A DNA stretch of 41,888 nucleotides from a virus, in the IMG/VR virus record IMGVR_UViG_3300027996_000068, positions 1 through 41,888 of that record; one strand, 5' to 3'. The position numbers and the translations under genes were made by a program. Each line of letters opens with the position of its first letter. The stretch's first letter is position 1. Shown here piece after piece: positions 1 to 41,888 of this stretch. Below the pieces are notes generated by a model. It worked only from the letters and a program-made list of their open reading frames with translations. It made no database searches and was not told the origin of the DNA.

Positions 1-126
1 ATGCGATTAAAGGATTATTTAATTTAATAGATACTGTTTCCTCACTATCTCCAATATCATCAAATACTTTTGTAAATATTGATTCAGCACGTTCTTGTAC
101 TGTACCAGTAGTGGTTATAGTTGCAA
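1..126. repeat. Left copy of the terminal redundancy (circular closure)
   Basis: These 126 bases are identical to 41758-41883 at the right end. The match stops at base 127 (T here, G at 41884), and the last five bases of the window are probably an assembly tip error. The repeat lies inside a tail gene and has no repeat character of its own. It fits an assembler overlap on a circular or circularly permuted molecule, so the real genome length is 41,757 bp. Confidence 0.93.
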
Positions 127-1573
127 TGCCTGTGCTTGTAATATTCAATAACGAAGCATTACCATAACTAGTTTCACTGTTTAATGTTCCTAACCCACCT
201 ACCACGCTTGAAACACTTGTAGCAGGAAATTCCTTATATTCTACCCAAATATCTTTAGTCCCTGTAAATGATACAGAACCCGTATATAAGTTTTCGCTTG
301 ATGCTTTACTTGTATAAGTATTTACAGCTACTTCAATAGTATTTATACGTTTATCTAATGCAATCTTAGGAATATTAGCAACATTATCAAAGTCTATATT
401 ATCTACTGCTACGGTATCAGATAATTGCTGTACTTGAACAACTCCTAATCTATCTATATAAGTAACTGCTTGACCTGCGTTTGCTACAAATTGAATAGCA
501 CCACGAAAGGACCTAATTGGAATATTCCCATTTACCGTTATACTATCTAAAGCACTATCAATATTGTAGTCTACAGAACTTAATCCAAAATCAGTAAATA
601 TATCAGTTAATAGATTAGTAATAGTTCTTGCTTGTACTTTACCTTTTCTATATCTTTGTTGCTCAAATAAATCTAATAAATCCCTAGCTACGAATGAAGC
701 TGTCAGACTTCCTTGGTCACTATTCCATTCAGTTAAGTAATAAATGCCCATTGGAATCCATTCAACACTATCATCAGCTAATACAAGCCCATAATAAGGC
801 TTTATTCTTTGCCTTTTTTGTAAGAATGGATATATCCCAGTAGGATTTAAAATATTAAACTCTTGATTTGAATTATCTAATACAAATGATATTTCATCAC
901 TTGCTAATTCATCTCCAATCAACTCTATTTCTTTTAACACTGTAAGGCTCGCCATATCATCATCAAGATATTCTTTGATGATTCCATAATCTAATTCAGT
1001 TATTCTAGCATATCGGAAAGGCTCTGCCCATTTAGTTATTGTTATTACAACTTTATCATAATTAGATAAATTAGTTTCCCAAATATATTTAACTAATGTA
1101 TTCCCAGTAACGCTTATATTAGCTATAGATGTTACACCGTCAAACACCTCTATATCGAATTCCTCTGCATATTCATCAGATTGAGGGTCGAATATAATTG
1201 TTAAACCTATACTATTTTGACTAGATAAAAAAGGTTTAGTGTATATTTGAGGTGCCGAAAACGTACTATCAGATTGACTTTGTGCTAAACTCCACCAACC
1301 TACTTGATATTGTGTTTCAGCCACTTTAGGCGGTAGCACGAAGCTACCATCTAAAATTGTATGATTAGTTTCATATGTCATATATTTACCTGACATATCA
1401 CGAACTAAATCATTTGTTTCATCTTTTCTACTTATGGCATTTTCACCCGTTACCGTTATTGCTCCTGCATCAACATAAGCATCTATATCAATTAATTCAA
1501 ACTCTATTTTACCTTTAATTTCTATTACATTATCATATATCGCATTATCATATTCTGTTGTCGTTGGGTACAT
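1..1573 (-). CDS. Tail hub-like structural protein, first 524 residues (gene crosses the window ends)
   Basis: The ATG is at 1573, about ten bases after a GGGGTG ribosome site. The frame is open to the left edge and continues from 41757 down to a stop at 41534, giving 598 residues in one unbroken frame once the genome is circularised. Residues 1-200 are beta-rich. Residues 205-300 carry a pattern I know from siphophage tail hub and tail-endopeptidase-like proteins: a segment rich in domain-swap strands, then 'IPMGIYYLTEW' near 273-283. It follows the tape measure gene and one small tail gene, where the distal tail and hub proteins normally sit, so it probably forms part of the tail tip. No peptidase motif was recognised. 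The tail tip role is inferred from position and the hub-like segment. Confidence 0.85.
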   Translation of the reverse strand, partial: MYPTTTEYDNAIYDNVIEIKGKIEFELIDIDAYVDAGAITVTGENAISRKDETNDLVRDMSGKYMTYETNHTILDGSFVLPPKVAETQYQVGWWSLAQSQSDSTFSAPQIYTKPFLSSQNSIGLTIIFDPQSDEYAEEFDIEVFDGVTSIANISVTGNTLVKYIWETNLSNYDKVVITITKWAEPFRYARITELDYGIIKEYLDDDMASLTVLKEIELIGDELASDEISFVLDNSNQEFNILNPTGIYPFLQKRQRIKPYYGLVLADDSVEWIPMGIYYLTEWNSDQGSLTASFVARDLLDLFEQQRYRKGKVQARTITNLLTDIFTDFGLSSVDYNIDSALDSITVNGNIPIRSFRGAIQFVANAGQAVTYIDRLGVVQVQQLSDTVAVDNIDFDNVANIPKIALDKRINTIEVAVNTYTSKASSENLYTGSVSFTGTKDIWVEYKEFPATSVSSVVGGLGTLNSETSYGNASLLNITSTGIATITTTGTVQERAESIFTKVFDDIGDSEETVSIKLNNPLIA

Positions 1574-1584
1574 TTATTCACCCC

Positions 1585-1950
1585 TTAATATTCTACTAGT
1601 GTGAAGCTTATATTTCGCCATCTTGGTACTCCTGCACTTACTTTTCCAAAGTCTAATGTATCAATATCTCTGTCACTTGAATACATTGTGAAACTTCCGT
1701 TTGTTCCCGTTTCTGGGTCTGGACATACTACAGTAAATGAGTCTGGCTTTATTGCTAATAATAAAGTTGAGCAATCTGCTTGACTCAAATATGAATAAGT
1801 AACTCTAAAACTTCTTACTCCTGCACGTTTTCTTTTCCTTATTAACCCTGCGTTTGCATTTCTGTAAGATCCAACGTCAACATCAGACAATAAAGGTTTA
1901 AATGTTGTTGGGTCTGGCATATCTGCACCGCCTATATTTAGTATTGCCAT
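1585..1950 (-). CDS. Small distal tail protein (DUF6711-like)
   Basis: A 121-residue protein starting MAILNIGGADMP and containing 'YRNANAGLIRKRKR', 'SYLSQADCSTLLLAI' and 'VCPDPETG'. This matches from memory the small phage family DUF6711, which is encoded beside tape measure and tail tip genes. It begins 12 bases after the tape measure stop and ends 11 bases before the hub gene, so all three are probably cotranslated. The start is preceded by a GAGGTGATAAA ribosome site. No catalytic motif, signal or membrane segment is visible. It may occupy the position of the distal tail ring protein (Dit), but I see no Dit signature, so a structural role at the tail tip is an inference. Confidence 0.75.
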   Translation of the reverse strand: MAILNIGGADMPDPTTFKPLLSDVDVGSYRNANAGLIRKRKRAGVRSFRVTYSYLSQADCSTLLLAIKPDSFTVVCPDPETGTNGSFTMYSSDRDIDTLDFGKVSAGVPRWRNISFTLVEY

Positions 1951-1962
1951 TTTATCACCTCA

Positions 1963-3981
1963 TTATTTTAAAAACGGACTAGGGTTTTGCCTTGTAATCA
2001 CACTAGAACCCCTTCGCTCTGATTCTTTTTGTAGTGGGTCAAATATTCCTTTAGCAATTTCTCTACCATCTAAATTAACTTTTACTTCAACTGGGGCAGG
2101 TGGTAAGTTATTACCTTGAACTTGTGTAAGATTTGAAGCTGTATCAGTTCCAACATTACCACTACCTAAAAAATCTGTATTTATATCATTTGATGATGGG
2201 TCTAACCTTATTGGTGCTGGACTATTACGATTAATAGGAACACCACCAAATGAAGAACCTGTTATAGATGCTAAAGCCATTTTTGCTTTTTCGACTTCTT
2301 TCTGTATATTAAAAACAGTATCTTGAACATCAGTTTCAATATTGCCTAACTGTGTATCGATATCTGTTCTAATATTTCCCCAAGAATTATCCCATTCAGT
2401 TTGAACACCTGTCCAATCTTTGTTTTTAATACCTTCTATATGACTATCAACATTTTTATCCATTCTTGATAGTACAATATCCATAGTATTTTTAATATTT
2501 TGCATGCCTGTGAACCAATTCATTTTTACATCACTCCAAGGTTTTTGTTGCAACCCTGAAAAGAATGTATCAACTTTAATATTCATACTATTAAGTGATT
2601 GAGTTGTTTGTGTTTCTACAAGACCTAATCCGTTTCTTATTCCAAATAAATCATTTACAGCTTCACCAGTTTGTGTTTTAAGTGAATCGAAAAATCCTTC
2701 GCCTGCTTTAATTGGTTTATTAAAAGTATCCCAAGCTTTCCCTGCGTTTTTAATTGCAGTTGTGAAACCTTTTGCTCCTGCTGCTGTATCTGTGAAAAAT
2801 CTAACTATAGCAGTTCTTCTTATATCGGCATCACTTGCAGGAGGTCCGAATATTCCGCTACCATCACCCGTTCCACCCGTTCCACCCGTTCCGCCTGCTC
2901 CATCACCACCGCCTGTTGTAGTCGGCGTTTTTGCAATTTGCTCTTGTAAGTTATTCAACTTATCAAAAGGTGCTAAAGATTTCCTTGCACTCTTTGCTGC
3001 TTTATCAATATTATCTGATAAATCGTCTTGGCTATTTGCTGCATCATCACCAGAATCAGTCAACTTATCTTCTTGTTTTTTTACTCCAAAAATAACATGT
3101 GAAAAAGCTTTCATACCTTCTGCTAAATCTACGAGAACCTTTGCAAAGTCTATTAAAACAGGAATTATTTTTTGTATAAGAGGTAAAAAAGCCTGACCTA
3201 GTTTAAGACTAGCTTCATCAAGTCTAGCACTTAACTCAGATAATGCTGCACTAGTTGTGTTTTTAACAGTAGTACCATGGGTTTTTAATGATTGTTCCAT
3301 TATCCCCCAATATATAATTTGTTGCTTAACTTTAAAATCTAATTGGTTCCAGCTTTTATCACCTGCGAACCTCTTAAATGCTTTTGTAGTTTTTAACACT
3401 CCTGCTCTTGCTTGTATACCTAAGTTATCAATAGCTGTTACAGTTCCAGTTAATCCGCTTTTTATTCTATTTTCAACATCTTCTATGGTTCTTCCTGTAG
3501 CTGCTGCTATTACTTTAGATTGTTTAGCTAACGCCACCGACATTTTAGCTGCTTCTGTTTTAGTTTTAGCAAATGTTGAAATAAGGATACCATACGAAGT
3601 TGTCAGAGATGCGGCTGCACTTGTTGAAATACCCATATTTATAGCTTGATTCTCTGCAAAGTCTTTTACAATATTAGAAGCATTACCAAATATAGTTCCA
3701 ACTTGAGCCATTGTGTTTTCGTAACTTATAGCTATCTTTGAGCTCTCTTTGATTAGCTTGCCAATTGAAGCCATCATTTTAGCCATTGCCTTAACTGCAA
3801 CTTCTCCGAGTTTAAACCACGCATTACCCATTGCAATAGTTGATGAACTTGTTGCATTTTGCGACCTTCTCATATTCGTTCCTAGTCCTGTTAATCTTCT
3901 TTCTAATCTATCAAAACCTCGATTAATATTAGCTAAATTTGCAGTTACATCAACACTTAGACTTCCTAAACTTCCTGCCAT
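1963..3981 (-). CDS. Tail tape measure protein
   Basis: A 672-residue, alanine- and lysine-rich, mostly helical protein. Residues 1-130 have the usual 'VDVTANLANINRGFDRLERRL' type start and long amphipathic helices. A hydrophobic stretch near 250-285 ('FLPLIQKIIPVLIDFAKVLV') is the membrane-insertion-like segment seen in tape measure proteins. A glycine/threonine linker near 355-380 ('TGGGDGAGGTGGTGGTG') separates the N-terminal part from a helical C-terminal part. It lies directly after the frameshifted tail chaperone pair, overlapping the second frame by 32 bases, which is the standard order. The length predicts a tail of roughly 100 nm at about 1.5 angstrom per residue (rule of thumb). It sets tail length and probably enters the host with the DNA. 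Confidence 0.93.
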   Translation of the reverse strand: MAGSLGSLSVDVTANLANINRGFDRLERRLTGLGTNMRRSQNATSSSTIAMGNAWFKLGEVAVKAMAKMMASIGKLIKESSKIAISYENTMAQVGTIFGNASNIVKDFAENQAINMGISTSAAASLTTSYGILISTFAKTKTEAAKMSVALAKQSKVIAAATGRTIEDVENRIKSGLTGTVTAIDNLGIQARAGVLKTTKAFKRFAGDKSWNQLDFKVKQQIIYWGIMEQSLKTHGTTVKNTTSAALSELSARLDEASLKLGQAFLPLIQKIIPVLIDFAKVLVDLAEGMKAFSHVIFGVKKQEDKLTDSGDDAANSQDDLSDNIDKAAKSARKSLAPFDKLNNLQEQIAKTPTTTGGGDGAGGTGGTGGTGDGSGIFGPPASDADIRRTAIVRFFTDTAAGAKGFTTAIKNAGKAWDTFNKPIKAGEGFFDSLKTQTGEAVNDLFGIRNGLGLVETQTTQSLNSMNIKVDTFFSGLQQKPWSDVKMNWFTGMQNIKNTMDIVLSRMDKNVDSHIEGIKNKDWTGVQTEWDNSWGNIRTDIDTQLGNIETDVQDTVFNIQKEVEKAKMALASITGSSFGGVPINRNSPAPIRLDPSSNDINTDFLGSGNVGTDTASNLTQVQGNNLPPAPVEVKVNLDGREIAKGIFDPLQKESERRGSSVITRQNPSPFLK

Positions 3982-4656
3982 TGCTTAAACCTCCTTCTTT
4001 AAACTCTTTGAGGTGTCTTTCTATTTGTTTCTTATGCATTTTATTCTTTTCTATTCCTTCATGCTGAACATCTTCACTAACCTTATCCGCATCTTTAAAC
4101 ACCTTTTTATAATCAGGCACTTTTGGAGTAGTTAATTTAGCTGTCAACCATGCTTGTATTCTTATTTTCTCAATAGAATCTTTTTCACGTTTAGCGTGTT
4201 GTTTTATCATTACACCAAGTTCAAAAGGCGTACACTCATTATATTCTCTAAGTGTAAGCCCTATAAACATAGCATCTTCAAAGCTTCTATCTAAGTAATT
4301 AACTATTTTTTTTTATCTTCTTCTGGTTTTTTGAATCTTTCATTATCATCTTCTTTTGTTTCTTCAACTCCATATGCTTTATAAATTGCATCTGTCATTT
4401 TTGTAATTAAATTAAAGTAAGATGTTTTATTTAATAATTCTTCTACTTTGTCAAATTCTAAATCAGTATCATCTTCTTTTAATCCTGCATACAATATTTT
4501 TTCTATATCATTACTTTTTAACTTATTTAATCCTTCGCCTACAATTTCCATTAAAGACTTCTTAAAAGTACCTTCTATAACTTTAAGTGCCTTAAATCCA
4601 AATCTTAACTCTCTAGGTCTATCTAATTCAATTATTACAACATCTGTTTTAGCCAT
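3950..4656 (-). CDS. Tail assembly chaperone long form (G-T fusion made by -1 frameshift)
   Basis: The short-form gene (4303-4656) ends in three Lys codons read on nine A residues, directly followed by TAG. If the ribosome slips back one base there, the new frame is open from 4306 to the stop at 3950 with no interruption (118 residues, about 235 in total). The T-frame part contains 'LDRSFEDAMFIGLTLREYNECTPFELGVMIKQ', of which the last half resembles the T region of gpG/gpGT-type chaperones. The arrangement just before the tape measure gene is the classic one for siphophages. The T part has an internal ATG at 4270, but no good ribosome site precedes it, which favours frameshifting over independent initiation. 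The fusion would coat and fold the tape measure protein. Confidence 0.82.
4303..4656 (-). CDS. Tail assembly chaperone short form (G-like)
   Basis: A 117-residue acidic protein with the frame MAKTDVVIIELDRPRELRFG, followed by a helical region and a charged tail ending in Lys-Lys-Lys. Size, charge and position between the tail tube genes and the tape measure gene fit the short tail chaperone (gpG type). An AAGGTGATAAT ribosome site precedes the ATG. This form is made when no frameshift occurs and should be the major product. It acts in tail assembly and is not expected in the finished particle. Family assignment rests on gene order and the frameshift arrangement rather than on a recognised motif. 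Confidence 0.85.
   Translation of the reverse strand: MAKTDVVIIELDRPRELRFGFKALKVIEGTFKKSLMEIVGEGLNKLKSNDIEKILYAGLKEDDTDLEFDKVEELLNKTSYFNLITKMTDAIYKAYGVEETKEDDNERFKKPEEDKKK
4306..4314 (-). promoter_or_regulatory. A9 slippery site for -1 ribosomal frameshifting
   Basis: Nine consecutive A residues on the coding strand, read as three Lys codons, are immediately followed by the TAG stop of the short chaperone. Slipping one base back joins the long T frame exactly. The pausing stop codon right after the slip site should help. I saw no strong downstream pseudoknot by eye. Confidence 0.8.
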
Positions 4657-4679
4657 ATTATCACCTTTTCCTTTTTTAA

Positions 4680-4701
4680 AAGAGGGTTTTTACACCCTCT
4701 T
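4680..4701 (-). terminator. Hairpin between tail-tube paralogue and tail chaperone genes
   Basis: AAGAGGG and CCCTCTT form a perfect 7-bp stem around an 8-base loop, followed on the - strand by TTAAAA. The U-tract is weak, so this is probably a partial terminator or an mRNA 3' end stabiliser that lowers expression of the chaperone genes relative to the abundant tail tube gene. Confidence 0.55.
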
Positions 4702-4704
4702 ATA

Positions 4705-5658
4705 TTAACTATCTATTATTTGAACATCTACATATTTTAAATCGCCATCACCTTGAAACTCAATTGTTTCATTTACTACATCGCCTACATCATTACTAAT
4801 TCCATCACTAGTCAATTTTGCTAAACCATCATATCTGTAACCGTTCACAGTGTCGATATAAAGACTTAGAATAAAATTAGATGTTAAGTTATCTAAGAAG
4901 TCACCATTGCCCCAAAAGGCTTCTGTGCTCACTGTAAACATATTCAATAATGGAATAAACTCTTTAAATTGAACACCATCACACAGGAATGATGTAACAT
5001 CTGCAACATCTGTTTGAGCATCTACTGTCCAATTATAGATTAACGTCATACATTCTAATGTGTATGCTGTATTGTTTATTAGTGCAAAGTCGTATGTTTT
5101 AGAATCATCTAGTAGGTAGAGTGATTGAAATGATACATATGCATCGTTTGTATTTGAATTTGCTAAACTCGTAAAATTTGCTGATATTGATTTTATATCA
5201 TTCCAATCAGGTGTACCAATTATGGTAAAACTACTTTTCTTCACCTTAACATAGTTCCAACCTTCTACAATAGAATTAATCTTATATTCAAAGCGTTCAT
5301 TTGGGTCATATGAACCTTCTGAAAAACTCACCCGAACACTATCAATGTAACTTACGTTGTTAACAAAAAAGACATAACAAATATAATCATCTGTATCACT
5401 AGAGGATGTATCCTCAAATTCAGATAAATTTAATGTGAGAGAAAGTTGTAACATCGTTAAAAAATTACCCGTATCATCATCATCTATTAATTTTCTACTT
5501 TGTGTTCCTAATCTATAATCTAATATATCATTAGAAGCAGTTGCACCAGAATCGGCAACCCAAGTTTCACCACTTTGGAAATTAGCAATCTCTTTACTTT
5601 TATCTAAAGGCGTATATTCTTTATATACTGCACCCATTTTACCGCTTAAAGCACCCAT
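4705..5658 (-). CDS. Second tail tube-like protein with an inserted jelly-roll (carbohydrate-binding-like) domain
   Basis: A 317-residue protein. Residues 195-312 align by eye with the 132-residue tail tube protein encoded just upstream: 'NWTVDAQTDVADVTSFL' against 'TWSVDIGTNVIDTTAML', and 'YDGLAKLTSDGISNDVGD' against 'YTGNAIITSANINNDVQD', both followed by an 'ELQGTG/EFQGDG' strand. The first 13 residues also match the tube N-terminus (GALSGKMG against SAIAGKGG). Between them, residues about 16-190 form a separate beta-rich domain ending in 'GWNYVKVKKSSF', 'GTPDWNDIKSI' and 'AYVSFQSLYLLD', a pattern typical of galactose-binding-like jelly rolls. It is thus a tube paralogue carrying a surface domain, perhaps a minor tube or tail-decorating subunit. 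The carbohydrate-binding role is an inference. Confidence 0.75.
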   Translation of the reverse strand: MGALSGKMGAVYKEYTPLDKSKEIANFQSGETWVADSGATASNDILDYRLGTQSRKLIDDDDTGNFLTMLQLSLTLNLSEFEDTSSSDTDDYICYVFFVNNVSYIDSVRVSFSEGSYDPNERFEYKINSIVEGWNYVKVKKSSFTIIGTPDWNDIKSISANFTSLANSNTNDAYVSFQSLYLLDDSKTYDFALINNTAYTLECMTLIYNWTVDAQTDVADVTSFLCDGVQFKEFIPLLNMFTVSTEAFWGNGDFLDNLTSNFILSLYIDTVNGYRYDGLAKLTSDGISNDVGDVVNETIEFQGDGDLKYVDVQIIDS

Positions 5659-5686
5659 TTTACACCTCCTTACTTAGTTATTTATA

Positions 5687-6085
5687 TTAAGCGTATGCCA
5701 ACGCTCCTGTGCCTTGTAATTCTACTGTATATGATACTCTGTCTTGAACATCATTATTAATATTAGCTGACGTGATAATTGCATTACCTGTATAAGTATT
5801 AGCTGCATTTGGATATAACGTTAAGTCTGATATAGTTGTTCCTAATAATGAAGCTGCGTTTAATGCACCTTGACCATTAGTATCTGTTACTGCATCCCAA
5901 CTCATTTCCATTGATACTGTCCATTCACTAACTCCTGCAATAAAAGTTTTCCATTGAACTCCCCCTGCTAACATAGCTGTTGTATCAATTACATTTGTTC
6001 CAATATCCACTGACCAAGTTTGAACCTCTGCTATTGTGTTTGCTGAAATCCTTGCCTCTCCACCTTTTCCTGCGATTGCTGACAT
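5687..6085 (-). CDS. Major tail tube protein
   Basis: A 132-residue protein with 'TWSVDIGTNVIDTTAM', 'EWTVSMEMSWDA' and a C-terminal 'DRVSYTVELQGTGALAYA', the usual pattern of small TP901-1-type major tail proteins (a central beta-barrel that stacks as hexamers). It is preceded by a clear AAGGAGGAAC ribosome site, expected for an abundant protein. It sits upstream of a paralogue with an inserted domain and of the tail chaperones. No extra domain is present here, so this is probably the standard tube subunit. Assignment is by pattern and gene order. Confidence 0.85.
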   Translation of the reverse strand: MSAIAGKGGEARISANTIAEVQTWSVDIGTNVIDTTAMLAGGVQWKTFIAGVSEWTVSMEMSWDAVTDTNGQGALNAASLLGTTISDLTLYPNAANTYTGNAIITSANINNDVQDRVSYTVELQGTGALAYA

Positions 6086-6138
6086 AATTTGTTCCTCCTT
6101 ATATTTGTATTAATTTTATCTCAATATATAATAGTTAA

Positions 6139-7254
6139 TTATAAATTTTGCAACTCTTTTAATTTTGAATATAACAACTCTGCCATTCTTTCTGCTCCTG
6201 CATCATTAGGATGTAGTAATATTCCTGTAGTTGTACCATCGTCTTTTACATACTCTCTAGCGTTAAAATCATTCCAACCACACCCACCATTCCAATCCAG
6301 AAAAGGCAATCCATATAATTTTGCAACTAATCTTAAAGCTTCTGAATAGTCATACGTTGACTTACCATCTTCGTTTAAAATTCCATATTTATCCGTAAAA
6401 CTTCCTCTGTCTTGATATTTTGCGAAAGTTGTTCCTGCAATAATTATTCTAGCTGTTTTAAATCTCTGTGTTAACTTCTCAACAACTAACTGTGTTGATG
6501 TTATAAATTCATCTGTTGCTGTTTTTTCATATACTGCCATATAATCGTACTGACTTAAACTACTTTCTACCCCAGTACTTACGCGTATAAATACATCTAA
6601 CGCCCCTGTTGTTACTTCATATTCTGCATTGCTATAATTAAAATTTTGTCCTGCTGTAGAAAAAACTTTGCTCGAATCATAAAACGCGTATTGTTTAACA
6701 TTACCCAAAATTAAAGTAGTATTGGCTGGAACTGGGAAAAAATATGAAGATGCTTTTTGAGTACTAGAACCACTGGCTAAAGCTCCGTCTGTCCAATTAA
6801 TAAAACTATCATTTTCTGTGTCCATTTCTGGATTAACTAAGTTTATCCTTGTACCCCAAGTTGGTACAGTCCCGATATCTACACTTTGTGCCCAATCATT
6901 AATTCCACCATTTACAATAATAATATCACTATCTATATTAATGTCTGTTATCCTAGATTCAGAATTTAGAGGTAATGGATCGGATGATGTTCCTGAAATT
7001 CTTGAACCACCTAAACCCTTATTTTCATGTATCATAGGTATTTTAGATAATAGCTTAGGTTGCCATAATCCTTGTTCTGTTACAGAATCACCATATGTTG
7101 TAATTATATTACTTTGCTCATAATTAGCAGTTTCTAAAACAGAAAAATTACTAGTATTAGTAGATGTAGCAGTGTATAATTCAGTAAAATTATTATTAAT
7201 ATCACTTCTTATATCAACACCATCATCACCATTGTTTATTGTTTGTTGTGCCAT
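6139..7254 (-). CDS. Virion-associated SGNH/GDSL esterase with a fibre-type N-terminus
   Basis: A 371-residue protein. Residues 4-28 ('TINNGDDGVDIRSDINNNF') are the attachment-type start common in phage fibre and appendage proteins. The catalytic frame then shows SGNH blocks: GDSVT with Ser57 (block I), GLGGSR near 80-85 (block II), GGIND with Asn119 (block III) and LHPNDAG with His348 (block V). The Asp usually three residues before that His is replaced by Ile345. A beta-sandwich-like insert (about 141-245) lies between blocks III and V. Such enzymes remove acetyl or other ester groups from surface glycans. The gene sits between the tail terminator and tail tube genes, an unusual place, and probably gives the virion a glycan-modifying spike. 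Substrate unknown. Confidence 0.8.
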   Translation of the reverse strand: MAQQTINNGDDGVDIRSDINNNFTELYTATSTNTSNFSVLETANYEQSNIITTYGDSVTEQGLWQPKLLSKIPMIHENKGLGGSRISGTSSDPLPLNSESRITDINIDSDIIIVNGGINDWAQSVDIGTVPTWGTRINLVNPEMDTENDSFINWTDGALASGSSTQKASSYFFPVPANTTLILGNVKQYAFYDSSKVFSTAGQNFNYSNAEYEVTTGALDVFIRVSTGVESSLSQYDYMAVYEKTATDEFITSTQLVVEKLTQRFKTARIIIAGTTFAKYQDRGSFTDKYGILNEDGKSTYDYSEALRLVAKLYGLPFLDWNGGCGWNDFNAREYVKDDGTTTGILLHPNDAGAERMAELLYSKLKELQNL

Positions 7255-7263
7255 TTAATCACC

Positions 7264-8991
7264 TCAATCCTTCCACACATTATTATCATCCCATACCGCT
7301 GTATCATCCCATACATAATTAAAACCTGTAAATGCTTGTGTATCTGCATTCAATAACCATGTCGAGGTATCTACTATTGTTCTTTTAATCCATGCTACAA
7401 AGTTCAATGTAAATTGTGTTCTTTCTCTATCATCTCTGCCTAGATGAATTATATCACCTTCTAAGAATATGACTTCATAACGAGTATTATTTATAGTTAA
7501 TTTTGTTAAGCCATCTAGGATATTTTTAACTTGCATAGCTTGTAATTCTGCTGTATCGTGACTAGTGTTTCTTATTAATACTTGGAAAGTTGGTTTCTCT
7601 AAACTCGGTGGTTGTACTCCCATTGCGTGTAAAGCAGGTTGCCCACCTGTTTGGTATATAACCATCAAATTATCAATTGTATCTGGTTTATCATTTCTGT
7701 ATATTGTTGGATTAATTCTAGTTAATATTGATTTAATATCTGTTGTTAATCCTGTTACTACACTAGCTATTGTAACCGTATGAGTCACACTAGGCATGTT
7801 AAATGTTCCTGCTACATGATTTATACTAGTCGATGCTCCTGCGGTAACTGCATGAGTTGTAGTAGGCATGTTTAATGTTCCTGTAACGTGTGCAATGCTA
7901 ACATTCTGTGTAGCTGTTACAGTATGAGTATTAGAAGGAAGGTTTAGTGTTCCTGCACTATGCTCAATTGAAACTTCACCAACTGCGGTAACTGTGTGTG
8001 TTGTAGTAGGGAAATTTAATGTTCCTGCAATATGTGTAATATTAATATTTTCTGTAGCTGTAACTGTGTGAGTTGTGCTAGGCATGTTAAGTGTTCCTGC
8101 ACTATGCTCAATGTTTATTGGTACAGATGCTATTGCTGTAACTGTATGCGTTGTAACAGGCATGTTAAGTGTTCCTGCTGTGTGGTCTATTGTTATTCCA
8201 GATGGCGGATTAATGTAATAGGCATCTTGGTCAGCTTCTAATATACCTCTGTCTGTTGCTCCTATGTCTGAATCAAATATTATTAACTCGCCAAAACCTA
8301 TATCACTTGTATTACCTGCACCTAAATTAGAATGTCCAATTGTTATTCCTGTTAGTGTGTTAGTTCCTACATCTACAGTAATAGGGCTACTATATATAGT
8401 ATTTCCATCTCTGTATGCAGTAGAAGAAGAACTATTAAACAAGTTAGTATAAACATGATAATCTAAATCAAAAGCAATACCTTGGTTTACAATATCTTGC
8501 CCAGCATAAAATTCATGTTGCGTTGAAAAGTGTCCAAATAAAACAGTAGTCCCACCACCGTAATACCAAGTTTTTGCCGAACTAGTAATATCTATTACAC
8601 TTGATATTGTATAAGGTTGCGTTAATGCACTAGAGAATGTTTTTTCAACGCCTTTTGTACCACTTACAGTTCTTACAAGAGGAACACCATTTTTAGTGTC
8701 AATTACTCCTGAACTAACTATTCTAAGTTGTAGTGTTGTTGTATTTTCTATCGCATCATTAACAGGACTACTACTTTGGTCATACCATGTAACAATATAT
8801 CCATCATTACTGCCACAATGTGCTAACAAAGCAGTAGTATCTAAATCACCACTACCGTCAAATCCAATATCTGTTTCAGTATCACCACTTGACTCTCTTA
8901 CCCTTATTGCACTTCCTGCATAGACTGTTAACAACTTTCTAAGTGAGTAAGCTGCTTTTGACGAAGCTGTTAAACTATTTAGTATTCCCAA
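7264..8991 (-). CDS. Tail terminator fused to a lectin-like domain and six tandem repeats
   Basis: A 575-residue three-part protein. Residues 5-260 resemble the lectin-like / arabinofuranosidase-B-like beta domain of phage proteins: 'AYSLRKLLTVYAGSAIRVR', 'DIGFDGSGDLDTTALLAHC', 'GYIVTWYDQS'. Residues 266-408 are six copies of a 22-26 residue unit H-x2-GTLNMP-x2-THTVTA. Residues 414-540 ('TDIKSILTRINPTIY', 'PTFQVLIRNTSHDTAELQ', 'FLEGDIIHLGRDDRERTQF') look like a minor capsid / tail terminator protein, and the gene lies where the tail terminator gene belongs, after the connector genes and before the tail tube. The C-terminus has a WDDTAVWDDNNVW strand repeat. A terminator ring carrying large external domains would decorate the neck of the particle. 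Domain names are pattern-based; the fusion itself is read directly. Confidence 0.75.
   Translation of the reverse strand: MGILNSLTASSKAAYSLRKLLTVYAGSAIRVRESSGDTETDIGFDGSGDLDTTALLAHCGSNDGYIVTWYDQSSSPVNDAIENTTTLQLRIVSSGVIDTKNGVPLVRTVSGTKGVEKTFSSALTQPYTISSVIDITSSAKTWYYGGGTTVLFGHFSTQHEFYAGQDIVNQGIAFDLDYHVYTNLFNSSSSTAYRDGNTIYSSPITVDVGTNTLTGITIGHSNLGAGNTSDIGFGELIIFDSDIGATDRGILEADQDAYYINPPSGITIDHTAGTLNMPVTTHTVTAIASVPINIEHSAGTLNMPSTTHTVTATENINITHIAGTLNFPTTTHTVTAVGEVSIEHSAGTLNLPSNTHTVTATQNVSIAHVTGTLNMPTTTHAVTAGASTSINHVAGTFNMPSVTHTVTIASVVTGLTTDIKSILTRINPTIYRNDKPDTIDNLMVIYQTGGQPALHAMGVQPPSLEKPTFQVLIRNTSHDTAELQAMQVKNILDGLTKLTINNTRYEVIFLEGDIIHLGRDDRERTQFTLNFVAWIKRTIVDTSTWLLNADTQAFTGFNYVWDDTAVWDDNNVWKD
7768..8196 (-). 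repeat. Six coding tandem repeats within the tail terminator fusion
   Basis: Six diverged copies of a 66-78 base unit encode H-x2-GTLNMP-x2-THTVTA. Each copy keeps two His and the GT(L/F)N(M/F/L)P core, while the linker between copies varies in length and sequence. DNA identity is partial, so the repeats are old. The opposite strand of this array contains a meaningless Cys-rich frame. Confidence 0.85.
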
Positions 8992-9019
8992 AATCTCACC
9001 TACCTTTCATAGAATGAGA

Positions 9020-9364
9020 TTATGTCAAATCCCATCCTTCACTTTCTTTCTCTTCTTTAGTTTTACACTTATTCTTGTGCAAATTAATCATCTTAGAATA
9101 ATCTTCACCTTCATCATCAAACTCTAAAGTATAATCATTTTCATAAATAAATTTCTTTGAGCCATCTTTCTCTAATTCACCACTATCATATTTCTTTTGT
9201 TTAAGTGAAGCACCATACAACGTAACATATTTATCTTGAATATAATCAGTTCCTTTGTCCTCGCACCTTTGCACATAACATTCATGTGCTATTCCTAAAA
9301 GTCTAGCTTTACGTTTAGTTGAATCTTTTTCAATATCTGCACCATCTAAATATTTCTTAGCCAT
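9020..9364 (-). CDS. Hypothetical charged protein in the neck/tail gene block
   Basis: A 114-residue, highly charged protein (many Lys, Asp, Glu) starting MAKKYLDGADIEKDSTKRKARL and ending EGWDLT. It lies between a structural gene at 9376 and the tail terminator fusion, 11 bases after the former, with an AAAGGAGGATTAC ribosome site. No membrane segment, signal or known motif is visible. Cotranscription with neck and tail genes suggests an assembly or structural role, but I do not recognise the family. Confidence 0.7.
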   Translation of the reverse strand: MAKKYLDGADIEKDSTKRKARLLGIAHECYVQRCEDKGTDYIQDKYVTLYGASLKQKKYDSGELEKDGSKKFIYENDYTLEFDDEGEDYSKMINLHKNKCKTKEEKESEGWDLT

Positions 9365-9375
9365 GTAATCCTCCT

Positions 9376-9819
9376 TTAAGTTGCAACAGTTCCTTTAAAT
9401 ACTCCATCCGTTGCATCCCAAGCTATTGTAAATGTATTAGTATCTGTAGCTGTTTGAATACCTCCAAAATCTACCCAAGAAATCAATCGAGATGTTGAAG
9501 CTGTACCAGTTGATTTATATATTACCGCATATGCAGCTGCAATACTTCCACCACTTGCTGTCCAAACTGAATCTACTGTATTATCAAAAACAACTGCTGC
9601 TGTTCCTGGAGTTATTGCTTTATTTGCAAAAGTTATTCCACCTGCTGTATATCCATTACCTGCACTAATTTCAGTTACGTCATCGAAATTATCACTAGCA
9701 TCTTGTGTTCCTATTGCACTACATAAAGCAACTTTAATTGTATCATTTGTGAAATCAATATCACCATTAAACGCACTTACTAAAGCCTTTGTATAAATCT
9801 TTCCTGTTCCTGTAGCCAT
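9376..9819 (-). CDS. Phage structural protein with an 'IKVAL...GYTAGG' pattern
   Basis: A 147-residue, Ala/Thr/Gly-rich beta protein. It contains 'DTIKVALCSA', 'NFDDVTEISAGNGYTAGG', 'VFDNTVDSVW', 'AAYAVIYKS' and 'LISWVDFGG', a pattern I recognise from a widespread family of small phage virion proteins of unsettled function found in head-to-tail gene blocks. It is encoded six bases after the gp10-like gene with an AGGAGGTAAAA ribosome site, which suggests high expression. No catalytic residues are visible. It may be a neck or decoration protein; exact location in the particle is unknown. Confidence 0.75.
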   Translation of the reverse strand: MATGTGKIYTKALVSAFNGDIDFTNDTIKVALCSAIGTQDASDNFDDVTEISAGNGYTAGGITFANKAITPGTAAVVFDNTVDSVWTASGGSIAAAYAVIYKSTGTASTSRLISWVDFGGIQTATDTNTFTIAWDATDGVFKGTVAT

Positions 9820-9825
9820 AATATT

Positions 9826-10242
9826 TTACCTCCTACTATTTTGTGGGTTTCTTGTAGCTTCTTTTATTTTATCTGCAACAAACTTTTTATATCTATCTCT
9901 ATTTTCATTTAAAGGTTGTTCTAAGTATTTCCATTGCCCACCCTTAGGATGATTAAATTTAACTTCATGCTGTATCAAAGCATAATCATAACCGTTAACT
10001 GGATTTTTAGCACTAAATGTAACAGTTGCAGTAATTTTATTACCTTTAACCTTAACTTCTGGGTCTGCTGACTTTCTAAGCTTTCCAGTATCTACAGGTG
10101 CTAAATTCAACGCTTTATCTGCTAAATCTAACACCACATCTTCAAAGGCTTCAATAGTCTTTTCTTTAACTTCTTTTTTCATGTTACGAATGTTTCTTCT
10201 TATAGAGTTTATATTCCTAGATACACTTCCACCAGTAGCCAT
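9826..10242 (-). CDS. HK97 gp10-like tail completion / connector protein
   Basis: A 138-residue basic protein with an N-terminal helix rich in Arg/Lys (5-35), then 'LADKALNLAPVDTGKLRKSA' and 'YDYALIQHE', the signature of the HK97 gp10-like family. Members connect the head-tail interface and complete the tail. It starts directly after the stop of the head closure gene with no spacer, and is followed by another structural gene, the normal order being adaptor, closure, gp10-like, tail terminator. The length is typical. Confidence is high from the VDTGxLRxS and YAxxxxxE motifs. Confidence 0.88.
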   Translation of the reverse strand: MATGGSVSRNINSIRRNIRNMKKEVKEKTIEAFEDVVLDLADKALNLAPVDTGKLRKSADPEVKVKGNKITATVTFSAKNPVNGYDYALIQHEVKFNHPKGGQWKYLEQPLNENRDRYKKFVADKIKEATRNPQNSRR

Positions 10243-10536
10243 TTATAACACCACCTTATAACCTAAAACACTTCCATCTAATTCCCTCCAAGGATAAACA
10301 AATCTAACTTTCCAATCTTTACTATCAGCAACTATCACATCACCTTCAACAATTACTGTCTTAGTATAAAGTATAGCATCTGACATAATCTGTTCATCTG
10401 TAGCGGTACGAATTAAATTTCTCTTATAAATGAATCTACCTTTCAAAGTTGATGTTGTATAAGTAGCTTCATTCGCATCATTTACATCTATTTTCTGTCT
10501 CCAAGTTATTGTTTGATTTGTATACATATCTAACAT
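10243..10536 (-). CDS. Head closure (head-tail joining) protein
   Basis: A 97-residue beta protein: 'NQTITWRQKIDVNDANEATYTTSTLKGRF' followed by 'VIVADSKDWKVRFVYPWRELDGSVLGYKVVL'. This is the small barrel pattern of SPP1 gp16-type head closure proteins. It overlaps the adaptor gene by 7 bases, which indicates translational coupling, and is directly followed by the gp10-like gene. It would cap the portal-adaptor complex and retain DNA after packaging. The start at 10536 has a GGGAG site nine bases upstream. Confidence 0.8.
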   Translation of the reverse strand: MLDMYTNQTITWRQKIDVNDANEATYTTSTLKGRFIYKRNLIRTATDEQIMSDAILYTKTVIVEGDVIVADSKDWKVRFVYPWRELDGSVLGYKVVL

Positions 10537-11078
10537 ATACTAACACTCCCTGCAAGATAATACTTCATTAATTCCTTAGCAGTATTTGAAATGAATTGTG
10601 TAGAATTATAAGAACTCGATAACCCTGTTCCGTACTTTTCTGTTAAATCTCCAAGTGTGAACTCTTTCACTCCTTGTTGTTGCAATTTACTTCTACTGCT
10701 TAAACTAGTACCTTCAACACTCAAAGTCATAGCTTCTTCAACTTGAGCATCTTTAACACATTGTGCAACTTCTTCTTCTACTACATATCCATAATATTTA
10801 TTAACATTTACACCTGTGACATTAGTATCATAATAGTAATTACAATTACCCTTTATTGCCCTAGGGAACTCTAATGTCTGTGAATCTACCGCTTTAATAC
10901 CTCTTATAATTTGCCTATCAATTCTTTTTGTAGCATTTTTAAGATGTATTTCTTTATCGCCATCACTTAAAGCGTTCCATGTTACTAATTCTGTTGATGT
11001 TGATACATAACTATTAGCCATATACAAATCTGCATCTACAACTGAAATGTATGTGTCGGTATTTACTACTATAGCCAT
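10530..11078 (-). CDS. Head-tail adaptor protein (DnaT-like / gp6-type family)
   Basis: A 182-residue protein starting MAIVVNTDTYISVVDADLYMANS, with 'ALSDGDKEIHLKNATKRIDRQ' and 'FPRAIKG' and a conserved 'VEEEVAQCVKDAQVEEAM' helix. This is the pattern of the phage family often labelled DnaT-like ssDNA-binding protein, which in structural gene blocks acts as the head-tail adaptor docking onto the portal. The position right before head closure supports the adaptor role and argues against a replication role. An AGGTGATTAG site precedes the ATG. Confidence 0.8.
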   Translation of the reverse strand: MAIVVNTDTYISVVDADLYMANSYVSTSTELVTWNALSDGDKEIHLKNATKRIDRQIIRGIKAVDSQTLEFPRAIKGNCNYYYDTNVTGVNVNKYYGYVVEEEVAQCVKDAQVEEAMTLSVEGTSLSSRSKLQQQGVKEFTLGDLTEKYGTGLSSSYNSTQFISNTAKELMKYYLAGSVSIC

Positions 11079-11089
11079 CTAATCACCTC

Positions 11090-11446
11090 CTAATGCTTCG
11101 CCATTCCACTTACTGTTGCATCACCTTGACTTGCTCCAACTGTTGCTTTAACTTGAACTTTGTAATATCTATATGGTGCTGCTGTACTTGTATAAGTTCC
11201 AATTGCAGCAGGTGCTAAAGTTGCTTCTGCTTGTGCTTCTACATAACTTGTATCGTCATTACTAGCTAATACTTTCCAATCAATGCTATTTGCACCATCT
11301 GTATTAGTACATACATATGATACTAATTTTTGTGAATATGTGTCTATCTTTGAACCTACCACATCAGCATAAGCATCAACTGTTTCCTGCTCCGCTGGTG
11401 TTACAAATTTACTTTCTAATAGTTCTGTTGTTCTTGCTTGACTCAT
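11090..11446 (-). CDS. Small virion protein, beta-sandwich type
   Basis: A 118-residue Ala/Thr/Ser-rich protein. The C-terminal 80 residues ('DWKVLASNDDTSYVEAQAEATLAPAAIG', 'YRYYKVQVKATVG') read like a beta-sandwich of the kind that describes a single measurement-like domain in phage head decorations. It lies between the fibre-like gene at 11459 and the adaptor gene, with an AAGGAGGTTACACA ribosome site. I do not recognise a named family. A head decoration or fibre-associated role is an inference from context. Confidence 0.7.
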   Translation of the reverse strand: MSQARTTELLESKFVTPAEQETVDAYADVVGSKIDTYSQKLVSYVCTNTDGANSIDWKVLASNDDTSYVEAQAEATLAPAAIGTYTSTAAPYRYYKVQVKATVGASQGDATVSGMAKH

Positions 11447-11458
11447 TGTGTAACCTCC

Positions 11459-13207
11459 TTATATTCCTAATAAAGTTTTTAATTGTGCTAAAGTTATATA
11501 CTCCAAGCCTGTTCCACCTGCATTACACACCAGAAAATTATCAGCAACATGAGTAGCAGGAGTATCGTCTAATCCTACGAATTCAGTTACGCCACTACCT
11601 CCAACGCCACTTCCAGCTGTTGTATTAGGTTTGAACCCTCTTAGATCTAAATAACCAGTTGCAGAATCGTAAAGCCAAGTTGTTCCACTTTTATACAGTG
11701 TGTACCTTCCTATTAAAAATCCAACGCCTTTAAACGAATCTGGTATAGTATATACATCTTTACCGTCTTTATTTTTCCACGCATCAGTATTTTTACCATA
11801 ACTTCCATTTGGAAGATTAATCATTAAATGGCTTGTTTCACCTGTTTTATTTGCAACACCCCATACAACTATATTAAAGAATTTTCCATCAATAGAATCT
11901 CCATTTGCATCAACTGTTAAGTCATTTAAATTGTTTGAAGTTCTGTAAGCTGTGTTTGGATCGTTAATTATATGAACATCATCACCAGTAGCCATATTTA
12001 ATGCAGGAAACGTTTGTTTATGCATTTGATACACTTCTCCTACTGTTGTTGCTAAATATACATCGTCTGGCGTTCCAGAAATTGTAATACTGCCAACTAT
12101 TCCACTATTCCAATCAGCATCCATTCTTCTTATTCTTTCTCCAACATGCTGTGTATGACCTATGTGTGTATTTGCATCAGCCAATGCATTATTTATATTT
12201 TGATTCCTTAACGCCCCTTGATTTTCAGTAGCAGTTGCCGATTGCAATAGTATTCTCGCTACTGGAATATATTCAACATCGTCTGGGAAACAATCTATAC
12301 CAATAGTTAATACTTTAGTTGTTATCGGTATATAAACACAATTTTCTACTGGTGCTATGTCTGTTCCTGCTGTTAAGACTATCGTTACATCTGGCGTAGA
12401 TGTCAGTATTGAAAAGCCATCACTAAAAATCATAGTCATATCATCATGCCCATTTGAAGGAGATAACGCACCTGTTATAACACCACCAGTACTTGTAACT
12501 CTAAAGTCAAGTTGTTCCCTAAAAGTTCCATTATGAACATTATCAAATGTGTTTGCTACATTATCTGGAAAATTAACGCCAATTTTTCCTGTTGCTCCTG
12601 CTTCTAAAACTCCTCCGATTGATAATGCAAAGCTTGGGAATTCTGGCTTAGTAGTTGTGAATCCACCCCACTCTGTAGGGGATAACCATAGTGGCATTGA
12701 CACTGGTGAAGCACCTAAATCAACATCATTTACTACGCCTGTTATTGTTGCAAACCCTCTTGTTCCTGTTGGAATCTGCATTGTTGTCATAAGTAATGTT
12801 CCACCACAATTATTAAAATAATCTGCTCTAGCTAGTGATATATTAGGTACATCTACAGAACCACTTATCTTAACTACCCTACCGTCTTCTATAGTAATAC
12901 CAGTATTGTTTTCAACTAAAAAGACAAGTTCTTGTCCAGATTGTATAACTGGTCCTAAACCTGTTGGTATATTCATAGTCTTATAATCAGCGTTCCATGT
13001 TATTTCTTGGCCATCTTTGAATGCGATTCCTTCGACATTTGAAATATCACTAGCATTAAATACTACATCACCTGTTCCACCTAGTGCATCTTTTATATCT
13101 TCAAGCTTAAAATTCTTAGTTTCATTCGAACTCTCACTATCACTACCTACTAATTTATCATTCAAAACTGGTATATCTTTATTTTCGTACTCACTTATTT
13201 TAGACAA
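11459..13207 (-). CDS. Head fibre-like appendage protein
   Basis: A 582-residue protein encoded in the head gene block. Residues 1-40 ('ISEYENKDIPVLNDKLVGSD...TKNFKLEDIKDAL') are the attachment-type start shared by many phage fibre and appendage proteins. The body is beta-rich, with 'AFKDGQEITWNADYKTMNIP', a long Gly/Thr/Asn region, and 'GHTQHVGERIRRMDADWNSG' near 350-370. The C-terminus 'GGTGLEYITLAQLKTLLGI' repeats the appendage theme. It begins two bases after the 218-residue decoration-like gene. Because it is encoded between capsid and connector genes rather than with the tail fibre, a fibre on the capsid or neck is more likely. Receptor function is unproven. Confidence 0.7.
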   Translation of the reverse strand: MSKISEYENKDIPVLNDKLVGSDSESSNETKNFKLEDIKDALGGTGDVVFNASDISNVEGIAFKDGQEITWNADYKTMNIPTGLGPVIQSGQELVFLVENNTGITIEDGRVVKISGSVDVPNISLARADYFNNCGGTLLMTTMQIPTGTRGFATITGVVNDVDLGASPVSMPLWLSPTEWGGFTTTKPEFPSFALSIGGVLEAGATGKIGVNFPDNVANTFDNVHNGTFREQLDFRVTSTGGVITGALSPSNGHDDMTMIFSDGFSILTSTPDVTIVLTAGTDIAPVENCVYIPITTKVLTIGIDCFPDDVEYIPVARILLQSATATENQGALRNQNINNALADANTHIGHTQHVGERIRRMDADWNSGIVGSITISGTPDDVYLATTVGEVYQMHKQTFPALNMATGDDVHIINDPNTAYRTSNNLNDLTVDANGDSIDGKFFNIVVWGVANKTGETSHLMINLPNGSYGKNTDAWKNKDGKDVYTIPDSFKGVGFLIGRYTLYKSGTTWLYDSATGYLDLRGFKPNTTAGSGVGGSGVTEFVGLDDTPATHVADNFLVCNAGGTGLEYITLAQLKTLLGI

Positions 13208-13208
13208 T

Positions 13209-13865
13209 TTATATGCCCCCTATCGGTGTTATTACCGTTGCTTCTAATTGTAAACCTTCTTCATCAAGTAACGCTTCGTCATTTTCATCAAACAACAATT
13301 CTGTCACTATTTCATTCACAAGTTTTTCATATTCTTCTATTATAATATTTATATCCGTTGTGCTAGTTCCTTTGTTATCAACTTTTATTAATACATTTGT
13401 AGAAGGCGATATTATTAATTCATTACCATTTGAGCCTATTTTTTCTTTGCAACAACCTTCCGACTTAATGGTTTCTGGATAAATAAGTTCACCTAACGCA
13501 TTAACTGTAGGGCTGTAATAAAAAGATGCACTACTTACATTAATATTATTTCTATTATGATTATAAGCTGTTATTTCTACACCTTGACTTGAAAAAGAAT
13601 TTCCTTCATATATATTAGCAATAATTTTATTAGAAGAAACTATATTGATTATAACGTGTAATTCGTGTAGTGCTTGATTAACGATATTCAAATATACCGA
13701 ACCATCAACAATAACATCTTCGAACAAATGTCCAATACTATAAAAATTACCTTCGTGAATCTCATGTTCAACTCGTGTACTTATCATAGGTGCTGTTTGT
13801 GGTAAGCACTCCCCTTCACCTAGCCATCTTTCTAGAATCTCTGTGACTCTATGTGATAACCCCAT
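13209..13865 (-). CDS. Capsid-associated jelly-roll protein
   Basis: A 218-residue protein with 'VEHEIHEGNFYSIGHLFEDV', 'HELHVIINIVSSNKIIANIYEG', 'YNHNRNNINVSSASFYYSPTV' and 'IKVDNKGTSTTDINIIIEEYE'. I recognise this order (IHEG, lYEG, NxNR, Pt-x-G, weYE) from a family of virion proteins encoded near phage capsid genes, probably jelly-roll decorations or fibre anchors. It is encoded directly before the fibre-like protein (2-base gap), so one may attach the other. Residues 180-210 are acidic ('LLFDENDEALLDEEGLQ'). The precise role is not established. Confidence 0.7.
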   Translation of the reverse strand: MGLSHRVTEILERWLGEGECLPQTAPMISTRVEHEIHEGNFYSIGHLFEDVIVDGSVYLNIVNQALHELHVIINIVSSNKIIANIYEGNSFSSQGVEITAYNHNRNNINVSSASFYYSPTVNALGELIYPETIKSEGCCKEKIGSNGNELIISPSTNVLIKVDNKGTSTTDINIIIEEYEKLVNEIVTELLFDENDEALLDEEGLQLEATVITPIGGI

Positions 13866-13873
13866 TGTGTCAC

Positions 13874-14071
13874 CTACCTTTTGCGTTTCGTCTTAGGCTT
13901 TTCTATTTCTTTAACTTCCTCTTTAACAATTACTTCATCATGTTTATAATCTAATTCCTTTAATCTATTACAAATATAAGAATCATCTGTTTCTAATATA
14001 CCTTTTTCAAATTTACACAATACTTTATTCTTTACTGCATCCCATATGATACCAGTTCCGTAAAATTTCAT
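13874..14071 (-). CDS. Small head-region protein ('MKFYGTGIIWD' family)
   Basis: A 65-residue protein starting MKFYGTGIIWDAVKNKVLCKF, with 'GILETDDSYICNRLKELDY' and a basic C-terminus (KPKTKRKR). I recognise the N-terminal pattern from small proteins encoded right after capsid genes in Firmicutes phages; their function is not known to me. The basic tail could contact DNA or the capsid interior. It is preceded by a hairpin and an AAGGAGGAAAC ribosome site and lies eight bases before the decoration-like gene. Confidence 0.7.
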   Translation of the reverse strand: MKFYGTGIIWDAVKNKVLCKFEKGILETDDSYICNRLKELDYKHDEVIVKEEVKEIEKPKTKRKR

Positions 14072-14097
14072 TCTGTTTCCTCCTTATACAAATAAAG

Positions 14098-14119
14098 AGA
14101 GGGAATTTAATCCCCCTCT
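14098..14119 (-). terminator. Hairpin after the capsid gene block
   Basis: AGAGGG and CCCTCT form a 6-bp stem around a 10-base loop, followed on the - strand by CTTTATTTG. It lies just after the stop of the capsid decoration gene. A partial terminator here would raise capsid mRNA relative to the genes that follow, like the hairpin at 4680. Confidence 0.5.
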
Positions 14120-14123
14120 AATA

Positions 14124-14561
14124 TTATGGTGTTGTAAATGTTTCAACTGATGTTTTAGCTGCTATTGTGTAACCTAATATAGTAGCTTCTGCAACTGTTA
14201 ATGTGTCTGTTTCTGTATTTAACCAAGAGTGAACACTACCTGTTACTACTACTGTAGCTTTACCATTTACAAAAGTTAATGTTGTAGATGGGATAGTAGC
14301 TGTTCCTGCACTTGATGTGTTAGCAATAGATACTCCTGTTGCTATTGCTTTATTAAACCACTCGTGTATATTTCCTGCTGCATCTTGTACTTCACAAGTA
14401 ACTGTTCTAGTCCAACCCGCTGATACCGTTGGCACAGATACTAGTGTTGCAGGTGCTACTACAAATAACATATCTCCTGCCATTGCTTTATCTCTTATTT
14501 TCAATTCTTCCCTAACCGCGGGCTGAATACCGTTCTTAGAATCTAAATAATTACTAGCCAT
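14124..14561 (-). CDS. Ig-like capsid decoration protein (putative)
   Basis: A 145-residue protein encoded 57 bases after the capsid gene. The start at 14561 is chosen because an AGGAGG site sits at the right distance; an upstream in-frame ATG at 14579 would lie before that site. The N-terminal 35 residues ('YLDSKNGIQPAVREELKIRDKAMAG') are helical, then a Val/Thr/Ser-rich beta domain ('TRTVTCEVQDAAGNIHEWFNKAIATGVSI', 'LTFVNGKATVVVTGSVHSW') reads like a bacterial Ig-like fold. Two HEW/HSW segments repeat in it. A capsid surface decoration is a reasonable inference from fold and location. Confidence 0.72.
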   Translation of the reverse strand: MASNYLDSKNGIQPAVREELKIRDKAMAGDMLFVVAPATLVSVPTVSAGWTRTVTCEVQDAAGNIHEWFNKAIATGVSIANTSSAGTATIPSTTLTFVNGKATVVVTGSVHSWLNTETDTLTVAEATILGYTIAAKTSVETFTTP

Positions 14562-14618
14562 ATTTACCCTCCTATTCAATTTTCAATTCTTTATAGCATG
14601 GAACATTAACTAATTCAA

Positions 14619-15560
14619 TTAAGAAGTACTTAATCCAGTAATCTTTCCATGAATATACTCGCTTGAATGATCTAATCCGATTTGACCAAATAACTGTCCT
14701 GTTTCACTTGCTCCTACTTTTGACAAAGGCTCATAGAAGAAGTTTCCTTTCATTTCTACTGTTTGGAATACTGGTTTACATGCTGATAACTCAACAAATT
14801 GTACGGTATCAGTAGGCATAAATCTGTGAGCAGGCATAACACCAATGTTACCAAAATCAGTTTCGATTTGTTTAATGTTAAGACCACCAACATTCCTATC
14901 TTCTGGTGCATATCCGTATATATCACTAATTTTTTGTTTTTGGAATCCATTACACATAATGACTAAGTTTTTAAATACTGCTCCATTAGTATGCATAGTT
15001 CTTAATAATGTATCAACTAAAGCTTTTGATAAAGTTGCTGAACTAGCTGCAACTGCATTTGTTGAAGTTGCTGCAATAATACCTCTAGTTTTATTCGCTA
15101 CATTTGAAGCTGTAGAAATTTGATATACTCCATTAAGGAAAGTATACTCAACATCTCTTGCAATCTTTTCAATTAATTTAGCAATTTGAAAATCTTTTTC
15201 AGATACAACTGGATTAGTTTGTCCTAGTGTATTAATACCAGACATTCTTCCTCTTGTACTCATTTTAGAATAAGATAAACTCACTTGCTCATGGAATATT
15301 TGAGTTACATTTTTGTTTTGACTTCTAACAAAAGATATTGCTGTTGGTGCTGTTAATGATGCTGTTTCTGTAATTGCTGGTTGTGCTGCTGTTTCCTGTG
15401 AATATTGTGAATCTGTTGCAAACTCAAAATCGTCTACCATTACTCCACCAGTCAAGCCACCAATTGCACTTAAAAAAGGTGTTTGTGTCATGTCACTTGT
15501 AAATAACTCTCCTGTATAGTTGGGTAGGTTCCAAACCGTACCCGCTGCTACGTTAGCCAT
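14619..15560 (-). CDS. Major capsid protein (SU10-type, DUF5309-like)
   Basis: A 313-residue protein starting MANVAAGTVWNLPNYTGELFTSDMTQTPFLSAIGG, with 'NKNVTQIFHEQVSLSYSKMSTRGRMSG', 'EKDFQIAKLIEKIARDVEYTFLNG' and 'TRGIIAAT'. These match the SU10-type major capsid family (HK97 fold, DUF5309). A strong AGGAGGAATTA ribosome site and a position between scaffold and decoration genes support this. The protein forms the icosahedral shell. No N-terminal scaffold or protease domain is fused; the separate scaffold gene precedes it by 15 bases. Confidence 0.92.
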   Translation of the reverse strand: MANVAAGTVWNLPNYTGELFTSDMTQTPFLSAIGGLTGGVMVDDFEFATDSQYSQETAAQPAITETASLTAPTAISFVRSQNKNVTQIFHEQVSLSYSKMSTRGRMSGINTLGQTNPVVSEKDFQIAKLIEKIARDVEYTFLNGVYQISTASNVANKTRGIIAATSTNAVAASSATLSKALVDTLLRTMHTNGAVFKNLVIMCNGFQKQKISDIYGYAPEDRNVGGLNIKQIETDFGNIGVMPAHRFMPTDTVQFVELSACKPVFQTVEMKGNFFYEPLSKVGASETGQLFGQIGLDHSSEYIHGKITGLSTS

Positions 15561-15575
15561 AATTAATTCCTCCTA

Positions 15576-16172
15576 TTATATATCGTACATTCTATTTTTT
15601 ATGGCAATCGCTTCTGCCATATTACCGTTTTTAATTGCATTTTGATACTGTTCATCTGCTGTCTTGCTTACTACTACATTCACTGGATTAGTTGGACTAT
15701 TATTATTAGTCTGTTTACTTATCTCAAACAAATAACCTTTATTTTCTTTAAGACTTGTAATTTGTTCATTTAATCCTTTAACGTTTCCTGCTTCATCTAA
15801 TTCTAATGTTGAGTAATCTAAAAACTTTGATAAATCAGCAGGGTCTAAAGCTTTGTTATGTACTGCTTCAAACTTTACTGCATTATCAATTAAGCTTTTA
15901 TTATACTTCTCTTGTGAATCTGCACTATTCTTTTGCAATTCTTCAATTTTTGCTTCTAGCTCGCCGTTTCCTTTAGCTAATTTCTTAAGATTTTCAAGTT
16001 CGCCAGATAATGTTCCGTTCTGTTCCTTAAGTTCATTCTTTGTATTAATGATTTCATCAAATTTTTGTTTAGGGATATAAGAACCATCATTGATTACAAT
16101 TTTTTTATCTCCTAATTTCTCTGTAATTTGATTAAAAAGTTCTTCACCTAAAATCTCATTTAAATTTTCCAT
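15576..16172 (-). CDS. Capsid scaffolding protein (phage GP20-like)
   Basis: A 198-residue, Lys/Glu/Asn-rich, largely helical protein. Residues 40-110 form a coiled coil ('NELKEQNGTLSGELENLKKL', 'ELEAKIEELQKN'), then 'IDNAVKFEAVHNKALDPADLSKFLD', a hallmark of GP20-type minor structural/scaffold proteins. It sits directly before the major capsid gene. It would guide shell assembly and be lost from the mature head. I see no protease motif in or beside it, so how it is removed is unclear. Confidence 0.88.
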   Translation of the reverse strand: MENLNEILGEELFNQITEKLGDKKIVINDGSYIPKQKFDEIINTKNELKEQNGTLSGELENLKKLAKGNGELEAKIEELQKNSADSQEKYNKSLIDNAVKFEAVHNKALDPADLSKFLDYSTLELDEAGNVKGLNEQITSLKENKGYLFEISKQTNNNSPTNPVNVVVSKTADEQYQNAIKNGNMAEAIAIKNRMYDI

Positions 16173-16209
16173 TTATATACCTCTTTCTATTCCCGTTTAG
16201 TTTTTTTTA

Positions 16210-16233
16210 CGTGTAACCCGCCACGCTACGGTC
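16210..16233. other. Short GC-rich island with hairpin potential
   Basis: A 24-base stretch containing GTGTAACCCGCCACGCTACG is about 60% G+C in an otherwise very AT-rich genome. On the - strand CGTG and CACG can pair around GCGGGTTA. It lies between the decayed homing endonuclease gene and the scaffold gene. It may be left from the insertion of the endonuclease gene or be an RNA structure in the scaffold leader; I cannot assign a function. Confidence 0.4.
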
Positions 16234-16273
16234 TTGTTTGTTTTTGCTCTAACAATACTAAAAAAGAGCAGTT

Positions 16274-16789
16274 TTATATTAAATATTTCCAAGACGTTCC
16301 CTTTTTAATCCTAAGAATAGATGTAGATGACACGCCGTAAATTTCAGCAATATCTTTCATCATTACCTTATTTTTTAAAAGTTCCCTTATCTCAAAAACA
16401 TCTTTTTCTTTTAATTTTGCCCTACCATTTTTTTCACCCTGCAAAATGTAACCTTTACCATACATATAATTTTCGGCACCCTTATGAGATTCACTCATTT
16501 TCTGTTTAACTTCTTCCGTATATGTATAATTAGATTTGTGCATTGGATTTTTATTGCCAATCATTTTTCCTTTTAATCCTTTAGAAATTTTATCTCTAGT
16601 TTTTTGATTGTGTTTTATATTTAAATTGCAAGTTACATTTACTCTTTTATTATATCCAGTTTCAACATTAAAACTCTTATGAATATTTGTCCAATATTGT
16701 TCTCTTAATAATAAATCTTTTTTATTTGTTTTTTCAATTATTTTAAATTTGAAATTACTTTCCTCAAATTCATTCCAATCTTTCTGCAT
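16274..16789 (-). pseudogene. N-terminally truncated GIY-YIG homing endonuclease with NUMOD3 repeats
   Basis: From the ATG at 16789 the frame gives 171 residues. It is open further to 16849 and there encodes 'RSERWYSEPLLRKNKHWLED', which resembles the middle of GIY-YIG homing enzymes (x-RW-x-EH-xx-LLRKNKHW). The upstream part with the GIY...YIG motif is missing: a TGA at 16850 and the end of the minor capsid gene lie there. Downstream parts remain: 'RDKISKGLKGKMIGNKNPMHKS' and 'VKQKMSESHKG' are NUMOD3-type DNA-binding repeats, and 'MMKDIAEIYGVSSTSILRIKKG' is a helix-turn-helix. It probably binds DNA but should not cut. Free-standing homing genes often sit between phage structural genes, as here. 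Confidence 0.72.
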
Positions 16790-16869
16790 ATCTTCTAACC
16801 AATGCTTATTTTTTCTTAATAATGGTTCGGAATACCATCTTTCGCTCCGTCAAGCTATCCCATAAAACT

Positions 16870-17946
16870 TTAATTTTGTGTTAGTCTTAAACTTGCATAT
16901 TTACTCTTTAACGCTTGATACTTCTTACTATTAGCCTTTTTACTTTTCCTAAATCCGTTCAAGGTCTTAGGCGTATCACTCGGCATAACAATTTTATATC
17001 TTTCCCATTGCTTCTTATCTGCATTTCTTTTTCTATTGTTCTTTTGCTCCCTATCATAATTAATTCTTTGTGAGTTTGAGCGTGGGTCAATATCAAAAGA
17101 CCTATTACTAAATTCTTTAGTTCTAGTTCTATTTGTATCTTTCGTTGGCTCGTATGGTCTTAGAACATGTCGACAATTCGGATGAATGTTAGCATGAACG
17201 CCACTAAAAGCTGTGTCCAACGGTGGATATTCTTTACTGTTACCACTTATACTATATACTCTACCTTGCAATGGTGCACAAACAGGACAAGTTGTTGCAT
17301 GACTCGACATAATAACTAAGTCTTTTCCATTAGCTTCAAGATGTTTCATAACTCCCTGATTAGCGACTTCTGTCATTGTACTTCTAGCTACCATACTAGC
17401 ATAAGAATCTAAATTAATCTTTCTACCGTTCTTCGTTCTCATGCTCGTTACATTATTATCAATAAAAGTTTGAATCAAATCTTCCCTAACTTGTCTAACA
17501 TTTCTACCAGTAATTCTTGATTGTGTAATTGAGTCAAGAGAAATCTGTCTTACATTATCTCTTATACTTCTACCAACAAAATTAGAAGAAGTTACAAAAT
17601 CATTATTAGTATTTCTAATCAAAGTATCAATTTCTTTGTTATGTATATCTGAAAAGGCTTCAAAACCTTCAATTTTAACACCCATAGCTTTGTAATCGTT
17701 CACCGCTTTATTGACCGCTTTTTTGTATTGACGTGGAACATTACTATTAGTCCATAGCCTAGAGTCCGTTATAAGTTGTTTTAACGTGTCATTTGTTTGT
17801 GCTAAAATTCTTTTTTCATACATTACATTACTTTTCCTAGAATGTTTCTGACCAATTACTTTTATTAACTTTTGTTGTGCTTCTGTGTAAACTTTTATTA
17901 AATCTATTATTTGTTGAGATTCGTTTGGATGGATAATATTAGCCAT
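16870..17946 (-). CDS. Minor capsid protein (Phage_min_cap2 / MuF-like)
   Basis: A 358-residue protein whose C-terminal half shows the family signature: 'MVARSTMTEVANQGVMKHLEANG', 'SSHATTCPVCAPLQGRVYSISG' near 213-235 and 'HANIHPNCRHVLRPYEP' near 250-266. The Cys and His residues in CPVC and HPNCRH are spaced like a metal site. The N-terminal half is helical. It is encoded next to the portal gene as in SPP1-type phages, where such proteins are injected or stabilise the portal vertex. The C-terminus is very basic and Lys/Asn-rich. Start chosen at the ATG 10 bases after an AGAGGTGAC site. Confidence 0.9.
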   Translation of the reverse strand: MANIIHPNESQQIIDLIKVYTEAQQKLIKVIGQKHSRKSNVMYEKRILAQTNDTLKQLITDSRLWTNSNVPRQYKKAVNKAVNDYKAMGVKIEGFEAFSDIHNKEIDTLIRNTNNDFVTSSNFVGRSIRDNVRQISLDSITQSRITGRNVRQVREDLIQTFIDNNVTSMRTKNGRKINLDSYASMVARSTMTEVANQGVMKHLEANGKDLVIMSSHATTCPVCAPLQGRVYSISGNSKEYPPLDTAFSGVHANIHPNCRHVLRPYEPTKDTNRTRTKEFSNRSFDIDPRSNSQRINYDREQKNNRKRNADKKQWERYKIVMPSDTPKTLNGFRKSKKANSKKYQALKSKYASLRLTQN

Positions 17947-17950
17947 CTAG

Positions 17951-18109
17951 TCACCTCTCCATAATTTCTTTTACAATATAATCATAATTTTTAAGCTTTG
18001 TCTTATGAGTAAAATCTCCCATACTCTTATCCTTTTCAACAACTTCATAAACAACATCATTTTCACCATCATAACCATATTCAATATTTAAAATATTAAT
18101 CTTGCTCAT
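17951..18109 (-). CDS. Small protein overlapping the portal gene end
   Basis: A 52-residue protein (MSKINILNIEYGYDGENDVVYEVVEKDKS...). I place the start at 18109, inside the last codons of the portal gene, because upstream ATGs in this frame only encode a Met-rich shadow of the Asp-rich portal tail. The 14-base overlap with the portal gene suggests coupled translation. Its stop is four bases before the minor capsid ATG. I do not recognise a family; it is probably a small accessory of portal or head assembly. Confidence 0.6.
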   Translation of the reverse strand: MSKINILNIEYGYDGENDVVYEVVEKDKSMGDFTHKTKLKNYDYIVKEIMER

Positions 18110-19586
18110 CTGCATCATCCCCATCATCCACAACATTATTACCACTAAAAGGTTTTTCGCTCATTGGATTCATTTGAGATTCTTCATCTGCTATTCTCTC
18201 AATTTCTTCATCGGCTGCATCTTCGTCCATATTATCATATTGCATTAATGTTCTTTTAGTTGATATTGTGTTACTATTCTTTCTTTTCTCAATAATCTCT
18301 GCTTCCTCAAGTTCATCATTAGGAAGTCCATCTTGCCACTTAATTGTTATCTTCTCATTAGTGAGGTCATTAATACCTTCACCACCTAAAGAACTAACTA
18401 ATTTAATAACATTCTTGATTACTGGGTCTAATAACATAGTAATACGTTTGGCTTTCGCTAGTGGAGATATCATTTTAAACTTTAAGGCTCTACCACTCAT
18501 GTTACTATTACCTTTATCTTCGCCACCTAATAATGTAGCACCCATTTCTGATAATACATATAATTGATTTAATAACACTTCTATCTGTGTAAAGTTTGCT
18601 TCAAGTTGTGCTTCCCAAGTAATATACTTAGGCTCTACATCATCAACACTATCACGAATAAAAGCATTACCCATCTTTACTGTATATTCCCCTGTTTCTG
18701 GGTCTTTTTGAAATGCTGAACTTGGTGCACTTACAGAAGGATCACTATGTTTATCAAGTATCTTTTCTATCTGACCAACACGAACCATTAAAGCACATAT
18801 CAAGCTATTAATATCATCATAATCATTACAGCCTGTTATCTTGTCACTTGTAATCAAATTACTAGTAACTTGTATAAAAAAGTCTGTTAAACCTGTTGTT
18901 TCTCTATTTGTTTCAACCAATCTTCCAATAGTATTAGAAGAAATTTGCGTACTTACCATAGTACCATTTAAATTAGTCATAATCTTATTAATATTTGTAT
19001 CGCTACCCATTTCAAATACATATTTATCAAAATAACCTTTATAATGTACTTTAACAGATAAGTATTTCTTGCTGCTTTCCTCATACATATAAGCAATAAC
19101 GTGATTTACTATCTTCTTATAGTTATTAGGGTCAACGATAGGAATCCAAAGAGAAGGTTGCCCAACGTCAAAGTTACCAAAACCTTCATCTTGATATAAG
19201 TCAAATATACCATTTCCATATCTACTACAATCAATTACATTTTGATAAAACTTATTAAACATATGTGTGTTTTCTTCAATATTCTCAATAGTATCTTTTT
19301 CACCTTCAACTGAAATTAAAGGTTTCTCTCCAAAAATTAAATCAGCCGTTTTAATACTAATTAACTTATGATAGTTGAGCAATGTAACAAAATCAATTAC
19401 TTCTGAATAATTTCCAACGACTCTACTCAATCGCTTTAAATCATTATCAAAGATACCACCAGGCTTTCCATGTTCACCGTAAAATAGTTCTTTATTTCTT
19501 TCATACATTCTAAATCTGTCTTGTGTATCTGGGTCTTCAGGAGGAAATTGTTGTCCTGTTTTTAAGAAATCTAAACTACTTAACAC
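18096..19586 (-). CDS. Portal protein (SPP1 gp6-like)
   Basis: A 496-residue protein. 'NELFYGEHG'-type N-terminal region, 'NYHKLISIKTADLIFGEKPLISVEG' and 'FNKFYQNVIDCSRYGNGIFDLYQDE' are typical of SPP1 gp6-like portals, as is 'GNSNMSGRALKFKMISPLAKAKRI' near 360-385, which belongs to the C-terminal crown-proximal helices. The C-terminus is acidic (DDGDDADEQD). It forms the dodecameric ring at one capsid vertex and lies between the terminase and minor capsid genes. The length is in the usual range. Confidence 0.92.
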   Translation of the reverse strand: MLSSLDFLKTGQQFPPEDPDTQDRFRMYERNKELFYGEHGKPGGIFDNDLKRLSRVVGNYSEVIDFVTLLNYHKLISIKTADLIFGEKPLISVEGEKDTIENIEENTHMFNKFYQNVIDCSRYGNGIFDLYQDEGFGNFDVGQPSLWIPIVDPNNYKKIVNHVIAYMYEESSKKYLSVKVHYKGYFDKYVFEMGSDTNINKIMTNLNGTMVSTQISSNTIGRLVETNRETTGLTDFFIQVTSNLITSDKITGCNDYDDINSLICALMVRVGQIEKILDKHSDPSVSAPSSAFQKDPETGEYTVKMGNAFIRDSVDDVEPKYITWEAQLEANFTQIEVLLNQLYVLSEMGATLLGGEDKGNSNMSGRALKFKMISPLAKAKRITMLLDPVIKNVIKLVSSLGGEGINDLTNEKITIKWQDGLPNDELEEAEIIEKRKNSNTISTKRTLMQYDNMDEDAADEEIERIADEESQMNPMSEKPFSGNNVVDDGDDADEQD

Positions 19587-19610
19587 TCTATCACTCCTTT
19601 CATATATTAG

Positions 19611-19856
19611 TTATCTTTCAAGGAATTTAACTACTAACATTCCTTCTACTCTTTCAGCATTACTAATATAAAAATCACTATTTATATCTTTATATTCTAA
19701 CTTTAAAAATGCTCTATTATCAAAAATAGGTAAATCTTCAACTTCAATATCAATAATTTTTTTGTATATGTTGCTTCCTCTATATCGTAAACTAAATTCA
19801 CCAACACTTATATTATTTTCTTCTACATCTATTTCAACACCATCAATCTTAAACAT
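19611..19856 (-). CDS. Hypothetical small protein between terminase and portal
   Basis: An 81-residue beta-rich protein: MFKIDGVEIDVEENNISVGEFSLRYRGSNIYKKIIDIEVEDLPIFDNRAFLKLEY... It has no Cys and no membrane segment. It is encoded 12 bases after the large terminase stop with an AGAAGGGTGATATT ribosome site. I do not recognise it. Position suggests a packaging or head accessory, but nothing in the sequence settles this. Confidence 0.65.
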   Translation of the reverse strand: MFKIDGVEIDVEENNISVGEFSLRYRGSNIYKKIIDIEVEDLPIFDNRAFLKLEYKDINSDFYISNAERVEGMLVVKFLER

Positions 19857-19868
19857 AATATCACCCTT

Positions 19869-21161
19869 CTAAAACCTAACTTGAACTGTCTTAGTACCAC
19901 TACTTTTATAAAATAAATCTGTAGAATATCTTAGTGCAGCCATTGCATCATCAAAAATATCAATAGGCTCATCAATATACTTGCCTTCTTTATTCTGTTT
20001 CCATATATAACACTTTGATTCTTTCCATGTATTAATACACTTAGTATTAATGTATATTCTATCAAATTGTTTTAATCTGTCAATTTGAGCATTAACACTT
20101 CCTGCGTATTTCTTAACACCTGTTGCGTTATATCCTGCTTTCTTAAACATCTTGATTCGGTCTGGCTCTGCACAATCACAAACCATTCTTAGCCTATTCT
20201 GTATATTATCCCTCTTACATAAATCAATAATCTCATTTGTATCTTTTTCATATACATAAATCTCATCGAATATATATAAACAGTTATCCTTTTCAGCAAC
20301 TGATAAAATTGCATTTGCATGATTAAATCCGAAATCTTGTGCATATCCTTTGTTATCAAAATTGTTAAACTCTAATCCTTCTGCTTCAAAATCTAATTGC
20401 TCCGTATTAGTTAATATTCTTCCACCTCTCGAAGCAAACTTACCTTTTCTATATACTTCATATAAGAATGGATTAGTATATTTCAACTTCTCTATTACTA
20501 ATTTCCTTACTGGCTCTATGAAGTCATTATCTTCAAATGTAGAGCATATTACTAACACTGTATACTGCACTATCTCTCCGTCAATCTTCTCATTAATATC
20601 TAATTCCCAAACTTTAGGCTCACCATCATCAAACGTTTCTAAAATCCTATCCTTTTTTATACTTACAAAACGATCATTAGAAAAATGGTCTTCGTCTACT
20701 GGATTAAACGTCAACATCATTCTTTGATATCCATCACCACGAAGCAATATTAACAAATCGTCAAACTGTGTTTCTGTAAGGTCCTCTGCTTCTTCCACCC
20801 AGATAAAATTTAAGCCCTTTAAAGATTTAATCTTCTTAGGGTCATCTAATCCTCTAAATATCATTTTATTTTTGTTCTTGTGTTCAATCTCTAAAGGTTG
20901 TTTTGTAAATTTAAAAACATGATTATGGTCCAACATATCAATTCCATCTTCTATCTCCATAAACACACTATCTTTAATACTAGCATAAGTTTTTCTTAAT
21001 CCAACTCCTCGGAAATAAGGGTCGTTAATCATTGAGATAGGAATATATTGACCACCAGTAAAGAATGATTTTCCACTATCTCTACCACCATAATTTATTA
21101 TTACTCTAGCTTTAGAATTAAGAATATGATAATAAACATCATTTACATATATATCACTCAT
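19869..21161 (-). CDS. terL: Terminase large subunit (PBSX-type)
   Basis: A 430-residue DNA-packaging motor. The ATPase part shows Walker A 'GGRDSGKS' (25-32), a 'GLRKTYASIKDSVF' segment, Walker B 'NFIWVEEAEDLTE' (118-130) and the coupling motif 'LTFNPVD' near 150. The nuclease part contains 'GYAQDFGFNHANAIL' (Asp at the RNase H-like site), 'VCDCAEPDRI' and the late 'DIFDDAMAALRYST' with its conserved Asp residues. This is the Terminase_3/PBSX arrangement. It overlaps the small subunit gene by four bases (ATGA), so the two are translationally coupled. It cuts concatemers and pumps DNA through the portal. Confidence 0.95.
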   Translation of the reverse strand: MSDIYVNDVYYHILNSKARVIINYGGRDSGKSFFTGGQYIPISMINDPYFRGVGLRKTYASIKDSVFMEIEDGIDMLDHNHVFKFTKQPLEIEHKNKNKMIFRGLDDPKKIKSLKGLNFIWVEEAEDLTETQFDDLLILLRGDGYQRMMLTFNPVDEDHFSNDRFVSIKKDRILETFDDGEPKVWELDINEKIDGEIVQYTVLVICSTFEDNDFIEPVRKLVIEKLKYTNPFLYEVYRKGKFASRGGRILTNTEQLDFEAEGLEFNNFDNKGYAQDFGFNHANAILSVAEKDNCLYIFDEIYVYEKDTNEIIDLCKRDNIQNRLRMVCDCAEPDRIKMFKKAGYNATGVKKYAGSVNAQIDRLKQFDRIYINTKCINTWKESKCYIWKQNKEGKYIDEPIDIFDDAMAALRYSTDLFYKSSGTKTVQVRF

Positions 21162-21550
21162 TTTTTCTTCCTCTGACTTGCAGGTATAATATTAATTGTT
21201 GTTGCCATTTCTCCTGAATGTTCAACTTTATCAGTAAACATTTTTTTATTCTTTCCTAATAGTTCACTAGCCTTTAATCTGTCCTTCATTTCATTTTCAT
21301 CTTTAACAACTTCTGTCCAAAATTCTTGTAGTTCTATTTCAGTTAAAATGTTACTTGATGCAACACTTTCTCTTAATTCTGTTAACCTCCCTACAACTTC
21401 CCTGACCTTCTCAAGCTCACAAGCTCTATTATCAACCGTTTTATCTTTCCAATCTTTACTGTTTGAATATGCTTCAAGATATGCTTTACGTTGTGATAAA
21501 CCTCGAAATCTAGCCTGACAATATTTTTCTCTTGTTGGTGTTAGTTTCAT
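21158..21550 (-). CDS. terS: Terminase small subunit (Terminase_2)
   Basis: A 130-residue protein starting MKLTPTREKYCQARFRGLSQRKAYLEAYSNSKDW, the N-terminal helix-turn-helix pattern of the Terminase_2 family, followed by 'VDNRACELEKVREVVGRLTELRE' and a basic C-terminus. It recognises the packaging start site and hands DNA to the large subunit. It is the first gene of the late operon; a long structured leader (21551-21805) precedes it. The ribosome site is GAAAGGGTGTGATGAC before the ATG at 21550. Confidence 0.92.
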   Translation of the reverse strand: MKLTPTREKYCQARFRGLSQRKAYLEAYSNSKDWKDKTVDNRACELEKVREVVGRLTELRESVASSNILTEIELQEFWTEVVKDENEMKDRLKASELLGKNKKMFTDKVEHSGEMATTINIIPASQRKKK

Positions 21551-21583
21551 GTCATCACACCCTTTCTAAAACTAACCTATATC

Positions 21584-21607
21584 GTTGGTGTGGGAATCTC
21601 ACCCAAC
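21584..21607 (-). other. Stem-loop upstream of terS
   Basis: GTTGG-T-GTG pairs with CAC-CCAAC to give an 8-bp stem with one bulged base and a 7-base loop. No U-tract follows, so it is not a terminator. It could be an RNA element in the terS leader or part of a packaging site. Confidence 0.5.
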
Positions 21608-21664
21608 CTTTACTATTTCTTTCCGACAAAGAACAGATAAGAAGCCTCTAATTTAGAGCTCTTG

Positions 21665-21694
21665 TATATTAGAATACATATATATTAGAATACA
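21665..21694. repeat. Two 14-bp direct repeats upstream of terS
   Basis: TATATTAGAATACA occurs at 21665-21678 and again at 21681-21694, a 16-bp period. Exact tandem copies in a non-coding leader next to the terminase genes suggest protein binding sites, for the small terminase or a late regulator. Confidence 0.8.
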
Positions 21695-21697
21695 CAT

Positions 21698-21718
21698 AAA
21701 AAAAGAACCTTTCGGCTC
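21698..21718 (-). terminator. Terminator between early and late operons
   Basis: On the - strand GAGCC and GGTTC pair (one G-U) around a GAAA tetraloop and are followed by seven T. It stops transcription from the early operon and also lies about 60 bases downstream of the late promoter, so late transcription must read through it. Confidence 0.8.
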
Positions 21719-21775
21719 TCTCTTTTTTAGGGAGTTCAATAAACATTCAATTTATTAAACTTGTAACTACTATAC

Positions 21776-21804
21776 ATTATACCATACTTGACAAACTTAT
21801 GCAA
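21776..21804 (-). promoter_or_regulatory. Late operon promoter (extended -10)
   Basis: On the - strand TGG precedes TATAAT (21781-21776), giving a TGnTATAAT extended -10. The -35 region TTGCAT is at 21804-21799 with a 17-base spacer and is weak, which an extended -10 can compensate. It starts immediately after the stop of the last early gene and points at terS. Confidence 0.65.
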
Positions 21805-21805
21805 A

Positions 21806-22039
21806 CTACTTACCAACCTCATATAATTTATCTAACTTATCAATTAAATCTAATCTTCTAAAATACCTTTTCTCATGCTGACTAGTTATCTTTCCACCGC
21901 TGCCCATTGGCATATCACTATAAATCAAATCACTAAATATCTTTGTTTGAAGGTCTAACAATTCTTCTTCTAGTTCAATAATTGTGTCATTAATAAGTCT
22001 AGTTTCAATCGATTTTAACTTATCTAATAATTTACACAT
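21806..22039 (-). CDS. Small hypothetical helical protein, last early gene
   Basis: A 77-residue protein starting MCKLLDKLKSIETRLINDTIIELEEELLDLQ, which reads as a two-helix coiled coil, then 'PMGSGGKITSQHEKRYFRRLDLIDKLDKL'. The start at 22039 is set by an AAGGAGGTTGTCGAT site; an upstream in-frame ATG at 22069 lies inside the previous gene. It is the last gene before the late promoter. I do not recognise a family and see no motif for a late transcription activator. Confidence 0.65.
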   Translation of the reverse strand: MCKLLDKLKSIETRLINDTIIELEEELLDLQTKIFSDLIYSDMPMGSGGKITSQHEKRYFRRLDLIDKLDKLYEVGK

Positions 22040-22055
22040 ATCGACAACCTCCTTA

Positions 22056-22259
22056 TTATATCTTTTCAACTATAACCTTGTAATGATTCATTAAAAACTT
22101 AAGTTCCTCATTCTCCTTTTTTAGTGCTACATTTTCATCTTCTAATCTTTTCACATAAGATTCTTTAAATGTTGCCTCTTGTTTTTCTGATTCTTGTTTC
22201 TTTCTAGTTTCTTCGCCTGACTTTATATAACCTTCTTCCATTCTAGTATCTCCAAACAT
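22056..22259 (-). CDS. Small coiled-coil protein
   Basis: A 67-residue, strongly charged protein. Residues 15-60 form a continuous coiled coil (KKQESEKQEATFKESYVKRL, ENVALKKENEELKFL). It has a TAGGAGGTTGTTGAT ribosome site nearly identical to that of the next gene. No DNA-binding or enzymatic motif is visible. Function unknown. Confidence 0.65.
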   Translation of the reverse strand: MFGDTRMEEGYIKSGEETRKKQESEKQEATFKESYVKRLEDENVALKKENEELKFLMNHYKVIVEKI

Positions 22260-22271
22260 ATCAACAACCTC

Positions 22272-22520
22272 CTACATCATTTCCCCTTTAAAAGCCTTCT
22301 CTATCAAACTAACTAATCCCTTACTATAATCTGTTGTAACACTAACCATTTTATTTATAAGATTATCATAACCATACTTTTCTAACATATCTTTATCTAA
22401 AAAAATATTACCTTCACCAATATGGTCTGCACAAATCTCATAAGAATATTCAACTTCTGCACTAATTACTTCATTACGTTCAAACTGAAATTTAACTTCA
22501 TTTATACTTATTATACTCAC
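22272..22520 (-). CDS. Hypothetical early protein (GTG start)
   Basis: An 82-residue protein: MSIISINEVKFQFERNEVISAEVEYSYEIC... with a helical C-terminal half ending VSLIEKAFKGEMM. I choose the GTG at 22520 because AGGAGG lies seven bases before it; the longer frame from 22571 would start inside the preceding membrane protein gene with no ribosome site. No family recognised. It lies in a run of small early genes between SSB and the late promoter. Confidence 0.6.
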   Translation of the reverse strand: MSIISINEVKFQFERNEVISAEVEYSYEICADHIGEGNIFLDKDMLEKYGYDNLINKMVSVTTDYSKGLVSLIEKAFKGEMM

Positions 22521-22534
22521 AATATTACCTCCTA

Positions 22535-22675
22535 TTATCCCACATCTAAAGCCATATATAAAACTATACAAACTAAACTAACTAATACAAGCATTCCCCA
22601 CTTCAAGCTACTATGTACTTCTTCACGCTTTCTTTTCTGCATATTATTAATAGTGTGTTTATACTTAGAATCCAT
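22535..22675 (-). CDS. Small single-pass membrane protein
   Basis: A 46-residue protein (MDSKYKHTINNMQKRKREEV...) with a basic N-terminus followed by one hydrophobic helix, 'MLVLVSLVCIVLYMAL', at about 28-43. It has a TAGGAGGTTATACA ribosome site. Topology with the charged end inside is expected. Such small phage membrane proteins often change host physiology or act as lysis or exclusion factors, but nothing here points to one of these. Confidence 0.6.
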   Translation of the reverse strand: MDSKYKHTINNMQKRKREEVHSSLKWGMLVLVSLVCIVLYMALDVG

Positions 22676-22691
22676 TGTATAACCTCCTATG

Positions 22692-22834
22692 CTAAATACT
22701 CTTTAATTCGTTTTCTATAACTTTCAAGGAATTTCCCATAGCTATAATTTTATCATCTTTGTATGCAACCCAACGTTTTTTTTGAAATATTAAACCACAC
22801 TATACTTTTCCTCTATATTATTCCAATAATCCAT
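22692..22834 (-). pseudogene. Frameshifted small protein (DUF5678-like remnant)
   Basis: An ATG at 22834 with a good AGGAGG site starts MDYWNNIEEKYSVV and then hits TAA. In the -1 frame right after it the sequence continues 'KKRWVAYKDDKIIAMGNSLK', which with the first part resembles the small DUF5678 pattern (EKYxGKWVAxxDGKVIAxGxSLK). That second part has no start codon of its own. So this is probably one gene broken by an indel before the stop, or a sequencing error near the A8 run at about 22777-22784. Confidence 0.5.
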
Positions 22835-22845
22835 TACATAACCTC

Positions 22846-23223
22846 CTAGAATGGTAATTCATCATCGCCTTCTTCAACTACAACTGGCTCACTATCCTCA
22901 TTAACAGCTTTCTTACTATCTAAAAAAGTAACATCCTCAACAACTATATCTGTTGTATATATCCTGGTACCATCTTTTTCATAACTTCCACTTCTCAATC
23001 TACCACCTACACTAATCATGCTACCCTTAGATGTATAATTACACATTGCTTCTGCTGTCTTTCCCCAAACTTCACAGTTAAAGAAATCTGCTGTTGGCTG
23101 TCCCTCTTTCTTAAATTTCCTATCTACTGCAATATTAAACTTACAAACCACCTTATCACTTCCAACACTCTTTAATTCTAAATCCTTTGTAATTCTTCCA
23201 ATTTGAATAACTTTATTATTCAT
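22846..23223 (-). CDS. ssb: Single-stranded DNA-binding protein
   Basis: A 125-residue OB-fold protein: 'NKVIQIGRITKDLELKSVG', 'CKFNIAVDRKFKKEGQPTADFFNCEVWGKTAEAM', 'GSMISVGGRLRSGSYE' and an acidic C-terminal tip DDELPF. This is the complete bacterial-type SSB, shorter in the linker than host SSB. The tip recruits replication and repair partners. It protects ssDNA during phage replication and works with the ERF annealing protein encoded further upstream. An AGGAGGAATTA site precedes the ATG. Confidence 0.95.
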   Translation of the reverse strand: MNNKVIQIGRITKDLELKSVGSDKVVCKFNIAVDRKFKKEGQPTADFFNCEVWGKTAEAMCNYTSKGSMISVGGRLRSGSYEKDGTRIYTTDIVVEDVTFLDSKKAVNEDSEPVVVEEGDDELPF

Positions 23224-23240
23224 TATTAATTCCTCCTAAT

Positions 23241-23678
23241 TTATATTTGCTTGTACTGACAAATCTTATCACTATCATGATACTTCTCAATATTACAATC
23301 TAACAAAGCCCTTCTCAACAAACACTTCTTCATATTTCTTTCACAATTTTCACATGATGCCATAGCTTCTTCCGCAATAGTATCTAACATTCCCCTGTTA
23401 ACTTTAACCTTCATTTTGCTCATACGCTTCTTATTCTCTATCTTCTCAAAATTCTCTACAACTTCAACACTTATTTGACCTGTTTTTATTTCTGCAACTA
23501 GTTTATCCGCTTGTTGCTGTGTAGAATTTTTAGATACCTTTTCAGCAAATACTCTTATTTTTTCTAATAATTCTTTTCTTTCTCTATTAACATTCATACC
23601 TAGAAAATTAGCTTGTTGATTTAAGAATCCTTCCATTCCTGCTGTATATAAAATAGCTCTTTTAATGTCTATATCCAC
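23241..23678 (-). CDS. Hypothetical protein, DUF5651-like, with a C-terminal Cys cluster
   Basis: A 145-residue protein. Residues 1-80 are helical ('IKRAILYTAGMEGFLNQQANFLG'). The C-terminal third has Cys residues in 'ASCENCERNMKKCLLRRALLDCN' and 'KICQYKQ', likely a metal site. The pattern reminds me of the phage family DUF5651, of unknown function, which is encoded near SSB in Clostridium-type phages. It lies 17 bases before ssb, so a role in replication or recombination is plausible. Confidence 0.65.
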   Translation of the reverse strand: MDIDIKRAILYTAGMEGFLNQQANFLGMNVNRERKELLEKIRVFAEKVSKNSTQQQADKLVAEIKTGQISVEVVENFEKIENKKRMSKMKVKVNRGMLDTIAEEAMASCENCERNMKKCLLRRALLDCNIEKYHDSDKICQYKQI

Positions 23679-23697
23679 TGTAAAACCCCCTCAAGTT

Positions 23698-23976
23698 TTA
23701 TAAATCTACAATCTCACTCATCTTTATACGCCCCTCTGCGTTCCTTATACGCATTTTACACTGATGTTTAGTATAACTTTTTCTAAACAACTTTAAACTC
23801 GGTAGAATCTTAAATAGAAGTCCAAAACACGCTTGAATCAAATCCCATAATTCCTCAACCAAATCTTCTTCTGTTTTCTCACTAAAAGCTTCAACAACTT
23901 CCTCAAATTCTTCTCTAACCTTGTAAAATTGTTCTTCTCTTGTTAATTTATCTAAATCTAATCTAGCTATCTTCAT
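23698..23976 (-). CDS. MazG-like nucleotide pyrophosphohydrolase
   Basis: A 92-residue protein whose first half shows the MazG-type metal-binding helices: EEFEEVVEAF at 22-31 and EEDLVEELWDLIQA at 36-49 (E-x2-E and E-x2-D). Such enzymes hydrolyse nucleoside triphosphates to monophosphates, and phage versions may alter dNTP or alarmone pools. The C-terminal half is basic with a hydrophobic segment ('FGLLFKILPSLKLF') and is less typical. Short length is normal for phage MazG proteins. An overlap of 14 bases with the upstream gene indicates coupling. Confidence 0.72.
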   Translation of the reverse strand: MKIARLDLDKLTREEQFYKVREEFEEVVEAFSEKTEEDLVEELWDLIQACFGLLFKILPSLKLFRKSYTKHQCKMRIRNAEGRIKMSEIVDL

Positions 23977-24121
23977 TACTCACCTCTTTAGTAATAAAAT
24001 ATCTTAAATCTTCTAACTCAACTAATATCTTTTGCTTCATTTCCAAAACACTTTTAGCCTCATATCTAGCTATAGATTCTTTAGCTATAGAAATTAATAG
24101 ATCAATTTCTTCAACTTTCAT
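23963..24121 (-). CDS. Small helical protein
   Basis: A 52-residue protein, MKVEEIDLLISIAKESIARYEAKSVLEM..., read as two amphipathic helices. Its ATG lies inside the end of the preceding zinc-finger gene and its end overlaps the MazG-like gene, so the three form a coupled string. Family not recognised. Confidence 0.55.
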   Translation of the reverse strand: MKVEEIDLLISIAKESIARYEAKSVLEMKQKILVELEDLRYFITKEVSNEDS

Positions 24122-24242
24122 CCATATTCACCTCAATCTCTTTATTCTCACACCCACTACAAACCCATGCAATCTGTCTACGCTCTGTGATATACTTTAC
24201 TGTTCCAGTATTAATTCCACAAATAAAACATAGGTCATTCAT
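24111..24242 (-). CDS. Small zinc-finger protein
   Basis: A 43-residue protein with two CxxC pairs (CFIC at 5-8 and CSGC at 28-31) spaced like a zinc ribbon. Its ATG overlaps the stop region of the preceding 126-residue gene by eight bases and its end overlaps the next ATG by eleven. It may bind zinc and nucleic acid or a host protein. No specific role can be assigned. Confidence 0.6.
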   Translation of the reverse strand: MNDLCFICGINTGTVKYITERRQIAWVCSGCENKEIEVNMDES

Positions 24243-24615
24243 CATAAAACCCGTCTATTGTCCACTCGCCCATAAATTCTTCTTTTTTTACCTCTCTATC
24301 TATTCTTAAATAAGTATTCCCACTTACACAACTTCTAACATTTTTCAAAAATACATCATCCCTGTTTGTATACATAAAGTAAGCTTCACCAAAACTCATT
24401 TTTCTTAATTCTCTAACAACCTCAAACTCTGATTTATCACACCTTTCACTTATTACAATGTCAAATTTTACACCAGTACTCCATTTTAAATGTCCATGTT
24501 TAACTTCTATATAATTTTGCATTTCACTTGCATTTTCTCCATATATATCTTTTATACATCTTAACTTAGCTTTCGGATTATCCATCAAATAAATTACAGC
24601 TTCTTTTCTATTCAT
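24235..24615 (-). CDS. Hypothetical early protein with internal N-terminal MNRKEAV
   Basis: A 126-residue protein (start MNRKEAVIYLMDNPKAKLRCI). The start at 24615 follows a GGAGAG site; the longer frame from 24666 would lie inside the preceding gene. The middle 'HGHLKWSTGVKFDIVISER' is basic and may be a small alpha-beta fold. I do not recognise the family with confidence; similar small early proteins in Clostridium phages have no known function. Confidence 0.6.
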   Translation of the reverse strand: MNRKEAVIYLMDNPKAKLRCIKDIYGENASEMQNYIEVKHGHLKWSTGVKFDIVISERCDKSEFEVVRELRKMSFGEAYFMYTNRDDVFLKNVRSCVSGNTYLRIDREVKKEEFMGEWTIDGFYDE

Positions 24616-24619
24616 AGTT

Positions 24620-24778
24620 TTAACACTCTCCTTGACTATAACTTTTACAATTCTTACAGATAGCATCTTTCATTTCAACCCTCTCCTTTTTTAACTCATA
24701 ATCCCAACATTCAGCATCATTCCTACAGTTACCACTTCCAGCATAATAAACACACCCATTGCAGTTACAATTTCCCAT
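24620..24778 (-). CDS. Cys-rich small protein
   Basis: A 52-residue protein with nine Cys in three groups: CNCNGC near 4-9, CRNDAEC near 18-24 and CKNCKSYSQGEC at the end. The start at 24778 follows an AGGGGTGTTGAT site. The spacing suggests one or two zinc sites. No family recognised. It ends five bases before the next ATG. Confidence 0.6.
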   Translation of the reverse strand: MGNCNCNGCVYYAGSGNCRNDAECWDYELKKERVEMKDAICKNCKSYSQGEC

Positions 24779-24862
24779 ATCAACACCCCTTAAATTATAA
24801 TTAATGCTACCCAAATAACCAAACATAAAACTCAATCGGAAATCCTAATAATTTATTCATCA

Positions 24863-25141
24863 TTACCCCTCCAAGTCAACATATCCATCGAATAACCCTT
24901 TTATCATAACTAATTCAATATTATTTCTTTCAATACACAATAAATATAATAATTCCCATTTATTACTTCCTAAATCTAATGCTTCTATAAGATTGTTGAA
25001 AAACTTTATATCTCCAATGCTCCTATTACCTTTTTCAATATCAGATATATAAGAAGCTGATACACCTGTTTCTATTGCAAATTCTCTATAAGATTTCCCA
25101 AGAGATAACCTTTTCTTTCTTATTCTTTCTCCGAACTTCAC
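24863..25141 (-). CDS. XRE-family helix-turn-helix regulator
   Basis: A 92-residue protein (GTG start at 25141 after AGGAGGTGATGGA). Residues 3-60 are a Cro/C1-type fold: 'FGERIRKKRLSLGKSYREFAIETGVSASYISDIEKGNRSI', with the recognition helix at 'VSASYISDIEKG'. The C-terminal 30 residues ('KWELLYLLCIERNNIELV') may dimerise. It has its own consensus promoter (25162-25190), unlike the genes around it, which suggests autoregulation or control of the downstream genes. It might be a lysogeny-type repressor, but there is no integrase and no protease domain for induction. Confidence 0.85.
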   Translation of the reverse strand: MKFGERIRKKRLSLGKSYREFAIETGVSASYISDIEKGNRSIGDIKFFNNLIEALDLGSNKWELLYLLCIERNNIELVMIKGLFDGYVDLEG

Positions 25142-25161
25142 TCCATCACCTCCTACTTAAT

Positions 25162-25190
25162 ATTATATAACCAATACGCTTACAAGTCAA
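25162..25190 (-). promoter_or_regulatory. Promoter of the XRE regulator gene
   Basis: On the - strand TTGACT (25190-25185), a 17-base spacer, and TATAAT (25167-25162), a near-consensus sigma-A promoter. The start of transcription would be about 10 bases before the ribosome site, so the leader is short. Confidence 0.85.
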
Positions 25191-25216
25191 CATGAATACA
25201 ATAAATTAATATAAAT

Positions 25217-25238
25217 AAAAAGAGAGTTCTCACTCTCT
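25217..25238 (-). terminator. Terminator before the XRE regulator promoter
   Basis: On the - strand AGAGAG and CTCTCT pair around a 6-base loop and TTTTTATT follows. It ends transcripts from the small genes upstream and isolates the XRE gene with its own promoter. Confidence 0.7.
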
Positions 25239-25251
25239 ACAATCAATCCTA

Positions 25252-25304
25252 AGCGACTCAAACTAGAAAACATATACATAATCAACTTCTTAATCCAAGT
25301 CGCT
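25252..25304. other. Long-range inverted repeat in an intergenic region
   Basis: AGCGACT (25252-25258) and AGTCGCT (25298-25304) are perfect inverted repeats around a 39-base AT-rich spacer, and CTACAATC occurs just outside both arms (25237-25244 and 25303-25310). Part of a gene-free stretch (25191-25318) after the 44-residue zinc protein. It could be a folded RNA or a binding site; I cannot decide. Confidence 0.4.
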
Positions 25305-25318
25305 ACAATCTAATATAT

Positions 25319-25453
25319 TTAATCCTCACATACCTCTTTAGCCAAACAATCAATACATACTCCTTTTTCATTACAACCGCTGCAACTAATTTCACCACAC
25401 CTGGAACATTTCTTAGTATATTTTTTCTCTTTTCTACAAATCAAACATTTCAT
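25319..25453 (-). CDS. Small Cys-rich zinc-binding protein
   Basis: A 44-residue protein, MKCLICRKEKKYTKKCSRCG..., with CLIC, CSRC, CSGC and CIDC pairs: eight Cys, enough for two zinc ions, like a B-box or RING-like knuckle. The start at 25453 follows GGAG eight bases before. It overlaps the preceding gene's stop (ATGA). Similar small zinc proteins occur elsewhere in this genome (35697, 31542). Function unknown; it may bind a host protein. Confidence 0.65.
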   Translation of the reverse strand: MKCLICRKEKKYTKKCSRCGEISCSGCNEKGVCIDCLAKEVCED

Positions 25454-25548
25454 TTCTTAATCTCCTCTCTATCCTTAATCCATTTCTTTTTATCAACTTT
25501 CCCTTGCAATTTCAACTCATAATGTTTCAAGATTTCAGCTATTTTCAC
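25450..25548 (-). CDS. Very small basic protein (GTG start)
   Basis: A 32-residue protein, MKIAEILKHYELKLQGKVDKK..., rich in Lys. GGAGG lies before the GTG at 25548 and the stop overlaps the next ATG, so it is probably translated. Upstream (25549-25640) is a short stretch with only a 9-codon frame in which I see no gene. Function unknown. Confidence 0.45.
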   Translation of the reverse strand: MKIAEILKHYELKLQGKVDKKKWIKDREEIKK

Positions 25549-25640
25549 ATCAGCAACCTCCAAATATTATTTACACCCCAATACTTTTTTTAATAATCCT
25601 TCTTGCCTTTTAACATTACAAGTCTTAAGGAAAGTAAAGG

Positions 25641-25796
25641 TTATTTATTTGAGATAAGTAAACAGACTAATAATAATAGTCCTACTAATATAGTTTTATC
25701 ACATTCCCAGTTATGCTCTAGCGTTCTTATTTGCTCAATTAATTCTTTTTTCGTGTAAGTCATCAATGTTTTTTCAGTTTTTTTCTTGTATCCCAT
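25641..25796 (-). CDS. Small tail-anchored membrane protein
   Basis: A 51-residue protein (MGYKKKTEKTLMTYTKKELI...) with a basic, helical N-terminal part and a C-terminal hydrophobic helix 'ILVGLLLLVCLLISNK'. The soluble part should face the cytoplasm. It shares the exact 18-base start region with two neighbouring genes (see the repeat at 25794-26222). No family recognised. Confidence 0.6.
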   Translation of the reverse strand: MGYKKKTEKTLMTYTKKELIEQIRTLEHNWECDKTILVGLLLLVCLLISNK

Positions 25797-25814
25797 GTTA
25801 TCCCTCCACTATTC

Positions 25815-25976
25815 CTAATCTATCATTCTGATTAAATCTCCACATTCGCACTTAAATTCAAGTTCCAGGTCCATGTAAGCTAATAATTTACAAACTATAC
25901 CATCTTTTGTTGTAATTTCAATATCAATATCATGTATTTTCCCACATTCAACACATTTTCGTTTTATTAATTCCAT
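25815..25976 (-). CDS. Small zinc-ribbon protein
   Basis: A 53-residue protein: MELIKRKCVECGKIHDIDIEI..., with CVEC at 8-11 and CECG near 43-46, giving a four-Cys zinc ribbon around a beta-rich middle. Translation starts in the second of three identical start cassettes. It may bind nucleic acid or act as a small adaptor. No family recognised. Confidence 0.6.
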   Translation of the reverse strand: MELIKRKCVECGKIHDIDIEITTKDGIVCKLLAYMDLELEFKCECGDLIRMID

Positions 25977-25988
25977 GTTATCCCTCCA

Positions 25989-26207
25989 CTAATATAATAT
26001 CTTCAAAAATGTTTCAACTTCATCTTTTGTAGCTGATATAAATTTTCCACCTCGCATAATATCGTTTAGAATATGTGCGTATTCATCTTTCAATAGTAAG
26101 TCACTTACAGTAACAGCTAATTTAAACTTATCATCTTGAAAATAGAATATAGCATCAGTACAATCTAATTCATGATGCTCCTGAAACTCTTTCACAAAAT
26201 TTCTCAT
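25989..26207 (-). CDS. Hypothetical small early protein
   Basis: A 72-residue protein: MRNFVKEFQEHHELDCTDAIFYFQDDKFKLAVTVSDLLLK..., ending EVETFLKILY. It reads as a small alpha-beta protein. It follows the VRR-NUC gene with a one-base gap inside the shared start cassette, so both are translated together. No family recognised. Confidence 0.6.
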   Translation of the reverse strand: MRNFVKEFQEHHELDCTDAIFYFQDDKFKLAVTVSDLLLKDEYAHILNDIMRGGKFISATKDEVETFLKILY

Positions 26208-26208
26208 G

Positions 26209-26514
26209 TTATCCCTCCACTACTTTCTTAGCTTCCTCTACTGAATAAACTACACCCGCTGCACAACCTCGCATCTTCATTTGTTCAATAAAGTTTAGTT
26301 GTTCTTTACTGGTTTTCCCTTTTCCAGCTTTAACTTCTAAAAAACTAACTTTACCATCTTTAATACAAAACAAATCAGCGAATCCTTTAGGTAATCCAGT
26401 ATCAAACCACCTACCATCACCCATTTTAAACTTACCAACATTCGCCCTAAATACTACATATCCCATTTTACTTAGTTCTAATCTAATCGTATTTTGCAAG
26501 TCATGTTCTGTCAT
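26209..26514 (-). CDS. VRR-NUC nuclease
   Basis: A 101-residue, single-domain PD-(D/E)xK nuclease of the VRR-NUC family. The N-terminal helix has 'EHDLQNTIRLELSKMGYVVFRAN', the catalytic site is Asp47 in 'GFADLFC' and 'FLEVKAG' with Glu60 and Lys62, and Gln72 follows in 'KEQLNF'. Phage members act as structure-specific nucleases, often on Holliday-junction-like DNA. It lies just after the SF2 helicase gene, and the pair is common in phage replication modules. Confidence 0.92.
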   Translation of the reverse strand: MTEHDLQNTIRLELSKMGYVVFRANVGKFKMGDGRWFDTGLPKGFADLFCIKDGKVSFLEVKAGKGKTSKEQLNFIEQMKMRGCAAGVVYSVEEAKKVVEG

Positions 26515-26531
26515 ATTAAATCAGCTCCTTA

Positions 26532-27902
26532 TCACATAAAATTTTCAAGTCTGTAATCGTACTTATTCGGTATTGATATTCTTAATTCTTTGCATTTATG
26601 TAAGCACCAACTAAACTTATATCCTTTCGATTTCTGGAATTTCTTAACTTGTTCAAATGTTTTAAGTTTTTCATAAAAAGCATAATTCTGTTTACTTAAC
26701 ATTCCTTTTCTATCTAATTCTTCTAACTCATAATCAATCATTTCTTTTTCATACCTGGATTCGTTTAATATTTCATATCCACAAAAAGGACAAACTCTAT
26801 GATTAAATGAAAATGTTGTAAAGCATTTAATACAATCTCTTATTTTAATTTCATTTTCTTTTCTAGTTGCTTTTTTACTTTTAAGGCTCCATTCACGTTC
26901 ATCATCTGGAAAACCATGTCTATATACATTTCCAACATGATCTATAATTACCGCTGTCTTACCTTCCTTATATCTCATACTTCTCATACTCTGTTGAATA
27001 TGTATTGTTAGTGACTTAGTAGGTCTTAACAAAACTACCGTTTCGCAATCTGGAACATCAAACCCTTCTCCAAACAAATCAACATTTACTAATACATCTA
27101 TCTTCCCTTGTCTAAAATCATCTATTGTGTTTTTACGCTTCGCCTTTGGTGTTTCTCCATCTAAATGTGCAGCCGATATATTCGCCTTGTTAAATGCTTC
27201 TGCTGTTTTCTTTGAAGCTTCTACAGTTGAACAATAAACTATTGTTTTTGTATTAGGTGAAATCTTCAACCAATTATCTACTGTATCGCCAAAAATTTGA
27301 GATTTTTCCATCAATAAAGCTACTTGCTTTTTATCAAAATCACCCATTTTAGTTTTTAATCCTTTTGTTTCAGCTAACTTTATAGAATAATACTTATATG
27401 GAGATAAAAAACTATTACTTATAAGCCATTCAGTTTTAACACCAGTAATCATTGTTTCGTATATTGTTCCAAGTCCACCCTCTTTATCCCTAACAGGTGT
27501 TGCAGTAAATCCTAACCTTAAAGCTTCTGGAAACTTCTCATATATCTTAATATAAGTTTTTGCTAAACTATGGTGACATTCATCTGTAATAATGATATCT
27601 GGTTTTTCAATCTTATCTAATCGCCTTGAAACCGTTTGCACCATACTAATATCGCATAACTCAAAATTAACCCCACATATAGCAAATGTACCTTCTATCT
27701 GTTCACAAAGTTCTTTACGATGCACTAAAAACAAAACTCTATTACCTTTTAATGTTGCACTACTGGAAATCTTACCTTGTATAACAGATTTTCCACCGCC
27801 ACAACCTAATACAGCACATATAGACTTACTACCACTTTTTATACTATCCCTAATTTTGTTTACTAAATCATCCTGATATGGTCTTAGTTTCAAAATAATC
27901 AC
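26532..27902 (-). CDS. SF2 DEAD/DEAH-type helicase
   Basis: A 456-residue helicase. Motif I is 'GCGGGKS' (33-39), motif II 'DECHH' (107-111), motif III 'GFTATP' near 131, then helicase C domain with 'IVYCSTVEASKKTAEAF', 'VLVNVDLFGEGFDVPDC' and motif VI 'QQSMRSMR'. A zinc site 'CIKCFTTFSFNHRVCPFCG' follows at about 360-380. This is the layout of phage SF2 helicases linked to replication or recombination. It lies between the iteron region and the VRR-NUC gene and should unwind DNA during replication. Confidence 0.93.
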   Translation of the reverse strand: MIILKLRPYQDDLVNKIRDSIKSGSKSICAVLGCGGGKSVIQGKISSSATLKGNRVLFLVHRKELCEQIEGTFAICGVNFELCDISMVQTVSRRLDKIEKPDIIITDECHHSLAKTYIKIYEKFPEALRLGFTATPVRDKEGGLGTIYETMITGVKTEWLISNSFLSPYKYYSIKLAETKGLKTKMGDFDKKQVALLMEKSQIFGDTVDNWLKISPNTKTIVYCSTVEASKKTAEAFNKANISAAHLDGETPKAKRKNTIDDFRQGKIDVLVNVDLFGEGFDVPDCETVVLLRPTKSLTIHIQQSMRSMRYKEGKTAVIIDHVGNVYRHGFPDDEREWSLKSKKATRKENEIKIRDCIKCFTTFSFNHRVCPFCGYEILNESRYEKEMIDYELEELDRKGMLSKQNYAFYEKLKTFEQVKKFQKSKGYKFSWCLHKCKELRISIPNKYDYRLENFM

Positions 27903-27908
27903 CTCAAT

Positions 27909-28058
27909 TTAATATTCGTCTTCATCTTCCAATATAAGAAATTCACATTCATCGCAATTAGTAAGTTCTGGACAATTAATTTTTTCACAAGCTACCTTTT
28001 TCAATCTTTCTATTTCTTTCTCATATCTATCAATCAACTTAATAACACTATTTTTCAT
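27909..28058 (-). CDS. Small acidic protein with a Cys knuckle
   Basis: A 49-residue protein: MKNSVIKLIDRYEKEIERLKK..., with Cys at 'ACEKINCPELTNCDEC', spaced like a zinc knuckle, and an acidic tail LILEDEDEY. The start at 28058 follows AAAGGAG. It is the first gene after the iteron cluster and lies six bases before the helicase gene, so it probably works in replication. No family recognised. Confidence 0.6.
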   Translation of the reverse strand: MKNSVIKLIDRYEKEIERLKKVACEKINCPELTNCDECEFLILEDEDEY

Positions 28059-28094
28059 ATTAAATACTCCTTTATTTTTGATTTTATAGTCAAA

Positions 28095-28383
28095 TATCTA
28101 ACATATCTAACGTGCATCTAACGTAATTTTACAAATGTAAGACACTTCAACACCTACTTACTAGCCTGTTTCAAGAAATATCTAACATATCTAACGTTTT
28201 TTTAGACTTAATACTATATAAGATAAAAAATATTTATTTATTATTTTACTATTATAAATTTTCTCTCGTATATATATAATATATATGTTAGATATGTTAG
28301 ATATGTTAGATACTTATATTAAAGCCTTGATACCACTCACTTAAATATCTAACATTTTATCTAACATAATTTTAAATGTTAGA
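28095..28383. repeat. Iteron cluster with AT-rich core: candidate replication origin
   Basis: The core TCTAAC (consensus ATATCTAAC) occurs seven times on the + strand (28098, 28107, 28118, 28181, 28190, 28348, 28360) and four times on the - strand (28287, 28296, 28305, 28378). Copies are mostly spaced nine bases, and the 20-mer ATATCTAACATATCTAACGT occurs twice 83 bp apart. Between the groups, 28199-28285 is almost pure A/T, like a DNA unwinding element. The region lies between the primase/ATPase genes and the helicase gene and holds no gene except the very end of the ATPase gene. Confidence 0.8.
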
Positions 28384-30220
28384 TATCTTTAAAACTTTCT
28401 TTACATTCTTCTGTTACTACCTCGTTTACAAACTTAATATAATTAGCTTTAACCCCAAAACACATAGTATTGTGAATCATTCTATCTTGGCTATTTCTTA
28501 AAACTTTATCTCTCTTAGACCATATTTTTAACATCGAATTTAAATCATAGTTATGTTTATTCATTAACTCACTTAGTTTTTCTTTAGAGAATAATATATA
28601 ACTACTTGTCATCTTTCCCCATATTTCTCCACTATTGTCAGTTTCTTTAAATCTATTAATATTAGTCGCTATGGTACTCATAACAAACTGATAACATCTT
28701 TCAGTAACATCTATTTCTTTAGCTGTTAATAAATATTCCTTAACGTCATCTAACTTTATAGGTTCTTCTTCTTTATATATACATTCACAGGCTAATCTAT
28801 CTCCTAGCAATATCATACTAATAGCCATAGCTTGTTTTTCAGTAGTATCACATATTTCTAATACATTCTTAAATATCTTTTTATACTCTGTATTTATATA
28901 TTCAGATTTATCTTTTATATATTTTACAAACTCAATCCCTGCGTATCCATAATTGCAACTTATAAAATCAACTACATCTTTTCCATTTTCAACTACAACT
29001 TTATCATTAACATCTACTTCTATAACTCTGTTCTTAACACCACCACCACTATTATCTTTAGTAATAGGATCTTCACCAGTAAATAAAAATGAATTTTTCC
29101 ATGTTCTCATTTCATTATTCTGACTAAATGTCATTCTTCCACGCTCTACACCTTCACATATCTTCATTATCAATGTATCGTAATTGTCGAACTTGTTTTT
29201 AATAAGTTGTAACTCATCTCCTGCAAATGGTATATTTCTTAAAAATGCACACGTTGACATCATACTATTGGCTGTCATGTTCATGGTCTTTGTAAGTTTA
29301 CCCATTGTAGCATTACCCCATATTGACATTGCAACTATCATTCCAACTGTTTTACCTGAACCAGTACCACCCCATAAATGTAAAACATAAGGTAAAGTAT
29401 TTAACTTTTCTATCAATACACTTGAAAAACTAGTAGCCATTTGTATTCTTAATAACTTATTCTTTCTTAGCTTAGATGTATATGAAGTCCATTCTTTAAA
29501 ATCTCCATCTACCTTAATACATTCAAATAAGAATTTATTTTCTCTTTCTCCGTCAAATTTAATGTTTTGGTTGTAAGGCATAAAGTCTTTTTCTACCCAT
29601 CCAAGCCTTGAAACACTCTTATAATGTGGTATAATATAGTTATCAGGTTCATCATTAATGCTTTCAATTTTATCAAATTGATTCAAACTAATACAATCAT
29701 ATAAATAAGACATTAAGTCTTTAGAATTTAAACTATTAACATCAATACCTAGATTAGATAATTCAACTATCTTGTGCAAATTTGAGATAGTTGTTTTTTC
29801 GCAAATTAAACTTTGCCACCTACCATGTTTATAAAAACATAACTTTAATTTTTCTATACCTGAATCCATATTTTTATATGTTTCTGATGGAACAATCATC
29901 ATCCTAGAAGCTTCTATTTCATCAACTTCACCAGTTTCATTATTTGCAACTTGTTTATATATTCCATCTTGATTAGTTATCCAACTACCAGTACATATTG
30001 CAGAATATTCTTTGTTAAATCCACATAAATTATACTTTTCTAACTTGCTATTAGCTTGTTTTTTCTTATAAGCCTTAAACTTTTTATCAAATATTCCTAT
30101 TACTCTTAACTCCCTAGCCTTCATTTTAACTTGCATTTCTAAATCTTCATTTCCCATAAGCTGTTTTAAGGTAGTTTCTTTTACTATATCTAAGTCCGTC
30201 AATGCTTCAACGTTCATCAA
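28379..30220 (-). CDS. DUF927-type ATPase (putative replicative helicase)
   Basis: A 613-residue protein. Walker A is 'WGGTGSGKT' (284-291) within 'PYVLHLWGGTGSGKTVGMIV', followed by 'IPFAGDELQLIK' as Walker B near 335. N-terminal residues 100-275 contain 'RLGWVEKDFMPYNQNIKFDGE', which is the DUF927 pattern. Such proteins act as primase-associated helicase-like ATPases in mobile elements and phages. It overlaps the CHC2 primase gene by four bases (ATGA), so both form one priming/unwinding unit. The stop lies inside the iteron cluster. Confidence 0.85.
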   Translation of the reverse strand: MMNVEALTDLDIVKETTLKQLMGNEDLEMQVKMKARELRVIGIFDKKFKAYKKKQANSKLEKYNLCGFNKEYSAICTGSWITNQDGIYKQVANNETGEVDEIEASRMMIVPSETYKNMDSGIEKLKLCFYKHGRWQSLICEKTTISNLHKIVELSNLGIDVNSLNSKDLMSYLYDCISLNQFDKIESINDEPDNYIIPHYKSVSRLGWVEKDFMPYNQNIKFDGERENKFLFECIKVDGDFKEWTSYTSKLRKNKLLRIQMATSFSSVLIEKLNTLPYVLHLWGGTGSGKTVGMIVAMSIWGNATMGKLTKTMNMTANSMMSTCAFLRNIPFAGDELQLIKNKFDNYDTLIMKICEGVERGRMTFSQNNEMRTWKNSFLFTGEDPITKDNSGGGVKNRVIEVDVNDKVVVENGKDVVDFISCNYGYAGIEFVKYIKDKSEYINTEYKKIFKNVLEICDTTEKQAMAISMILLGDRLACECIYKEEEPIKLDDVKEYLLTAKEIDVTERCYQFVMSTIATNINRFKETDNSGEIWGKMTSSYILFSKEKLSELMNKHNYDLNSMLKIWSKRDKVLRNSQDRMIHNTMCFGVKANYIKFVNEVVTEECKESFKDI

Positions 30221-30726
30221 ATCAACTCCAAACTCATTATTTTATCCCACCAGTATTCACGCTGTCCATTTGCAAATATCCATAAATTATTCGGCTCTTC
30301 ATAACGTTTAGGTTTATTATTAATACAAATTTTATCGTATTCTCCAAATACACTATAAGCGTTAAAATATTTTTCTTTCTTAGCTTCGTCTTCAAGTTTC
30401 CTTTTTGACATAATAGCTTTTCGTCTTGCTGTTTTTATCTTTTGCTCCCTTGTTAACTTACCACCTAGACCTAAACTAAAGTCCTCATTAAGTTTTTTAC
30501 AGGCATCAATAGGTTTTAAAGCAAACATTTTAGAAACAAATGATATTAAATCCCCTGCTTTATCATTGCAAGTATGACATTTATATAATTGTTTTCTATC
30601 ACTAATACTGAAAGACTTGTTTTTCTCTTGATGAAATGGGCATAATGCCTTATTGTGATTAAGTTTGACACCATAACGCTCCACTACTTGTCTAATCGAT
30701 AATTCACTTTTAATGTGTCCAAACAT
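30217..30726 (-). CDS. CHC2 zinc-finger primase N-terminal domain (stand-alone)
   Basis: A 169-residue protein whose first 65 residues are the DnaG-type CHC2 zinc finger: Cys29 and His32 in 'CPFH', Cys50 and Cys53 in 'CHTC', with 'KNKSFSIS' between and 'GDLISFVSKM' after. No TOPRIM catalytic domain follows; the rest is basic and helical. Catalysis may come from another protein or the host. It overlaps the DUF927-type ATPase gene, and together they could replace a fused primase-helicase. Confidence 0.85.
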   Translation of the reverse strand: MFGHIKSELSIRQVVERYGVKLNHNKALCPFHQEKNKSFSISDRKQLYKCHTCNDKAGDLISFVSKMFALKPIDACKKLNEDFSLGLGGKLTREQKIKTARRKAIMSKRKLEDEAKKEKYFNAYSVFGEYDKICINNKPKRYEEPNNLWIFANGQREYWWDKIMSLELI

Positions 30727-30860
30727 ATGGTAGCCTCCTTCAGTAACCGTCGATATAATGGGATATATTTTTCTCTTTCTTCTATTGAATATGAATTATC
30801 ATCTAAATATTTTTCAGCTTTACTAATTCTAGCTAATAACATCTTCAATCTCTGCTCCAT
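30684..30860 (-). CDS. Small helical protein before the primase
   Basis: A 58-residue protein: MEQRLKMLLARISKAEKYL..., two amphipathic helices. I set the start at 30860 because AAGGAGG lies 6 bases before it; an upstream ATG at 30893 has no ribosome site. It overlaps the RHH gene before it (32 bases) and the primase gene after it (43 bases). No family recognised. Confidence 0.6.
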   Translation of the reverse strand: MEQRLKMLLARISKAEKYLDDNSYSIEEREKYIPLYRRLLKEATICLDTLKVNYRLDK

Positions 30861-30996
30861 GTAAATCCTCCTTAGATTGTTTATAAACTTCAATTAACTC
30901 TCTAATCATTTTCGCCATGCTTTTTTTGTTTTCGGATACTGTTAGTAATAATAGTTGGTTTTTTGTTTCTTCATCCATTCTAATCATTGTCGACAA
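30829..30996 (-). CDS. Ribbon-helix-helix regulator (TTG start)
   Basis: A 55-residue protein: 'MSTMIRMDEETKNQLLLLTVSENKKSMAKMIRELIEVYKQS' reads as an Arc/CopG-type RHH domain: a beta strand (TMIRM), helix, turn, helix. The TTG start at 30996 is supported by GAGGTG seven bases upstream. A consensus promoter with a palindromic AACATGTT between -35 and -10 precedes it, so it probably represses itself and the following primase genes. Confidence 0.75.
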   Translation of the reverse strand: MSTMIRMDEETKNQLLLLTVSENKKSMAKMIRELIEVYKQSKEDLHGAEIEDVIS

Positions 30997-31023
30997 GGTT
31001 TCTCACCTCTTTTCTATATTAAT

Positions 31024-31052
31024 ATTGTATAACATGTTTAACACAATGTCAA
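31024..31052 (-). promoter_or_regulatory. Promoter of the replication operon with palindromic operator
   Basis: On the - strand TTGACA (31052-31047), 17-base spacer, TACAAT (31029-31024). The spacer contains the palindrome AACATGTT, a likely operator for the RHH protein encoded directly downstream. Confidence 0.85.
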
Positions 31053-31135
31053 TCACTAATCGAATAAATGTGCAAATGTATAAAAGTGAAATTTTGTGCA
31101 ACTGTTCGGATTTTCCATACTGTTCATTTTGGGTA

Positions 31136-31160
31136 AAAAAAAAGACCCCTTGAGGTCTAA
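31136..31160 (-). terminator. Terminator of the upstream early operon
   Basis: On the - strand AGACC and GGTCT pair around a 6-base loop, followed by nine T. The hairpin overlaps the stop region of the gene at 31162. It separates the 31.2-34.6 kb operon from the replication promoter at 31024. Confidence 0.85.
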
Positions 31161-31161
31161 T

Positions 31162-31512
31162 TTAATTAACTAAATCATCGTGTGCTATATCTGTAACTAA
31201 CCATCTTGGTTTTTTATAAGGTCTAATACTTTTTGCTATAGGTAAATCTAAACCGCCACCACATATAAGATAATTTATAGAAGAATTAACTGCTATATAA
31301 GTTAATTCTTTCAGGCTTTGAATTAATTCAATAGCTTCTTTATTCCACCCATCCCACATTATTAAATTTTGCGTTCCATCTAAAGCTAATAATGGTTTAT
31401 TTCCTTTATAATCAAAATTATATTTTTCAAAAAGCTCCTCTAATTCTATAAATGTTATTCTGTTTTTTTTCGTAATTTCGTATATTTCTTGCTTAAGTGT
31501 ATTCATCTTCAT
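31162..31512 (-). CDS. Hypothetical early protein with a C-terminal Gly/Asp-rich end
   Basis: A 116-residue protein: MKMNTLKQEIYEITKKNRITFIELEELFEKYNFDYKG..., then 'LALDGTQNLIMWDGWNKEAIELIQSLKEL' and 'YLICGGGLDLPIAKSI'. The N-terminus could be a helix-turn-helix-like unit. Ribosome site AAAGGAGAATGAAG. It is the last gene before a terminator, and the sequence just before its start repeats the sequence around its stop. No family recognised with confidence. Confidence 0.62.
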   Translation of the reverse strand: MKMNTLKQEIYEITKKNRITFIELEELFEKYNFDYKGNKPLLALDGTQNLIMWDGWNKEAIELIQSLKELTYIAVNSSINYLICGGGLDLPIAKSIRPYKKPRWLVTDIAHDDLVN

Positions 31513-31541
31513 TCTCCTTTGCCCCTAGAGGTCTAATTTAA

Positions 31542-31904
31542 TTAATCCCTATTCTCGTTCGCACAATCTAAACATAAATATATTCCATCTATAATGCAAT
31601 CCTTACAACAACTTCTTCCACATTCTTTGCAATCAGTTAACTCTTTGAATCCTGTTTCTGTGCATCCTTCACAATCAAATTCCTGCGTTTTGCTGACATC
31701 AGCAATATGCTCTAATAATTCATCTAAACTATCAAAAACTTCTTCGTCTATCATGCTGCTAAAACTCACCATGCTCTTGTAATTACTCATGTTAGTAATG
31801 CGACTCATAAATATATATTTTCCTTCGTACTTCGTTTGATACCTCATTGTGTGTTCTTTAACACCACTTATATGATATTGCATAATCCATTGTAATTCTT
31901 CCAT
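31542..31904 (-). CDS. Protein with a C-terminal zinc (B-box-like) domain
   Basis: A 120-residue protein. The N-terminal 75 residues are helical and hydrophilic. The C-terminal 45 residues have eight Cys in 'FDCEGCTETGFKELTDCKECGRSCCKDCIIDGIYLCLDC', spaced like a double zinc site of B-box/RING type. ATG at 31904 is preferred over 31910 by distance to GAGGAGG. Similar zinc ends occur in the small proteins at 35697 and 25319. A host-interaction or nucleic-acid role is possible; not determined. Confidence 0.62.
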   Translation of the reverse strand: MEELQWIMQYHISGVKEHTMRYQTKYEGKYIFMSRITNMSNYKSMVSFSSMIDEEVFDSLDELLEHIADVSKTQEFDCEGCTETGFKELTDCKECGRSCCKDCIIDGIYLCLDCANENRD

Positions 31905-31917
31905 TATCATTTCCTCC

Positions 31918-32088
31918 TCATATAATTGTTTCTTTAATCATTTTAACAATAGAAATTATATCGTTACTCCCCGCTTTATCTACTAATTCATCATGTTTTT
32001 CTTCTGCTTCCGTTATACTCAAACCTTGATAAAATTCAGCGTTGTAGCTTCCAGATTCTTGATTCCACTTGTCATATATAACCATCAT
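31918..32088 (-). CDS. Small hypothetical protein
   Basis: A 56-residue protein: MMVIYDKWNQESGSYNAEFYQG..., acidic, with 'LSITEAEEKHDELVDKAGSND' as a helix. The start at 32088 overlaps the stop of the gene before (ATGA), which fixes it over the longer frame from 32145. No family recognised. Confidence 0.58.
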   Translation of the reverse strand: MMVIYDKWNQESGSYNAEFYQGLSITEAEEKHDELVDKAGSNDIISIVKMIKETII

Positions 32089-32285
32089 TTCAACATTTCC
32101 TCCGACCACGTATAGTTGTTTTCGTCTACTAAATACATAATACAATCTTCTTTTATATAACTTTTTTGGATAGTCATTTCCTTACCTTGCCAGTATTCTA
32201 AATCTTCAAAATAAGGTAGTATTCCATAATATTCTTTTCTTACTAGATTAGTTTTTAAAGTTACTTTGTCACCCTTTTTAAACAA
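32085..32285 (-). CDS. Small SH3-like protein
   Basis: A 66-residue protein: MFKKGDKVTLKTNLVRKEYYGILPYFEDLEYWQGKEMTIQKS..., with the 'KGDKVxLKTxL' start and alternating strands of small barrel proteins common in Clostridium and Bacillus phages. Good AGGAGGTAAAAAG ribosome site. Function unknown. Its stop overlaps the next gene. Confidence 0.6.
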   Translation of the reverse strand: MFKKGDKVTLKTNLVRKEYYGILPYFEDLEYWQGKEMTIQKSYIKEDCIMYLVDENNYTWSEEMLK

Positions 32286-32326
32286 CTTTTTACCTCCTAG
32301 TATAATTAATCAGAAAAACCTTTCAA

Positions 32327-32350
32327 CGTGCTAGGATTGAACCTAACACG
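32327..32350. other. 9-bp stem-loop resembling a tRNA T-arm
   Basis: On the - strand CGTGTTAGG and CCTAGCACG pair along nine positions (one G-U) around TTCAAT. The sequence GGTTCAATCC looks like a tRNA T-arm, but no acceptor, D or anticodon arm fits. It lies between two early genes. U-tract TTTTT follows ten bases later, so a weak terminator or an RNA element is possible. Confidence 0.5.
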
Positions 32351-32363
32351 TCTTAAAACTATG

Positions 32364-32657
32364 TTAAATTGCTTTACTATCTACTTTTCTTATAATTTCA
32401 ACTTCACCCTGCAATAAATCCGAAAATATAATGCTTTCTACTCTATTATTATCTAGCCTTTTTATAACCATTGTCGTATAAGTTTTTCCTATTACTTTAG
32501 CTTCAAATGACTCGTAAGCATCTTTTTTTGAACGTTTTCTCTTTTCTTTTCTTATGCTGTTTTTTACTATTATTTTTATATCTCCAATGAATATTTTTGA
32601 CCACTTCATTCTGCTATTTTCATTCAAGTAGTTAGTATTCTTTGCAAAATCTACCAT
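32364..32657 (-). CDS. Small basic hypothetical protein
   Basis: A 97-residue protein with a very basic centre ('SIRKEKRKRSKKDAYESF') and a C-terminal half that reads as a small beta-rich fold ('IGKTYTTMVIKRLDNNRVESIIF'). Ribosome site AAGGAGTGTGCAAAC. The basic centre suggests nucleic acid contact. It lies just after the ERF gene, so a role in recombination or regulation is possible. Family not recognised. Confidence 0.62.
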   Translation of the reverse strand: MVDFAKNTNYLNENSRMKWSKIFIGDIKIIVKNSIRKEKRKRSKKDAYESFEAKVIGKTYTTMVIKRLDNNRVESIIFSDLLQGEVEIIRKVDSKAI

Positions 32658-32717
32658 GTTTGCACACTCCTTATTTTAATAGTATAATGAGTTGAGTAAA
32701 ACCCTTGTAAAATGATT

Positions 32718-32737
32718 GAGCCTAGATTAATAGGCTC
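32718..32737 (+). terminator. Terminator pointing against the operon
   Basis: GAGCCTA and TAGGCTC form a perfect 7-bp stem around GATTAA, and TTTTTCTTATT follows on the + strand only. It lies seven bases after the ERF stop. The orientation would stop antisense transcription into the ERF gene rather than the operon itself. Confidence 0.65.
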
Positions 32738-32743
32738 TTTTTC

Positions 32744-33376
32744 TTATTCCTTTTTAATTTCAAGTGCTGCACATATTTCGTCATATTCTTGTCTAGTTAA
32801 ATCCTTAGTTGATTCTTTATTCCATTTAACTTTAATCCATTTCTTAACATCTTCTTCTGTTTTCTTAGCAATTTTTGCAATTGTGTATAGCCTTTTAATT
32901 TGTTTATCAGATAAAGTTGATTTCTTTTGTTCTGGCTTAGTTTGTGGCTTAGTTTGTGGCTTAGATTGTGGCTCATCTTGTGGTTTAGGTGTATCTGAAT
33001 CAGCATCTTTTGTATCATCTATTGCAAGTAATCCATTTAAAGCGTATTTTCTAGCGTACGAACTTGTAGCACCTGTTATCTGTGATTCATCCATTCCTTT
33101 TTTATTTTCTGGCTCTCTAGCATTTGCAACCACTTCTACTTTTTCGCCTGTTTCAGCATCAATAAATGTTGCTGTTGCTTTAACATAGTAGCGACCTTCT
33201 ATATGTTCAATTTCATCATTTATAACAATCAATACCTTGTTTTGCAGTAAAAGAGGTTTAACACCTTCTAATATATCTTCGCAACTTCTATACTTATATT
33301 TCCCAAATGAATTTGTTTGCGATTTTGGAGCCTTTAACTCACTTTGTACTTTCATTAGTTTCAAATATACGCTCAT
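32744..33376 (-). CDS. erf: ERF-family single-strand annealing protein
   Basis: A 210-residue protein. The ERF signature is clear: 'FGKYKYRSCEDILEGVKPLL' near 24-43 and 'GMDESQITGATSSYARKYALNGLLAIDDTKDAD' near 93-125. It is followed by a Pro/Gln/Lys linker with PQTK repeats (about 128-150) and a helical C-terminal domain ('QIKRLYTIAKIAKKTEEDVKKW'). ERF proteins anneal complementary ssDNA and help circularise and recombine phage DNA. The ATG overlaps the stop of the small gene before it (ATGA). It probably works with the SSB. Confidence 0.92.
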   Translation of the reverse strand: MSVYLKLMKVQSELKAPKSQTNSFGKYKYRSCEDILEGVKPLLLQNKVLIVINDEIEHIEGRYYVKATATFIDAETGEKVEVVANAREPENKKGMDESQITGATSSYARKYALNGLLAIDDTKDADSDTPKPQDEPQSKPQTKPQTKPEQKKSTLSDKQIKRLYTIAKIAKKTEEDVKKWIKVKWNKESTKDLTRQEYDEICAALEIKKE

Positions 33377-33474
33377 ATATAAAACACCCCTTCTTCTGTT
33401 TGTATAACTCCAGTAATTCCTTCAAACTCTCCTGTTTCTAAACAATCGTAATCATAATACTCAAATTCATTCAT
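33373..33474 (-). CDS. Very small acidic protein upstream of ERF
   Basis: A 33-residue protein: MNEFEYYDYDCLETGEFEG..., acidic, with AAGGGGG upstream of the ATG. Its TGA overlaps the ERF ATG (ATGA), so its translation probably drives ERF. No family recognised. Confidence 0.55.
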   Translation of the reverse strand: MNEFEYYDYDCLETGEFEGITGVIQTEEGVFYI

Positions 33475-33513
33475 TATTTTTTATCCCCCTTAGTTCCTCT
33501 AGTTCCTTTTAAT

Positions 33514-33681
33514 TTACCCGATGCAATCCCTTTTTTCATCTTCATTATCCCCCTTATTAGTGTCTTGATATACTAGCATTTCTATATATTCTGTAATACT
33601 CATTCCCTTGTCATTTGCTTGTTTAATTAGTAAATTCTTGAAAAATTCTGAACTCTTAATATTAGTAACTTTGTTCTTCAT
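33514..33681 (-). CDS. Ribbon-helix-helix regulator
   Basis: A 55-residue protein: 'MKNKVTNIKSSEFFKNLLIKQANDKGMSITEYIEMLVYQD' followed by an acidic tail. The spacing of strand, helix, 'GMS' turn and helix is that of RHH (Arc/CopG) repressors. The start at 33681 follows AAGGAGTTGATAAC; a longer frame from 33744 would lie inside the promoter. A consensus promoter with an inverted repeat TATAC...GTATA lies directly upstream, so the protein is likely to repress itself and the ERF operon. Confidence 0.75.
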   Translation of the reverse strand: MKNKVTNIKSSEFFKNLLIKQANDKGMSITEYIEMLVYQDTNKGDNEDEKRDCIG

Positions 33682-33702
33682 TGTTATCAACTCCTTAATT
33701 AC

Positions 33703-33732
33703 ATTATACACTACAGTATATACAATAGTCAA
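33703..33732 (-). promoter_or_regulatory. Promoter of the RHH-ERF operon with inverted-repeat operator
   Basis: On the - strand TTGACT (33732-33727), 18-base spacer, TATAAT (33708-33703). The spacer contains TATAC and GTATA as an inverted repeat, a likely RHH operator. Confidence 0.85.
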
Positions 33733-33752
33733 TACATTATTCACATTTATAT

Positions 33753-34118
33753 TTAATTTCTTTTAAATGCTTTCTCTAATAATTCTATAGACTTGTTCCC
33801 TTCTCTATATGCATCAGCTTCACGAAAAAAATAATTCTTTCTAGACATATTATCGATATCAACCTTCTCTGGTACGTCTGTTACCTCTTTCTTGACTACG
33901 TGGAATGTTCTGTTGCTAAGTAATTCATAAAAATAGTAATGAGCCATATCGTTCTCCTCTCGCTTCAAATCTGCTATAGCTTTCATAGTTTCGTTTAATT
34001 TGTTTTCTATGAGAGTTGCAGCGGTTTGTTTTAGTTTAATTTGCTCGTTTAGTTCTTTTAATTGTTTTTTCCATTCTAGGTAATCTTGCAATCTTGCTTC
34101 TATATATTCAGTTATCAT
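33753..34118 (-). CDS. Coiled-coil early protein
   Basis: A 121-residue protein. Residues 1-60 form a long coiled coil (ARLQDYLEWKKQLKELNEQI, LIENKLNETMKAIADLKRE). The rest ('NRTFHVVKKEVTDVPEKVDIDNMSRKNYFFREADAYREG') is mixed alpha-beta. Some small phage late activators (ArpU/RinA-type) share this size and early position, but no sigma-like motif can be read, so I do not assign that role. It overlaps the previous small gene by 11 bases. Confidence 0.62.
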   Translation of the reverse strand: MITEYIEARLQDYLEWKKQLKELNEQIKLKQTAATLIENKLNETMKAIADLKREENDMAHYYFYELLSNRTFHVVKKEVTDVPEKVDIDNMSRKNYFFREADAYREGNKSIELLEKAFKRN

Positions 34119-34212
34119 CTTTTCCCCTCACTATTTTCTTAATCCTTTTACTAACTTTAGCTATCTGCTTAATTAATCTCATTTCATATATTGTAATTTT
34201 TCTATCTTTCAT
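34108..34212 (-). CDS. Very small basic protein
   Basis: A 34-residue protein: MKDRKITIYEMRLIKQIAKV..., rich in Lys/Arg and Ile. AAGGAG lies six bases before the ATG at 34212. It overlaps the genes on both sides by 11 bases. It could be an RNA- or DNA-binding peptide; no family recognised. Confidence 0.5.
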   Translation of the reverse strand: MKDRKITIYEMRLIKQIAKVSKRIKKIVRGKDDN

Positions 34213-34552
34213 TTTTTCTCCTTTTCTTTTTTCTGTAATATGGATAATATAGATGTTTCAAATTGTTTCCTTGTAGATTATCTGATACAAGGTGACTAAG
34301 CCATCCTGCTCCAATCCCTGCCCAAAACGGATGTCCAGTAATACAATATGCTATTAAAAATATTGAATTGAATAATAATGTATGTGTAGCTGTTCCATGC
34401 TTTAAAAATAAATGAGCTGGAATGAGATACCCAGTAATTGATTGAGGATGGTCCACATCTGGCAATAAGCAACCTATTAATGCAGCCATACAAAATATCA
34501 GGTCCCAATCATTCCATCTACTATAAATTAATACATATGCTGCATATATCAT
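34202..34552 (-). CDS. YdjM-like membrane protein (metal-dependent hydrolase family)
   Basis: From the ATG at 34552 it has 116 residues. Family motifs are 'LIGCLLPDVDHPQSITG' (about 25-41), 'HGTATHTLLF' (52-61) and 'GWLSHLVSDNLQ' (83-94), each with conserved His/Asp, plus hydrophobic segments at 1-20, 60-75 and 76-95. The first conserved motif of the family (a His near residue 6) lies upstream, in the same open frame, as 'SSKDHLRIC'; reaching it needs a start at about 34597, where only ATT is available, seven bases after GGGGG. So the true start may be a rare AUU codon. It is the first gene of the leftward operon. The natural substrate is unknown. Confidence 0.75.
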   Translation of the reverse strand: MIYAAYVLIYSRWNDWDLIFCMAALIGCLLPDVDHPQSITGYLIPAHLFLKHGTATHTLLFNSIFLIAYCITGHPFWAGIGAGWLSHLVSDNLQGNNLKHLYYPYYRKKKRRKNER

Positions 34553-34636
34553 TATTAGCCAGGTACATATTCTTAAGTGATCTTTACTGGAGAAAATTAA
34601 CCAGCCCCCTTTTCGTGAATAGATTTGTATATCTTC

Positions 34637-34665
34637 ATTATATAATAAACTTTTATATAAGTCTA
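34637..34665 (-). promoter_or_regulatory. Leftward early promoter
   Basis: On the - strand TAGACT (34665-34660), 17-base spacer, TATAAT (34642-34637). Its -35 lies inside operator 1 (34652-34671). It drives the YdjM-like gene and probably the following early genes. Confidence 0.7.
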
Positions 34666-34671
34666 TATAAA
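34652..34671. promoter_or_regulatory. Operator 1 of the divergent switch
   Basis: TTTATATAAGTCTATATAAA is a near-palindrome. Its reverse complement matches operator 2 at about 17 of 20 positions. It covers the -35 of the leftward promoter. Confidence 0.65.
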
Positions 34672-34677
34672 TAACTA

Positions 34678-34706
34678 TTGATTTATATAAACTTATATAG
34701 TATAAT
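34678..34706 (+). promoter_or_regulatory. Rightward promoter of the regulatory module
   Basis: TTGATT (34678-34683), 17-base spacer, TATAAT (34701-34706), a strong sigma-A promoter. Operator 2 fills its spacer. Transcription would start at about 34713, right before the ribosome site of the RHH gene. Confidence 0.85.
34682..34700. promoter_or_regulatory. Operator 2 of the divergent switch
   Basis: TTTATATAAACTTATATAG, related to operator 1 in inverted orientation, 30 bp away centre to centre. It lies between the -35 and -10 of the rightward promoter, so a bound protein would block it. Confidence 0.65.
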
Positions 34707-34727
34707 TATTAATAGGAGGTGAAAACA

Positions 34728-34970
34728 ATGCAAGCAAATTTTAGTCTATCAAAAGAAATAATGGGAAAATTAACAAAAGATAAGAAAGATTCTGGAAGAG
34801 ATAAAAGTGCTACAGTTACAAGAGCATTACAACGTTACTGGTTAGCAGATGTAGAAGTTGAAAACATGACAATTGAAGAAGTTAAAATAACTTTTGACGA
34901 AGTAAACGATAAATTAGCATATTTAAGAAAATTAGAACACAAACTTTATATTAGATTAGAAGAAGTTTAA
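34728..34970 (+). CDS. Ribbon-helix-helix repressor of the divergent switch
   Basis: An 80-residue protein. The start is the ATG at 34728, seven bases after AGGAGGT; an upstream GTG at 34719 is part of the ribosome site. 'MQANFSLSKEIMGKLTKDKKDSGRDKSATVTRALQRYWL' is an RHH fold: strand, helix, 'SGRDKS' turn, helix. Residues 45-80 form a second helical part that may multimerise. It is encoded right behind the operators, so autorepression and control of the leftward promoter are likely. It is followed by a Rha-type gene. Confidence 0.8.
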   Translation: MQANFSLSKEIMGKLTKDKKDSGRDKSATVTRALQRYWLADVEVENMTIEEVKITFDEVNDKLAYLRKLEHKLYIRLEEV

Positions 34971-35014
34971 TAAGAATGGAGAAAGTCAATTTTAAAGACA
35001 ACTAGGAGGAACAT

Positions 35015-35695
35015 ATGACAAGTTTAGTTATGATAAAGAAAGTTAAAAATGAAGAATTAGCTATGACAACCAGTAATGATATTTCAGAAATGTTTGATAA
35101 AAGGCATGATAATGTCTTAAGTAGTATTAAAAATTTAGAGTGTAGTGATGAGTTTCGACTCCTAAATTTCAAGGAATCAAACTACAAAAATTCACAAGGA
35201 AAAACATACTTAGAATATTTAATTACTAAAGATGGATTTGTTTTTTTAGCATTTGGATTTAGTGGTAAAAAAGCAGCTGCATTTAAAGAAGAATATATAA
35301 AACAATTTAATAAGATGGAATCACTTATAAAAGAAAGACAAACACAAGAATGGCAACAAGCAAGATTACAAAGTAAGAATTTCAATAAAGAATTAACAGA
35401 TGAAATAAAAGTTTTCATTGAATATGCTACAGAACAAGGTAGCAAAAGTCCAAAAATGTATTATGTGCATTTTGCAAAGCTAATTAATAAAGCATTGGGT
35501 ATTAGTTCAAATGAAATTGATTTAACTAATCAGATAACTTTAAGGAACAAAGCAATACTTATAGAGGTTATTGAAAAAGAATTAGTTGAGAATATGAAAA
35601 ACACTGTGTTTTATAAGGAGATATTTAAGAATTGTAAGATTAAAGTTGAGCAGCTTATTAATTTTATACCAAGTTTGAATAAAAAGGAGGATTAA
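35015..35695 (+). CDS. Rha-family regulatory protein (first copy)
   Basis: A 226-residue protein. Residues 5-105 are the phage Rha domain: 'TSNDISEMFDKRHDNVLSSIKNL', 'YKNSQGKTYLEYLITKDGFVFLAFGFSGKKAAAFKEEYIKQFNKMES'. The C-terminal half ('IKVFIEYATEQGSKSPKMYYVHFAKLINKALG') is shared with the second copy at 37894. Rha proteins are found in temperate phages as regulators or antirepressors. AACTAGGAGGAAC before the ATG is a good ribosome site. It is cotranscribed with the RHH gene before it and a zinc protein after it. Confidence 0.85.
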   Translation: MTSLVMIKKVKNEELAMTTSNDISEMFDKRHDNVLSSIKNLECSDEFRLLNFKESNYKNSQGKTYLEYLITKDGFVFLAFGFSGKKAAAFKEEYIKQFNKMESLIKERQTQEWQQARLQSKNFNKELTDEIKVFIEYATEQGSKSPKMYYVHFAKLINKALGISSNEIDLTNQITLRNKAILIEVIEKELVENMKNTVFYKEIFKNCKIKVEQLINFIPSLNKKED

Positions 35696-35696
35696 C

Positions 35697-35882
35697 ATGA
35701 AGTGTAGTATATGTGAGGAAGTTTTTTATGCACTTGTATTAGACGAATGTATTATATGCGGAGAAAAATTTTGTTTGTCTTGTATAACTTTAGAAGATGG
35801 CAAGTGTGATATTTGTATCGAAGATGAGAAAAGAGCTCACGAAGGTGATTACTATGGGATTTCTGAATTAAAGGAGGATTAA
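35697..35882 (+). CDS. Small RING/B-box-like zinc protein
   Basis: A 61-residue protein starting MKCSICEEVFYALVLDECIICGEKFCLSCITLEDGKCDICIEDEK. Eight Cys in CxxC pairs spaced as in a treble-clef or RING-like site, followed by an acidic tail. AAAGGAGGATTA precedes the ATG and overlaps the end of the Rha gene. Its Cys pattern resembles the C-terminus of the protein at 31542. A role in binding a host factor is possible; no enzyme motif. Confidence 0.65.
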   Translation: MKCSICEEVFYALVLDECIICGEKFCLSCITLEDGKCDICIEDEKRAHEGDYYGISELKED

Positions 35883-36083
35883 ATGGCTATATCTACAGAT
35901 AAAAATGATTTAATAGCTTTAATACTAAGGCAAAAAACATATTTATTTAGAATTAACAGTAAAATTAGTTTTATAGTTAGTGTTAGCTCTAAAGATAAAG
36001 AAATTATTAGTTTGAAACTTGATAAAAAGATATTAGAAAATAAAATAGCTATGTTGGAAAAATTACTAGTAAATGCTGAATAA
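35883..36083 (+). CDS. Small coiled-coil protein
   Basis: A 66-residue protein, MAISTDKNDLIALILRQKTYLFRINSKI..., read as helices with 'KLDKKILENKIAMLEKLLV' as a coiled coil. AAGGAGGATTAA precedes the ATG and overlaps the stop of the zinc gene, so they are coupled. No family recognised. Confidence 0.6.
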   Translation: MAISTDKNDLIALILRQKTYLFRINSKISFIVSVSSKDKEIISLKLDKKILENKIAMLEKLLVNAE

Positions 36084-36110
36084 AAAAATAGAGAGATTTC
36101 CCCCTCTCTC
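36082..36110 (-). terminator. Terminator pointing left, against the module
   Basis: GAGAGA (36091-36096) and TCTCTC (36105-36110) pair around an 8-base loop. A T-run of seven follows only on the - strand. It would stop leftward transcripts arriving from the lysis side, not the rightward module itself. Confidence 0.6.
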
Positions 36111-36167
36111 ATAAAGTATAAAATACATTAACATTCGGTTACATTATAACATACTGGAGGTAATAAC

Positions 36168-37331
36168 GTGGAAAAGAAATTACTATATAAAGTATTAAGT
36201 TATTTAGGATTTATAACTTCTGCAATATTCACTTATTTATCATATGTAAATGAAAGTTCAATTATGTTCGATAAAGTCCTTGCGTGTTGTATGACCCTTT
36301 GCACGCAAGGAGGAAGCTTCATCTTCTTCTATCACGCAACGCAAAAAAAGAAGAAGGCCTACATGATTATGGCAATACTATTATTTCTATTAAGCATCTA
36401 CGCAACTACAGACTATCAGGCTAAAAAGCAAGATAATACTTCACGCAAGGATTACGCAAACAGTGAAGAATATAATCAAAGTAAATTACAAAAACAATTA
36501 GTGTTAGAGAATAGGACCATAGCAATAGCAGACAAGAAAATATTAGAAGATGATATAAAAAGTGTTAGAACTGATATAAAAAGTGTTAAATCAAGATATA
36601 ATACGCAAATTAATTCACTAGTAACTGAAAAGAGCAAGGTAAAAGCCAACTGGCGTAAGGAACAAATAGACATTGAAATAAGGAATCTAAATAAAGAAAT
36701 GAATACTATTATTAAAACTAAAGAAACATTGCTAGAATCTAAAATAAACGAGGCTAAAGATATAAATACTACTGTTAATCTGAATGAGTATAATGTTAAT
36801 GATGAAGTTATTATAAAGATATCTAGTAGCAGTATGGGAATCATAAGCAGATTCAAAGGTTGGTTTGGTTGGGATGAAATGTTTTTAAGTTTTTTACAGC
36901 AAGTTTTATTTTCAATAATCTTTGAATGTACCGCAATATTTTTTCATTTGCTTAGCTGTGAGTCGCAACTATCGAGTATTACACGCAAGTCTGAAAAGCC
37001 TTTGCACTCAATGGATACGCAAGAATCGAAACCAGTTACGCAATTTAAAAAAGCAGATTTAAAAGTTGTAAAATGCTCACCCAAACCACGCAAAGCAATT
37101 TCACCCACCATAACAAATATTGATGATGACGAAGCTAGGAAATATTTAAAAGTAATGTATGAAACAGCTCAAAATAAAAAATGTATAGGATATAAAAAAA
37201 TATCTGAATTAGCTGGAATAAAAGAAAGTAAAGGTAGAAATATATTTGAGTATTTAAAATTAACAAATGCAATACAAAAGATAGATGGTAGCATGACTAT
37301 TAAAAAAAATAGGGATGAGGTAGCTATATGA
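36168..37331 (+). CDS. Membrane-anchored protein with coiled coil and C-terminal winged-helix-like domain
   Basis: A 387-residue protein (GTG start, GGAGG seven bases before). Hydrophobic segments at about 10-27, 36-55 and 65-82 cross the membrane, then a long coiled coil (102-200), a fourth hydrophobic segment (238-262, 'FLSFLQQVLFSIIFECTAIFF'), a Pro/Lys linker and a C-terminal domain (321-380) with 'IGYKKISELAGIKESKGRNIFEYLKLTNAIQKIDGSMTI', which reads as a winged helix. The gene contains twelve ACGCAA motifs in all three codon phases. It could tether phage DNA to the membrane, like phi29 p16.7 in principle, or act in partition. No family recognised; function is inference. Confidence 0.72.
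   Translation: MEKKLLYKVLSYLGFITSAIFTYLSYVNESSIMFDKVLACCMTLCTQGGSFIFFYHATQKKKKAYMIMAILLFLLSIYATTDYQAKKQDNTSRKDYANSEEYNQSKLQKQLVLENRTIAIADKKILEDDIKSVRTDIKSVKSRYNTQINSLVTEKSKVKANWRKEQIDIEIRNLNKEMNTIIKTKETLLESKINEAKDINTTVNLNEYNVNDEVIIKISSSSMGIISRFKGWFGWDEMFLSFLQQVLFSIIFECTAIFFHLLSCESQLSSITRKSEKPLHSMDTQESKPVTQFKKADLKVVKCSPKPRKAISPTITNIDDDEARKYLKVMYETAQNKKCIGYKKISELAGIKESKGRNIFEYLKLTNAIQKIDGSMTIKKNRDEVAI
36278..37093 (+). repeat. Intragenic ACGCAA motif array
   Basis: ACGCAA occurs at 36303, 36334, 36339, 36400, 36443, 36454, 36603, 36983, 37017, 37038 and 37088, and inverted (TTGCGT) at 36280. The first pair forms a perfect 10-bp inverted repeat, TCCTTGCGTG/CACGCAAGGA (36277-36286 and 36302-36311). 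Five copies are in codon phase 0, three in phase 1, three in phase 2, so the protein sequence does not explain them. Elsewhere I saw only scattered single copies (for example 7623, 8518, 13881, 41546). Confidence 0.88.
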
Positions 37332-37444
37332 GAAATGATAAGATTAAACTAGAAATTCAACAACTTGAATTAAGTATAAAGAATTTATCGTTAGAGGAAA
37401 TGGAACAACTTATAAAATTACAAATAGCTTGTTTGAAAGGGTGA
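37328..37444 (+). CDS. Very small helical protein coupled to the membrane protein gene
   Basis: A 38-residue protein: MRNDKIKLEIQQLELSIKNL..., helical. The ATG overlaps the TGA of the membrane protein gene (ATGA), which indicates translational coupling. The end overlaps the GTG of the next gene. No family recognised. Confidence 0.5.
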   Translation: MRNDKIKLEIQQLELSIKNLSLEEMEQLIKLQIACLKG

Positions 37445-37662
37445 TTGATATTAAAAATTTTAATGAATTAATAAAAGATAGAATGATTGAAATAGGCAAG
37501 GGCACTAGTGAAGAACGTATGTTGCATTATATCGAACTTCACTTCTGGACAGAATTGAAAAGTGTAGCCATGATTATATGTAACCATGATGATGAAAACA
37601 AAGAGTTAAAAGTATTAAAAACTTTGACTAGTCAACTAACAGAATATAAGAATATGAATTAA
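37441..37662 (+). CDS. Small hypothetical protein (GTG start)
   Basis: A 73-residue protein: MIDIKNFNELIKDRMIEIGKGTSEERMLHYIELHFWTELKSVAMIIC..., helical, ending TSQLTEYKNMN. GTG at 37441 overlaps the stop of the gene before; a TTG at 37429 in the same frame is a less likely start. It is the last gene before the terminator at 37676. No family recognised. Confidence 0.55.
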   Translation: MIDIKNFNELIKDRMIEIGKGTSEERMLHYIELHFWTELKSVAMIICNHDDENKELKVLKTLTSQLTEYKNMN

Positions 37663-37675
37663 TAAATAAAAAAAA

Positions 37676-37705
37676 AGGCTCTCTACTAGTTAGGGAGTCT
37701 TTTTT
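37676..37705 (+). terminator. Terminator between the two regulatory units (first copy)
   Basis: A 10-bp stem (AGGCTCTCTA with TAGGGAGTCT, two G-U pairs) around CTAGT, flanked by A6 and T6, so it can work in both directions. The core is repeated almost exactly at 38586. Confidence 0.85.
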
Positions 37706-37706
37706 A

Positions 37707-37735
37707 TTGACTCATATGTTACAATGTGTTACCAT
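37707..37735 (+). promoter_or_regulatory. Promoter of the second RHH-Rha unit
   Basis: TTGACT (37707-37712), 17-base spacer, TACCAT (37730-37735, 4 of 6 match). TGTTAC is repeated at 37717 and 37727, ten bases apart, as expected for RHH operator half-sites. Confidence 0.55.
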
Positions 37736-37754
37736 ACTGAAAGGAGGTGATATT

Positions 37755-37925
37755 TTGATTAAAGATACTACGATTACTATAAGAATAAATAGTAAGCAGA
37801 AAATCGTGGCTCAAACCAAAGCAGACAAATTAAACAGATCTTTGACAAACTACATTGAGAATCTCATTAAAATCGACTTAAAGGAGCTGTGTTATGAAGG
37901 AGTTAGTAATAGTGAAGAAGGTTAA
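37755..37925 (+). CDS. Ribbon-helix-helix regulator (TTG start)
   Basis: A 56-residue protein: 'MIKDTTITIRINSKQKIVAQTKADKLNRSLTNYIENLI' is a clear RHH: strand ITIRIN, helix, 'LNRS' turn, helix. TTG at 37755 is chosen because AAGGAGGTG lies six bases before it; the ATG at 37707 would overlap the promoter. It is cotranslated with the second Rha copy (32-base overlap). It is not close in sequence to the RHH at 34728. Confidence 0.75.
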   Translation: MIKDTTITIRINSKQKIVAQTKADKLNRSLTNYIENLIKIDLKELCYEGVSNSEEG

Positions 37926-38577
37926 TAAAAAAGATGTCCCAGTAACAACAACTAAAATTATTGCAGATGAAGTAGGGAAATCACACAGGAGTATTTATTT
38001 GTTAGTAGAAAAGTTTAAAAGTGACTTTGAAATCTTCGGAAGGGTATCATCCCAAATGACACCCTTTGATACAAAAGGTGGTCAACAAAACTTAAAAATT
38101 TATATTTTAAATGAGCAACAAACAACTTTATTAATAACATATCTTAGAAATAACGAAAGAGTTAGAGAGTTTAAAATTAAATTAGTGCAACAATTTTTTG
38201 AAATGAAAGAGTTTATACAACAAAAGCAAACTGACGAATGGAAAGGTGCAAGAGAAGATACTAAGAAATTTAATAGGACCTTAACTGATGCTATAAAAGA
38301 CTTTGTAGAATATGCCGAATCACAAGGAAGTAAAAGTTATAACAGATATTATAAAATTTATGCTGACCTTGTAAATAAATGTTTGAACATTGAATCTGGA
38401 AATAGAAATAATCTATCATCCGATTCAATGCGTGACCAAACATTTATAAGTAAGTTTCTTGAAAAAGAAATCTACAAGGGTATTACCGATAATACTAATT
38501 ATAAACAAATTTATCAGAATTGCAAACATAAAGTTGAATATTTCATGGAATGTTTTGGATTAAAATTAAAAGCTTAA
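37894..38577 (+). CDS. Rha-family regulatory protein (second copy)
   Basis: A 227-residue paralogue of the protein at 35015. The Rha domain has 'TTTKIIADEVGKSHRSIYLLVEKF', 'GGQQNLKIYILNEQQTTLLITYLRNNERVREFKIKLVQQFFEMKEF'. The C-terminal half shares 'DFVEYAESQGSKSYNRYYKIYADLVNKCLN' with 'VFIEYATEQGSKSPKMYYVHFAKLINKALG' of the first copy. The N-terminal half is more diverged, so the two probably recognise different targets. It is preceded by an RHH gene, as is the first copy, and followed by a terminator. Confidence 0.82.
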   Translation: MKELVIVKKVNKKDVPVTTTKIIADEVGKSHRSIYLLVEKFKSDFEIFGRVSSQMTPFDTKGGQQNLKIYILNEQQTTLLITYLRNNERVREFKIKLVQQFFEMKEFIQQKQTDEWKGAREDTKKFNRTLTDAIKDFVEYAESQGSKSYNRYYKIYADLVNKCLNIESGNRNNLSSDSMRDQTFISKFLEKEIYKGITDNTNYKQIYQNCKHKVEYFMECFGLKLKA

Positions 38578-38585
38578 ATAAAAAA

Positions 38586-38613
38586 AGACTCTCTACTAGT
38601 TAGGGAGTCTTTT
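38586..38613 (+). terminator. Terminator between the regulatory module and lysis operon (second copy)
   Basis: AGACTCTCTA and TAGGGAGTCT pair around CTAGT, flanked by A7 and T4. Over the core it is the same sequence as the terminator at 37676. It separates the converging + and - transcripts and can act both ways. Confidence 0.85.
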
Positions 38614-38659
38614 CAAGGAGATAATGCAGAAATACATGGATATTGATTCATTAATCTAT

Positions 38660-39298
38660 TTAAATGTGGTTGTTAACTCTTAAATTTTGCAATTCTTCAA
38701 CTTTTTCTTTGTAAATTTTCTTTAATTCATCATACTTTTCTCTATCTTTTCTTATAATTCTATCTAATCTTTGAATTTCTGTAACTAGATAATTATTTTG
38801 TGTATTTAGTAATTCATTATCTTGTATAATTGTATCATAATCAATTAACTCTTTGCTAGTTCTTTCTTCAATTTCTTTTACATTAATATTTTGTCCTGGG
38901 CAATTAGTGCTGTTAAATTCATTATGCCCCTTAACATATTTAATGTTGGGATTCTCTTTTTTTAGATATCTTATAAGCCATTCCAGTGCCTTCATATCCT
39001 GCTTGCTAATATAATCTTTGTTGTAATTGCCTTGTACTGCAATATTAACTGTATGGTCATTGTGACCTCTTACACCTGCATCTTTGTACTCCATACCTCT
39101 AACTTTGTAAATAACACCTAAAAAAATGTAATATGAGTATCCTAACCAACTCCAAGCATTGGAATCAATGTGATAATCCGTATTGATTTTAATGCTATTG
39201 TTATTACCAGTATGATGTACAACTGCTGTATCAATTTTAGTAGGGTCTAAAGGCTCTAACCATTTTGGCTTTCTGTAAGTATAATCAATAATTTCCAT
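38660..39298 (-). CDS. N-acetylmuramoyl-L-alanine amidase (endolysin)
   Basis: A 212-residue Amidase_2-type enzyme. Zinc ligands are His28 (in 'VVHHTG'), His125 (in 'KGHNEF') and Cys133 (in 'TNCPGQ'); 'GVRGHNDHTVNIAVQGNY' is the typical middle region. It cuts the amide bond between muramic acid and the stem peptide and releases progeny. The C-terminal 65 residues are a charged coiled coil instead of a cell-wall-binding domain. No signal peptide, so export needs the holin. The ATG overlaps the holin stop by one base. Confidence 0.95.
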   Translation of the reverse strand: MEIIDYTYRKPKWLEPLDPTKIDTAVVHHTGNNNSIKINTDYHIDSNAWSWLGYSYYIFLGVIYKVRGMEYKDAGVRGHNDHTVNIAVQGNYNKDYISKQDMKALEWLIRYLKKENPNIKYVKGHNEFNSTNCPGQNINVKEIEERTSKELIDYDTIIQDNELLNTQNNYLVTEIQRLDRIIRKDREKYDELKKIYKEKVEELQNLRVNNHI

Positions 39299-39486
39299 TA
39301 CATAGCACCTCCTTTATCAATATATCCTTTACCTTCTTTAGGATTGGATATAATACCAGCTATCACCAAAGTTGATAAAATACTATTGGTCATGGTTTCA
39401 AAATTGTCTGGCAAGTAGTCAACAAAGATGAGTGATAATGTAGATATAATAGATACCCATAATCCATAATTTTTCCACTTATTCAT
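39298..39486 (-). CDS. Holin (phi LC3-like)
   Basis: A 62-residue protein with two hydrophobic segments: 'YGLWVSIISTLSLIFVDYL' (8-26) and 'ILSTLVIAGIISNPK' (36-50), a basic start and a C-terminal 'PKEGKGYIDKG'. The WKxxxFW-like start and 'GIISNPxxKG' end resemble phi LC3-type holins. It lies directly before the amidase. It should form the membrane hole that releases the endolysin. The ribosome site is AAATGAGGTGATTAA. Confidence 0.85.
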   Translation of the reverse strand: MNKWKNYGLWVSIISTLSLIFVDYLPDNFETMTNSILSTLVIAGIISNPKEGKGYIDKGGAM

Positions 39487-39495
39487 TTAATCACC

Positions 39496-39684
39496 TCATT
39501 TTTTTATATACTCATTCGCTAAAAAGGCTAATAGTAGAATTGAATTAGCACCCACCAAAGCCATAACTCCAATTAATATCTTTATGTAAACATCATGTGT
39601 AGTTATTGATTTGTCCATTCTTTCAATACGCTCCTTTTCTAAGCATACAGCATGTTGTGACGAATTTGTAGGCATATTTTCCAC
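39496..39684 (-). CDS. Haemolysin XhlA-like accessory lysis protein
   Basis: A 62-residue protein with a charged N-terminal half ('CLEKERIERMDKSITTHDVYI') and a C-terminal membrane helix 'ILIGVMALVGANSILLLAFL'. Size, topology and position before the holin match XhlA-like lysis proteins of Bacillus phages. It probably assists hole formation or timing. Confidence 0.75.
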   Translation of the reverse strand: MENMPTNSSQHAVCLEKERIERMDKSITTHDVYIKILIGVMALVGANSILLLAFLANEYIKK

Positions 39685-39690
39685 CTTCTA

Positions 39691-40035
39691 TTATTTAATT
39701 TTCTTTCTCTTTTCTTTTCTAAAATCCATTAATTGTTTTTTCTGTTCTGATAAAATAAATCCTTCTTTTTCTGCCCAATTTACTATATCTTCAAATATTT
39801 CTAGTAGTTCTGGAGTAGTATTATTTAATTCGCTTGTTATTTGATGATTTATTTCTTCTTGTGTTAATGTTTTTGGAAGTGGTGTTGTAAAAATTCCATC
39901 TTCGTATATATCATTTTGTTTAGTATCTGTTGAGCATTTTACAAATTGTTCTTCTATTTCTTTTACAAATTTACCCTTGGGATTAAAATTAATAATTTCT
40001 CTAACTTCTCCATTTTCTATTCTTGCATATTTCAT
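39691..40035 (-). CDS. Tail fibre assembly-like protein
   Basis: A 114-residue protein: 'MKYARIENGEVREIINFNPKGKF', 'CSTDTKQNDIYEDGIFTTPLP', then a helical region to the C-terminus. The N-terminal pattern is that of small tail fibre assembly / chaperone proteins encoded directly after fibre genes, as here, three bases after the fibre gene. The second half is Glu/Lys-rich. Confidence 0.72.
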   Translation of the reverse strand: MKYARIENGEVREIINFNPKGKFVKEIEEQFVKCSTDTKQNDIYEDGIFTTPLPKTLTQEEINHQITSELNNTTPELLEIFEDIVNWAEKEGFILSEQKKQLMDFRKEKRKKIK

Positions 40036-40038
40036 AAA

Positions 40039-41097
40039 TTAACCCTCCATCCAATCAACTATAACGATTCCATCTGCACCAGCATCGCCAAAATCTCCTG
40101 TACCAGTACCACCACCACCACCATATCCGTAAGACTCACCAAATAAAATATGCGGTTGCTTAACATTATTGTTACAATTTAACCCATTAGACTCAAATGT
40201 AAAATTACCTTTAGCACCTGTAATATTTACATCTCCACCTGTACCTGTTCCACCTGCTCCACCTATACCGAAACTTGAACCAGATACTCCACCAGAACCG
40301 CCATTTGCAGTGCAATAAGCCCCAAAAGATGAAGCACCACCATTATTCCCATTTACACCATCACTATCAGTAGTAGTTTGTTGAGCTCCACCAGAACCAA
40401 TAGTAACTGTTACTGCATCAGATTTAGATAATGTTACTATCTCAATACAAGTTCCACCAGTGCCACCACCACCGCCACGAGTATTAGAAGCTGTACCTGT
40501 AGAACTACCACTTGCACCACCACCACAAACAGTAACTTTATAATTACCTGTAAAAGGTGCAGTGAATGTTCCATTAGCAGTAAACACTTGATTCATAGGT
40601 TTAACTTTAAATTGATTAGATACAATAAAAGCATCTTCAACCCCATCATAAACAATAATATAAACGCCATCAGCAACAATATCTCCTGCCTCTAATACTT
40701 CAATTCCTGCACCTGTAACTTTTTTAATTGTCTTAGCACCTAAAGTATCAACGTTTATAGTTGAAGTAGTTGTGTTCTCTAAATTAAATTTTACTCTTAA
40801 TGTTAATCCTGTTGTGTAAGTTGTGTAATCTGGTGTAAAATCAGCAACATAAGTATTAGCCGAACCTGTTGTAACTACATATAGACCGTCACCGTTGTAT
40901 AAACTTTCCACTCCTTCATCTATATTATCCATTCTCGACTTATTAGGTGCTACTCCCGTTGCTGTTATTGTTCCTGGATTAGGTGTCATTGTTAAAGTGT
41001 CACCACTTGATATTGCACCACCACCACCTTTAGTTGCTACAAAATCTCTAGGTGTAGCAACATTTCTATCTTGCCACGTTGTCGGAATATAACCCAT
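40039..41097 (-). CDS. Tail fibre protein with glycine-rich tip
   Basis: A 352-residue protein. Residues 1-75 resemble the N-terminus of the baseplate protein encoded before it ('WQDRNVATPRDF...RMDNIDEGVESLYNG'), an attachment region. Residues 75-190 are a beta domain ('LTLRVKFNLENTTTSTINVDTLGAKTI'). From 187 on the protein is rich in Gly ('VCGGGASGSSTG', 'GGGGGTGG', 'GGAGGTGTGGDV') and ends 'DAGADGIVIVDWMEG', typical of polyglycine-II type fibre tips that carry variable receptor-binding loops. It is probably the receptor-binding fibre. Confidence 0.82.
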   Translation of the reverse strand: MGYIPTTWQDRNVATPRDFVATKGGGGAISSGDTLTMTPNPGTITATGVAPNKSRMDNIDEGVESLYNGDGLYVVTTGSANTYVADFTPDYTTYTTGLTLRVKFNLENTTTSTINVDTLGAKTIKKVTGAGIEVLEAGDIVADGVYIIVYDGVEDAFIVSNQFKVKPMNQVFTANGTFTAPFTGNYKVTVCGGGASGSSTGTASNTRGGGGGTGGTCIEIVTLSKSDAVTVTIGSGGAQQTTTDSDGVNGNNGGASSFGAYCTANGGSGGVSGSSFGIGGAGGTGTGGDVNITGAKGNFTFESNGLNCNNNVKQPHILFGESYGYGGGGGTGTGDFGDAGADGIVIVDWMEG

Positions 41098-41098
41098 A

Positions 41099-41533
41099 CT
41101 ATAAACCCTCCTCTGTTATTAAATCACCAGGACTATAACCACAATAAAAAGTCCCTAAGTACCAAAACGCATCTTTAATATTATTCAACATATTATATAA
41201 GTATAACAAATTTTGCTCTATTCTGTTAGTATCTACAAAAGAAAATGATTGTTGAACACTTGCCCAATTTACTTGAGGTGTAGTCCAAATCAGCGGTTCC
41301 CATGTAGCATTTTTAATAGATAATATATTATTCTCTATTCTGTTCCAATCGTCATAAAAATCAAACGAAGTTACTGTTCTCGGATAAGTAAATGTTGTAA
41401 TTGCAGGAATATAACCTATCGCCACAAATTCATCATAAAGATATTCTGTGTTTTCTTCTATCCTATCTGTATCACCAAAATTAATATAATCCGTATTATC
41501 CCAATCTATTACAGGTGTTACCCAACTAGCCAT
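41099..41533 (-). CDS. Small baseplate/fibre connector protein
   Basis: A 144-residue protein with three copies of a short helix: 'DRIEENTEYLYDEF', 'NRIENNILSIKN' and 'NRIEQNLLYLYNML', two of them preceded by 'W-TP-x2-W' and 'Y/F-x-F-x-D-T'. The repeats suggest a small modular connector. It lies between the hub gene and the fibre gene. I know the 'W...D.NRIE.N' pattern from baseplate-region proteins of Firmicutes phages. The ATG is one base before the hub stop. Confidence 0.72.
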   Translation of the reverse strand: MASWVTPVIDWDNTDYINFGDTDRIEENTEYLYDEFVAIGYIPAITTFTYPRTVTSFDFYDDWNRIENNILSIKNATWEPLIWTTPQVNWASVQQSFSFVDTNRIEQNLLYLYNMLNNIKDAFWYLGTFYCGYSPGDLITEEGL

Positions 41534-41888
41534 TTACTCACCCCCTTGCGTTACTGTTCTACCATTTAAGCCACCATTATATCTAAACTCGTTCTTTATT
41601 ATCCTAGATGTTTTATTTACTGCAAAATCATCTTCTACTATCACTCGGTCAATTCCAACTTCGTGAGCAGGATTCATATTCCAATTAACTTCATTTATAA
41701 ATCTTTCACTCTTAACTGTTTCAATCCAATCTGCTACATCAGATGCTATTGAATCAGATGCGATTAAAGGATTATTTAATTTAATAGATACTGTTTCCTC
41801 ACTATCTCCAATATCATCAAATACTTTTGTAAATATTGATTCAGCACGTTCTTGTACTGTACCAGTAGTGGTTATAGTTGCAAGTCCT
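41534..41888 (-). CDS. Tail hub-like protein, C-terminal part (continues at position 1573-1)
   Basis: The frame from the right edge down to the stop at 41534 gives the last part of the 598-residue tail protein whose start is at 1573. 41758-41883 repeats 1-126, so the unique part is 41534-41757 (74 residues, ending 'RYNGGLNGRTVTQGGE'). The last five bases of the window do not match the left copy and should be ignored. Confidence 0.88.
   Translation of the reverse strand, partial: GLATITTTGTVQERAESIFTKVFDDIGDSEETVSIKLNNPLIASDSIASDVADWIETVKSERFINEVNWNMNPAHEVGIDRVIVEDDFAVNKTSRIIKNEFRYNGGLNGRTVTQGGE
41758..41883. repeat. Right copy of the terminal redundancy (circular closure)
   Basis: Identical to 1-126. 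See the left copy. Together with the uninterrupted tail hub frame across the joint it shows that the molecule is circular or circularly permuted. Confidence 0.93.

Follow-up and report, generated by a model that had tools for sequence, protein, structure and literature searches.

A cluster of short repeats near 28 kb of this viral genome raises two questions: whether it is an origin of replication and, if it is, which protein reads it. The window, meaning the whole stretch of 41,888 nucleotides that was analysed (IMG/VR virus record IMGVR_UViG_3300027996_000068), belongs to a phage of about 31% GC. An earlier note on this DNA had described eleven TCTAAC cores, seven on the plus strand and four on the minus strand, on both sides of an 87-base, nearly pure A/T stretch at 28199-28285, and had proposed that these were iterons with an unwinding element. 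On recount, the coordinates and counts of the cores proved correct (28097+, 28106+, 28117+, 28181+, 28190+, 28287-, 28296-, 28305-, 28348+, 28360+, and 28378-, in 289 bases), and the A/T stretch holds only 9 G/C. All 11 copies conform to a longer consensus, ATCTAACnT, with an A before the hexamer and a T two bases downstream.

The copies fall into inner and outer groups. An outer group on the plus strand (28097-28122) is separated by a 58-base spacer (28123-28180) from an inner pair on the same strand (28181-28195). The A/T-rich core, which is presumably the melting site, follows, and on its other side lies an inner triplet in the opposite orientation at nine-base steps (28287-28310). A second outer group, of mixed orientation, occupies 28348-28383. 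Read on the helicase strand, with numbers for the bases between words, the layout is: > 12 < 6 < 37 > 3 > 3 > [91] < 3 < 58 < 5 < 3 <. The earlier note had placed the mixed group over the end of the ATPase gene; this holds for the last copy (28378-28383), which overlaps the stop codon (28379-28381), and the rest of the group lies outside the gene.

Could such a cluster arise by chance, or from low complexity, in DNA so rich in A/T? The word is itself A/T-rich and the genome has a low GC content. However, at the density found in the window outside the cluster, about 0.2 copies would be expected in 289 bases, and the probability of 11 or more is 7e-16. One 6-mer occurs 11 times in the 400-base segment that follows the DUF927 gene on its 3' side, while the best of 407 other such segments holds 7 of any 6-mer. 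The place and layout are, moreover, conserved in relatives with different and often G/C-rich words, as described below. Local count and conservation together refute a chance origin, to which we assign a practically negligible probability. Cumulative GC skew, which the earlier note had suggested as a check, was computed and shows no turn at 28 kb, being monotonic up to 34.5 kb; the skew follows gene strand and is therefore uninformative on the origin.

The gene that ends in the cluster (28379-30220, minus strand) encodes the most likely initiator, an AAA+ helicase homologous to SaPIbov1 Rep and SCCmec Cch. Pfam matches were obtained to DUF927 (PF06048, 7e-26) and to the Cch helix-turn-helix HTH_56 at the C-terminus (PF18662 'Cch HTH', 2e-11), and a Walker A motif, GGTGSGKT, can be read at residues 284-291. 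A phmmer search of PDB returned one relevant chain, 8tch (SaPIbov1 Rep, 7e-16). An AlphaFold model built from 56 sequences reached a pLDDT of 86.5 (an alignment-free model reached only 30), and its top Foldseek matches were 8tch (6e-24) and 5dgk, SCCmec Cch (1e-22), with others far behind. Identity to SaPIbov1 Rep is 15% across the structural match. No Rep_3- or lambda O-type initiator was found beside the iterons by Pfam and PHROG searches of the neighbouring genes.

Several features of this locus are those of the SaPI origin, which is defined by two iteron sets around an AT-rich region (PMC6092414). SaPIbov1 and the window both have a DUF927-type AAA+ initiator with a C-terminal HTH, an origin immediately past the 3' end of the initiator gene (the last iteron of the window reaching into the stop codon), and an AT-rich core between two iteron sets. 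For SaPI Rep and Cch2, recognition of their own iterons, on the downstream side, has been reported (PMC7581432). The iteron word of the window, ATCTAACnT, differs from that of SaPIbov1. Where SaPIbov1 has an upstream primase of the AEP type (PMC7581432), the window has a DnaG-type CHC2 zinc-ribbon protein (30217-30726, minus strand, overlapping the start of the helicase gene); we therefore do not claim the AEP sub-type for this locus, only the Rep/ori part. Among the staphylococcal cassette elements, SCCmec Cch (5dgk) belongs to the same helicase family as the DUF927 protein of the window, whereas Cch2, which binds direct repeats downstream of its own operon, belongs to a different one; SCC elements of pattern 2 prime with CCPol-MP, unlike the window, and for SCC elements in general replication in vivo is presumptive. 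A layout of the same kind as the window's is found in the S. aureus satellite PT1028, where nine AGTTCC repeats (iterons AGTTCCC) surround an A/T core downstream of the DUF927 gene.

Unlike the SaPI and other PICI satellites, which are without a full structural gene set of their own, the window is a full-size phage. Terminase large subunit, portal, tail fibre and endolysin genes were all found in it, and the presence of structural and lysis genes therefore identifies a phage and not a PICI satellite. Several further genes, all on the minus strand, accompany the cluster: an accessory SNF2/DEAD-type helicase downstream of the origin (26532-27902), a VRR-NUC nuclease assigned to a replication/recombination module (26209-26514), a single-strand DNA-binding protein (SSB; 22846-23223), and an ERF single-strand annealing protein (32744-33376). 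Of 121 relatives, 64 have a homologue of the CHC2 protein, the presumed priming partner. On the plus strand, two regulators of the Rha-like, anti-repressor type match one PHROG (2657); they lie about 2-3 kb apart, at 35015-35695 and 37894-38577.

To place the locus among its relatives, searches at several levels were used. A DNA similarity search with the origin region retrieved no match in annotated phages, and a single-sequence query for related loci retrieved none; an alignment query succeeded, and 160 further loci were taken with it from viral and bacterial contigs. Each of the annotated phage records inspected that has a DUF927 gene shows an array of repeats in the gap that follows the helicase gene on its 3' side, and these arrays bear no origin annotation in those records. 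Among them, the Clostridia/Firmicutes phages AC844P1, Jekyll, phiRg507T2, THSA-485A and FP_Epona share the gene order of the window and an array 3' of the helicase, but differ from it in their iteron words (GTAACC, TGTTAC, GGTAACCG, TAGGTGAAAC). With no iteron word preselected, 124 of the 142 loci with enough sequence have their most frequently repeated 6-mer within the 400 bases that follow the helicase stop on its 3' side, where about 2 would be expected. The words vary widely (GTAACC, TGTTAC, GTTCCC, TCCCAC, TTACAC, CCTAAC, TGAAAC, TTGCAC and others) and are often G/C-rich.

The layout, in contrast to the words, is constant across the relatives while flanking genes differ. The iterons flanking the core are oppositely oriented in 100 of 109 origins, at a median of 95 bases from start to start, and outer groups come after spacers; the mixed orientation at 28348-28383 is the usual outer group of the relatives and no exception. 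Distances between neighbouring iterons of opposite orientation peak at 13, 23, 43-44 and 54 bases, in steps of about one helical turn (relatives L005-L171, which are not independent of one another). The layout of the window is thus the family pattern and, judged from these sequences, it is common among phages of Firmicutes, those of the gut included. The kind of replicon has itself been described before, in staphylococcal pathogenicity islands (SaPIs); what is new is how far it has spread through phages, that the iteron word changes, and that the architecture stays fixed. A literature search found no account of such origins in DUF927 phages, though one may still exist.

We compared iteron words with the domains of the DUF927 protein in 109 loci. 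The distance between iteron sets correlates with HTH distance when ATPase distance is given (partial r 0.20, permutation p 0.001), whereas the value for ATPase distance given the HTH is -0.006, and that for a middle domain of similar length given the HTH is 0.02. In disjoint nearest pairs, those with differing iterons have the greater excess HTH divergence (p 0.01). Relatives L118 and L055 are 98% identical in the ATPase and 73% in the HTH, and have the iterons GGTAAC and GGTAGA; L106 and L042 (97% and 70%) have GTGTAA and GGGTTA. Both pairs look like cases in which reader and word changed together. DNA identity drops about 300 bases ahead of the helicase stop, at the border of ATPase and HTH, and mostly does not recover downstream; in these two pairs and in L117 versus L106, the HTH, the origin and the downstream genes all differ past this border. 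In several pairs, recombination exchanged the HTH, the origin and everything downstream together. Because the HTH code adjoins the origin, the co-variation could partly be linkage, a possible contribution that is inseparable from functional coupling, and we do not claim that the coupling is purely functional. Nevertheless, the co-variation lends indirect support to binding of the iterons by the C-terminal domain of the DUF927 protein.

The earlier note had listed three possible initiators: the DUF927-type ATPase, an RHH protein (30829) and a 49-residue protein (27909). Homology, fold and the co-variation of iterons with the HTH favour the ATPase as the likely one. The other two were dropped as initiators, as a homologue of either was detected in 0 of 121 representative helicase-bearing loci, in searches whose queries of about 50 residues have low sensitivity. 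A related possibility is that the repeats are operators, at which the RHH protein, an HTH protein (24863) or the 49-residue protein acts as a repressor or partition protein controlling the early operon. Iteron-like arrays can indeed serve as operators, and RHH and HTH genes exist in the window. However, the region contains 7 promoter-like sites against 8.9 expected and no excess of promoters or terminators, the flanking genes on either side share one direction, and the layout stays fixed although those genes change. Together with the missing homologues of the RHH and 49-residue proteins just described, with the same caution as to short queries, this makes control of the early operon very unlikely.

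It could also be that the cluster is an origin with a different initiator, such as the DnaA of the host or a phage protein not recognised as one, and that the DUF927 helicase is only recruited to it. Binding by the protein of the window is a prediction, and a blind scan indicates that similar arrays have other neighbours. The scan covered 2.9 million viral contigs and looked for three TCTAAC words set nine bases apart, and for one longer tandem pair. It gave 36 loci with dense arrays (at least 7 copies per 300 bases), in 14 of which a DUF927 helicase adjoins the array on the same contig; these 14 include the closest relatives found for the DUF927 protein of the window (up to 41% identity). Apart from slight departures in L229 and L260, the complete helicases of the set have a wing motif in common with that protein, N(S/T)Q....H.T...G.K. 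The remaining 22 of the 36 arrays are not beside a DUF927 gene, and at least 3 lie directly 3' of other primase-helicases with the layout unchanged: two beside Zn_Ribbon_Prim/Toprim enzymes (L312:2785-3024 and L295:3460-3699) and one beside a Toprim/DUF5906/VapE-like enzyme (L240:12312-12582). We therefore reject the array as a fingerprint of DUF927 alone; the iteron word by itself is not diagnostic, and the layout seems, from these cases, to mark the origins of helicase-type initiators in general. Nevertheless, iteron word and DUF927 HTH vary together, the reported behaviour of SaPI Rep and Cch2 is of the same kind, and Rep_3-, DnaA- and lambda O-type initiators are absent among the Pfam-scanned proteins of the window, a subset of its ORFs. 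A different initiator is accordingly improbable. In two further loci from the scan (L232:13303-13520 and L276:9987-10194), a dense TCTAAC array and the 5' end of a 772-aa gene are separated by about 300 bases; the L232 gene is without a Pfam match, and its product may be an unrecognised initiator.

We consider it highly probable that this phage starts replication within 28097-28383, at an origin of the SaPI Rep/ori type. Place, layout, the varied words of the relatives and, next door, a homologue of an initiator that reads iterons downstream of its gene all support the proposal of iterons with an unwinding element. The DUF927 protein from the adjoining gene would bind the ATCTAACnT iterons by its C-terminal winged-helix domain, and ring helicases would assemble on the two opposed iteron sets. 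The A/T core between the sets would then be melted by the protein, which would load onto the exposed strands, with forks departing both ways; priming and synthesis would probably pass to the CHC2 zinc-ribbon protein, the SSB and the host polymerase. The anatomy, the homology and fold of the initiator, the conserved place and layout, and the co-variation of iterons and HTH were established in the present analysis, and binding, double-ring loading and melting are proposed by analogy with SaPI and SCCmec work.

The same organisation in full-size phages and in more than 100 related loci, many of which come from bacterial genomes, joins satellites and phages in one replicon type. A DUF927 gene alone should be enough to locate the origin in many unannotated phages, the relatives form a natural data set on which wing amino acids recognise which iteron, and cloned origins of this kind would be expected to work as decoys against phage. 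A broader proposal, which could equally well prove right or wrong, is that the temperate phages of Firmicutes have in common a single modular, self-loading type of origin, and that they swap the C-terminal wing of the initiator and the iteron word as a matched cassette, yielding many mutually incompatible replicons. Its architecture of inner and outer groups, helically phased spacers and a second element, CAAACCCGCATAAATACTGGCTTT, would be fixed, also with unrelated primase-helicases.

Words resembling this second element sit in the spacers between iteron groups of the relatives. The exact word AAACCCGCAT is found in 23 of 121 origins and in 0 control stretches, and an 11-base core with up to 2 mismatches in 57 of 121. 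There are often two copies per origin, usually on one strand, although which strand varies by phage. In the window, the 37-base spacer holds a possible diverged copy, at best half of the element (TGGTATCAAGGCTTTAATATA, 28314-28336, minus strand); its match to L292 has a shuffle p of about 0.0025, a tentative value as several comparisons were made. Hairpins in the spacers are poorly supported and we do not claim them, the mean z being -0.35 (controls, -0.07) and both window spacers having +0.3. The second element is perhaps a priming or remodelling site, and examples of it, which about half of the relatives carry, can be seen at L010:6620-6860, at L087:5670-5900 and in the spacer of L292.

Follow-up and report, generated by a model that had tools for sequence, protein, structure and literature searches.

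Described systems that anchor or read DNA

In phage phi29, p16.7 is a phage membrane protein with a coiled coil and a C-terminal DNA-binding domain, and it organises the phage DNA at the membrane. It has one membrane segment and a homeodomain-like fold, and we know of no array in its own gene. FtsK/SpoIIIE and Streptomyces TraB are membrane-anchored and carry a C-terminal winged helix that reads short oriented DNA words. Replication origins inside genes are also established: lambda O and RepA_N plasmids have their iterons in the gene for the initiator. In Streptococcus pneumoniae, RocS combines a winged helix and a coiled coil with an amphipathic helix to tether DNA to the membrane, and the RocS authors proposed the same tethering for Par of the staphylococcal plasmid pSK1 (PMC11500499). 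Bacillus subtilis RacA likewise has a winged helix and a coiled coil; its targets are repeated centromere-like sequences, and it anchors DNA to a site on the membrane (PMC11500499).

We analysed the complete viral record IMGVR_UViG_3300027996_000068 (positions 1 to 41,888; 41,888 nucleotides, here called the window). One of its genes, here called the array gene, contains repeated ACGCAA words and encodes a predicted membrane protein (Table 1).

RocS and pSK1 Par: These resemble what is predicted for the array-gene protein, as each is a single protein with a winged helix and a coiled coil that positions DNA without an NTPase (PMC11500499). Their winged helix is N-terminal, whereas that of the array-gene protein is predicted at the C-terminus (residues 320-378). 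They are anchored by a C-terminal amphipathic helix with DUF536, whereas about four membrane segments are predicted here, and DUF536 was not among the Pfam matches at E ≤ 0.1. A repeat array is present on our element, but it lies inside the protein's own gene.

RacA: Its polar anchor is DivIVA instead of membrane segments of its own, it carries the winged helix at the N-terminus, and it is chromosomal.

p16.7: The likeness lies in a phage-encoded membrane protein with a coiled coil and a C-terminal DNA-binding domain, as predicted for the array-gene protein. The two differ in the number of membrane segments (one versus about four) and in the DNA-binding fold (homeodomain-like versus a predicted winged helix). 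A relation was not detected, as the array-gene protein had no PHROG or Pfam match, and a viral fold library gave no significant match to its low-confidence model.

FtsK/SpoIIIE and TraB: The layout is similar, but no ATPase or motor domain was matched in the array-gene protein.

Lambda O and RepA_N: The common feature is that short DNA words recur within a gene whose product binds DNA, as predicted here. The array-gene product differs in being a predicted membrane protein, its array is irregular, and a likely origin lies elsewhere.

Because the predicted winged helix is located at the other end of the protein and neither DUF536, a motor domain, nor a sequence relation was found, we did not file the array-gene protein under any of these systems, although it would function in a similar way if the tether proposed below is right.

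Table 1 Features of the ACGCAA locus and of the candidate origin (positions in the window)
Feature	Position	Strand	Description
Array gene (ORFan)	36168-37331	+	387 aa, GTG start; no family or homologue found
Predicted architecture of its protein			About four TM segments (residues ~9-27, 37-55, 64-82, 246-264); coiled-coil hairpin (~94-233); linker; winged-helix-like domain (~320-378)
Stretch coding for the predicted winged helix	37125-37301	+	Helices 320-335, 342-349, 353-365; strands 369-372, 375-378
First (Y)ACGCAA cluster	36280-36608	+	36280 (minus strand), 36303, 36334, 36339, 36400, 36443, 36454, 36603
Second (Y)ACGCAA cluster	36983-37093	+	36983, 37017, 37038, 37088; within the linker-coding part before the winged helix
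Perfect 10-bp inverted repeat	36277-36286 / 36302-36311		TCCTTGCGTG / CACGCAAGGA; 15-bp gap; built from the first two ACGCAA copies
Small DNA-binding-like protein	34719-34970		Near the array gene; fold assignment weak
Two Rha-family regulators	35015-35695, 37894-38577	+	Flank the array gene in a short plus-strand block; mutually 32% identical
Small ORF, ribbon-helix-helix-like by eye	37707-37925	+	Downstream of the array gene; candidate array binder; no confident family match
Separate iteron array	28095-28386		10 copies of GTTAGATA, 11 of ATCTAAC/GTTAGAT (28096-28386); intergenic, beside the primase/helicase gene

The ACGCAA array

On both strands of the window, ACGCAA occurs 20 times. Twelve copies lie within 36280-37093, and the remaining ~41 kb hold 8. 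Eleven of the copies in the array gene are on the plus strand and one is inverted. These copies, the two clusters, and the inverted repeat formed by the first two copies (36277-36311) were all found where the original prediction had placed them. The heptamer YACGCAA is the better form of the site, as 11 of the 13 exact heptamers of the genome are within the array gene. The distances between copies are irregular (5 to 380 bp), and a check for helical phasing found none. Copy 36603 is the sole one within the part coding for the coiled-coil core, and the part coding for the winged helix has none. A literature search for ACGCAA gave unrelated papers only. In a scan for three clustered YACGCAA, no comparable non-tandem, AT-rich array was present among the matches listed.

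The 12 copies are distributed over the codon phases as 5/4/3; hence, all three phases are used, as had been noticed earlier. Dinucleotide shuffles of the whole window gave on average 8.8 and at most 17 ACGCAA, compared with the 20 observed. Within the gene, synonymous codon shuffles (20,000) averaged 2.2 copies and peaked at 9, and synonymous codons resampled from the phage's own usage (100,000) averaged 0.84 copies and peaked at 6. The observed number of 12 was reached in 0 of 120,000 synonymous randomisations. The copies introduce otherwise rare codons, notably CGC, which provides 25% of the Arg codons in the array gene (3 copies) versus 1.7% in other large genes. Likewise, ACG provides 19% of the Thr codons versus 7%. 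We also screened all hexamers in 172 related phage loci (2.53 Mb), covering ORFs of 150 codons or more and leaving out loci which had been fetched by the ACGCAA pattern. Among the 3,003 ORFs, the array gene ranked first for an extreme non-tandem, three-phase hexamer array.

As the array exceeds both codon nulls, uses three phases, and leads the ORF screen, the amino acid sequence does not explain it. For this one genome, there is strong evidence that the ACGCAA words are selected as nucleic acid and not as protein sequence, which bears out the claim of selection at the DNA level. The same three results make it extremely improbable that the array arose by an accident of composition or codon usage or reflects a repeat in the protein; the general caution due to a motif that was picked after the fact is the one point in favour of such an origin.

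A second word, CCACCA, scored above ACGCAA in an 820-bp interval near 40.1 kb. It falls on the strand opposite to a gene for a glycine-rich protein and is best explained by the codons of that gene.

Selected words in a coding sequence could also be transcriptional operators or RNA-level signals, i.e., sites for autoregulation or mRNA sites recognised by an RNase or RNA-binding protein. DNA anchoring would then play no part. The sense orientation of 11 of the 12 copies would fit, and the array gene offers a large target for self-control. For operators, the layout is unusual because only the first copies are near the gene start, and the second cluster begins 815 bp 3' of the start codon. At the RNA level, the inverted copy and its neighbour are the difficulty, as their perfect 10-bp inverted repeat fits DNA binding, although an RNA hairpin is possible there. 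Overall, we consider such signals quite unlikely.

The array-gene protein

Hydropathy predicts four hydrophobic membrane segments, in agreement with the membrane segments that had been proposed. The positive-inside pattern, with basic residues both in loop 2 (KKKK) and at the C-terminal tail, suggests that both termini are cytoplasmic and that the coiled-coil hairpin is outside. In the AlphaFold model, which was calculated from the single sequence, this hairpin is the only confident part (pLDDT > 90). The C-terminal region is modelled as helix-helix-helix-strand-strand, which is the order of a winged helix, with pLDDT values of ~55-75 in the helices and ~30-50 in the wing. When the C-terminal domain was folded alone, the model was poor and the wing was absent. 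Foldseek aligned the domain with the DNA-binding winged helices of SloR (probability 1.00) and CggR (0.97), at E ~0.1-0.2. With a model of modest confidence, the C-terminal domain is probably a winged helix, as the original prediction had suspected.

No convincing match to the protein was found in Pfam, PHROGs, NCBIfam, or PADLOC. tblastn searches against phages and plasmids gave no relative, and neither did a tblastn search with the C-terminal domain, a tblastn search against all loci collected for comparison, or scans of viral and genome contigs for its peptides. No homologue of the array gene was found in 35 related genomes and phage records or in 391 genomes of one class. Six weak matches among the latter turned out to be unrelated proteins upon inspection. 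Scans with the neighbour genes (Rha, primase) did not find a close sibling phage, nor did scans for the ACGCAA inverted repeat and the 28-kb iteron find a sibling. At the sensitivities used, the array-gene protein is new, as none of the collections we searched yielded a relative by sequence.

A likely replication origin at 28 kb

The iteron array at 28 kb (Table 1) surfaced when we tested which words cluster in the window. Its ATCTAAC/GTTAGAT copies are arranged in opposing blocks around a 70-bp tract (28215-28284) consisting of 91% A/T. In four relatives, the primases have arrays at the corresponding position that are built from different words (GGTAAGA, GGTTAC, GGTAACC, and GTTACA). These relatives are a Eubacterium prophage (L188, 41% identical), Anaerostipes phage AC844P1 (L123), Thermoanaerobacterium phage THSA-485A (L122), and a further locus (L264). 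Diverged words at a conserved place beside the primase are expected of an origin with coevolving iterons. From these sequence comparisons, the array at 28095-28386 is likely the replication origin and separate from the ACGCAA device. The cumulative GC skew tracks the gene direction and gave no separate signal for an origin.

For the ACGCAA array, the original prediction had named the lambda origin as the closest known logic. This is now disfavoured because a different, intergenic iteron array adjoins the primase/helicase gene, and its position is conserved in the four relatives. ACGCAA might still mark a second origin of the lambda O or RepA_N kind that is used in a plasmid-like state, and the array gene indeed encodes a DNA-binding-like domain. 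However, the spacing is irregular, the protein is a predicted membrane protein without an initiator family match, and the canonical combination of iterons and an A/T tract is found at 28 kb. An origin within the array gene is, therefore, very unlikely. We infer that the alternative in the original prediction, a centromere-like site with a membrane anchor, is the best remaining reading.

A putative membrane tether reading its own gene

Based on sequence, models, and analogy, we tentatively explain the YACGCAA array as a set of cis-acting protein-binding sites which are read by the winged helix of the protein's own C-terminus and hold the phage DNA at the membrane. The gene that holds the sites encodes a putative membrane protein of the phage, and the likeliest reader would be this protein's own winged helix. 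This protein would be inserted in the host membrane with the winged helix in the cytoplasm. Binding of the winged helix to the array on phage DNA molecules would then keep the DNA at the membrane. Such tethering could serve the segregation of an extrachromosomal prophage or the placement of replicating genomes, and binding to the array could additionally regulate the array gene itself.

Several features argue for the tether, namely the array itself (in excess of the codon and composition nulls, in three phases, and with rare codons), the predicted membrane segments with a cytoplasmic C-terminus, the hairpin, the winged-helix order of elements, the Foldseek matches, and the likely origin elsewhere. 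A precedent is given by RocS and, by proposal, pSK1 Par, which tether DNA without an NTPase. Against the tether, no homologue was found, which leaves both array and protein without evolutionary conservation. The winged-helix model is a single-sequence model of modest confidence, the domain folded poorly on its own, and the Foldseek E values are ~0.1-0.2. In addition, other small DNA-binding-like proteins are encoded nearby (34719-34970, 37707-37925, and the two Rha regulators).

One of these neighbours could be the true reader, so that the array would be its site or centromere and the array gene would simply host it. Partition proteins of the ribbon-helix-helix type (omega/ParR) have sites of heptamer-like length; the heptamers in the array gene are of such a length and mostly in one orientation, and small proteins of that sort are apparently encoded close by. 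Ribbon-helix-helix centromeres are, however, usually tight arrays, whereas the copies here are 5 to 380 bp apart. Moreover, a ParA/ParM partner was not recognised among the ORFs scanned, and the ribbon-helix-helix fold assignments are weak. We regard a reader other than the array-gene protein as unlikely.

Phage genome and possible extrachromosomal state

The contig ends share 126 exact bases (1-126 = 41758-41883), with 5 stray bases beyond, and the left-end tail gene continues into the right end of the contig. The overlap and the tail gene running across the ends indicate a closed or circularly permuted genome of ~41.76 kb; the record is an essentially complete phage genome of this size. It carries genes of a tailed phage, i.e., terminase, portal, head, and tail genes, an ERF recombinase, a primase/helicase, an amidase, and the two Rha regulators. 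Neither an integrase nor a ParA/ParM-like partner NTPase was recognised among the ORFs scanned. As the contig closes and no such genes were recognised, the phage may persist extrachromosomally and need a stability function. A plasmid-like (non-integrating) prophage state is thus possible from the gene content.

The membrane tether could accordingly act in partition, although a virulent phage would not need partition, which argues against this role. In the most specific form, the locus would be a one-gene partition or tethering device, its centromere lying wholly within the gene of its own integral-membrane winged-helix reader, and the phage might persist as a plasmid. We consider this form doubtful. 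If it is true, the anchor, the reader, and the site of a partition device would be combined in one gene of ~1.2 kb.

Two observations concern the structural genes of the phage. An ORF among the head genes (16274-16789) has NUMOD3 and a resolvase-type HTH and resembles part of a homing endonuclease. Another structural gene contains an internal 144-bp unit, which is repeated 1.9 times (7839-8112).
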